Source: Prevotella sp.
Lineage (GTDB): Bacteria > Bacteroidota > Bacteroidia > Bacteroidales > Bacteroidaceae
Assembly (NCBI GenBank): GCA_017619275.1
Contig: JAFZSR010000017.1
Coordinates: 1-33,461, forward strand
Length of the DNA: 33,461 nucleotides
Reading direction: 5' to 3'
The notes under the pieces are model-generated. The model worked only from the letters and a program-made list of their open reading frames with translations. It ran no database searches and was not told the origin of the DNA. A program made the translations under genes and the position numbers. Position 1 is the stretch's first letter. Each line of letters starts with the position of its first letter. Of this stretch, positions 1 to 33,461 are shown one piece after another.

Positions 1-657
1 AGGTTCCTTGCAGTCTGTGTTGGCAAGCTTTACGAGTTCCGGCTGTGAGAGGTGTTCCTTCTCCGTAGGGATGGTGTCTATCCTGTCAAGGAAGCCATTG
101 GGATTCTCCTTGATCTTGTGGTCGCGGTAGGCAGTGTGGAGAACGGCACGGAAGGTTGACCAGTAGCCTGCAATGGTGTTGGTGTGCAGTTTCTGCTTCT
201 TGTGGATGGTCTGTGGGGCAGTATAAAGGTGCTCCCTGAACTTGTTGCACAGGTCAACGTCTATTTCCCCGAAGGTGCATTTGCCTTCGCAGAAGGCTTC
301 GAAATGCTTGTAGACGTTCTGCCATTTGGTGTTCCTGGCGTCGGCTTTCTTCTTGAACCATGCGAGGAAGCTGCCTTTCTCCTTCTCTCTGTCAAAGAAG
401 TCGTAGCGTTCGTTCACGATGCTCTCATAGCGTCGGCAGCGCAGTGCCTCGGCTTTCTCCGTCATGCGCTCGTTGTAGTCACGCTCGCGCTGGTTCTTGG
501 GCTTGGCAAAGATGTAGATGCCAAGTGACTCATGTCTCTGTACCTTCATGGTTGACTCATCCCTGTAGCCGGGGTAGTAGTCAAGGTAGAAGCTCAGTTG
601 CGTACCTTTCTTTATCTTACGCGTACGCAAGGTTACTGTCTTGCAAATGTTACTCAT
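1..657 (-). CDS. Tyrosine-type site-specific integrase, N-terminal part (partial)
   Basis: This is an open reading frame of 219 codons that runs off the left window edge; it starts at the ATG at 657 (MSNICKTVTLRTRKIKKGTQ). The N-terminal ~95 residues have the beta-rich look of the arm-type DNA-binding domain of Bacteroidetes phage/transposon integrases (LSFYLDYYPGYRDESTMKV, then HESLGIYIFAKPKNQRERDYN). Residues ~115-205 look like the SAM-like core-binding domain (NVYKHFEAFCEG, then TIAGYWSTFRAVLHTAYRD, then IKENPNGFLDRID). The catalytic R-H-R-Y domain would lie beyond the edge, so activity cannot be judged. The family is expected to cut and join attachment sites during integration and excision. 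It lies downstream of the multi-HTH gene at 807-1796 on the same strand, an arrangement typical of an integrated mobile element. No catalytic residue is visible, so the assignment rests on the N-terminal domains and the context. Confidence 0.85.
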   Translation of the reverse strand, partial: MSNICKTVTLRTRKIKKGTQLSFYLDYYPGYRDESTMKVQRHESLGIYIFAKPKNQRERDYNERMTEKAEALRCRRYESIVNERYDFFDREKEKGSFLAWFKKKADARNTKWQNVYKHFEAFCEGKCTFGEIDVDLCNKFREHLYTAPQTIHKKQKLHTNTIAGYWSTFRAVLHTAYRDHKIKENPNGFLDRIDTIPTEKEHLSQPELVKLANTDCKEP

Positions 658-719
658 ACTTGTATGAAACTTGTTTTGTTAATAATCGAAGGCTATGCGT
701 CTCATAGCAGGTGCAAAAT

Positions 720-788
720 AACTGCGTGATGGAAGAGTGACCAACTTACCCTTTCATAACTCATGGATAATTGTACTTTCACGCAGTT
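720..788. repeat. 10-bp perfect inverted repeat between integrase and multi-HTH gene
   Basis: AACTGCGTGA at 720-729 is matched by TCACGCAGTT at 779-788, 49 bp apart, in the 149-bp gap between the two genes. It could be a protein-binding site for integrase control or an attenuating hairpin. No Bacteroidetes promoter was recognised in this gap, so the integrase may be cotranscribed with the upstream gene. Confidence 0.5.
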
Positions 789-806
789 GATGCTTATTGT
801 TGGGCA

Positions 807-1796
807 TTATTGGAGCCTGTAAGCCCCGAATTGCGCTAGTCTGCTCGCCATTATTCGGTCTAATTCCTCCTTGACAATGAGGTTCTGCACTCCGACTTTC
901 ACCTTGGTGAGGTTGTTCGTCTTGACGATTACGCAGATGTTGCTCTTGGTCATGCTGTATTTCTCGGCAGCTTCGGCTGTGGTGTAATAGGCATCACTCG
1001 CCTTCAGGTCGGGACGGAAGATGTCATCCAGATGTTTCTTTGAATAGTAGGTCTTGCCATATTCTCGCTTGGTGGGAATATGGCGGCGGTAGGCTTGGGT
1101 GCGCAAGGATTCCTTGGTCGTGGAATAGAGGGATTCTGCCTCATCCGTTGTCAGCCATTCGGTCAAAGCTTCTACCTCGGCACTCACTCCGAAGAGTGCA
1201 TCCATGTGCTTTCGGCTATAGTAGTTCTTGCCGGCAATTTTGCACATAGGAATGTTGTTTCTCTTGGCTGAAACATAGAGCCATGACTTCTTCACTTTGT
1301 AAATAGCCATGACATCCTCGCTAGAGATGTATTCAAGTGGTTCTGATGACCTCATATCAATTTCGGGTATGTGGTTATTGACTTTTCTCGACGAAAGGGA
1401 AGAGGATGATGAATGGGATGATTTCTTGCTTGGCTTGTTTGACGAAGCACCGAGCAACACTCTGTGATAAGGATTGCCCGCAAGCATCTTCTCGATGTCT
1501 GCCTTGCGGATGAATGCCATCCGGTTGCTGATTCGGGATGCAGGTAGTTTCCCCTCGTTTACCAATTTGTAAACGTACTGACGTGAGCATCCCATTAGGA
1601 CTGCAGCCTTGGAGAACGTAAGATACTCCTGGCTTGCGATGTCTATGACAGGCTGGACTGCCTTCAAAAAGTCCTGCTGCTTTTTCTTGCGCTGGGCCTT
1701 TGCTGCCTCGGCGCAATGTTCTGAACAATACCTCTGCGAGCCGCTGTTACAAGTGAACTCTTTACCGCAGAAGGCGCATTTTCTTGTCTTTCTCAT
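807..1796 (-). CDS. Zinc-finger protein with four excisionase-like HTH domains
   Basis: The protein is 329 aa. It begins with a likely zinc ribbon (C7-x2-C10 and C24-x3-C28), followed by four excisionase/MerR-like winged-HTH units at about residues 58-110 (EYLTFSKAAVLMGCSRQYVY), 155-203, 213-262 and 268-315. The last three units repeat the pattern Y/W-I/L-T/S-x-E-x-A, then a Y/I-Y-S-K-x-H/E-L-D ending. A serine-rich linker (residues ~118-138) separates unit 1 from unit 2. The start at 1796 has a strong Shine-Dalgarno sequence (AAGGAG, 5-6 nt before ATG), unusual in this phylum but common on mobile elements. The gene lies upstream of the integrase and probably controls excision or integrase expression; that role is inferred from domain type and position. 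It has a leader of ~240 nt rich in GTTGAC repeats. Proteins of this kind are usually annotated only as helix-turn-helix domain proteins. Confidence 0.75.
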   Translation of the reverse strand: MRKTRKCAFCGKEFTCNSGSQRYCSEHCAEAAKAQRKKKQQDFLKAVQPVIDIASQEYLTFSKAAVLMGCSRQYVYKLVNEGKLPASRISNRMAFIRKADIEKMLAGNPYHRVLLGASSNKPSKKSSHSSSSSLSSRKVNNHIPEIDMRSSEPLEYISSEDVMAIYKVKKSWLYVSAKRNNIPMCKIAGKNYYSRKHMDALFGVSAEVEALTEWLTTDEAESLYSTTKESLRTQAYRRHIPTKREYGKTYYSKKHLDDIFRPDLKASDAYYTTAEAAEKYSMTKSNICVIVKTNNLTKVKVGVQNLIVKEELDRIMASRLAQFGAYRLQ

Positions 1797-1857
1797 TTGA
1801 CTCCTTTTTATGTGGTTTTACAATCATTTCATGCAAACCGCCACGGAGTGAACTTTC

Positions 1858-1993
1858 GTCAATCATTGACAATCCTTGTCAACTCATTCCACGATGTCAC
1901 GCTCTTCAAATGAGGTCACTTCCTTGCTCTTTTCCCTCTCGTTAATCAGTCAACCGTTGTCCACTCTTGTCAACCTTTGTCAACCCTGTCCAC
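1858..1993. repeat. Helically phased GTTGAC direct repeats
   Basis: On the plus strand GTCAAC or a one-base variant starts at 1949, 1959, 1969, 1979 and 1988, a spacing of 10, 10, 10 and 9 bp. Further copies lie at 1858 and 1878 (20 bp apart), with an inverted ATTGAC between them at 1865. All lie in the leader between the promoter at 2044-2075 and the multi-HTH gene. Spacing of one helical turn puts the sites on one DNA face, as expected for cooperative binding by an integrase arm domain, an excisionase-like protein or a replication initiator. Which of these applies is not shown by the sequence. Confidence 0.6.
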
Positions 1994-2043
1994 AAGATGG
2001 CAAAATAAAAGCCCTCAAAATTCTCCGCGGTAGAAATGCGTTG

Positions 2044-2075
2044 CAAAGGTAAGCGGATTTTTGAGAACCACCAAA
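2044..2075 (-). promoter_or_regulatory. Bacteroidetes-type promoter of the multi-HTH gene
   Basis: On the minus strand there is TTTG at 2075-2072, a 20-nt spacer, and TACCTTTG at 2051-2044. This matches the housekeeping -33/-7 consensus of the phylum. The start site should be near 2037, giving a leader of about 240 nt before the ATG at 1796. Confidence 0.65.
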
Positions 2076-2167
2076 AAGCAAGCCCGAAGTGTTAAAATCT
2101 AAAAGTAGTTGATATACAAAGGTTTATCTCTATGTGTTTTTCATTGTTTATTGTTGTTTAGAGGTCT

Positions 2168-2881
2168 CTAAATACAGTACTCGAATGCATGGCTACCGAT
2201 GGTGATTACTCCTTCGGGAATAATAATGGCTTTCAGTTTGTTACATTCATAGAAGGCCATATCGGCAACGCCCAAGGTTCCCTCTTTTAAGGTTATACTT
2301 GTGTTATCTAGCATGGTGCCTTTGTATTTATATGCTACTCTGCCGGCGTACACCAAACCATTTGGTTGGTTTTCATACCATGCTGTCCCTTTGAATGCTT
2401 CATTGCCAATTATCGTCACAGAGTTTCCAATAGTCAAACTTGCCAGGTTATTGCAATCTTGGAAAGCGTCTCTGCCTATGGTAGTAACGCTATTGGGAAT
2501 TGTGATGGATGTTAGGACAGTGCATTTATAAAAAGAAGGATAATCATGTTCTCTTGATGATCCTCTTATTTCAAGCACTTCATAGGTATTCCCTTTATAC
2601 GTGATTTTTGAGACAATTTTGGCAATACCTTTGAAGCCCATTTTATCGTAGCCGGAAACTGTCAAATGGCCTTCTTCAACGGTGTACTTAATATAATCCA
2701 GATAGAAATTCTTGTCGTCAATAGAGGAGAAGATGCTGCCGTTGTTGGTCGTACCGTCGTCTTTTACGACAACATTAATGTCAACATTCTTTTCTTCTTC
2801 TTCTTCTGCATCGTCACTGCCACAAGCTGATAACAGGAAGAACGGTAAGACTAAAGGGAAATAAAACAATAACTTTTTCAT
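2168..2881 (-). CDS. BspA-like leucine-rich-repeat lipoprotein, C-terminally cut off
   Basis: The protein is 237 aa with a lipoprotein signal peptide (lipobox LSAC, Cys20) followed by an acidic linker, so it is probably anchored at the cell surface or outer membrane. Residues ~55-100 (IDDKNFYLDYIKYTVEEGHL) match the N-terminal module of the paralogue at 4182-5186. After that come BspA/TpLRR-type repeats of the form LTSITIPNSVTTIGRDAFQDC. The reading frame stops directly after HAFEYCI, in the middle of a repeat, and lacks the usual final module (compare LYVPTGSLNAYQSAPYW in the paralogue). The sequence just downstream has no repeat coding in any frame. It is probably a truncated copy, perhaps cut at the edge of the neighbouring mobile element. 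Such proteins are linked to surface adhesion in the family. A leader of ~320 nt containing a structured element precedes it. Confidence 0.8.
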   Translation of the reverse strand: MKKLLFYFPLVLPFFLLSACGSDDAEEEEEKNVDINVVVKDDGTTNNGSIFSSIDDKNFYLDYIKYTVEEGHLTVSGYDKMGFKGIAKIVSKITYKGNTYEVLEIRGSSREHDYPSFYKCTVLTSITIPNSVTTIGRDAFQDCNNLASLTIGNSVTIIGNEAFKGTAWYENQPNGLVYAGRVAYKYKGTMLDNTSITLKEGTLGVADMAFYECNKLKAIIIPEGVITIGSHAFEYCI

Positions 2882-2933
2882 ATTCTTGTTCGTTTAGTTG
2901 TTGATGTTATTCAGATATGCACAAAAAGAAAAC

Positions 2934-3090
2934 GTGGACAATTCACTTCGTCTACGTTATCCAGGTATCGCCAAACACCCAACAGCTTTAACGAGTAAAA
3001 GCCCACGCCAAGAAGGCGTGAACCATCTACTTTTACTCTTGCTGTTATCATAAATTTGGCGATTTTGGATAACAAGAATCAAAGCGGACG
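2934..3090 (-). ncRNA. Structured leader element, copy A
   Basis: This ~157-bp element lies 50 nt upstream of the lipoprotein start at 2881 and can fold into nested helices: 2956-2963 with 3066-3073 (GTTATCCA/TGGATAAC), 2967-2975 with 3055-3063 (ATCGCCAAA/TTTGGCGAT), 2981-2986 with 3041-3046 (AACAGC/GCTGTT), 2993-3001 with 3030-3038 (GAGTAAAAG/CTTTTACTC) and an apical hairpin 3004-3009 with 3015-3020 (CACGCC/GGCGTG). Copy B at 30741-30905 has the same architecture with different stem bases. The promoter at 3207-3237 should transcribe it as part of the 5' leader. Candidate roles are a cis-regulatory RNA or a small mobile structured element; the sequence does not decide between them. Confidence 0.6.
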
Positions 3091-3206
3091 CTTCAACGTA
3101 TATGTCTTTTGTTTTTACTTAGCCCATAGGCATTTCAGGGGTTTAAAGGTGATACAATCATGTTACTTTGAAATATCCATGCCTGGGGCATGAGAACTTT
3201 CGACTG

Positions 3207-3237
3207 CAAAAATACGAAAAGATGGGCAGAATACAAA
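3207..3237 (-). promoter_or_regulatory. Promoter of the truncated BspA-like gene
   Basis: On the minus strand TTTG lies at 3237-3234, followed by a 19-nt spacer and TATTTTTG at 3214-3207. Transcription would begin near 3200 and pass through structured element A before reaching the ATG at 2881, a leader of about 320 nt. That is long for a simple lipoprotein gene and supports a regulated leader. Confidence 0.6.
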
Positions 3238-3333
3238 AAAGTATTACATTTTTTTTGCAGAAACGGAGTGTTTTTGCCCAATTTGCGAAAAATTTAGGCA
3301 TGCACTCGTTTCTTCGTTGTTCGGACTGATTGC

Positions 3334-4026
3334 CATTTATGACAGATGACAGATGACAGTTTTTATTTAAGGGGGGGGGTAAAGGCTGGGGGGTGGAGAA
3401 GGGAGGAAGGGAAGAGAGCGTAAATTATTATAAATGAATAGTTTAGTATATATATATGAAAAAACACATATATATATTTATGAATAAATACATATATATA
3501 TTTATGAAAATACTCATATATATTATGAAAATACACATAAATATGATTATAAACACATATATATTTATGAATAATTAGTGGTCATTTGCGGATATTTACG
3601 TAGCGTCGCAGACAGATAACATAAATTGCCCATTGAAGTATTTCTATGCCTGCGGCACTACACAAATAACCATGAATGTATCGAAAGTATTTATTTCTAT
3701 GCCTGCGGCACTACACAAATAACCATAAATGTATCGAAAATATTTATTTCTATGCCTGCGGCGCTACACAAATAACCGTAAATGGCCATGAATGTATCGA
3801 AAATATTTATTTCTATGCCTGCGGCGCTACACAAATAACCGTAAATGGTCGTGAATGTATCGAAAATATATATATTTATGAAAAGACATATATATATTTA
3901 AGAATAAACACATATATATATATTTATAAATATTTACAAGTAAGTGTTTATGATGCCCTGCTCATCGTCTAAAACAGGCTCACCCTGCCTTAAAACAAAA
4001 CTGTCATCTGTCATCTGTCATAAATG
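3334..4026. repeat. Non-coding island bounded by 39-bp inverted repeats
   Basis: The left end (3334-3372) and right end (3988-4026) form an inverted repeat of 39 bp with two mismatches. It contains tandem GACAGAT units (TGACAGATGACAGATGACAG) followed by TTTAAGG at the inner side. Between the ends lie a G9 run, two AT-rich blocks of about 23-bp units (3451-3575 and 3865-3935) and the 53-bp tandem repeats at 3641-3872. No credible gene is present, and no transposase. A third, solitary copy of the terminal sequence lies at 6499-6532, so the ends are a dispersed repeat. The structure resembles a non-autonomous MITE-like element, but no clear target-site duplication was seen. Confidence 0.6.
3641..3872. 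repeat. Four tandem copies of a 53-bp repeat
   Basis: Units start at 3641, 3694, 3747 and 3810 (periods 53, 53 and 63 bp) with the core TTTCTATGCCTGCGGC followed by CTACACAAATAACC and GTATCGAAA. The third unit carries an extra ~10 bp (a near copy of its GTAAATGG end). The units are near-identical and have no unique spacers. They create a repetitive reading frame (MYRKYLFLC and so on) that is an artefact of the repeat. Confidence 0.8.
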
Positions 4027-4147
4027 TCATGTGATGCGATGCCCTCCCGACAGATGCTACGACGGAGCAACGAAAAGGGGAGCGTTGCGCGGGCAAACGA
4101 CGCTGTTTGCGGAGGTAAACGATGCGGTGTCTGGGGGCATGCAGGGC

Positions 4148-4176
4148 AAAAAAATCCCCCGCATTGCTGCGAGGGA
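4148..4176 (-). terminator. Intrinsic terminator after the BspA-like gene
   Basis: On the minus strand the stem TCCCTCGCA/TGCGGGGGA with a four-base loop (4176-4155) is followed by seven T (4154-4148). It starts six bases after the stop codon of the gene at 4182-5186, a classical rho-independent terminator position. Confidence 0.8.
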
Positions 4177-4181
4177 AGCTG

Positions 4182-5186
4182 CTATTCCTCGATAATCGTC
4201 GTGAAGTTACTCCAGTAGGGAGCGGATTGGTAGGCGTTGAGGCTGCCCGTGGGCACGTAGAGCGTGGCTTGGGAATAGATGCCCGAAAGCGTGTCATCAG
4301 CTATTGTTGGAGGAGTGGCGCCCTTGCAATGGATGGCGGTCAGCGCGCTGCACCACCTGAGGGCCGATGCTCCGATAGTGGTCACGCTGCTGGGGATGGT
4401 GATAGTGGGCAGGCTGGTGCAGTAATAGAAAGCATAATCGCCGATGGCGGTCACACTGTTGGGAATGTCGATGGAGGTTAGGTTGGAACAGCCGTGGAAA
4501 GCATTTGCACCAATGAATTTCACCTTGTTGGGGATGGTGACGGAAAGTAGGCCGGAGCAGTCCTGGAAGGCGGCATCGCCAATGGAAGTCACGCTGCTGG
4601 GGATGGTGACGGAGGTGAGCCCCTGGCATCCAAAGAAGGCTCTGGGAGGGATATACGTCAGGCTGCTGGGGATGGCAATGGAGGTCAGCGCTTCGCAATT
4701 ATAGAAAGCGCCACTGCCAATGGATGTCACGCTGCTGGGGATGGTAATGGCGGCTAATTTGGTGCAATTGAGGAAAGCGCCATCTCCCATGCTGGTCACG
4801 CTGTTGGGGATGTCGGCGGAGGTGAGGTTGACACAGAAGGCGAAGGCGTTTTCGCCAATGGAGGTGACACTGCTGGGGATGGTGATGGCGGTCAGGGTAC
4901 TACAATAGAGGAATGCATATTTGCCTATCTCCTGCACCTGATAGGTGTTACCTTTGAATGTGACCTGCGAGGGAATGGCTGCGGTGCCTTGCAATCGCTC
5001 CAAGTCGTAGTTGGAGACCACCAGATGCTCTTCTTCGACAGTGTATTTCACATTGTCGAGAAAGAAGTTCTTGTCGTCAACAATTCTTATCGAGGAGTTC
5101 TCCCCGTTTTCATCATCATCGGAGCAAGCGGGCAGGAGGCAGGCTATTGGCAGGGCCAGAAGCAAATGATAGAATAGCTTTTTCAC
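4182..5186 (-). CDS. BspA-like leucine-rich-repeat surface lipoprotein
   Basis: The start is placed at the GTG at 5186, giving 334 aa. It begins directly with a lipoprotein signal (VKKLFYHLLLALP, then lipobox LPAC, Cys21). The next upstream ATG (5252) would overlap the preceding gene and bury the signal peptide. After a short acidic linker comes the module DDKNFFLDNVKYTVEEEHLV shared with the gene at 2168. About nine BspA/TpLRR repeats follow (pattern LTSITIPSSVTSIGxxAFxxC), and then a typical end module (LYVPTGSLNAYQSAPYWSNF). The protein is expected at the cell surface, where family members take part in adhesion to host proteins or other bacteria; the ligand is unknown. It lies 49 bp behind the HigA-like gene and may be cotranscribed with it. 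A terminator follows directly. Confidence 0.88.
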   Translation of the reverse strand: MKKLFYHLLLALPIACLLPACSDDDENGENSSIRIVDDKNFFLDNVKYTVEEEHLVVSNYDLERLQGTAAIPSQVTFKGNTYQVQEIGKYAFLYCSTLTAITIPSSVTSIGENAFAFCVNLTSADIPNSVTSMGDGAFLNCTKLAAITIPSSVTSIGSGAFYNCEALTSIAIPSSLTYIPPRAFFGCQGLTSVTIPSSVTSIGDAAFQDCSGLLSVTIPNKVKFIGANAFHGCSNLTSIDIPNSVTAIGDYAFYYCTSLPTITIPSSVTTIGASALRWCSALTAIHCKGATPPTIADDTLSGIYSQATLYVPTGSLNAYQSAPYWSNFTTIIEE

Positions 5187-5235
5187 GATATTATTGTTTT
5201 TAATTTGTAGTGTGTGTTCATCCTTTTTCCGACAA

Positions 5236-5559
5236 TCAGAACACGGCGGCAACCTTGCGTATCTTCTCCAGACGTGTCATGAAGGATTTGTCTTGCTTGA
5301 CCTTCTGCATGTTGTAATCAGCCTGCAGACCAATCCAGATGTTTGCGTCGGTGCCCAAGGCCGCCTCCAGCAACAGCGCATATTCTGTTGTCACCGGCCG
5401 CTTCCCGTTCAGTATCTCATTGAACACGGAATATGACACACCCATTTGTTGGGCCAGCTCCTTCTGCGTGATGCCACGAGCGATAATCTCGTCTTTGATC
5501 ATCTCGCCTGGGTGAATAAGCAATGACGACGTCATTTTATTGGCTGTCTTCTGTTCCAT
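5236..5559 (-). CDS. higA: HigA-family XRE antitoxin/regulator, orphan
   Basis: The 107-aa protein has the HigA/VapI signature: LIHPGEMIKDEIIARGITQK near the N-terminus, then an XRE-type HTH (ELAQQMGVSYSVFNEILNGK) and ALLLEAALGTDANIWIGLQ, the typical end of the fold. In the family it binds its own operator and neutralises a RelE-like HigB nuclease. A higB gene normally sits directly upstream, but 5560-5950 contains no reading frame of that kind, and downstream lies a BspA-like gene. It is therefore an orphan antitoxin or a plain regulator here. A strong promoter (5597-5628) precedes it, with a leader of about 30 nt. Confidence 0.85.
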   Translation of the reverse strand: MEQKTANKMTSSLLIHPGEMIKDEIIARGITQKELAQQMGVSYSVFNEILNGKRPVTTEYALLLEAALGTDANIWIGLQADYNMQKVKQDKSFMTRLEKIRKVAAVF

Positions 5560-5596
5560 ATCGTAGTTTCAGACTATTACTTCGATATTTCAACCG

Positions 5597-5628
5597 CAAA
5601 AGTACATAAAAGATTCTCAACTACCAAA
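5597..5628 (-). promoter_or_regulatory. Promoter of the HigA-like gene
   Basis: On the minus strand TTTG at 5628-5625, a 20-nt spacer, and TACTTTTG at 5604-5597. This is a near-perfect match to the Bacteroidetes promoter. It probably serves the HigA-like gene and, by read-through, the BspA-like gene behind it. Confidence 0.7.
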
Positions 5629-5689
5629 CAAAAGGAGAGAAAAGGGGAAAGGGGGAGGAAAGAGAAAGCCTTGCAAGTTAGTGCTTTTG

Positions 5690-5790
5690 CCCTTGCAGGG
5701 CGAAATTGTCGGCTCCCATTACCTAGGGCGATGCCCTGGGCTGGTGGCTCATTGCCCCTTTGGGGCGCTATCGGGTGATGGCCGATAATC
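5690..5790. repeat. REP-like palindromic repeats
   Basis: Two GC-rich hairpins lie in the gap between divergent genes: 5722-5740 (CCTAGGGCgatGCCCTGGG) and 5754-5766 (GCCCCtttGGGGC), followed by TATCGG...CCGATA. They look like extragenic palindromes common in this group. The rest of the 390-bp gap holds two divergent promoters and no other recognisable feature. Confidence 0.55.
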
Positions 5791-5847
5791 CATTTAGAAT
5801 AATTAACGCTTTACTGGCATAAAATGCTGAAAATAAATGGGAAAAAG

Positions 5848-5879
5848 TTTGGTGGTTAAAGAAATTATTTGTAACTTTG
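5848..5879 (+). promoter_or_regulatory. Promoter of the HU-like gene
   Basis: TTTG at 5848-5851, a 20-nt spacer and TAACTTTG at 5872-5879 give a full-consensus Bacteroidetes promoter about 70 nt before the start codon at 5951. Confidence 0.75.
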
Positions 5880-5950
5880 CAATGGTAATCCGAAAGGGTT
5901 CAAGAGAGATTCAACCTTATTTTCTAAACCATTAAAAACACATTTTCGTT

Positions 5951-6412
5951 ATGTTACAGATTGATCTTTACAAGAACAAGAACCAGGAAGCCCGCAACTT
6001 CGGCAAGGTCTACGGGCGCGTTGACAACAAGGAGCCTATCGACCTGAACGGCTTGGCCAAGCACATCGCCCTGCATGGCAGTCCCTACACCCGCGACGTG
6101 ATTGCCGGCGTGTTGACGCGCGCCGCCGACTGCGTGAAGGAGCTGTGCCTGGACGGACAGCCCGTGAAGTTCGGCGACCTCTGCATCTTCAAGTGCACCG
6201 TCACCTCGAAGCCCGCCGTGAGCGTGGAGAAGTACGACCTGAGCGAGCACATCAGCAAGGTGCGCCTGCAGTGCCGAGCCACCGGCGAGATGAACTCCCT
6301 GCGTCTCACCCAGGATGCCAGCTTCGAGTACACCAGCCTAGCACAGAAGCTGAAGAGCGGAGAGGCCACGCTGAGCAGCGAGAAGGGGAAGTACTTGGAG
6401 AGTGGGGACTAA
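5951..6412 (+). CDS. HU-family (HU-HIG type) DNA-binding protein
   Basis: The 153-aa protein matches the Bacteroidetes HU-like family with an Ig-like or extended tail. It contains the IHF/HU-like helices (DLNGLAKHIALHGSPYTRDV, then AGVLTRAADCVKELCLDG) and a beta-arm region (QPVKFGDLCIFKCTVTSKPA). The C-terminus (residues ~120-153, SLRLTQDASFEYTSLAQKLK) is a polar tail, expected to be flexible. It probably binds and bends DNA in the nucleoid; family members also occur next to mobile DNA and capsule loci. It stands alone with its own strong promoter and a GC hairpin behind it. The long beta-arm of classical HU is not clearly conserved, so the exact DNA contact mode is uncertain. Confidence 0.8.
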   Translation: MLQIDLYKNKNQEARNFGKVYGRVDNKEPIDLNGLAKHIALHGSPYTRDVIAGVLTRAADCVKELCLDGQPVKFGDLCIFKCTVTSKPAVSVEKYDLSEHISKVRLQCRATGEMNSLRLTQDASFEYTSLAQKLKSGEATLSSEKGKYLESGD

Positions 6413-6439
6413 CCACCCAGCCCTCGGCCTCACCCCCGA

Positions 6440-6461
6440 CCCCTCTCCGATTGGAGAGGGG
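6440..6461. repeat. GC-rich palindrome downstream of the HU-like gene
   Basis: CCCCTCTCC at 6440-6448 and GGAGAGGGG at 6453-6461 form a perfect nine-base stem with a GATT loop, 28 bp after the stop codon. It belongs to the same loose family of CCCCTCC...GGAGGGG palindromes seen at 8108-8127, inside xseA and at 21529-21701. It might stop transcription weakly, but no T run follows. Confidence 0.6.
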
Positions 6462-6498
6462 AGTTTATAGACCTTTCCCCACACGTTCTCGGGTTCGG

Positions 6499-6532
6499 TG
6501 ACAGATGACAGATGACAGTTTTAGTTTAAGGG
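6499..6532. repeat. Solitary copy of the GACAGAT repeat
   Basis: This 34-bp sequence (TGACAGATGACAGATGACAG, then TTTT, two variable bases and TTTAAGG) is the same as the inverted ends of the island at 3334-4026, in the orientation of its left end. It shows that the end sequence also exists by itself. Confidence 0.75.
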
Positions 6533-6640
6533 GTAGTCCAGCGATGGCTGCCCCTTTCTAGTTCGGCTAGTTCACTAGTTCAGCTGGATTTGCCGCTCGG
6601 CGAGCAAAGCGAGACGCTTGCTACCGAAGGGACGCAAGAA

Positions 6641-6826
6641 TCCAGCTGCTGTGAGTATAAGCATTTATAATGCGATGAATGCTCCAGCTGCTGTGAGTAT
6701 AAGCATTTATAATGCGATGGATGCTCTTTTCGGATTTAAAATCCTGATACTCAATGCGGTCGGATTACAAATCCGCCCGAACGAAGAACGAAAAATCCGC
6801 CCGAACGAAAAATCCGCCCGAACGAA
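6641..6826. repeat. Tandem 42-bp duplication and triple AATCCGCCCGAACGAA repeat
   Basis: Two 42-bp units with one mismatch lie at 6641-6682 and 6683-6724 (starting TCCAGCTGCTGTGAGTATAA). Three copies of AATCCGCCCGAACGAA follow at 6770-6785, 6794-6809 and 6811-6826. The 450-bp gap 6413-6861 has no credible gene; a reading frame through it comes from the repeats. Confidence 0.8.
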
Positions 6827-6861
6827 AGAATCTATCCTCTCACCACTCACCTCTCACCCCT

Positions 6862-7467
6862 TTATCTTTCCTTTTCCATTTTTTCCAGGTTGCGCTGTGC
6901 CAATTTCATGCCCTGCGCTGCTGCCTGTTGAAACCAATAGAGGGCTGAGTCAGGATTCGCTGCCACGCCCTGCCCATCGCGATACATCGTGCCCAGGTTG
7001 TTCTGCGCAGCTGCATGACCTCGACAAGCGGCAGCCAGATACCAACGACGAGCCTCGGCATAGTTTTGTTCCACACCGTTGCCCGACTGATAGAGCCAGC
7101 CCAAGTTGGACTGTGCCAGCACATAGCCTTGACGGGCGGCCAACAGGAACCAATGGGCTGCAGCAGCGTAGTCCTGCTTCACACCCTGCCCATCCTTATA
7201 CATCACCCCCAGGTTGTTCTGTGCCTCTGCCAGTCCCCGTTCTGCCGCCATCCTGTACCACTCCGCCGCCTCGGCATACGCTCCCGCACGGTCGTATTTC
7301 AATCCTTGGCGCAGCATGGCCCATTCAAGGCTATTGAAAAGGCGGGATGAGGAATGTGGAGCCGCCGATGCCGATGGAGCTGCCTCTGGAGTTTTACGCA
7401 TGAGGAAGAGTCCCGCCGCAATCAGCGCGATCAAAGCAAGGGCAATGAGGGGCTTTTTCTGGTCCAT
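6862..7467 (-). CDS. Membrane-anchored Sel1-like repeat protein
   Basis: The 201-aa protein starts with an N-terminal membrane helix (PLIALALIALIAAGLFLM), which probably anchors it in the inner membrane with the rest outside. A low-complexity Ala/Ser linker follows, then about four Sel1-type TPR repeats: pattern A-x-A-x-x-W-Y/F-x-x-A-A-x-x-G-x-A-x-A-Q-x-N-L-G-x-x-Y-x-x-G-x-G-V (for example EWYRMAAERGLAEAQNNLGV). Such repeats form a scaffold for protein contacts; no catalytic function is expected. It is the last gene of the minus-strand cluster that begins at the Mrp gene and follows the GH43 gene by nine bases. Its partner is not evident. Confidence 0.85.
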   Translation of the reverse strand: MDQKKPLIALALIALIAAGLFLMRKTPEAAPSASAAPHSSSRLFNSLEWAMLRQGLKYDRAGAYAEAAEWYRMAAERGLAEAQNNLGVMYKDGQGVKQDYAAAAHWFLLAARQGYVLAQSNLGWLYQSGNGVEQNYAEARRWYLAAACRGHAAAQNNLGTMYRDGQGVAANPDSALYWFQQAAAQGMKLAQRNLEKMEKER

Positions 7468-7476
7468 GCAGAATCG

Positions 7477-9144
7477 TTATTGCTGAATGTCGTAATGGAA
7501 GAAGTCGAACCGCGCCTTTCCACCTGATGCTTTCTCGCCAAGAGCATAACAATAAAGCCCCACACGCGAACCCTTCCAACTGCCCATGCGCAGGGCGAAA
7601 GGCTCGCCAACGGGCTGGAAACGCTTGCCATCGGTGCTATATGCCAACTGATGACGATTCTGGCGACTGTCGATGGTGCACCGCAGATAGACCACCTTCT
7701 GCTTGCAGGGGGCGATGATGTCGCGCGTTCCTTCGTTCTCCTGATAGAAGAACAACCCTTCGGCCTGACGGCAGATGCCGATGCCAAAGAAGCGGTTGGC
7801 CATGCAGAGCAGTCCGGCGTGGTCGCCCTCACGGAGTTGAGAGCCATCGATACGTGTAGTAGCCTCGCTGATGTAGCCCACCGTCTTCTGCGTGAGCATA
7901 TTGCGGCTCATCTTCATGTTGGGAGCGGGCAGCGCATGAAGCGTCAACCATCCCTGTCGCTCGGTCAGGCTCCAAGCCGAATCAACGGGATTGTGGTTCC
8001 ATTGCCATTGCAAGCCCAAGGCACGCTGTTGCTGGCCCACCCAGTGAAGCGCTGAGGGGGTGAACTCATCGGACAGTTCGTCGATGAAGTCGCAGACCCA
8101 CCCCCTGCCCCTCCCTATATGGAGGGGAGTAGATAGTTCTTTCGCTGATAATTCTGACGGCAATGGTAACTCCTCCCCTCCCTCAGCTGGGGGGAGGGTC
8201 TTGAAAGGACTTGTCCACACGTCGACCGGCTCGCCCACCCCATTGCCGTCGATGTCAACGCCCATGAGGGGCCAGTCGTCCTTCCATCGGGCAGGCTGCA
8301 GGTGCACCACCCTACCCCTGGGATGCGTCTCTTGGAAATGATAGAACCACCAGGAGCCGTCGGGCGTGTCGACGAGTGCCCCTTGGTGAGGGCCGTTGAT
8401 GGCGGTGGAACCCTGCTCCATCACCACCCGCTTCTCGTAGGGACCGTAGATGTTGCGGGCGCGCAGCACCGTCTGCCAGCCCTGCCCCACGCCGCCTTCG
8501 GGGATGATGAGGTAATAGTAGCCGTTGCGCTTCAGAAACTTCGTGCCCTCGGCCACAGGGCCCGTGTAGACCGTCACGCCGTCGTCGAGCAGCTGACGGC
8601 CATCGGCACTCATGCGGTGGATGATGATGGGACCTGCTCCATGCTGGCTGCGGCCCAAGTAGGCCTTCCCGTCGTCGTCCCAAAAGGGGCACGGGTCTTC
8701 CCATTTCGGCACTTCCCTCAGACAATGCAATGGGCTCCAAGGGCCACGCGCATCGGCGGCAGAGGTCATGAACAGCCCCTCGTCGGGGGTGCAGAAATAG
8801 ACGTAGAAGCGACCATCGTGGTGGCGGATGGCTGGTGCCCACGAGCCGCCGCCATAATGGCGGTTGGCGTCCCAGCCTGGCAGGGCGAAACGGTCGTAGA
8901 GCTGGCTCACGAAGTGCCAGTTCAGCATGTCGGTCGACTCCAGCACCTGGATGCCCAGATAGTGGAAGTCGGAGGCCACCATGTAATACTTGTCGCCCAC
9001 GCGAATCACGTCGGGGTCGCTATAGTCGGCATTCAGCACGGGGTTCTTGTAGGTGCCGTTGTGCTGGTCGCCCCAGTCGAGCTGCCTTTGCGCCGCCAAA
9101 GGCAGGGTGGCACAGAGCATCAGCAGTAGGATCTGTTTCTTCAT
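7477..9144 (-). CDS. Secreted GH43 family glycosidase (xylosidase/arabinofuranosidase type)
   Basis: The 555-aa protein has a signal peptide (MKKQILLLMLCATLPLAAQ) and a GH43 five-bladed propeller. Likely catalytic residues are Asp43 (DYSDPDVIR, base), Asp150 (KWEDPCPFW, modulator) and Glu199 (VAEGTKFLK, acid). From about residue 355 a C-terminal beta-sandwich follows (LGLQWQWNHNPVDSAWSL, typical of the GH43_12-like C2 domain). The family removes xylose or arabinose from plant glycans; the exact substrate cannot be read. The linker at residues ~312-350 is unusual: it is encoded by two GC-rich palindromes (8108-8127 and 8172-8198) of the type found between genes elsewhere in the window, so a repeat seems to have been absorbed in frame. 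The gene lies seven bases behind xseB, in one transcription unit with unrelated housekeeping genes. Confidence 0.9.
   Translation of the reverse strand: MKKQILLLMLCATLPLAAQRQLDWGDQHNGTYKNPVLNADYSDPDVIRVGDKYYMVASDFHYLGIQVLESTDMLNWHFVSQLYDRFALPGWDANRHYGGGSWAPAIRHHDGRFYVYFCTPDEGLFMTSAADARGPWSPLHCLREVPKWEDPCPFWDDDGKAYLGRSQHGAGPIIIHRMSADGRQLLDDGVTVYTGPVAEGTKFLKRNGYYYLIIPEGGVGQGWQTVLRARNIYGPYEKRVVMEQGSTAINGPHQGALVDTPDGSWWFYHFQETHPRGRVVHLQPARWKDDWPLMGVDIDGNGVGEPVDVWTSPFKTLPPAEGGEELPLPSELSAKELSTPLHIGRGRGWVCDFIDELSDEFTPSALHWVGQQQRALGLQWQWNHNPVDSAWSLTERQGWLTLHALPAPNMKMSRNMLTQKTVGYISEATTRIDGSQLREGDHAGLLCMANRFFGIGICRQAEGLFFYQENEGTRDIIAPCKQKVVYLRCTIDSRQNRHQLAYSTDGKRFQPVGEPFALRMGSWKGSRVGLYCYALGEKASGGKARFDFFHYDIQQ
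8097..8210. repeat. Palindromic repeat absorbed into the GH43 coding sequence
   Basis: CCCCTCC/GGAGGGG (8108-8114 with 8121-8127) and CCTCCCC/GGGGAGG (8172-8178 with 8191-8197) lie inside the gene and encode a linker rich in Pro, Gly and Glu between the catalytic and C-terminal domains. The same palindrome type occurs in non-coding DNA at 6440 and 21529-21701. Confidence 0.6.
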
Positions 9145-9151
9145 GGGTGCT

Positions 9152-9352
9152 TTAGTCTTGCTCGGTGGAGTCCAGAATCTTTTTGATTTCCTCGTCGGTC
9201 TTTGTCAGCTTGTCGCGACAGAGTTTGATGAGTTGCTGGGCACGCTTCAGCTGTTCCGTCATCTGGTCGATGTCCAGCTCGTCGTTCTCCATTCGGTGCA
9301 CGATAGCCTGAAGCTCGGCGTAAGCCTCTTCGTATTTAGGTTCTTTGTTCAT
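9152..9352 (-). CDS. xseB: Exodeoxyribonuclease VII small subunit
   Basis: The 66-aa protein matches XseB: YEEAYAELQAIVHRMENDEL followed by DIDQMTEQLKRAQQLIKLCR, the helical hairpin of the small subunit. It pairs with XseA to degrade single-stranded DNA to oligonucleotides in the cytoplasm, with a role in repair. Its ATG overlaps the stop codon of xseA by four bases (ATGA), indicating translational coupling. Length is normal for the family. Confidence 0.93.
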   Translation of the reverse strand: MNKEPKYEEAYAELQAIVHRMENDELDIDQMTEQLKRAQQLIKLCRDKLTKTDEEIKKILDSTEQD

Positions 9353-10887
9353 TTTATGATGGATTTGATGGTTCCTTTTTCCAGGCGTGTCTCAATCTCG
9401 TCGCCCTTGCTGAGTTGCTTGGGGTCGCGCACGGCGTGGCCGTCTTTTAGGGTGATGCTATAGCCTCGATGCAGCAGCAGTGCCGGGTCGAGCGCCTTGG
9501 TCTTCTCTTCCAACAGTGCCAACTGGTTCTGCCTGACGGTGAGTGTGTGGCGGAGCAGCATGGGAATCTTTTGTTCGCAAGCCGAAAGCTTGGTGCCCTC
9601 GGTCCCCACTCGCCGTTGCATACTGCCGAGCAGATGGCTATAGAGCGAATGAAGACGGGCCTCTTGCCGTGCCTTCACCACCGAGAAAAGGCGTGGGATA
9701 ATCTCTTGCAGGGTGGTGAGTTGAGCGTGGAGTGCAGTGAGGCGGTGCTGCGCGAAACGGGTGATGCGGGCCTGAGAGTCGTCGAGGTTGGTGAGCACCT
9801 GCTTCAGATGGTCTATGAGGAAGGCGGCGGCCGCCGTTGGGGTTTTCACGCGAGTATGGCTCACCATGTCGAGAATGCTCTCGTCGCGGTCGTGACCAAT
9901 ACCGGTAATGATGGGCAGGGGGAATTGCGCCACATTCTCGGCCAAGGCCAACGTGTCGAAGCCCGACAGGTCGGCGGTAGCACCTCCACCACGCAGGATG
10001 ACTACACAGTCGAAGGGAGGACCCACCCCCAACCCCATTCCCGAGCAAGGCTCGCCTACCCGTAGCCTTTCCCGAACGGGAGGGGCGTTTGTATAGTCTT
10101 GCTGCGGAGAAATACCCACCCCCAACCCCATTCCCGAGCAAGGTTCGCCTACCCGTAGCCTTTCCCGTGCGGGAGGGGCGTTTGTATAGTCTTGCAACGG
10201 AGTAGTCTGACCAAGCCCCCCTCCCGTTCGGGAGGGGCTGGGGGTGGGTATCTGATTGGGTGTCTGGTATATGCTATCCAGCGCGGCAATGATGCTCTGC
10301 TCCACCTGTTCGCCCTGCATGATGGCAGGGAAGAGGGTTACGCTGAAGCGAAGGCCAAAGGCATTCTCCGTCAACTGTTTCACAAAGTCGCCATAGCCGG
10401 CTGCGGTGGCACTGCTAATGACGGCGATGCGCTGGCAGAACACGGGCAGCGTGAGTTCTTTCTGCAAGTCGAACACGCCCTCCTGCTTCAGCTGTCGGAT
10501 GATTTCCTGCCGTCGGCGTGCCATATCGCCCAGCGTGAAGGTGGGGTCGATGTCGGTCACAATCCACGAGAAGCCGAAAGCCTCGTGGAACTGCGCATAC
10601 ACCTTCAGCAGCACCTTCAGTCCAGCGTGGAGTGTTTGGCCGGTTGTACGTTCAAAATAAGGGCGAATAATCATCCACTTCGAAGCCCAACACTTGGCCG
10701 AGGCGCGGGCTATCGGCGTGGCGCTTCGTTCATCCTTCTGGATGAGTTCCATATAGCAGTGCCCACGACTCTCGCGACATTCCGACAGTTCTGCCTCCAC
10801 CCAATACTCACGGGTCAGCGTCTGCTCAATGGTCTGTCGCACCAAAGCGTTCAGCTCGAAGAGGGAGAGGGCGGGAGTGGCGTTCAT
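9349..10887 (-). CDS. xseA: Exodeoxyribonuclease VII large subunit with a repeat-derived insertion
   Basis: The 512-aa protein has the XseA layout: N-terminal OB fold (residues ~5-105, LFELNALVRQTIEQTLTREY), the catalytic core (LPVFCQRIAVISSATAAGYG; CVVILRGGGATADLSGFD; PIITGIGHDRDESILDMVSH; RVKTPTAAAAFL), a long helical region and a C-terminal segment (LLHRGYSITLKDGHAVRD). About 80 residues (209-291) inside the core, just before the strand FDCVVILRGGG, are encoded by two 93-bp tandem palindromic units plus a third hairpin. Without them the length would be ~430 aa, normal for the phylum. The insertion keeps the frame open, so the enzyme may still work, with an added Pro/Gly/Arg-rich loop; a splicing or folding effect cannot be read from DNA. 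It is coupled to xseB and follows the subtilase gene by 12 bases. Confidence 0.92.
   Translation of the reverse strand: MNATPALSLFELNALVRQTIEQTLTREYWVEAELSECRESRGHCYMELIQKDERSATPIARASAKCWASKWMIIRPYFERTTGQTLHAGLKVLLKVYAQFHEAFGFSWIVTDIDPTFTLGDMARRRQEIIRQLKQEGVFDLQKELTLPVFCQRIAVISSATAAGYGDFVKQLTENAFGLRFSVTLFPAIMQGEQVEQSIIAALDSIYQTPNQIPTPSPSRTGGGLGQTTPLQDYTNAPPARERLRVGEPCSGMGLGVGISPQQDYTNAPPVRERLRVGEPCSGMGLGVGPPFDCVVILRGGGATADLSGFDTLALAENVAQFPLPIITGIGHDRDESILDMVSHTRVKTPTAAAAFLIDHLKQVLTNLDDSQARITRFAQHRLTALHAQLTTLQEIIPRLFSVVKARQEARLHSLYSHLLGSMQRRVGTEGTKLSACEQKIPMLLRHTLTVRQNQLALLEEKTKALDPALLLHRGYSITLKDGHAVRDPKQLSKGDEIETRLEKGTIKSIIK
10015..10263. repeat. Palindromic repeat array inside xseA
   Basis: Two nearly identical 82-bp units start at 10021 and 10114 (period 93 bp, 31 codons; three base differences noted). 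A third hairpin at 10213-10250 (CCCCTCCCGttCGGGAGGGG) follows. The outer ends are inverted copies: ACCCACCCCCA at 10021-10031 and TGGGGGTGGGT at 10239-10249. On the gene strand each unit encodes QDYTNAPPxRERLRVGEPCS plus GMGLGVG. Confidence 0.8.
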
Positions 10888-10899
10888 GACGGAAGCGGA

Positions 10900-12330
10900 T
10901 TAGTGGGATGCGGTCTGCTTGAGTCCCTGCTGATAGGCTTGCCAGAAGTTGGGCAAACCGTAGCCGAAGATATTGTTGGGCGCGTCGTACTGGTCGGCGT
11001 TCTGCCTTACCAGCTCAATGATTTCAAGGGCAGTGAGCTGAGGCAGAGCCTGCCACAGACAAGCCACCATGCCGCAGGTGACGGGTGTGGAGAACGAGGT
11101 GCCCATATCGTGCACCAGCGTGCCTCGCCCTGAAACGAGCGTCGTGTTGCTGCCACGAGCAACGACGTCGGGCTTCACGCGACCGTCTTGCGAGGGGCCT
11201 ATGCTACTGAAAGGCGCCAGCTGTCCGTCGCCATCGACGGCTCCTACGGTGAGGATGTCGCGGGCATCGGCGGGCACGCCAATCTTCTTCCATTTGCCCA
11301 TGCCGCTATTGCCTGCCGAGTTGCAAAGGACGATGCCCTTGCGCGCCAACATCGATGCCGCACGGCTGATGTGGGCTGTCTGTCCGTCGAGGTCGCGCAG
11401 TTGGTAGCTGGCCAACGGGGCATCGTAGGCATAATACCCCAGCGACGAGTTCATCACGTCGGCGCCCACGCTATCGGCAAACTCGGCAGCCATCACCCAG
11501 AAGTCTTCTTCCACAGGTTGCTCGCTGATATTGTCTTCAGAGCGAAGCAGCCAGTAGGAGGCGTCGGGCGCCGTGCCGATGATGACCTCCTCTGCACGTG
11601 CCGCCATAGCCGAGAACACCTTGGTGCCGTGATCAATGCGGTGGAAGGAGGGACCTGGTGGCACGGGCGACTCGCTGGCCTCGCCAGGACTCACAAAGTC
11701 GCGCACGCCCAGCACATGGGTATTCTTAAAGGCGGGTATGCGATGATAGTTCTGGAATCCGCCGTCGAGGATGGCAACGGTGATGCCACGCCCCGTGAAG
11801 CCCGCCTCGTGCAGACGTGTACCACCCAGCATCTCAATTTGCTGCGCCGCCATACCGTAGGGGTCGTTGGGCACGCTGTCCCAGCGGTTGAATGTCTCGT
11901 GCACATTCCAACGGATGTCCTCAGGCTTTTCGATGGAGTCGGGAGCCACATACACACAACGGCTGGCTACCACGATGGGCAACTGCGCCAAACGTTGTAG
12001 CACTAACGTGTCGGTCGATTTCACCACCACCGTGTTCAGCCATCGGCTGGTGCCCATGATGGTGGCTCCCTTCACGGCAAACTGTTTCAGATACTGACGG
12101 GCCACAGGCAGGTCGGTGCTGTCGATGGGCAACCCCTGACGCTGGCGCCGCTCCAGACTCTTCTTCGAGAGGAAACGCTGGGGCTTGTCCAACGTATGGG
12201 TGGTGGCAGCCTTGTCGGCCAGATAGTAGCGATACACGTAGGTGCCGCGTGCGGGATTCTTCACTTTGACGGCCCATGCGCACATCACGGCTCCCATCAG
12301 CAGCAAGGAAACAAGGATGTATTTCTTCAT
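10900..12330 (-). CDS. Secreted subtilisin-like serine peptidase (S8 family)
   Basis: The 476-aa protein has an N-terminal signal peptide (YILVSLLLMGAVMCAWA), an ~140-residue propeptide-like region and an S8 domain. The triad is complete: Asp189 (VAILDGG), His234 (DHGTKVFS) and Ser412 (GTSFSTP); Asn341 (SAGNSG) fits the oxyanion hole. It lacks the C-terminal sorting domain of type IX secretion cargo that many relatives carry, so a periplasmic or directly exported location is likely. It lies 25 bases after the Mrp gene and 12 before xseA, in the same cluster, but no functional link to them is evident. The substrate is unknown. Confidence 0.9.
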   Translation of the reverse strand: MKKYILVSLLLMGAVMCAWAVKVKNPARGTYVYRYYLADKAATTHTLDKPQRFLSKKSLERRQRQGLPIDSTDLPVARQYLKQFAVKGATIMGTSRWLNTVVVKSTDTLVLQRLAQLPIVVASRCVYVAPDSIEKPEDIRWNVHETFNRWDSVPNDPYGMAAQQIEMLGGTRLHEAGFTGRGITVAILDGGFQNYHRIPAFKNTHVLGVRDFVSPGEASESPVPPGPSFHRIDHGTKVFSAMAARAEEVIIGTAPDASYWLLRSEDNISEQPVEEDFWVMAAEFADSVGADVMNSSLGYYAYDAPLASYQLRDLDGQTAHISRAASMLARKGIVLCNSAGNSGMGKWKKIGVPADARDILTVGAVDGDGQLAPFSSIGPSQDGRVKPDVVARGSNTTLVSGRGTLVHDMGTSFSTPVTCGMVACLWQALPQLTALEIIELVRQNADQYDAPNNIFGYGLPNFWQAYQQGLKQTASH

Positions 12331-12355
12331 AATGGCGTAGCGGTGGATAAGAGGT

Positions 12356-13453
12356 TCAAGCTTTGCGCTTCACTTTGTGTACCATCGTGACCACAGCCTG
12401 CGCCAGGTTGAGGAAGGCCTGTCCCGACATCGAGTCGACATTGGCAGCCACAGGCTTGCCCTCGTCGCCATTATCGCACACGCTCTGCACCAGTGGCAGT
12501 TGTGCCAGCAAGGGCACATTCAACTCTTCGGCCAAGCGCTTACAGCCCTCACGACCGAAGATGTAGTAACGGTTCTGGGGCAACTCGGCCGGCGTGAACC
12601 AAGCCATGTTCTCCACCAGTCCCAGAATAGGCACCTTCACCTTCTCGTTCTGATACATGTCGATGCCCTTTCGGGCGTCGGCCAATGCCACTTGCTGGGG
12701 TGTCGACACGATGACGGCTCCCGTGAGTTTAAGGGTCTGCAAAAGGGTCAGGTGAATGTCGCTCGTACCCGGTGGTGTGTCGAGTATCAGATAGTCCAGC
12801 TCGCCCCAGTCGGCATCGGCAATGAGCTGCTTCAAGGCGTTGCAGGCCATGCCGCCGCGCCAAAGCGTAGCCGTAGTGGGAGCCACGAAGAATCCTATCG
12901 AGAGCATCTTCACGGCATAGCGCTCCACAGGCACGATGAGGTCGCGACCATCCACATTGCGGGCATACACCCGCTCGCCTTCCACGCCGAGCATCTTGGG
13001 AATGCTGGGGCCGAAGATGTCGGTGTCGAGCAGTCCTACGCGATAGCCCAGGCGTGCCAAGGCCACAGCCAGGTTCACCGCCACCGTGCTCTTGCCTACC
13101 CCACCCTTGCCGCTGCTCACGGCCACGATGTGCTTCACGCCCGGCAGCAGGTCTTCATCTTTCGGACGGGGTTTCTGCTTGAACTCGGTGGCAATCTCCA
13201 CTTCCACGTCGTCGCCGCAGTCAAATTTTATCTGTGCCTCGGCGGCCTTCACCGTCGACTTCAGGAAGGGGTCGGTATCGCGGGGAAACTCCAACACCAC
13301 CTTCACCTGCCAGTTCTTTCCGTCGTGTGGCTGGGCAATGGGGGTCACCACAGGCGTGTCGGCCACCATTCCGCTCTCCACCAGGTTTTTCTTTGTGCCC
13401 GCATACATCACCTTTGCGAGCGCATCCATAATCAGTTTTGGATAGAGTGTCAT
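12356..13453 (-). CDS. mrp: Mrp/NBP35-family ATPase (ApbC-like iron-sulfur carrier)
   Basis: The 365-aa protein has an N-terminal MIP18/DUF59-like domain (residues ~1-90) and a P-loop ATPase of the Mrp/NBP35 type with the deviant Walker A KGGVGKST (116-123), switch region LLDTDIFGPSIPKMLG and LDYLILDTPPGTSDIH. Family members carry or insert iron-sulfur clusters in the cytoplasm. The C-terminal CxxC that holds the bridging cluster in many Mrp proteins is not present: the usual position reads ENMAWFTPAELPQNRYYIFG. Apparently cysteine-free versions also occur in Bacteroidetes, so this may be a lineage feature. It is the first gene of the six-gene minus-strand cluster, with its own promoter (13488-13518). 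Confidence 0.9.
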   Translation of the reverse strand: MTLYPKLIMDALAKVMYAGTKKNLVESGMVADTPVVTPIAQPHDGKNWQVKVVLEFPRDTDPFLKSTVKAAEAQIKFDCGDDVEVEIATEFKQKPRPKDEDLLPGVKHIVAVSSGKGGVGKSTVAVNLAVALARLGYRVGLLDTDIFGPSIPKMLGVEGERVYARNVDGRDLIVPVERYAVKMLSIGFFVAPTTATLWRGGMACNALKQLIADADWGELDYLILDTPPGTSDIHLTLLQTLKLTGAVIVSTPQQVALADARKGIDMYQNEKVKVPILGLVENMAWFTPAELPQNRYYIFGREGCKRLAEELNVPLLAQLPLVQSVCDNGDEGKPVAANVDSMSGQAFLNLAQAVVTMVHKVKRKA

Positions 13454-13487
13454 GATTAGGTAGAAACAGTTTTTTGATATGCGCTTG

Positions 13488-13518
13488 CAAAATTAGGGAA
13501 AAAAACGTAAATGGCAAA
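13488..13518 (-). promoter_or_regulatory. Promoter of the mrp-led cluster
   Basis: On the minus strand TTTG at 13518-13515, a 19-nt spacer, and TAATTTTG at 13495-13488. Gaps of at most 25 bases between the six genes down to 6862 suggest one long transcript from here. It is back to back with the promoter at 13535-13566. Confidence 0.7.
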
Positions 13519-13534
13519 GAAAACCGTTTCTGTT

Positions 13535-13566
13535 TTTGCCCGAAATAAAAATAATGTGTACTTTTG
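13535..13566 (+). promoter_or_regulatory. Promoter of the pseudokinase gene
   Basis: TTTG at 13535-13538, a 20-nt spacer and TACTTTTG at 13559-13566 lie 23 nt before the ATG at 13589. It is a full-consensus Bacteroidetes promoter divergent from the mrp promoter. Confidence 0.75.
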
Positions 13567-13588
13567 CATCGTCAATGACCGATAGAGC

Positions 13589-14881
13589 ATGAACTACGAC
13601 GAAATGCTAAAATCATCCAGCAGCATGGCGCAACACCGCGAGCAGCTGCCTTTGGGGTTCTTCTGTCGCAAACAAATCGAGGGCAAGTATCGTAACGCCT
13701 TGCAACTGAAACCCGAGTGGACCGACAGTCTGACGGCCACCGAAGGGTTGCGCCGCGACCGTCAGTTTGCCTTCGACCACAGGAGCCGCCATCAACTGAA
13801 ATACGAGTTTTACGAGGATAGCAGCGGAATTGTTGAACTGGACTTTGAGCCGGGCAATTACCAGTCGCTGGCCCATTTGCTCGCCGACGAACCCGCCACC
13901 TTGGCCCGCAAGGGCTTCATCAAAAACATTCTCAATGGTCTCTTCGATGCCACCGAAGAGCTGCACCAGGCAGGGATGCTCCATCTTTGCTTTGCGCCCT
14001 CAACAGTCTTTTTGCGAAAGGGCGACGACACGCCTTTGCTGCTTTGTCACGGCTCGTCGCTGCTGGGCGTCAAGGACCAGCGCGCCCTCTATCAGGGCTT
14101 CGAGACGATGGTGGCGCCCGAAGTGCTCGACGGCAACACCAAGCCCGATGAGCGCAGCGACGTCTATGCCCTCGGACGATTTATCGAACAACTCTTCCTC
14201 AACAGCAATCTGCCCTATGAATACAAAGCTGTGGTGAAACGCGCTACCGACGACGACCCTGCGCAGCGCTACGACAGCGTGGCCGCCATGCGCAAGGCCA
14301 TTGATGCGCGCAAGACCAGCCGCAAGTCGCTGCTGGCCATATTGGCAGCCGCAGTCGTGGCGGGCTTGCTGGTGTGGCTCTTCTTCGACTTGATGCCCGA
14401 GACATCCAACGTGGAATTCATCGACGACAACGGCGTGGTACAGAAGGAAGACCCCTACCAGCAGGTGTTCGACGACCCCTTCGTGAACGACCAGGAAGAA
14501 TACATCGACCCCGAGATTGCGCTCTACCTCGACTCCATCGGCATGGACGAGATGACTGACGAAGAGTTCAAAGCCTTGAGCGACTCGGTGAAGACCGCCA
14601 CCCAGCTGGAGGATATCTTCCGCCGCCGCTTCACCCAGCAGGCCGAGGCAAAGCTGACCGAGCTGTATAGCCGCCAGAACCTGGGGTCGAGCGAAACCGA
14701 CTTCATTTCGCACAGCGGGAAAGTGTTCGACGAGCTCATGACCTACGCCGCCCAGTTGGCTCGCGAGTCTGGCATGCAGGAGGGACAGGCCAGTAGCCTG
14801 GCATCGCAAATCATCTCACACATACAGGCACAGAAGCAGGAGGAATTGAACCGACTTGGAAACCAACAGGGAGGTCAATAA
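13589..14881 (+). CDS. Membrane-anchored protein pseudokinase
   Basis: The 430-aa protein has a cytoplasmic kinase-like region (residues ~20-240), one membrane helix (248-268, LLAILAAAVVAGLLVWLFF) and an acidic, largely helical outer part (270-430). The C-lobe is recognisable: LNGLFDATEELHQAGMLHLC, APEVLDGNTKPDERSDVYAL (APE at 176-178, invariant Asp191) and a final helix FIEQLF. But the HRD catalytic loop reads LHLCFAP (131-137) without Asp or the following Asn, and DFG reads CHGSS (153-157). No clear glycine loop or VAIK lysine is seen. It should therefore be inactive as a kinase and may act as a signalling scaffold or nucleotide-independent switch across the membrane. It stands alone, between the mrp cluster and the barrel operon. 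The partner is unknown. Confidence 0.75.
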   Translation: MNYDEMLKSSSSMAQHREQLPLGFFCRKQIEGKYRNALQLKPEWTDSLTATEGLRRDRQFAFDHRSRHQLKYEFYEDSSGIVELDFEPGNYQSLAHLLADEPATLARKGFIKNILNGLFDATEELHQAGMLHLCFAPSTVFLRKGDDTPLLLCHGSSLLGVKDQRALYQGFETMVAPEVLDGNTKPDERSDVYALGRFIEQLFLNSNLPYEYKAVVKRATDDDPAQRYDSVAAMRKAIDARKTSRKSLLAILAAAVVAGLLVWLFFDLMPETSNVEFIDDNGVVQKEDPYQQVFDDPFVNDQEEYIDPEIALYLDSIGMDEMTDEEFKALSDSVKTATQLEDIFRRRFTQQAEAKLTELYSRQNLGSSETDFISHSGKVFDELMTYAAQLARESGMQEGQASSLASQIISHIQAQKQEELNRLGNQQGGQ

Positions 14882-14884
14882 GCT

Positions 14885-14917
14885 TTTCGTCGAAAAAACT
14901 CCCGCATTTCGTCGAAA
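14885..14917. promoter_or_regulatory. TTTCGTCGAAA direct repeats: candidate LytTR regulator site
   Basis: The 11-mer TTTCGTCGAAA occurs at 14885-14895 and 14907-14917, exactly 22 bp apart (two helical turns), and ends four bases before the -33 element of the barrel operon. Each copy is itself palindromic around TCG/CGA. Paired direct repeats just upstream of the promoter are what LytTR regulators bind, and the operon encodes one (18600-19319). Autoregulation is inferred. Confidence 0.6.
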
Positions 14918-14921
14918 CTGG

Positions 14922-14953
14922 TTTGGGGCGTGCTTGATTTCTTCGTAATTTTG
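14922..14953 (+). promoter_or_regulatory. Promoter of the barrel / LytS / LytTR operon
   Basis: TTTG at 14922-14925, a 20-nt spacer and TAATTTTG at 14946-14953. The start site would be near 14960, so the TTG at 14962 cannot be the start codon of the first gene and the ATG at 14980 is preferred. Confidence 0.78.
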
Positions 14954-14979
14954 CGGCATCATTGCAAAACGAAACAGAA

Positions 14980-17463
14980 ATGAAAGCAAAACAATTATTC
15001 TTCTCAATGGCCATGAGCTTGGCCGCCATCACTTCAGTCAACGCCCAGACCACCGTGAAGGGCGTGCTCGTTGACCAGACACTGCACGAGGGCGAGCCTT
15101 ACGCCACCGTTCGCATCATCAAGGAGGGCAGCCAGAAGCCCGCCGCCTCGTTCCTCACCGACGTGGAAGGACGATTCAGCCATCAGGTAAGTGGCAGCGG
15201 CAAATTCGACATCGTGTTCAGCAGCGTGGGCAAGGAAGACCTGCACAAAGATATCCAGCTGACGGGCAGCGGCACGCTCAACCTCGACACATTATATATT
15301 AAGGAGAGCGCCACCGCCCTGCAGGGCGTGGAGATTGTGGCCCAGAAGCCTCTGGTGAAGATGGAGGTCGACAAGATGAGCTACAACGTGGCCGAAGACG
15401 ACGACGCCAAGGCCTCGACCGTGCTCGACATGCTGCGCAAGGTGCCTATGGTCACCGTCGACGGTCAGGACAACATCACCGTGAACGGCTCCTCCAGCTT
15501 CAAAGTCTACGTCGACGGCAAGCCCAACGTGATGTTCTCGAGCAATCCCTCGATGATTTTCAAGAATATGCCCGCCGTTGCCGTGAAGAGCATCGAGGTG
15601 GTGACCAATCCCGGTGCCAAGTACGACGCCGAGGGTGCCGCCGGCGTGCTCAACATCGTGCTCAACAAACAGGCTCTGGGAGGCGGTTCTGCCGCCGACA
15701 TGAATGGCTACAACGGCACACTGCGCGCTGCCGTGGGTACCACCGCCTGGGGTGGAGGCGCCTTCCTCAACGGCCAACAGGGCAAGCTGAGCTACAGCAC
15801 CAGCGTCATTCATCAGAAGACCACGCCCGGCACCGTGAAGGTGAGCAGCGAGATGGTACAAGGCTTGATGTCGCAGATTAGCGAGAGCCGCGCCAAGACA
15901 CGCATCCCCGTCACAATGGGAACACTGTCTATGGGCTACGACATCGACTCGGTGAGCACTATGAGCCTCACCGCCCAGCTCACCAGCATGAACATGAAGA
16001 ACACGGGCACCTCCGAGACCTCGCTCACCCTGGGCAATGCCGCCACGCCGTGGACCTACGGCAACGAAGCCGTCATCGAAAACAAGCAAACCAGCTTCAG
16101 CGGCGCCGCCGACTACCAGCGCTTCTTCAATGCCGATCGCACCAGCTGGCTCGCTGTGGCCTACCAGCTCACCTATAGCCCCACGCACAACAAGCAGCGC
16201 AACGACTTCTCAACCCCCGGCGGCATGCCCATCGACGCCAGCGACCGCTACAGCGACAACCGTGAGAAGACGCTGGAGCACACCTTCCAGACCGACTACA
16301 CCACACCGCTTGGTCAGGTGGTTGGTGGCACCGCCGCCAACACCCTCAACCTGGGCGCAAAGCTCATGCTGCGCAGGGCCTCGTCCGACGCCTCGATGCA
16401 GTTCTTAGGCACCACCGCCACAGGCACCGACCAAGACTACGAGCAAGACAACCGCATCGGAGCCGCCTACGCCGAGTACGAGGGCAAATGGGGCCGCTTC
16501 GGAGCCAAGGCCGGACTGCGCTACGAGCACACCTGGCAGGAGGTGGAATACAAGAAGGGCACCGGCTCCGACTTCACCACCGACTATGGCAACCTGGTCC
16601 CCTCGGCCAGCCTGAGCTACTCGTTCGCTCCCACCACCAACCTGGGTCTCACCTACAACATGCGCATCTCGCGTCCCGGCATCACCTACCTCAACCCCTA
16701 CGTTGACCGCTCCGAGCCCACCGCCCTCACCTACGGTAACAGCGCACTCGACGTGGAGAAGACCCACAACGTGGCATTGGTGTTCAACCAGTACAGCTCG
16801 AAGCTGATGCTCAACCTGAACCTGAGCCACAACTTCACCGACAACGCCATCGAGCAGTACAGCTTCGACGACGGACAGTATCTCAACACCACCTACGGCA
16901 ACATAGCCAAGCGCCACCAGACAGCCCTGAACGGCTATGTGAACTGGCTGCTGCACAAGAACACCCGCATCTTCGTCAACGGCGGCGTGAGCTACGTAGA
17001 CCTGCGCTCCAACACCCTCGGCCTGAAGAAGGGTGGCTGGCAAAGCAACGCAATGGCCGGCATTCAGCAGACACTGCCTTGGAACATGACCCTCGGCACC
17101 TACCTCGTGAGCCAGAGCAAGACCTACACCCTGCAGGGATGGAGCAGCGGCATGAACCTGCTCATAGGCATGCTGTCGAAGCAGCTCTTCAACGACAAGC
17201 TCACCCTCGCCTTGCAAGGCCTGACCGGACTGAGCGATGGTGGCTGTCTGAAGCTGGAGACCTACAGCAGCGGCAACGGATTCGTGAACCACCAGAACAT
17301 TCGCGTGCCTATATACGGCTTCACCTTCAACGTGACGTATACCTTCGGCAACACCAAGAAGCAGTTCCAGCAGCAAACGAAGCAGACACGCATCGAGAGC
17401 GACTTCATCGAGCAGAAGTCGCAGGGCGAGATGATACAGGGTGCTGGCAACATAGGCAATTGA
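14980..17463 (+). CDS. Outer-membrane beta-barrel protein (TonB-receptor-like)
   Basis: The start is taken at the ATG at 14980 (MKAKQLFFSMAMSLAAI), giving 827 aa with a signal peptide. An N-terminal carboxypeptidase-regulatory-like domain (residues ~25-100, TVKGVLVDQTLHEGEPYATV) is followed by a plug domain (VDKMSYNVAEDDDAKASTVL; ASGVLNIVLN-like AAGVLNIVLNKQ) and a large outer-membrane barrel (OMP_b-brl family). It ends on aromatic/hydrophobic strands and a short polar tail. It sits directly upstream of a LytS-type kinase (gap one base) and a LytTR regulator, so it probably responds to or transports a ligand linked to that system. No TonB box was identified, so energy coupling is uncertain. 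The substrate is unknown. Confidence 0.88.
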   Translation: MKAKQLFFSMAMSLAAITSVNAQTTVKGVLVDQTLHEGEPYATVRIIKEGSQKPAASFLTDVEGRFSHQVSGSGKFDIVFSSVGKEDLHKDIQLTGSGTLNLDTLYIKESATALQGVEIVAQKPLVKMEVDKMSYNVAEDDDAKASTVLDMLRKVPMVTVDGQDNITVNGSSSFKVYVDGKPNVMFSSNPSMIFKNMPAVAVKSIEVVTNPGAKYDAEGAAGVLNIVLNKQALGGGSAADMNGYNGTLRAAVGTTAWGGGAFLNGQQGKLSYSTSVIHQKTTPGTVKVSSEMVQGLMSQISESRAKTRIPVTMGTLSMGYDIDSVSTMSLTAQLTSMNMKNTGTSETSLTLGNAATPWTYGNEAVIENKQTSFSGAADYQRFFNADRTSWLAVAYQLTYSPTHNKQRNDFSTPGGMPIDASDRYSDNREKTLEHTFQTDYTTPLGQVVGGTAANTLNLGAKLMLRRASSDASMQFLGTTATGTDQDYEQDNRIGAAYAEYEGKWGRFGAKAGLRYEHTWQEVEYKKGTGSDFTTDYGNLVPSASLSYSFAPTTNLGLTYNMRISRPGITYLNPYVDRSEPTALTYGNSALDVEKTHNVALVFNQYSSKLMLNLNLSHNFTDNAIEQYSFDDGQYLNTTYGNIAKRHQTALNGYVNWLLHKNTRIFVNGGVSYVDLRSNTLGLKKGGWQSNAMAGIQQTLPWNMTLGTYLVSQSKTYTLQGWSSGMNLLIGMLSKQLFNDKLTLALQGLTGLSDGGCLKLETYSSGNGFVNHQNIRVPIYGFTFNVTYTFGNTKKQFQQQTKQTRIESDFIEQKSQGEMIQGAGNIGN

Positions 17464-17464
17464 T

Positions 17465-18505
17465 ATGACAAAGCAAAAGAAAAAAGATCTCCAGATATTC
17501 CTCATCCAAGTGGGAGTATGGGCAGCAGTCATCCTGCTGCCTATGCTCACTTCGTGGCTGGCCACCCGCAGCTGGGAGTATGCCTGGGACACGGTGCTCA
17601 TCACCTTCGGCATGTTGCGCTCGCCCATGCTGCTCTACTTTGCCAATTTCTACCTCTTCGACAGCTGGCTGTTCCAGCGCCAGCGCTACGGACTCTTCGC
17701 ACTGGCCAACCTGGTGCTGATGTTGGTTTTTAACTTGGGGATGTTCTCCGTTAGCGACTACGCCCCCGACATGCCCGCGATAGCCTGGGTGGGCATGTAC
17801 ATCGGCATGTTCATCTACTTCCTGCTCAACTGCGCCATGATAGCCGCTGCGCTGGCCATTCGCCATTTCATGCGCATACGCCAGATACGACAGCAGCTGC
17901 AGGAGGAGAAGGCTCGCCACACCGAGGCCGAGCTGGCCTGGCTGAAGAACCAGATCAACCCCCACTTCCTGTTCAACACGCTCAACAACATCTCGTCGCT
18001 GGCCGCCATCGACGGCGAGGCCACGCAGGAGGCCATCGCCCAGCTGAGCGACCTGCTGCGCTACGCCATGTACGAGACCAACAAGCCAACCGTACCCCTG
18101 CAAGGCGAGGTGGAGTTTATGCGCAACTACATCGCGCTGATGAAGTTGCGCGTCAGCAGCAGCACAGTGGTCAATGCCCAGTCCTCGGTGTCCAATCCCC
18201 AATTCGAGGTGGCGCCCCTGCTGTTCATCTCGCTCATCGAGAACGCCTTCAAGCACGGCGTGAGCAGCAACCAGCCCTCCTACATCATCATCCGCCTGGA
18301 GCAGAAAGAGGGAATGCTCGAATTCGACTGTCGCAACTCCAACCATCCCAAGAGCGACGCCGACCGAAGCGGCAGTGGCATCGGCATCGAGAACACCCGT
18401 CGCCGCCTCGACCTGCTCTACCCCAACCACTACACCTGGCAACTGGGAATCTGCGACAACGGCAACACCTACTTCTCGCATATCTGCATTCATTCCGAAT
18501 CCTGA
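17465..18505 (+). CDS. LytS/YehU-type sensor histidine kinase
   Basis: The 346-aa protein has about four membrane helices in residues 10-135 (for example FLIQVGVWAAVILLPMLTSW and MYIGMFIYFLLNCAMIAAAL) and a short coiled stretch. A His_kinase domain of the LytS class follows: LKNQINPHFLFNTLNNIS with His167 as the probable phosphate acceptor, then SLIENAFKHG (N box) and GSGIGIENTRRRLDLLYP (G box). No separate sensor domain is present, so the stimulus is probably sensed in the membrane or through the adjacent barrel protein. It follows the barrel gene by one base and precedes the LytTR regulator, its expected phosphate receiver. A short low-complexity stretch near residues 234-250 (VVNAQSSVSNPQF) may be another repeat-derived loop. 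Confidence 0.92.
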   Translation: MTKQKKKDLQIFLIQVGVWAAVILLPMLTSWLATRSWEYAWDTVLITFGMLRSPMLLYFANFYLFDSWLFQRQRYGLFALANLVLMLVFNLGMFSVSDYAPDMPAIAWVGMYIGMFIYFLLNCAMIAAALAIRHFMRIRQIRQQLQEEKARHTEAELAWLKNQINPHFLFNTLNNISSLAAIDGEATQEAIAQLSDLLRYAMYETNKPTVPLQGEVEFMRNYIALMKLRVSSSTVVNAQSSVSNPQFEVAPLLFISLIENAFKHGVSSNQPSYIIIRLEQKEGMLEFDCRNSNHPKSDADRSGSGIGIENTRRRLDLLYPNHYTWQLGICDNGNTYFSHICIHSES

Positions 18506-18513
18506 ATTGAAAT

Positions 18514-18573
18514 GTCCACGGAGAACACAGAATCCACAGAATAATTCTGAGTCTTCCGTGTCCTCTGTTGGAC
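18514..18573. repeat. 60-bp imperfect palindrome between kinase and regulator genes
   Basis: The left half (starting GTCCACGGAGAACACAGAA) and right half (ending CCGTGTCCTCTGTTGGAC) pair imperfectly over the whole length. The unit looks like a dispersed extragenic repeat, and could form a processing hairpin that separates kinase and regulator messages. Confidence 0.6.
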
Positions 18574-18599
18574 GAAAAACTATATAAAGCGTAAATACC

Positions 18600-19319
18600 A
18601 TGAACTGTATCATCATCGACGACGAGCCGCTGGCCGTGCGACTGCTGGAATCGTTTGTGCAGAAGACACCCGACCTGGAGCTGCTGGCCTCGTTCACCGA
18701 CTCGGTTGAAGGTGCCACCGCCATCAAGGAAGGACAGGCCGACCTGGTGTTCCTCGACATACAGATGCCCGACCTCGATGGCATGGAGCTGGCCCGCATT
18801 GTGCCGCCGCAGACGCGCATCATCTTCACCACAGCTTTCAAGGAGTATGCCTTCGAGAGCTACGAGGTGCGCGCCCTCGACTTCCTGCTCAAGCCCATCC
18901 GCTACAGCAAGTTCCTCGCCGCCGTCGACAAGGCTCGCGAGTGGTTCAACGTTCAACGTTCAACGTTCAACATTGAACGTGCAACCATCTTCCTGCGCGT
19001 CGATGGTGAGCTGCGCCAGCTTTCGCTCGACAAGATTCTCTACGTGAGCGGCATGAAGGACTATGTGATGTTCTACATCGACGGCGAGCGACGCCCCCTC
19101 ATCACCCACATGACGATGAAGGCTGTAGAGGAGATGCTGCCCACGGAACTGTTCATGCGCGTCAGCCGCAGCTACATCGTGGCCCTGCAGCATATCCGCA
19201 AGGTGGACCGCAACGACTGCATCTACATTGGCGACGAAATCATCCACGTCACCGATGCCTATCTGCCCGCCTTCCAAGACTACATTGCCCAACGGATGAA
19301 ACATCCAAACCAGTCCTGA
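18600..19319 (+). CDS. LytTR-family response regulator
   Basis: The 239-aa protein has a receiver domain (residues 1-~112: IIIDDEP acidic pocket, Asp53 in VFLDIQMPDLDG as the phosphorylation site, Lys in FLLKPIRYSKF) and a LytTR DNA-binding domain (~127-235: IFLRVDGELRQLSLDKILYV, then LFMRVSRSYIVALQHIRKVD). The linker contains WFNVQRSTFNIERATIF, encoded by four exact GTTCAAC heptamers (18944-18971). Heptamer loss or gain would shift the frame and remove the DNA-binding domain. It is the last gene of the barrel/kinase/regulator operon and probably binds the TTTCGTCGAAA pair before the first gene. Confidence 0.93.
   Translation: MNCIIIDDEPLAVRLLESFVQKTPDLELLASFTDSVEGATAIKEGQADLVFLDIQMPDLDGMELARIVPPQTRIIFTTAFKEYAFESYEVRALDFLLKPIRYSKFLAAVDKAREWFNVQRSTFNIERATIFLRVDGELRQLSLDKILYVSGMKDYVMFYIDGERRPLITHMTMKAVEEMLPTELFMRVSRSYIVALQHIRKVDRNDCIYIGDEIIHVTDAYLPAFQDYIAQRMKHPNQS
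18944..18971 (+). repeat. Four GTTCAAC heptamers in the regulator linker
   Basis: GTTCAAC is repeated four times in a row inside the coding sequence, then followed by the partly inverted ATTGAAC. The unit is not a multiple of three, so slippage by one unit breaks the frame between the receiver and LytTR domains. Confidence 0.85.
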
Positions 19320-19455
19320 AAAAACTCACACGGCCATCAAGGCAACGCAAATGCCAGAGGGTGCATCGCTGCAGCCCCTGGCATCGTCCCGGGTCCATAT
19401 TACTAACTTTACTCGTTTTGGTTATTAGTTTCGTTGGTTGACATGGTAATATCTT

Positions 19456-19956
19456 CTACTTGAACAGGTTCTGCTTGATTTGCTGTTGAATGTCGGCAGG
19501 CACACTCTTGCTTTTGCAACAATCAACGATGTAGCGCACGGCCTTCTGTGGCAGAGCCGTCTTCTTCCAAATGTCGTGGCGGTTCATCCAGCGGCCCTTG
19601 AAGGTGTTCTTGTCGATGAGCTGCATTTCGTCGGGCTTCACGGCAGGGCGCCCCATCTCGGAATAGACTCCGTTCTTAAACGTATAGGTACCATATTCGT
19701 GGGGCATCACCACAATCTTCCCGTCGTTCGACAGGGCAATCTCGGCACAAGCGTATTCGCCGTCGGCTCCGTAGTATTTGAACTGCGAGTAGCCCGATGC
19801 CTTGCCGCAAACTATTTTCTTCTCGCCCTCAAACTGCATCGACTCCATGACCCATGCCCCGATGAGTTCTTTGTCGTCCACCTTGGGGGTGGTTTGGGCA
19901 TTCATCTGCAGTGTGCTCATGAGCACGGCTGCCAACACTAACAATACTTTTTTCAT
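19456..19956 (-). CDS. Secreted DUF4488-like protein
   Basis: The 166-aa protein has a signal peptide (VLLVLAAVLMSTLQMNAQ) and one compact beta-rich domain (residues ~28-140: DKELIGAWVMESMQFEGEKK ... MQLIDKNTFKGRWMN), resembling DUF4488/lipocalin-like domains of Bacteroidetes. The function is unknown. Spaced similarities (GAWVM, a Y-x-x-D-G-E-Y-A-C segment, W-M/V near the end, a final IVD/IID) suggest homology with the outer domain of the membrane HTH protein at 20184-21218 just upstream. Both genes have the motif CTTTGCATTTnnnTTGCA before their promoters, so the two probably form one regulated unit. The DUF number is from memory and uncertain. Confidence 0.6.
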   Translation of the reverse strand: MKKVLLVLAAVLMSTLQMNAQTTPKVDDKELIGAWVMESMQFEGEKKIVCGKASGYSQFKYYGADGEYACAEIALSNDGKIVVMPHEYGTYTFKNGVYSEMGRPAVKPDEMQLIDKNTFKGRWMNRHDIWKKTALPQKAVRYIVDCCKSKSVPADIQQQIKQNLFK

Positions 19957-20004
19957 AAGCTTTACGTTTTTTGGTTTGGTTAGACGTTAAGTGAATTGTC
20001 GGTG

Positions 20005-20036
20005 CAAAATTACGGGCTTTCGGCCTTCCCACCAAG
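20005..20036 (-). promoter_or_regulatory. Promoter of the secreted DUF4488-like gene
   Basis: On the minus strand CTTG at 20036-20033, a 20-nt spacer, and TAATTTTG at 20012-20005. The leader to the ATG at 19956 is about 40 nt. Two candidate operator copies lie just upstream, at 20044-20083. Confidence 0.6.
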
Positions 20037-20043
20037 GTTTTGG

Positions 20044-20083
20044 CTTTGCATTTACTTTGCATCCACTTTGCATTTCGCTTGCA
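20044..20083. promoter_or_regulatory. Candidate operator pair CTTTGCATTTnnnTTGCA
   Basis: Two copies occur on the plus strand, at 20044-20061 (CTTTGCATTTACTTTGCA) and 20066-20083 (CTTTGCATTTCGCTTGCA), 22 bp apart and directly upstream of the promoter at 20005-20036. A third copy lies at 21269-21286 before the HTH gene. All 15 defined positions are identical in the three copies. Confidence 0.6.
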
Positions 20084-20183
20084 ACAGGTTTATCCTAGAA
20101 AGAAATTGTGGGAAATTGGGGGAAATTATCGCTGGCGGAAGCCAAAATTAATCTTAATTTCCCATCATTTCTTTCATTTGAGT

Positions 20184-21218
20184 TTATGCACCGACAGAAA
20201 GGATGAACTCGTCCCACTCGCGGGCACCGCCCTTCTGGCCGAACACTTTCTTGTAGAGCCTGCTGCGCACGGTGCTGATGGTGCTCATGTCGCGGCTCAG
20301 CACGGTGGCGATGTCCTTGGGCATGATGCGCAGCTTGATGAGCAGACACGTCTGATATTCCAGTTCCGACATGGGATGCAGATTGCGCAGCTGGCTGGTG
20401 AAACCGGGATAGATGCTCTTCAGCCGAGCCTCGATGTCGTCCCACTCTTCGTCACGAAGCCGCTGTCCCGAGGCCATGCGCCGCTGCAACGACAGATAAT
20501 CGTCGGAGTTGAAGAATGCCGACTCCACCGACGCGATGGCCTGGCGCACGGGCTGTGGACGGGCATCGTGCTCCTCCTGAATCTGTTGCAGCTGCAACTG
20601 CAGTCGCCGTTTCGCCCTGCGGTAGGTCATGGCCACATACACCGCCACCAGCACCAGAACGATGAAGGCGATGATGGCATAAAGAAGTCCATGAATGATG
20701 CCGGCTTGCTCGCGCTCCTTGGCCGAGAGCACATAGTGATGCACGTAGTCACTGGCTGTTGCACTATCCACTTCGCGGTCGATGATGGCACGGATGTCAT
20801 CACCCCATTCGCGGGCGATGTCGTCGGCGCGCCGCCAAGTAGAAACCCAACCCATGCGCTGGATGGTGATGGTAGAGTCGTCGACCACCGTCAGCGGTCG
20901 CAGGTCGTCTTTCTCCAGATAGAGCCATTCGCCACCACCCTTGTCGATGAGTGTCACGCTGCTCTTCTCCTGTGGCTCCACCACCAATGCCTGCGCCGTC
21001 CTGGTCAGCTGGCACCCATACATCATGCTGTCGCCCTCATAGAGGCGCAGCCGTGTTTCGTTGGCCGCAGAATAATCATAGATGGAGCCCGAAGGATTTG
21101 CCAACTGCGTCATCACCCATGCGCCCTGCAGCGAAAAAGCATGCCGCCCACCGTCGTTTGCAGCGCAAGCAGCCAGCAGAAGGCATGCGTCCAACACCCA
21201 TAGCATTTGTTTCATCAT
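20184..21218 (-). CDS. Membrane-tethered HTH regulator with lipoprotein-like outer domain
   Basis: The start is set at the ATG at 21218 (MMKQMLWVLDACLLLAACAA; lipobox-like LAAC, Cys18), giving 344 aa; a longer frame to 21287 only translates the operator and promoter. The layout is: signal sequence, outer domain (residues ~19-173: LQGAWVMTQLANPSGSIYD ... RADDIAREWGDDIRAIID), one membrane helix (174-199, IIHGLLYAIIAFIVLVLVAV), a basic coiled segment, and a C-terminal HTH of the sigma-r4/LuxR type (283-327: MSELEYQTCLLIKLRIMPKD, then IATVLSRDMSTISTVRSRLY). It should sense an external cue and bind DNA from the membrane. If the N-terminal Cys is truly lipidated, the chain would be anchored twice, which is odd. 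It faces the secreted homologue at 19456-19956. Confidence 0.75.
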   Translation of the reverse strand: MMKQMLWVLDACLLLAACAANDGGRHAFSLQGAWVMTQLANPSGSIYDYSAANETRLRLYEGDSMMYGCQLTRTAQALVVEPQEKSSVTLIDKGGGEWLYLEKDDLRPLTVVDDSTITIQRMGWVSTWRRADDIAREWGDDIRAIIDREVDSATASDYVHHYVLSAKEREQAGIIHGLLYAIIAFIVLVLVAVYVAMTYRRAKRRLQLQLQQIQEEHDARPQPVRQAIASVESAFFNSDDYLSLQRRMASGQRLRDEEWDDIEARLKSIYPGFTSQLRNLHPMSELEYQTCLLIKLRIMPKDIATVLSRDMSTISTVRSRLYKKVFGQKGGAREWDEFILSVGA

Positions 21219-21229
21219 CTTTTTTCGTG

Positions 21230-21237
21230 CAAAGGTA
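21230..21237 (-). promoter_or_regulatory. Likely -7 element of the membrane HTH gene
   Basis: TACCTTTG on the minus strand at 21237-21230, only 12 bases before the ATG at 21218. At the -33 position AAAG replaces TTTG, so the promoter looks weak and may need an activator. The operator-like motif at 21269-21286 lies next to it. Confidence 0.45.
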
Positions 21238-21268
21238 GCAAAAAAACAGCGGAAAGACTTTGTTTCCA

Positions 21269-21286
21269 CTTTGCATTTTGTTTGCA
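21269..21286. promoter_or_regulatory. Candidate operator CTTTGCATTTnnnTTGCA, third copy
   Basis: CTTTGCATTTTGTTTGCA reads on the plus strand directly upstream of the weak promoter of the membrane HTH gene. It shares all 15 fixed positions with the two copies at 20044-20083, suggesting that the HTH protein controls itself and the secreted gene. Confidence 0.6.
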
Positions 21287-21412
21287 ATCAGTTTACATTT
21301 TCCTCGTTGGCATGTAAACCCGGTTCACAATCATGGGTGTGCTCCATCAAACACGGTTTTCGCGCCAAAATTGTTGTAATTTGTCCCCGCTCGGCAGAGC
21401 TCAGTAGAGCGG

Positions 21413-21438
21413 GAAAAAATCTCGTACGAGATTTTTTC
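21413..21438. terminator. Perfect 26-bp palindrome, possible bidirectional terminator
   Basis: GAAAAAATCTCGTACGAGAT followed by TTTTTC is a perfect palindrome with T runs on either strand. It lies between the alpha/beta hydrolase end (21818) and the HTH gene start (21218), both on the minus strand. Two direct copies of AAAAGTCGTTACC follow (from 21440 and 21459). It may stop minus-strand read-through, or be a protein-binding site. Confidence 0.45.
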
Positions 21439-21511
21439 AAAAGTCGTTACCTTTTTTCAAAAAGTCGTTACCAAAATTTTGGAAGTCGGCACCACTTTTT
21501 TTTGAGGTAGT

Positions 21512-21795
21512 TTTATCAACAACAAAACACAAGGCGCAGCCACTCCCCTCCTGAACCCTGCCCTTACGGGGAGGGGTTCTTGCCTTGCAAGCGTCCTTCG
21601 GCCGAGCGAGGGGTGGGGTCTCTAAATTCCTGCCAATGAAGAATATACAGACCCCACCCCTGCCCCTCCCCTTGAAAGGGAGGGGAGTGGCTGCGCCTTG
21701 TTGTTTCGACCGATTTGGATTTATCAACAACAAAAAAACGAGGCGCAGCCTTTCCCCCACCTGTCAATTCAAGGGGAGAGAAAGGGCTGCGTAAC
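21512..21795. repeat. Nested palindromic repeat element with direct repeat
   Basis: A 23-bp perfect inverted repeat (21529-21551 with 21679-21701, containing AAGGCGCAGCCACTCCCCTC) encloses a second one of 12 bp (21610-21621 with 21649-21660) and smaller CCCCTCC hairpins. TTTATCAACAACAAAA plus a GGCGCAGCC core appears twice (near 21512 and 21720). The ~600-bp gap 21219-21817 has no credible gene. Confidence 0.75.
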
Positions 21796-21817
21796 AAAAC
21801 GAATTATCTATTTTTCC

Positions 21818-22744
21818 TTACTCCACTTTGGCGTTCTTCTGGAGCGTCCAATCCGGACGCTGGAGGATGGCTGGACTCTCGCCGACGAACATCTTCGAAG
21901 CGTCGGCATTGCCCTTCAACTGCCAGTCGAGCCATGCACGGGCCACGATGGCGAACTCGCCTCCGTTGGGTTGGTTGTAGGTGCCCCCGTGACCAACGGG
22001 CAGGTTGACGGCAATGGCGGGCACGTGCTCAATGCGCTTGAAGTCGTCCATACCATTGGCATAGGCAATGTCGGTCTCGCCGCCAAGGATATAGATGATG
22101 GGACAGTGGATGTCCTTCAGCTTGTCCTTGGGCACGCTGGGCATGCCACCCATACGCGGGGCGCCGCCGTCGGTGTCGAAGAGTCCGCTGTTGCAAATCA
22201 TGATAGAGGTGACACGCTCGTCGAAGCAATTGAACAGGGCCTGCAAACCGCCACACGACATTCCGGAGATGCAGATGTTCTTCGTGTCGATCTTCTGATA
22301 GTAGGGGCTATTCTTGTCGGCGTTCTGCGCAAAGGCCCAGTCCATCGACTCCACCTGCTGCTCCGAACGCGACTGGCCGCCCATGCCCATGCCGCCACCC
22401 ATACGGCGGGGAGCATCCTGCGAGGGCATGATACCAGTGGCCAGCACGAGATAGCCGTAGGAAGCAATGTCGTTGAGGAATTTCTCGTGTCCACGGGGCG
22501 AGTTGGCGCAACCACCGTTACCCCATACCAGGACGGGCAGCGGCTTGGCAGCGCTGAACGGCGACAGGTCGGCAGGGGCGAACAAGGTGTGCTCCTTGAA
22601 ACCTTCCACTTCGTACATCACGGCTTTGTAGGGACCGGTGCCACCGTCTTCGAGTACCGTACGCTTGTCTTGGGCAAATGCTGCCTGATGACTGGTGTTG
22701 AGGACGAAGAGTCCCATCAAGAAAAGAATCAGCTTTGTTTTCAT
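21818..22744 (-). CDS. Secreted alpha/beta hydrolase
   Basis: The start is placed at the ATG at 22744 (MKTKLILFLMGLFVLNTSHQ), giving 308 aa with a signal peptide; the frame open to 22849 would overlap the next gene. It has an alpha/beta hydrolase fold: VLVWGNGGCANSPRGHEKFL (oxyanion region), GMSCGGLQ with nucleophile Ser163, GGETDIAY with Asp225 and VGHGGTY with His252. A Gly/Met-rich loop (RRMGGGMGMGGQ, ~114-125) is unusual. Relatives include chlorophyllase-like and esterase enzymes; an ester substrate is likely but not identifiable. The TonB-receptor gene lies 73 bases upstream in the same orientation. Confidence 0.85.
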   Translation of the reverse strand: MKTKLILFLMGLFVLNTSHQAAFAQDKRTVLEDGGTGPYKAVMYEVEGFKEHTLFAPADLSPFSAAKPLPVLVWGNGGCANSPRGHEKFLNDIASYGYLVLATGIMPSQDAPRRMGGGMGMGGQSRSEQQVESMDWAFAQNADKNSPYYQKIDTKNICISGMSCGGLQALFNCFDERVTSIMICNSGLFDTDGGAPRMGGMPSVPKDKLKDIHCPIIYILGGETDIAYANGMDDFKRIEHVPAIAVNLPVGHGGTYNQPNGGEFAIVARAWLDWQLKGNADASKMFVGESPAILQRPDWTLQKNAKVE

Positions 22745-22783
22745 AATCAGTGTTTTTAGTTGTTGATGATGTCTTACAGCATG

Positions 22784-22791
22784 CAAAGGTA
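22784..22791 (-). promoter_or_regulatory. Likely -7 element of the alpha/beta hydrolase gene
   Basis: TACCTTTG on the minus strand lies 40 bases before the ATG at 22744, but no TTTG is found at the right distance upstream. The gene may also be read from the receptor operon. Confidence 0.4.
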
Positions 22792-22817
22792 GCACTTTTT
22801 TTGAAAACAAGCATCTT

Positions 22818-25403
22818 TTACAGTCGATTTTTTTCTGCATTGCCCGCACCCGTGCCCTTATACTTCGACGGGGTGACGTTGAAGCGGTAGCGCAGGGAGA
22901 GCTGGATGCAGCGGGAATCGTTGTCCTCCATCTTGCGTATCATAAACTGGTTGCTGTAGAGGGTAAAGCGATTGATGCCGCCATTGAACAGGTCGGCAGC
23001 CTTCACCGTGACATTGAGCCGGCGCTGCATGAAGTCCTTGCTGACGCTGAGCGAGAGCATCGGATTGGTGCAGTCGAACCAGGCATTCTGCTGACAGCCG
23101 TGGGTGTGCATGTTGAAGTCGGCCTGCAATAGCCAATCGTGAGGCAGCGTGACGATATTGCCTAATTGCACAACCAGCATCGGACGATTAAAGCTCTTTT
23201 CCTCGCCGACGAATGTTGACTTGAACCACGGCTTCATCAGCGACACGTTGTATTGTGGCGTCCACATGGCCTGCCCCAGCTTGACGTTCTTCTGTGCGCC
23301 CAGCGTGATGGTGAGCCAGTCGGCGTGGTCGTAGTTCTTGTAGGTGATGAGGTTTACCTTCGAGTCGTTTTCCAAGCCGCCTGCCGTGTAGAGGATGGGG
23401 TCTACGCAATGCGAGTAGTTCGTCAGCAGATAGAGCCACTTCCACATCATCGTCATGTTCAAGTTGTGGTACTTGACAGGTTTCAGATAAGGGTTGCCCG
23501 TCTGCATGTTCAGGCGGTTCTCGTAGGTAACATCGCTGCTCAGTTGCCAATACGAGGGGCGAGTCGTGCGCTTGGCGTAGCTGAAAGAGAGTTGCAGATT
23601 TTTGGCTGACGTAGATACCGATGCCGACGGGAAGAGTTCGTCATAAGTGCGGCACTGGTCGTTGCGCCGCTGGCCGCTGACAAAGTATTCCGACTCCACA
23701 TGCTCATAGCGCAGACCGGCCGTCAATTGGAAACGACCCAGTTGCTGACGCAGTTCCATGAAGGGGGCCATGTTGCTTTCGTGCTGCTCGTTGTTGCTGT
23801 TGGCAATATATCCTTCGGGGTTGTCGAACCTGCTCTTCCAACGCGTGTTGGTATATTCCTCGCCTATTTCTATCTGGCCTTTCCACAGCGGATGGGTGAC
23901 AAAGAGCTTCTCGGCAAACAGCTTACTACGCGTCAGGTTCTCGGTGTTCACGTTGCGGTCTTCATACTCGGCGCTCAGTTCCTGTTGCTGGTTGCGATTG
24001 CGCTGCTTGCGGAAATGATAGTCGGCGTTGAGGTCGATGTCAAGCTGGCCTACCTTGCCCGTATAGTAGAGGTTGACCTGATGCTTGGGATAGTTGTGGT
24101 CTCGCTCAACGCTACTATTTTGCAAGTGATCGTAGGGATTGCCGTCGGCCAGCAGTTCGTCATCATACGCACTGCGGGTCTTCACGTAGTCGTAGGTGTT
24201 CTGGTAGAACCCACCGAAGGAATGGTTGTCGTTGATTTGGTAATTGAAGCCCAGTCGTTCTTCAAAGAACGGATTGCGCACAACCTCCTTATTTCGGTTA
24301 GTGATGGTCCACACGGTGTCGGCAAAGACGGTCTGCTCGAATTCATCACGGCCCCATCGTTTGTTGTAGGCGCCAAAGAGGTTGGCGAAAAGCTCAAGCC
24401 CGCCCGTGCGGTAGGTAAGGTTGATGCGCTCGTTGTTGGCATAGCCGTGCCCCTTTCGGCTCCACGATGTCAACTCCACACCCAAGCCTTCGCCCGCAAT
24501 GCGTTTGGTGCGGATGATGATGACAGCATTGACTGTGGCATCGTAGCGGGCACCGGGGTTCTGAATCACCTCCACGCTCTTGATGTTATCTGATGGGATA
24601 TTCTTCAGTTCGTGCATGTCGGTCAGCTTACGGTTGTTCACATAGATGAGCGGCACGCCCTTGCCCAGGATTTCAAACGCGTCGCCTTTCCTTGAGATGG
24701 TTGGCACGCGCGTGAGCACATCCTCGACCGTTCCCAGCCGCTCCATCACCGTTCCCTCTACATTCATCACTAGCGAATTGCCTTGCAGCTGCACCTTGGG
24801 ACGCTCGCCCTGCACCACTACCCCATCGAGCACCATCGTCTCGGGCTGTAGTCGTATCGTGCCTAGGTCGAGCGATGCTGACTGGAGAAACGCCGTCTTA
24901 TAGCCCACATAGCTGATGCGGAGGAGGTGGGGATGGGCCTCCTCCACCGGGATGACGAAAACGCCAGCCTCGTTGCTCACGCCTCCGCCGATGACCGTTG
25001 AGTCGGTAGGATGAAGCAGGCAAACATTGGCGTAGGGCACGGGCTGGCTGTTCTCGTCGACAATGGCGCCTGTCAGGTGGTGGTCGGTCTTCTGCATGCA
25101 CTCCACGTAGATTTCTGTTGGTGCGGACTCGCTTTCCACATTCCGCTTCACCACACGTACGGGATAGAAGCCAACGACCTGAATGATGGCGTCCATGATG
25201 GGCTTGCGCCTGATGTGGGTGGTCACACGAAAGTCCTCCAGCTCGTTGTAGAGGAAGCTGATCGTGCAGTCGGCCGACTGCTCATTGAGGTCGCGCAAAG
25301 CTTCCGACATCGACACATCGTCGTAGTCGCGGGTGATGTTTTGCGCCGCAGCATGAACTCCGAACAAAGAAAAGAAGACAAAGAACAATGCAAGCTGTTT
25401 CAT
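22818..25403 (-). CDS. TonB-dependent-receptor-like outer-membrane protein with STN domain
   Basis: The 861-aa protein has a signal peptide (ALFFVFFSLFGVHAAAQ), a secretin/TonB short N-terminal (STN) domain (residues ~22-85, YDDVSMSEALRDLNEQSADC) and a carboxypeptidase-like domain (~108-195, LTGAIVDENSQPVPYANVCL). A plug (~205-310) and a barrel of the OMP_b-brl type follow, ending in aromatic strands (CIQLSLRYRFNV). STN domains pass a signal from the receptor to an anti-sigma factor in the periplasm. The two upstream genes encode a reduced FecR-like protein (ATGA overlap) and a sigma factor, so this is probably the receptor of a cell-surface signalling operon. The ligand is not identifiable; there is no SusD partner. 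Confidence 0.9.
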   Translation of the reverse strand: MKQLALFFVFFSLFGVHAAAQNITRDYDDVSMSEALRDLNEQSADCTISFLYNELEDFRVTTHIRRKPIMDAIIQVVGFYPVRVVKRNVESESAPTEIYVECMQKTDHHLTGAIVDENSQPVPYANVCLLHPTDSTVIGGGVSNEAGVFVIPVEEAHPHLLRISYVGYKTAFLQSASLDLGTIRLQPETMVLDGVVVQGERPKVQLQGNSLVMNVEGTVMERLGTVEDVLTRVPTISRKGDAFEILGKGVPLIYVNNRKLTDMHELKNIPSDNIKSVEVIQNPGARYDATVNAVIIIRTKRIAGEGLGVELTSWSRKGHGYANNERINLTYRTGGLELFANLFGAYNKRWGRDEFEQTVFADTVWTITNRNKEVVRNPFFEERLGFNYQINDNHSFGGFYQNTYDYVKTRSAYDDELLADGNPYDHLQNSSVERDHNYPKHQVNLYYTGKVGQLDIDLNADYHFRKQRNRNQQQELSAEYEDRNVNTENLTRSKLFAEKLFVTHPLWKGQIEIGEEYTNTRWKSRFDNPEGYIANSNNEQHESNMAPFMELRQQLGRFQLTAGLRYEHVESEYFVSGQRRNDQCRTYDELFPSASVSTSAKNLQLSFSYAKRTTRPSYWQLSSDVTYENRLNMQTGNPYLKPVKYHNLNMTMMWKWLYLLTNYSHCVDPILYTAGGLENDSKVNLITYKNYDHADWLTITLGAQKNVKLGQAMWTPQYNVSLMKPWFKSTFVGEEKSFNRPMLVVQLGNIVTLPHDWLLQADFNMHTHGCQQNAWFDCTNPMLSLSVSKDFMQRRLNVTVKAADLFNGGINRFTLYSNQFMIRKMEDNDSRCIQLSLRYRFNVTPSKYKGTGAGNAEKNRL

Positions 25404-25999
25404 CTGACAATCAGTTTTCCGTTCTCGACCGACATATTGACTCGCTCGAACATGTTCAACTTATCGACTACCACCTGCAGACTGTCGTCCTGCTTCCAAA
25501 CGAAATAGAAGCGGAGTTGGCGGGCACGCTCGTTCTGCAAGTCCAGGCCTACATGGTGGTGGGCAGCGATGGCCTTGGCGATGCTGTCGAGCGCTACATT
25601 GTCGAACACCACAGGCTGCACGTCCTGCTTGTCGGGAATGTGCTGGTCGACGGCCGTCTGTGCGCTCGGACTTTGGCAAGCAGAGTCACTACCTGCCGCG
25701 GAATCGTCGCCAACAGTTCCACCCTTCAGGCTCCAGTAAGCCGCAAAGGCGATGCCCGACAGGAACAGTACGCCGATGAACAAGGCGGCCATCTTCCGAA
25801 GTGGTCGAAAAGTCACGCTTTTCGCCTTCACTTTCTCAGCAGGTTCCTGCCAAGTCATTGCCTGTTTCAGCAGGGCCGTTGCCTGCATCAGCTCACGCGC
25901 CTCAGCGTCTGCTAGCATCGCGTCCAACGCCTCATCCGAAAACTCCTCGGGATGCTCCTGCATGTCGAGCAGCAACTTCATCTTCTCATCTCTGTCCAT
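25400..25999 (-). CDS. Reduced FecR-like anti-sigma protein (DUF4974 domain only)
   Basis: The start at 25999 (MDRDEKMKLLLDMQEH) gives 199 aa; an in-frame ATG at 26011 lies in the 14-bp repeat. The cytoplasmic N-terminus (1-69) is helical and acidic, followed by one membrane helix (70-89, MAALFIGVLFLSGIAFAAYW). The periplasmic end is a DUF4974-like domain (VVFDNVALDSIAKAIAAHHH, then SLQVVVDKLNMFERVNMSVE). The FecR beta-domain that normally lies between helix and DUF4974 is missing; only a ~40-residue linker replaces it. It should hold the upstream sigma factor until the receptor STN domain signals. It overlaps the receptor gene by four bases. Confidence 0.75.
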   Translation of the reverse strand: MDRDEKMKLLLDMQEHPEEFSDEALDAMLADAEARELMQATALLKQAMTWQEPAEKVKAKSVTFRPLRKMAALFIGVLFLSGIAFAAYWSLKGGTVGDDSAAGSDSACQSPSAQTAVDQHIPDKQDVQPVVFDNVALDSIAKAIAAHHHVGLDLQNERARQLRFYFVWKQDDSLQVVVDKLNMFERVNMSVENGKLIVR

Positions 26000-26006
26000 A
26001 GTCTTT

Positions 26007-26083
26007 ATCATTTTTCATTTATCATTTTTCATTTATCATTTTTCATTTATCATTTTTCATTTATCATTTTTCATTTATCATTT
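26007..26083. repeat. 14-bp tandem repeat between sigma and anti-sigma genes
   Basis: Five full copies of ATCATTTTTCATTT start at 26007, 26021, 26035, 26049 and 26063, with a partial sixth from 26077. The sigma-factor stop codon (26078-26080) and the alternative ATG of the anti-sigma gene (26011) lie within it. On the gene strand each unit carries ATGA/TGATAA signals, so copy number changes spacing and possibly coupling of the two genes. Confidence 0.85.
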
Positions 26084-26563
26084 AGCGAAGCGCCTATAGC
26101 CCGCCACTTTCTCCATTGCCTGAGCCAGGTACTTATAGACCATCACCCGGCTGATGCCCAGCGCATCGGCTATCTCCTGATATTTCATGCCGTCGATGTG
26201 GCGCATGCGGAAAACACGCAGTGTCTGCTCCGTCAGGGTTCGCTGCGCAAACGCCATCAACTGCTGTAGCCGCTGCTCCGTGTCCTCCGCATCCGCTGAT
26301 TCCTCTGGGGTTTCCAGCGTGTAGGCCTGTTCGAATTTCGCCCTGACGCTTTTCTTTGCAATCAAATTCAGGCAGCGGTTCCTCACGCTCGTTCGCAGGT
26401 AGCCCTCAACGCTCTCAATGGGGAGGGGGCGCTCGGCCAGCGTTGCGAACATTTCGCTCACCACGTCGCGAGCCTCCTCTTCGTCGTAGAGCATCGCCCG
26501 CGCCGTCCGCATCATCTTGGCGTAGTGTAGTCGATATATTTGTTCTATCTCTTTGTTCTTCAT
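26078..26563 (-). CDS. ECF-type RNA polymerase sigma factor
   Basis: The 161-aa protein has the two sigma-70 regions: region 2 (residues ~5-70: IYRLHYAKMMRTARAMLYDE, then EEARDVVSEMFATLAERPLP) and region 4 (~105-155: TLRVFRMRHIDGMKYQEIAD, then ALGISRVMVYKYLAQAMEKV). It directs RNA polymerase to the promoters of its operon, with the anti-sigma-like protein and TonB receptor behind it. Its end is built from the 14-bp repeat. A housekeeping promoter was not recognised upstream. Confidence 0.9.
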   Translation of the reverse strand: MKNKEIEQIYRLHYAKMMRTARAMLYDEEEARDVVSEMFATLAERPLPIESVEGYLRTSVRNRCLNLIAKKSVRAKFEQAYTLETPEESADAEDTEQRLQQLMAFAQRTLTEQTLRVFRMRHIDGMKYQEIADALGISRVMVYKYLAQAMEKVAGYRRFAK

Positions 26564-26667
26564 ACACTATTATAGACAGCATGGCAGGACAAAAAGCTAA
26601 CCCTCTTTGCCATTTTTAGCGAAAAAAAACAATTCATTGCAGTTTCCCACTTACTTTTCCTCTAAAG

Positions 26668-26709
26668 AAGTAGCTTGATTTGAAAACTTTTCGTATCTTT
26701 GCGCCATAA
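26668..26709 (+). promoter_or_regulatory. Promoter block of toxin-antitoxin module 1 (shared sequence)
   Basis: A 42-bp block starting AAGTAGCTTGATTTGAAAAC and ending GCGCCATAA, with the -7 element TATCTTTG at 26694-26701, is repeated at 29795-29836 with one mismatch. No TTTG is at the standard distance; the conserved CTTGATTTG may serve as the upstream element. Confidence 0.65.
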
Positions 26710-26730
26710 TATTTTAAAGGTTGAAAAAGT

Positions 26731-26961
26731 ATGGCAACAATCGTATTACAAGTTCCCGACGAGAATCTGGTGTCAAAGGTAAAGCAGGCCTGCAAGATGC
26801 TGATGGGCGTTGCTTCGGTAAAGGTGCAGAAGTCAGTGAAGCCCAAGGAGTATGATATCACCAAAACAACCGGCTACCGCGAGGCAATGGATGACATAAA
26901 GCACGGACGGGTTTATCACGCCGACAGTGTGGAAGACATGTTCAAACAAATTCTTGGTTGA
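26731..26961 (+). CDS. Antitoxin partner of a YafQ-like toxin
   Basis: The 76-aa protein (MATIVLQVPDENLVSKVKQA) has a short N-terminal strand/helix pair typical of RelB/DinJ-like small antitoxins and a C-terminal tail (EAMDDIKHGRVYHADSVEDM) that would wrap the toxin. It ends three bases before the toxin ATG. It should bind the promoter block upstream and neutralise the toxin; the exact antitoxin subfamily is not clear. Confidence 0.8.
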   Translation: MATIVLQVPDENLVSKVKQACKMLMGVASVKVQKSVKPKEYDITKTTGYREAMDDIKHGRVYHADSVEDMFKQILG

Positions 26962-26963
26962 TA

Positions 26964-27257
26964 ATGTATAGCATCAACTACACCAACCGCTTCATCAAGG
27001 ACTTGAAGCTATGCAAAAAACGCGGACTGGATATTCAACTAATCCAAGACGCGGTAGCATTGTTGGCTGACACTGGCACGCTGCCAGCACAATACCGTCC
27101 GCATCGGCTGTCAGGCAATCGGCAGGGTCAATGGGAGTGTCACATTCAGCCCAACTGGCTGATGACTTGGGAGCAGAACGACATGGAACTGACACTGCTC
27201 TTCCTGCAAACAGGCACCCACTCCGACTTATTCGACAAAAATAAAAAGAAACGATAA
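26964..27257 (+). CDS. YafQ-like type II toxin, RelE superfamily
   Basis: The ATG at 26964 (MYSINYTNRFIKDLKLCKKR) gives 97 aa. It shows the RelE/YafQ fold with PHRLSGNRQGQWECHIQPNW, LLFLQTGTHSDLF at the end. YafQ toxins cut mRNA on the ribosome. Two YafQ active-site histidines (HRLSG; ECHI) and the end-segment His and Phe (THSDLF) are kept, but the acidic residue in the HxxPDW motif is Asn here (HIQPNW), so activity may be lowered. It follows the antitoxin by two bases and precedes the GH109 gene by only three, so the glycosidase may be cotranscribed. Confidence 0.85.
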   Translation: MYSINYTNRFIKDLKLCKKRGLDIQLIQDAVALLADTGTLPAQYRPHRLSGNRQGQWECHIQPNWLMTWEQNDMELTLLFLQTGTHSDLFDKNKKKR

Positions 27258-27260
27258 CAA

Positions 27261-28640
27261 ATGAAAAAGTCTTTTTTCCTTTCTGTACTGTTGGCTGTGT
27301 TAAATCTCTCAGTTTTATTGGCACAGCCGATACAGACCGAGGTGCCCGTGCGCCCAGCAGGACAACGTGACGTGATTGGCCTGACGGTGCCGCCGATGAA
27401 GGTGGTGCGTGTGGGATTCATCGGCTTGGGCATGCGCGGCCCCGGTGCCGTGGAGCGTTTCAGTCAGATAGAGGGCACCGACGTGAAGGGCCTCTGCGAT
27501 GTGGAGGCCGACCGCGTGGAAGCCTGTCAGAAACTCTTGGAGAAGCACGGACGGCCTCGCGCCACCGCTTACAGCGGCTCGACGGAGGCCTATAAAAAGA
27601 TGTGTGATAGGAACGACATCGACCTCATCTACATCGCCACCGACTGGGTTCACCATGTGCCACTGGCGCTCTACGCTATGGAGCATGGCAAGAACGTGGC
27701 CATCGAGGTGCCCGCCGCCACCAATCTCGAGGAGATATGGCAGCTCATCAATACCTCGGAGCGCACACGCAAGCACTGCATGATGCTCGAGAACTGCGTC
27801 TACGACTTCTTTGAACTCTCGGCCCTGAACATGGCGCAGCAGGGACTCTTCGGCGAGGTGATACATGTAGAGGGCTCGTATCTGCACAACCTCGACGACT
27901 TCTGGGGCTACTACTGGAAAAACTGGCGCCTCGACTTCAACGCCAAGGCTCGCGGCGACGTCTATCCCACACACGGCATCGGCCCCGACTGTCAGGTGCT
28001 CAACATCCATCGCGGCGACCGCATGGACTATCTCGTAGCCATGGACACCAAGCCGGTGAACGGTCCCAAGGTGGTGAAGAAGGTGACGGGGCAGGACTGT
28101 ACCGACTTCCAGAACGGCGACCAGACATCGACACTCATCCGTACCGTCAAGGGCAAGACGATGCTCATCCAGCACGACGTGCTGACGCCCCGTCCCTATA
28201 GCCGTATGTACCAGATTGTTGGCTCCGACGGCTACGCCAGCAAGTATCCCGTCAACCAGCTGCTCTTCCGTCAGGGACAGCTCACGAGCAACGACGTACC
28301 CGATCATGAGAACCTGAACGCCCATTCGGCCCTGCCCAGCGACGTATGTCAGCAGATGTTGCACAAGTATCTGCCGGCCTTCGTCAAGGAATTGGAGGAG
28401 ACGGCCAAAAAGGTGGGCGGTCACGGCGGCATGGACTTCATCATGGACTACCGCCTCATCTATTGCCTGCAGAACGGACTGCCCTTAGACATGGACGTCT
28501 ACGACATGGCGGAGTGGTGCTGCGTGGGCGAGCTGTCGCGCATCTCCATGGAGCACGGCTCAGCACCCGTGGCCATTCCCGACTTCACCCGCGGCGCCTG
28601 GGATAAGGTCGACGGCTTCCGCTATGCCTTTGTGAAATAA
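27261..28640 (+). CDS. Secreted GH109-like glycosidase of the Gfo/Idh/MocA fold
   Basis: The 459-aa protein has a signal peptide (SFFLSVLLAVLNLSVLLAQ), a Rossmann fold with NAD-binding RVGFIGLGMRGPG (residues ~50-62) and a C-terminal alpha/beta domain. GH109 features include the EVPAATNLEEIW strand, ENCVYDFFEL and YPTHGIGPDCQVLNIHRGDR with a likely catalytic His. GH109 enzymes are NAD-dependent alpha-N-acetylgalactosaminidases that release GalNAc from mucin-type glycans. A sugar-kinase-like gene follows 18 bases later, which fits use of the freed sugar. The family could also include plain oxidoreductases, so substrate specificity is inferred. Confidence 0.85.
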   Translation: MKKSFFLSVLLAVLNLSVLLAQPIQTEVPVRPAGQRDVIGLTVPPMKVVRVGFIGLGMRGPGAVERFSQIEGTDVKGLCDVEADRVEACQKLLEKHGRPRATAYSGSTEAYKKMCDRNDIDLIYIATDWVHHVPLALYAMEHGKNVAIEVPAATNLEEIWQLINTSERTRKHCMMLENCVYDFFELSALNMAQQGLFGEVIHVEGSYLHNLDDFWGYYWKNWRLDFNAKARGDVYPTHGIGPDCQVLNIHRGDRMDYLVAMDTKPVNGPKVVKKVTGQDCTDFQNGDQTSTLIRTVKGKTMLIQHDVLTPRPYSRMYQIVGSDGYASKYPVNQLLFRQGQLTSNDVPDHENLNAHSALPSDVCQQMLHKYLPAFVKELEETAKKVGGHGGMDFIMDYRLIYCLQNGLPLDMDVYDMAEWCCVGELSRISMEHGSAPVAIPDFTRGAWDKVDGFRYAFVK

Positions 28641-28658
28641 TTAAAAAGGAGAGTAACA

Positions 28659-29735
28659 ATGGAAGTGGTGAGTCATTTTTGTGTGAAGGGGACCGTTGCC
28701 GATGTTCGTCCTTTGGGCAACGGCCTCATCAACGACACCTACTTGGTGCAGACTGCCGAGGCCGATGCTCCCGACTATGTGCTGCAGCGCATCAACCATG
28801 CCATTTTCACCGATGTGGAACTGCTGCAGCGCAACATCGAGACCGTCACTGCCCACTTGCGACACAAACTAGAGGCCGAAGGTGCCGATGACATCGAGCG
28901 CAGGGTGTTGCAGTTTGTCAAGACGGCCGAGGGAAAGACCTACTACTACGACGGTCAGTGCTATTGGCGCATGTCCCTTTTCATCCCCGACTCGAAGACA
29001 TTAAGCGAGGTCACCCCTGCCACCGCCTATGATGCAGGCCGTGCCTTCGGGCGCTTTGAGCAGCAGCTGACCGACCTGCCCGAGCCACTGGGCGAGACCA
29101 TCCCCGACTTCCATAACATGGAGCTGCGACTGCGTCAGCTACGCGATGCCGTAAGCCGTGATGCTGCCGACCGAAAGGCCGTGGTGGGCGAGGAACTGGC
29201 CCTGATTGACCAATATGCCAACGAGATGTGTCAGGCGGAGCAGCTCTACAGGCAGGGCCTCTTGCCCAAGCGCATCTGCCACTGCGATACGAAGGTCAAT
29301 AACATGCTCTTCGACCATCAGGGGCGGGTGCTCTGTGTTATCGACCTCGACACCGTCATGCCCGCCTACGTCTTCTCAGACTATGGCGACTTCCTCCGCA
29401 CCGCTGCCAATACCGTTGCCGAAGATGACCCGCATCTTGACCGTATCGACTTTCGCATCGACATCTTTGAGGCCTTCACCAAAGGCTATCTGGAGTCGGC
29501 TCGCTGTTTCCTCACGCCAGTCGAAATCGATTATCTGCCATTCGGCGTCGCACTCTTCCCAATGATGCAGGCCGTGCGTTTCCTCACCGACTATCTCAAC
29601 GGCGACGTCTATTACAAAACCGCCTATCCAGAACATAATCTTGTGCGCACCCGCAATCAACTGCGATACTTCCAGTGCGTCAAAGCACATCAACACGATA
29701 TGTCGCAGTTCATCAGCGCCAGCCTTCACCAATGA
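28659..29735 (+). CDS. N-acetylhexosamine 1-kinase-like phosphotransferase
   Basis: The 358-aa protein belongs to the aminoglycoside-phosphotransferase-like kinases. It shows PLGNGLINDTYLVQT (nucleotide-binding loop, residues ~18-32), ICHCDTKVNNMLFD (catalytic Asp210) and VIDLDTVMPAYVFSDYGDFL (metal-binding Asp229/Asp231). NahK-type members phosphorylate N-acetylgalactosamine or N-acetylglucosamine at C1. Directly downstream of the GH109 gene it probably captures GalNAc released by that enzyme; in Bacteroidetes such genes are sometimes mislabelled as mucin desulfatase. It is cytoplasmic, without a signal peptide. The sugar specificity is inferred. Confidence 0.85.
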   Translation: MEVVSHFCVKGTVADVRPLGNGLINDTYLVQTAEADAPDYVLQRINHAIFTDVELLQRNIETVTAHLRHKLEAEGADDIERRVLQFVKTAEGKTYYYDGQCYWRMSLFIPDSKTLSEVTPATAYDAGRAFGRFEQQLTDLPEPLGETIPDFHNMELRLRQLRDAVSRDAADRKAVVGEELALIDQYANEMCQAEQLYRQGLLPKRICHCDTKVNNMLFDHQGRVLCVIDLDTVMPAYVFSDYGDFLRTAANTVAEDDPHLDRIDFRIDIFEAFTKGYLESARCFLTPVEIDYLPFGVALFPMMQAVRFLTDYLNGDVYYKTAYPEHNLVRTRNQLRYFQCVKAHQHDMSQFISASLHQ

Positions 29736-29748
29736 TTATCGTATTTGC

Positions 29749-29787
29749 ATTAGCTGACACCATTGTTTTCAATATGCTAATATTTTT
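29749..29787 (+). terminator. Weak candidate terminator after the kinase gene
   Basis: ATTAGC at 29749-29754 pairs with GCTAAT at 29776-29781, followed by five T (29783-29787). The loop is long (21 nt), so the call is tentative. Confidence 0.3.
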
Positions 29788-29794
29788 CCTATAA

Positions 29795-29836
29795 AAGTAG
29801 CTTGATTTGAAAACTTTTTGTATCTTTGCGCCATAA
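29795..29836 (+). promoter_or_regulatory. Promoter block of toxin-antitoxin module 2 (shared sequence)
   Basis: 41 of 42 bases are identical to 26668-26709, including TATCTTTG at 29821-29828. The start codon at 29856 is 20 bases behind the block. Downstream genes are unrelated, so the block is a shared promoter or the trace of a shared insertion. Confidence 0.65.
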
Positions 29837-29855
29837 AACCAAATACGAGACACTT

Positions 29856-30164
29856 ATGAGCACGGAAACGATGCAAAAAACGATTGCCGACTACTTCAAG
29901 ACCCAGCCAGTCCTGAAGGCATGGCTCTTCGGCTCCTTTGCCCGAGGTGAGGAGACGCCAAAGAGCGACGTGGACATTCTCTTTGTACCCGATTATTCCG
30001 GCAAGCCCTTTACACTTTTCACACATGGCGGAATGCTCATGGACTTGCAAGAACTGCTTGGACGAGAGGTGGATCTGGTTGTAGAGGGTACGCTGCGACC
30101 ATACGCCGCAGAAAGTGTTAACCGTGACAAGATACTGATATATGAGAGAAAGAGCGAGGGATAA
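29856..30164 (+). CDS. mntA: MntA-type nucleotidyltransferase antitoxin
   Basis: The start is taken at the ATG at 29856 (MSTETMQKTIADYFKTQ), giving 102 aa. It has the minimal nucleotidyltransferase signature GSFARGEETPKSDVDILFV, that is G-S-x10-D-x-D, with a third acidic residue in EVDLVVEGTL. In MntA/HepT modules this protein inactivates the HEPN toxin by adding AMP to a tyrosine. It overlaps the toxin gene by 23 bases. The TTG at 29826 would lie within the promoter and is not used. Confidence 0.85.
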   Translation: MSTETMQKTIADYFKTQPVLKAWLFGSFARGEETPKSDVDILFVPDYSGKPFTLFTHGGMLMDLQELLGREVDLVVEGTLRPYAAESVNRDKILIYERKSEG

Positions 30165-30648
30165 AGGCCGATTGATGGACATCATCGAGTATTCAGGTAA
30201 CGTATCGGCACTCATCGAGGGCTACACTTTCGATGCCCTCGTAAGCGATAAGCGTACCTATTATTCTGTGGTGAAGAATGTGGAAGTGGTGGGCGAAGCT
30301 GCCTACATGCTTACTAAAGCCTTCAAGAAGGCCCATCCCGCTACACCTTGGAAGGTGGTGCAGGGCATGCGCCACGTCCTGGTTCATGACTACGCCACCA
30401 TTGACGACAGGGAACTCTATAACACAGCCGTCAATGACATCCCCGTATTACAAAAGCAAGTGGAGAATTATATTGCCGAGACCGACTGGGACGAATGGCA
30501 GGCCGTCCCTGATGACTTCGAAGATAATGACGATGCCGTGCACAAAACGATTGTTGAAACAGCCCGCAATATGAAGGCCGATGGCATGGCCGTGGAGCTA
30601 ATTGCAAAGTACACCGGCCTGACGACGGATGAAATCAAAACACTATAA
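30142..30648 (+). CDS. hepT: HepT-type HEPN toxin with an extra C-terminal HTH-like tail
   Basis: The 168-aa protein starts with MRERARDKGRLMDIIEY, a typical HepT/DUF86 start, and contains RHVLVHDY, the R-x4-H-x-Y motif of active HEPN RNases whose Tyr is AMP-modified by MntA. Family members are ~110-145 aa. Here the last ~35 residues (IVETARNMKADGMAVELIAK, then YTGLTTDEIKTL) resemble the C-terminal end of Rpn/transposase-like PD-(D/E)XK proteins of this phylum. The fusion is unusual. It is translated with mntA from overlapping frames and shares the promoter block with module 1. Confidence 0.85.
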   Translation: MRERARDKGRLMDIIEYSGNVSALIEGYTFDALVSDKRTYYSVVKNVEVVGEAAYMLTKAFKKAHPATPWKVVQGMRHVLVHDYATIDDRELYNTAVNDIPVLQKQVENYIAETDWDEWQAVPDDFEDNDDAVHKTIVETARNMKADGMAVELIAKYTGLTTDEIKTL

Positions 30649-30740
30649 ATTATTTGGTTTGGAAATATTCATGCACCAAATTTAACAAAAAACAATTACG
30701 CCAATGGACAGATAAAAGATTATAGGACATAAGACAGAAC

Positions 30741-30905
30741 GTCCACTTTTGATTCTTGTTGTTCGATAATTGGGGAATTAGACAACAATCACCAAGAACT
30801 GAAGTAGATAGTTCACGCCGCTCGGCGTGGGCATTTACTCGTTTAAGGTGATAGGCTATCCCCAATGCCTCGAACAACGTAAGCGAAGTAGAATGCTCAC
30901 GTTTT
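30741..30905 (+). ncRNA. Structured leader element, copy B
   Basis: In reverse orientation this matches copy A (2934-3090), and relative to the following gene both have the same orientation. Helices: 30758-30766 with 30870-30878 (GTTGTTCGA/TCGAACAAC), 30769-30776 with 30859-30866 (ATTGGGGA/TCCCCAAT), 30788-30793 with 30847-30852 (ATCACC/GGTGAT) and hairpin 30814-30819 with 30824-30829 (CACGCC/GGCGTG). In copy A these pairs have different bases but still pair. The fourth stem of copy A (GAGTAAAAG) is only partly kept. It ends 77 nt before the lipoprotein ATG at 30983; no promoter was recognised in front of it. Confidence 0.6.
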
Positions 30906-30982
30906 TTATTCCCTAATATCGACAATATTAACTGAAAACAAAACATAGAGGTTGTGCCCGACACGGATTCAGGGTAAAGATA

Positions 30983-31795
30983 ATGAAAACACTCCTAAAA
31001 ACATGCGCCATTTTTCTGGCATTACTAGTTTTGTCAGCATGCAAATCTGATTACGAAAAGTATAACGACATGAAGGTGGAGGCAGCAAGGTCAACCGTAA
31101 CGGAACTGGAAACTCCCGAAGGTTTTCGCTTTGACATGGATAAAGAGGCTGTTAACAAAATAATAAGCTCTTTCCCTCAACATGAAAACGGCTACAGAAC
31201 GTTTGAGGAATTAAGCTTTGGAGATGCTATTTATGAAGTAGTATTATGGAATTTCAAATACTACGAAGGGAAGCTGTGTTCTTATGATATTAGTATAGAA
31301 GGAAAAGCTAATATTTTAGATGAAATTATTAATCATTACAAAACCGTTCTTAAAGATTACCAATTTGAATCTATGCCTGACCATCATGGCTTTGACTTTT
31401 ATGGATTTACAAAAGGAAACTTATTTATAGAAATAACTAAAGACAAATATGATAGTGATTTGCACATAACATGTGAAAACAGACCTGTTGCAATCAAGTT
31501 AAAAGACAACACAAATATCAATGCAACGCCAACAATAACAGCTTCTGTTGAAGTGAAAAATAGCGGATGGGATGGTTCTGTTAAACAAGTGAAGGATTAT
31601 TTGAAGTATTCATACCTTCGAGACCCTGATAGTTACGAGAGTATTGAATGGAGCGAGGTGAAGCGCAAGGACGATGGATTCTATGTAAGGCATAAATATA
31701 GAGCTGAGAATGGTTTTGGCGGTTCTGTCGTAGCCAATCAATTGTTCCACCTTGATTTCAGTGGTAATGTTGTTGACGTGAAGGACTTGTATTAG
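30983..31795 (+). CDS. Lipoprotein of unknown function
   Basis: The 270-aa protein has a lipoprotein signal (MKTLLKTCAIFLALLVLSAC, Cys20). The middle (residues ~45-150) seems a mixed alpha/beta domain; the end (~200-270: YLKYSYLRDPDSYESIEWSE, then YVRHKYRAENGFGGSVVANQ) is a small domain found in other Bacteroidetes secreted proteins. The gene is clearly AT-richer than the core of the window, which suggests it was acquired. It is preceded by structured element B and followed by a strong terminator. The function is not recognisable. Confidence 0.8.
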   Translation: MKTLLKTCAIFLALLVLSACKSDYEKYNDMKVEAARSTVTELETPEGFRFDMDKEAVNKIISSFPQHENGYRTFEELSFGDAIYEVVLWNFKYYEGKLCSYDISIEGKANILDEIINHYKTVLKDYQFESMPDHHGFDFYGFTKGNLFIEITKDKYDSDLHITCENRPVAIKLKDNTNINATPTITASVEVKNSGWDGSVKQVKDYLKYSYLRDPDSYESIEWSEVKRKDDGFYVRHKYRAENGFGGSVVANQLFHLDFSGNVVDVKDLY

Positions 31796-31820
31796 CAATT
31801 CAATATGTCATTAAATGGAA

Positions 31821-31866
31821 ATCTCCCACGTTGCAATTAGTAATGTGGGAGATGCTTTTTTTTTTT
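31821..31866 (+). terminator. Intrinsic terminator after the lipoprotein gene
   Basis: ATCTCCCAC at 31821-31829 pairs perfectly with GTGGGAGAT at 31845-31853, followed by a run of T (31856-31866). This is a strong rho-independent terminator 26 bases after the stop codon. Confidence 0.88.
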
Positions 31867-31958
31867 ACAAAGGAAATCTTTGTGGAAGGTTTCTAGAAGC
31901 TTGAACTAATACACCGAATTACATATTATAAATTAGGTGGCAATTATGGCATTACTTC

Positions 31959-32819
31959 TTATTTAATCCTACGAGCATCAACAAACTGCGTTACGTAGAT
32001 TCGCGTATATCCAGATTGCATCTCGAATGGTTCTAAGTCATTAAAGAATCTTCGGGATGAAAGGGGAAGGTTAACACAAAGCCAATACTCATCAATTTCC
32101 TTGTTGTGTTCCAATTGCCTATATTCTGCCAACTTACTTTCTTTATCTGAGATTGCATTTATAAACGGCTCAAGTTCTATTGTTCTTGCTGGCATCGCAT
32201 GCCGTCCACCTCCTATTATAACTATTCCTTCTTGTGGCTCATCCCATGAAATATCACTGACGTACTTGTAATGTTTTTTGTGCAACTCCGTTTTCTTTTT
32301 ATCAATCGTTTTGCAATAAAGGTAATCCTCTATATGATTTTCAATTTCTTCTATTACCTCATTATCAATTTCCTCTATTTCTTTCTTTGCTAAGGATGTG
32401 TCTCTCAGTGTGTAGTATAAGCCATCTTCAAACCAAATTAACAGTGAAACCCATTCTCTCCGTTCAGTCTTGTATTTCTTATACTTTTTAATGATCGCTT
32501 CTACTCCTTTATCTCCAATTTCATATTTGTTTTGGTCTTTATTGTTCTTGTGTATTAAGGCATCAGGCGGATAACAGCGTGTTGTTTCAAGACCAATTTC
32601 CTTTCCGTCATAGGTAAAGCGGAAGTCGGGCTTATCACTAATACCGTCTTGTGTAAGTTCTATACCAAGGCTGTCAAGAATAGGCTTAACCTCAAAGTAC
32701 TCTTTTCTATGTTTGGGAGATAGTTTCTGTAGGTCAAGATGTATATTGGAAGGTGGCCGACTATGCTCTTGCGTACCACCTTCATTGATTTCTTTCTTAT
32801 TGTTTTGTATTGTGGTCAT
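31959..32819 (-). CDS. Unknown protein, possibly PD-(D/E)XK nuclease-like
   Basis: The 286-aa protein has no signal peptide or membrane helix. It is AT-rich. Residues ~55-85 (SDKPDFRFTYDGKEIGLETT) contain a D-x(n)-E-x-T pattern after a strand, reminiscent of restriction-enzyme-like nucleases; the middle is highly charged and helical (IIKKYKKYKTERREW; EIEEIDNEVIEEIENHIEDY). The end contains WLCVNLPLSSRRFFNDLEPF. The similarity is weak and could be chance. It is alone, next to the hairpin array at 32986-33230, which would suit a defence or mobile-element gene, but no known partner is near. Confidence 0.55.
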   Translation of the reverse strand: MTTIQNNKKEINEGGTQEHSRPPSNIHLDLQKLSPKHRKEYFEVKPILDSLGIELTQDGISDKPDFRFTYDGKEIGLETTRCYPPDALIHKNNKDQNKYEIGDKGVEAIIKKYKKYKTERREWVSLLIWFEDGLYYTLRDTSLAKKEIEEIDNEVIEEIENHIEDYLYCKTIDKKKTELHKKHYKYVSDISWDEPQEGIVIIGGGRHAMPARTIELEPFINAISDKESKLAEYRQLEHNKEIDEYWLCVNLPLSSRRFFNDLEPFEMQSGYTRIYVTQFVDARRIK

Positions 32820-32856
32820 TGCAATTGAGTAGTTCTATTATTAGAAAAAGTGACTG

Positions 32857-32864
32857 CAAATATA
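32857..32864 (-). promoter_or_regulatory. Likely -7 element of the gene at 31959-32819
   Basis: TATATTTG on the minus strand lies 38 bases before the ATG at 32819; no TTTG at standard distance was seen. Confidence 0.4.
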
Positions 32865-32985
32865 CTCAAAAATCATCAAATCATATCTTTAGAAACCAAC
32901 AAAAAAAAGTTAAAAGGAGTTGTTTTTCATCATTTTTAGCAGAAGAAGATTGGATGTCAAAAGTTGCCAAACAAGGTTGAAATAT

Positions 32986-33230
32986 GGAGTAATAAGTTCA
33001 ATACTTCCAATCGGGGCGGAAACATAGAGTAATGACCTCGTTACTGGGCCGCGTAAGGGGGAAACATGGAGTAATGAAATCAATACTCGTCCAATAGATT
33101 TGGGGAGTGGAGTAATTTGCATATTACTCGATCGCGCAGGGTTGCGGGAAAGAGTAATAAAGAAATCACTCGCCCAATCGGCTTCCGCAAGTTGCGTGAA
33201 GGAGTTGTAAGCTTTACAAGTGCCCCTCGT
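32986..33230. repeat. Array of six ~41-bp hairpin units
   Basis: GGAGTAAT or AGAGTAAT starts units at 32986, 33026, 33068, 33109 and 33151, and the variant GGAGTTGT at 33201 (spacing 40, 42, 41, 42, 50 bp). Each is followed by an inverted ATTACTC-like half (best: GAGTAAT/ATTACTC in unit 4, TTGTAA/TTACAA in unit 6). Between hairpins lies a GC-rich linker with CCAATCGG-like segments. The ~540-bp gap 32820-33359 contains this array, a likely terminator and no credible gene. Confidence 0.7.
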
Positions 33231-33234
33231 GGGG

Positions 33235-33276
33235 GGGATAAAGAAAAGCAACGCATCCGATGTGGGTGCGCTGCTT
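33235..33276 (-). terminator. Likely terminator for the partial gene at the right edge
   Basis: On the minus strand a 13-base stem (33276-33264 with 33258-33246; one mismatch, one G-U) is followed by TTTCTTTA. It lies 84 bases behind the stop codon of the partial gene at 33360. Confidence 0.55.
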
Positions 33277-33359
33277 GATTATGTGATGGTCGGGATTACA
33301 AATCATGAGCGGTCGAAAGATGTTTTGGTTTACTCTTCCCCCTTTCATTTTCCCCCTTT

Positions 33360-33461
33360 TTAGGGAATTCTTTTTCTGATGGCCTGCATGGCCCTTCTAT
33401 GGTCACGCTCCCCTGTCCTGATGGCGACATTCAGTTCTATAATCCATTCCTCCAACTCCAG
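33360..33461 (-). CDS. C-terminal end of an unidentified gene (partial)
   Basis: An open frame from the right window edge ends at TAA (33362-33360) and encodes 33 residues: LELEEWIIELNVAIRTGERD, then HRRAMQAIRKRIP. The composition is that of a charged helix. No family is recognisable from so short an end. The terminator at 33235-33276 supports a real transcript. Confidence 0.55.
   Translation of the reverse strand: MELEEWIIELNVAIRTGERDHRRAMQAIRKRIP

Follow-up and report, generated by a model that had tools for sequence, protein, structure and literature searches.

A conserved RNA leader with a start-stop mini-ORF before export-like genes of Bacteroidales, a candidate two-state attenuator

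A structured RNA of about 167 nt is present in two copies, A and B, in the 33,461-nt stretch of Prevotella sp. DNA analysed here (the window; contig JAFZSR010000017.1 of assembly GCA_017619275.1). Comparative sequence evidence establishes that the two copies belong to a family with a conserved fold, a position in the leader of the next gene, an association with genes for export-like proteins and a start-stop mini-ORF whose stop codon is kept in frame. The explanation that we prefer is that this leader acts in cis as a two-state attenuator on mRNAs for exported proteins in the Bacteroidales, a reading to which we assign a probability of about one half. Under this reading helices would switch, transcription would terminate at a U-tract, some signal would be sensed, and the mini-ORF would be translated and would matter to the outcome.

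Two copies in the window and a family beyond it

The original prediction described an element of about 160 bp that occurs twice, 28 kb apart, with copy A at 2934-3090. Both copies are present (Table 1), and because they lie on opposite strands they are seen as an inverted match. The unit is now refined: for copy A the sense strand is the minus strand, and the unit extends upstream to a mini-ORF and a promoter and downstream to a U-tract. When the genome itself is searched by BLASTN with copy A, copy B is found at E 9.8e-10, followed by three other matches at E 0.9 to 5.9. The changes that were said to preserve pairing in the stems are exact, with GTTATCC/GGATAAC of copy A becoming GTTGTTC/GAACAAC of copy B in P1, TCGCCAA/TTGGCGA becoming TTGGGGA/TCCCCAA in P2 and CAG/CTG becoming CAC/GTG in P3. 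Two further compensatory swaps are GTAGAC/GTCCAC to GTAAGC/GCTCAC and GGT/ACC to GGC/GCC.

Both copies are predicted to fold stably. Copy A reaches -60.7 kcal/mol on the minus strand (shuffled mean -32.7, z -6.99) and copy B -58.4 kcal/mol on the plus strand (shuffled mean -31.6, z -7.45), and none of the 200 dinucleotide-preserving shuffles made for each copy was as stable. Good folding is predicted for the other strand of copy A too (-47.2 kcal/mol, z -6.75), and consequently the sense strand is set by gene orientation, promoter and U-tract, not by the z-score. The covariance model gives copy B 141.3 bits on the plus strand versus 18.3 bits on the minus strand.

Table 1. Coordinates of the two copies, their parts and the genes that follow them in the window.
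Feature	Positions	Strand	Details and basis
Copy A of structured RNA	2929..3094	-	whole model, 169.1 bits
Copy B of structured RNA	30736..30905	+	141.3 bits
Copy A, P1 5' strand GTTATCC	3067..3073	-	partner GGATAAC 2956-2962; covariation
Copy A, P5 apical hairpin GTTCACGCC/GGCGTGGGC	3001..3023	-	letters and covariation
Copy A, 3' end	2923..2955	-	hairpin T: GTAGAC 2950-2955 with GTCCAC 2934-2939; U-tract 2923-2932
Copy B, 3' end	30879..30907	+	hairpin T GTAAGC/GCTCAC; U-tract 30902-30907
Copy A, start-stop mini-ORF ATG GGC TAA	3119..3127	-	family pattern
Copy B, start-stop mini-ORF ATG GAC AGA TAA	30704..30715	+	sequence
Copy A, promoter-like site TTTG-N19-TATTTTTG	3207..3237	-	sequence
Gene A, 237 aa	2168..2881	-	lipoprotein-like start (MKKLLFYFPLVLPFFLLSAC), BspA-type LRR_5
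Gene B, 270 aa	30983..31795	+	lipoprotein-like start (MKTLLKTCAIFLALLVLSAC); no Pfam match at E <= 0.001

The window holds other repeats as well. A sequence of 33-47 nt containing TGACAGATGACAGATGACAG occurs three times (3331-3377, 3983-4029 and 6499-6531), and two of these copies form an inverted pair, 89-94% complementary, that flanks AT-rich DNA; this repeat, which adjoins copy A, may be a small mobile element. Tandem units of 53-63 nt (GCCTGCGGC... and CATAAATG...) occupy 3611-3910 upstream of copy A, a C-rich stretch of 89 nt occurs in two copies 93 nt apart at 10021-10202 (94% identity), and a promoter-like stretch of 48 nt with TATCTTTGCGCC is found at 26662-26709 and again at 29789-29836, also at 94% identity. 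Upstream of copy B, at 29826-30648, lie an ORF with a nucleotidyltransferase domain and a HepT-like ORF, and toxin-antitoxin-like genes recur upstream of the leader at other loci.

Beyond the window, with copy A as BLASTN query, 20 of 60 related genomes have a match at E <= 0.01, the weakest matches being short. A covariance model (R1) was built from 25 copies, in which 16 of the 25 pairs predicted by RNAalifold changed on both sides; its only pairs are those of P1, P2 and P5. The search of Bacteroidales genomes with a covariance model, which had been put forward as a check, finds that the family recurs well beyond the window. Of the genomes sampled, R1 matches at least 86 of 119 in the genus (E <= 1e-3), at least 118 of 295 in the order and at least 28 of 296 in the phylum (both at E <= 1e-4), all of them lower bounds under strict filters and capped scoring, with the window's own genome included in each. 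The phylum matches comprise 25 in other families of the class, two that are more distant and the own genome. A DNA pattern, applied to one genome per species, finds at least 120 stretches; among the 120 listed, 119 carry names that we read as Bacteroidales and one is labelled 'uncultured bacterium'. They include Prevotella, Paraprevotella clara, Hoylesella buccalis, Muribaculaceae and Rikenellaceae, and one stretch from Caccomonas, which we take to belong to the Bacteroidales. A group of distant relatives (L239-L266) comes from other families of the class, perhaps flavobacteria.

Loci were selected by score or by DNA pattern, so that the sets are biased towards good matches. The 175 entries reduce to 169 distinct elements. 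The BLASTN rows L003-L005, L023, L024 and the partial L033 were excluded from counts, and L017, L020 and L022 are the same places as L190, L198 and L211. Of the at least 120 pattern loci, 80 were used (L070-L149 of L070-L189). One later row set contributed 81 of its 82 rows, a 32-bit match to L092 being left out, and another contributed 70 of 82, the omissions being six repeated places, five opposite-strand matches and a 30.7-bit match to L236. Among weak matches in the own genome, C8 (42.5 bits), which has no mini-ORF under the rule applied, was kept in the sets of 169 and 145; neither C85, at 30.7 and 23.1 bits, nor C7, at 18.6 bits, was included. The permutation tests drew on 145 elements with a length of 150 nt or more, together with 28 of 29 distant rows, the 29th being an opposite-strand match.

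A covarying rod and helices that may compete with it

Covariation was scored for all column pairs of A7, an alignment of 101 copies from 100 loci that was fitted to P1, P2 and P5 only, with an average-product correction. The pairs reported are those among the 110 best whose pairing lies at least 0.08 above expectation, and the top ten of them all belong to P1, P3 or P2, P3 appearing there though it is absent from the model. Ranked next are a contact in which UCC or UUA, in the loop of a small 5' hairpin, meets a GGA or UGA just before P5, then P5 itself, a GGY/RCC pair that flanks the 3' strand of P2, a helix termed H4, and hairpin T at the 3' end. Three of the column pairs (2-75, 4-90 and 1-88) look like lineage effects. 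When rod, contact, GGY/RCC and T are taken together, 96.3% of 3698 cells are paired in 100 distinct rows, and 568 cells have changed on both sides, compared with a shuffled mean of 178 and with 58-83 for slid partners. The proposal that selection acts on an RNA (or single-strand DNA) structure is supported by these double changes, and covariation persists in this larger alignment. Partner permutation, which like shuffling ignores relatedness and yields z values that are not probabilities, gives z -39 for P1, -18 for P2, -34 for P3 and -16 for P5 over 145 copies. Comparative evidence of this kind supports a rod consisting of P1, P2, P3 and P5, a 5' tertiary contact and a 3' hairpin. The rod has a median predicted stability of -60.6 kcal/mol.

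In the 28 distant copies P1 has z -15.7 and hairpin T, at z -0.5, is not kept. These relatives (L239-L266) keep the rod and a complementarity between GCGTGGGC and CCACGC, T and the mini-ORF are mostly absent from them, and they often have no near downstream gene.

Several other pairings were considered and set aside. An outer helix between an upstream AGACA-like and a downstream TGTCT-like sequence has z -0.1, and pairing of the upstream region with the tail or with the P1 strand has z 0.7 and 0.3, respectively. The full H1 helix, in which the P1 5' strand would pair with the stretch before P3, has z -2.8 (-3.7 over 173 copies, -1.0 over the distant 28). A downstream helix AGTCC/GGACT has z -9.3 and was rejected as a family-wide helix, as GGRCT follows only 46 of 91 AGTCC-type ends versus 11 of 78 others; it is at most a feature of a subtype.

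Helices that would compete with the rod are kept too in the Bacteroidales, with little variation, and comparative support for them is weaker than for the rod. H1a pairs TTCTTG, just 5' of P1, with CAAGAG behind P3 (TCTCG/CGAGA in distant copies), and from its topology it would be incompatible with the full rod. Its pairing has z -10.9 over 173 copies, -3.6 over 145 and -8.8 over the distant 28, and when transcripts are truncated behind the 5' arm of P5, 141 of 145 are predicted to fold with it. Within A7 H1a is nearly invariant (93.0% paired versus 92.1% when shuffled), with four cells changed on both sides, a number that slid partners also reach, going up to seven. H4 is 93.8% paired and swaps GAGTA/TGCTC for GAACT/AGTTC; it is found in none of the 145 predicted folds of truncated transcripts. 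Lastly, the apical arm carries CGTGGGC, and the GTCCACG that stands just before the U-tract can pair with it in 99.3% of cells (in copy A, 3001-3007 with 2933-2939), with z -7.9 over 173 copies and -4.9 over the 28 distant ones; the changes of this helix in A7 are one-sided only, with none on both sides. For H4 and CGTGGGC:GTCCACG together, 29 cells of A7 have changed on both sides versus 6.9 in shuffles, and the number of pairs so changed is not above shuffles (484 of 500 reach it).

Mini-ORF, 3' end and neighbouring genes

Of the 167 copies whose upstream sequence is long enough, 129 have a GCCTATG-like ATG at 28-55 nt ahead of the start of the model. Within two codons of this ATG an in-frame stop is found in 124 of 129 copies, in 25 of them immediately, as opposed to 17 and 27 of 129 in the other frames; stop usage is TAA 87, TAG 25 and TGA 16. 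An earlier, smaller set gave the same picture, with an in-frame stop in 72 of 74 versus 9 and 15 in the other frames. The peptides differ among copies (M, MG, MT, MK, MI, MR, MVT, MDR and more), indicating that the frame is kept and not the peptide. Even among the 38 copies that lack a GCCTATG-like start, 16 have some ATG-plus-stop versus 5 and 3 in the other frames, and the 28 distant copies, with 5 versus 1 and 5, carry no mini-ORF signal. Judged by this comparison of frames, the in-frame stop of the minigene appears to be under selection. Two loci (L019 and L102) have an extra short hairpin-like sequence between mini-ORF and element, as if the spacer tolerates small insertions.

The promoter foreseen upstream of copy A is present and of Bacteroidetes type, a class whose consensus is given as TAnnTTTG in the part of PMC9723704 considered here. 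Across the family, 67 of 129 copies have a TANNTTTG box no more than 110 nt ahead of their ATG, and in 32 of these it stands at 30-37 nt; mononucleotide shuffles give a mean of 6.3 and a maximum of 13.

At the 3' end, at least 8 T in 12 nt occur in 151 of 157 copies, and hairpin T is weak, with a median of -4.3 kcal/mol. A hairpin so weak as a terminator, together with a mini-ORF frame that is the sharpest signal here, would also be consistent with a leader that sets the stability or translation of the mRNA and not termination, with a ribosome on the mini-ORF and the stable rod protecting the transcript or tuning its translation. This possibility is a doubtful one, as the U-tract is kept directly behind GTCCACG in nearly all of these copies, which is beyond the need of a stability element.

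For the 169 distinct copies, the next gene lies on the same strand in 145, on the opposite strand in 12 and is absent from the stretch in 12. The placement of copy A in the leader of a lipoprotein gene thus generalises to the family, with 145 of 157 next genes on the same strand. Leader and gene are separated by a median of 58 nt in the 115 copies whose gap measures 15-140 nt, and TANNTTTG is not enriched in this gap (8 of 115, shuffled mean 6.3). The shared strand and the lack of promoter enrichment before the gene argue for a 5' leader. By means of a gene caller and an export-signal rule that are crude and home-made, an export-signal-like N-terminus was found in 109 of 131 same-strand genes within 260 nt; for other genes of these stretches the figure is 151 of 620 (Fisher p 8e-37). 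The 131 genes fall into 65 BLAST clusters, the largest with 39 members, and among the 25 of 64 Pfam families listed are the BspA-type LRR_5 (28 of 131) and Dockerin_1 (7 of 131).

These neighbours bear on two further explanations. The RNA might be a stand-alone small RNA that acts in trans and ends at its own U-tract, the next gene being a mere neighbour. The distant relatives, 28 rows judged by eye, would suit this idea in that a same-strand gene is often missing from their vicinity and a promoter box stands near the element; it is nonetheless unlikely, because the strand bias and the export-like genes of the main set need cis action and no promoter enrichment is found in the leader-gene gap. 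The export signal, as the property common to genes across all 65 clusters, could alternatively reflect an RNA tag that directs mRNAs of exported proteins either to the membrane or to the secretion machinery. We consider this quite improbable, as the matches listed per genome are in single digits (lower bounds) and most exported proteins are probably without the leader.

The genes upstream of the leader are mixed, and the 25 of 96 Pfam families listed for the 137 genes scanned include NTP_transf_2 (10), HepT-like (8), PIN (4), HEPN (3), ParE (3) and YoeB (2). Rfam 15 has no match at gathering scores in the window, 8 loci and 20 distant loci, nor at E <= 0.5 in 10 loci; the comparison with known models that had been called for took in HEARO, which did not match in any of these searches. 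The 501 bases around copy A give seven Rfam matches at E <= 10, all far under gathering scores. No transposon end was recognised, insertion-sequence databases lying outside the comparison. An integron-type site was rejected, the integron integrase model exceeding its cut-off in one of 25 genomes and staying below it in the own genome, as was carriage on plasmids or phages, for which copy A, the sole query, had no BLASTN match at E 1e-5. A mobile DNA element or recombination site (MITE, integron-type or HEARO/IscB-linked), with hairpins needed as DNA, would account for the multiple copies, for similarity limited to 198-243 nt (78-87% identity) in six out of seven comparisons made within a genome (the seventh showed none), for two copies at L225 that are alike over 348 nt at 93% and for upstream genes that are often toxin-antitoxin-like, but it is highly improbable given these searches, the kept promoter, reading frame, U-tract and gene orientation, which point to RNA, and the sole near-identical pair (L219/L220), which is alike over 2.77 kb up to the contig end and not over the leader alone.

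A proposed two-state attenuator among known leaders

In the attenuator that we favour, transcription would start at the TANNTTTG promoter, and a ribosome may initiate on the mini-ORF of zero to two codons. The emerging RNA would first form the 5' helix H1a. Once the 3' half is made, it could adopt the first state, in which the rod is braced by the 5' loop contact and T holds the 3' end. In the second state the apical arm CGTGGGC would be free and would pair with GTCCACG before the U-tract, yielding a terminator-like helix. The rod would thus permit read-through and the alternative helix would lead to attenuation, the choice being biased by the state of the ribosome on the mini-ORF, by a protein or by a ligand. 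Because the rod is very stable, such a switch needs kinetic control or control by a factor. Confidence in the attenuator is lowered a little by the weakness of the competing-helix controls.

A broader version can be put forward only tentatively: a widespread RNA switch of the Bacteroidales may use a start-stop minigene as a ribosome sensor and gate the transcription of genes for exported surface proteins, with a stand-alone form surviving in other families of the class. If this is true, part of the surface proteome would be gated by the state of translation initiation or termination. There would be an RNA regulator for scattered genes of exported proteins, chiefly BspA-type repeat proteins, in Prevotella-like bacteria of gut and rumen. 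The family would further constitute a natural collection of minimal start-stop frames under selection across a bacterial order, and it would make testable what the cell learns from a ribosome that starts and finds hardly anything to translate. With the covariance model and the aligned copies, annotation of the family by others is possible immediately.

Comparison with known systems draws on parts of the cited papers. Candidate structured RNAs (PMC2864571, PMC8040213), unnamed conserved 5' elements and sRNAs in the F. psychrophilum transcriptome (PMC9723704), a P. gingivalis MITE (PMC4596501) and periodontal ncRNAs (PMC7160235) have been described. In the parts covered of these papers and of PMC8708949 and PMC11697453 this family is not described; it may be present without a name among the candidates in published supplements. 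Like Flavo-1, Bacteroidales-1 and 6S-Flavo (Rfam; PMC2864571), it is a structured RNA of Bacteroidetes, and unlike them it is matched by no Rfam model in the stretches searched. With FopS of Bacteroides it shares the character of a multicopy Bacteroidales RNA family with a promoter and, here putatively, a terminator. As presented in the part of PMC11697453 considered, FopS is a mostly intergenic, trans-acting RNA with a single-stranded stretch and one terminator hairpin; membership was rejected, as the present family is a multi-helix rod with a 5' hairpin and not a single-stranded 5' seed followed by one terminator hairpin.

Further parallels are found among attenuating leaders. The crcB and pfl motifs are riboswitch candidates whose terminators overlap the motif, according to the part of PMC2864571 covered, and the family resembles them in having a structured 5' leader before many unrelated genes, putative competing helices and a U-tract before the gene. 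It differs from them in its built-in start-stop mini-ORF and in genes that are joined by export signals, not by metabolism; it is a candidate of riboswitch type only. Two-codon minigenes occur in the leaders of EHEC LEE1 and of axe-txe, as the part of PMC8708949 considered describes, and there, as here, a start, one codon and a stop stand in a leader upstream of a regulated gene. Whereas those are single loci, the minigene here is part of a conserved RNA family and stands about 30-40 nt ahead of the folded RNA and roughly 200 nt ahead of the gene. Each of the three kinds, leader, attenuator and minigene, is known; a single conserved family that combines them in front of export-like genes was not found in the portion of the literature examined. 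The family looks like an RNA switch for surface-protein genes that has yet to be catalogued.
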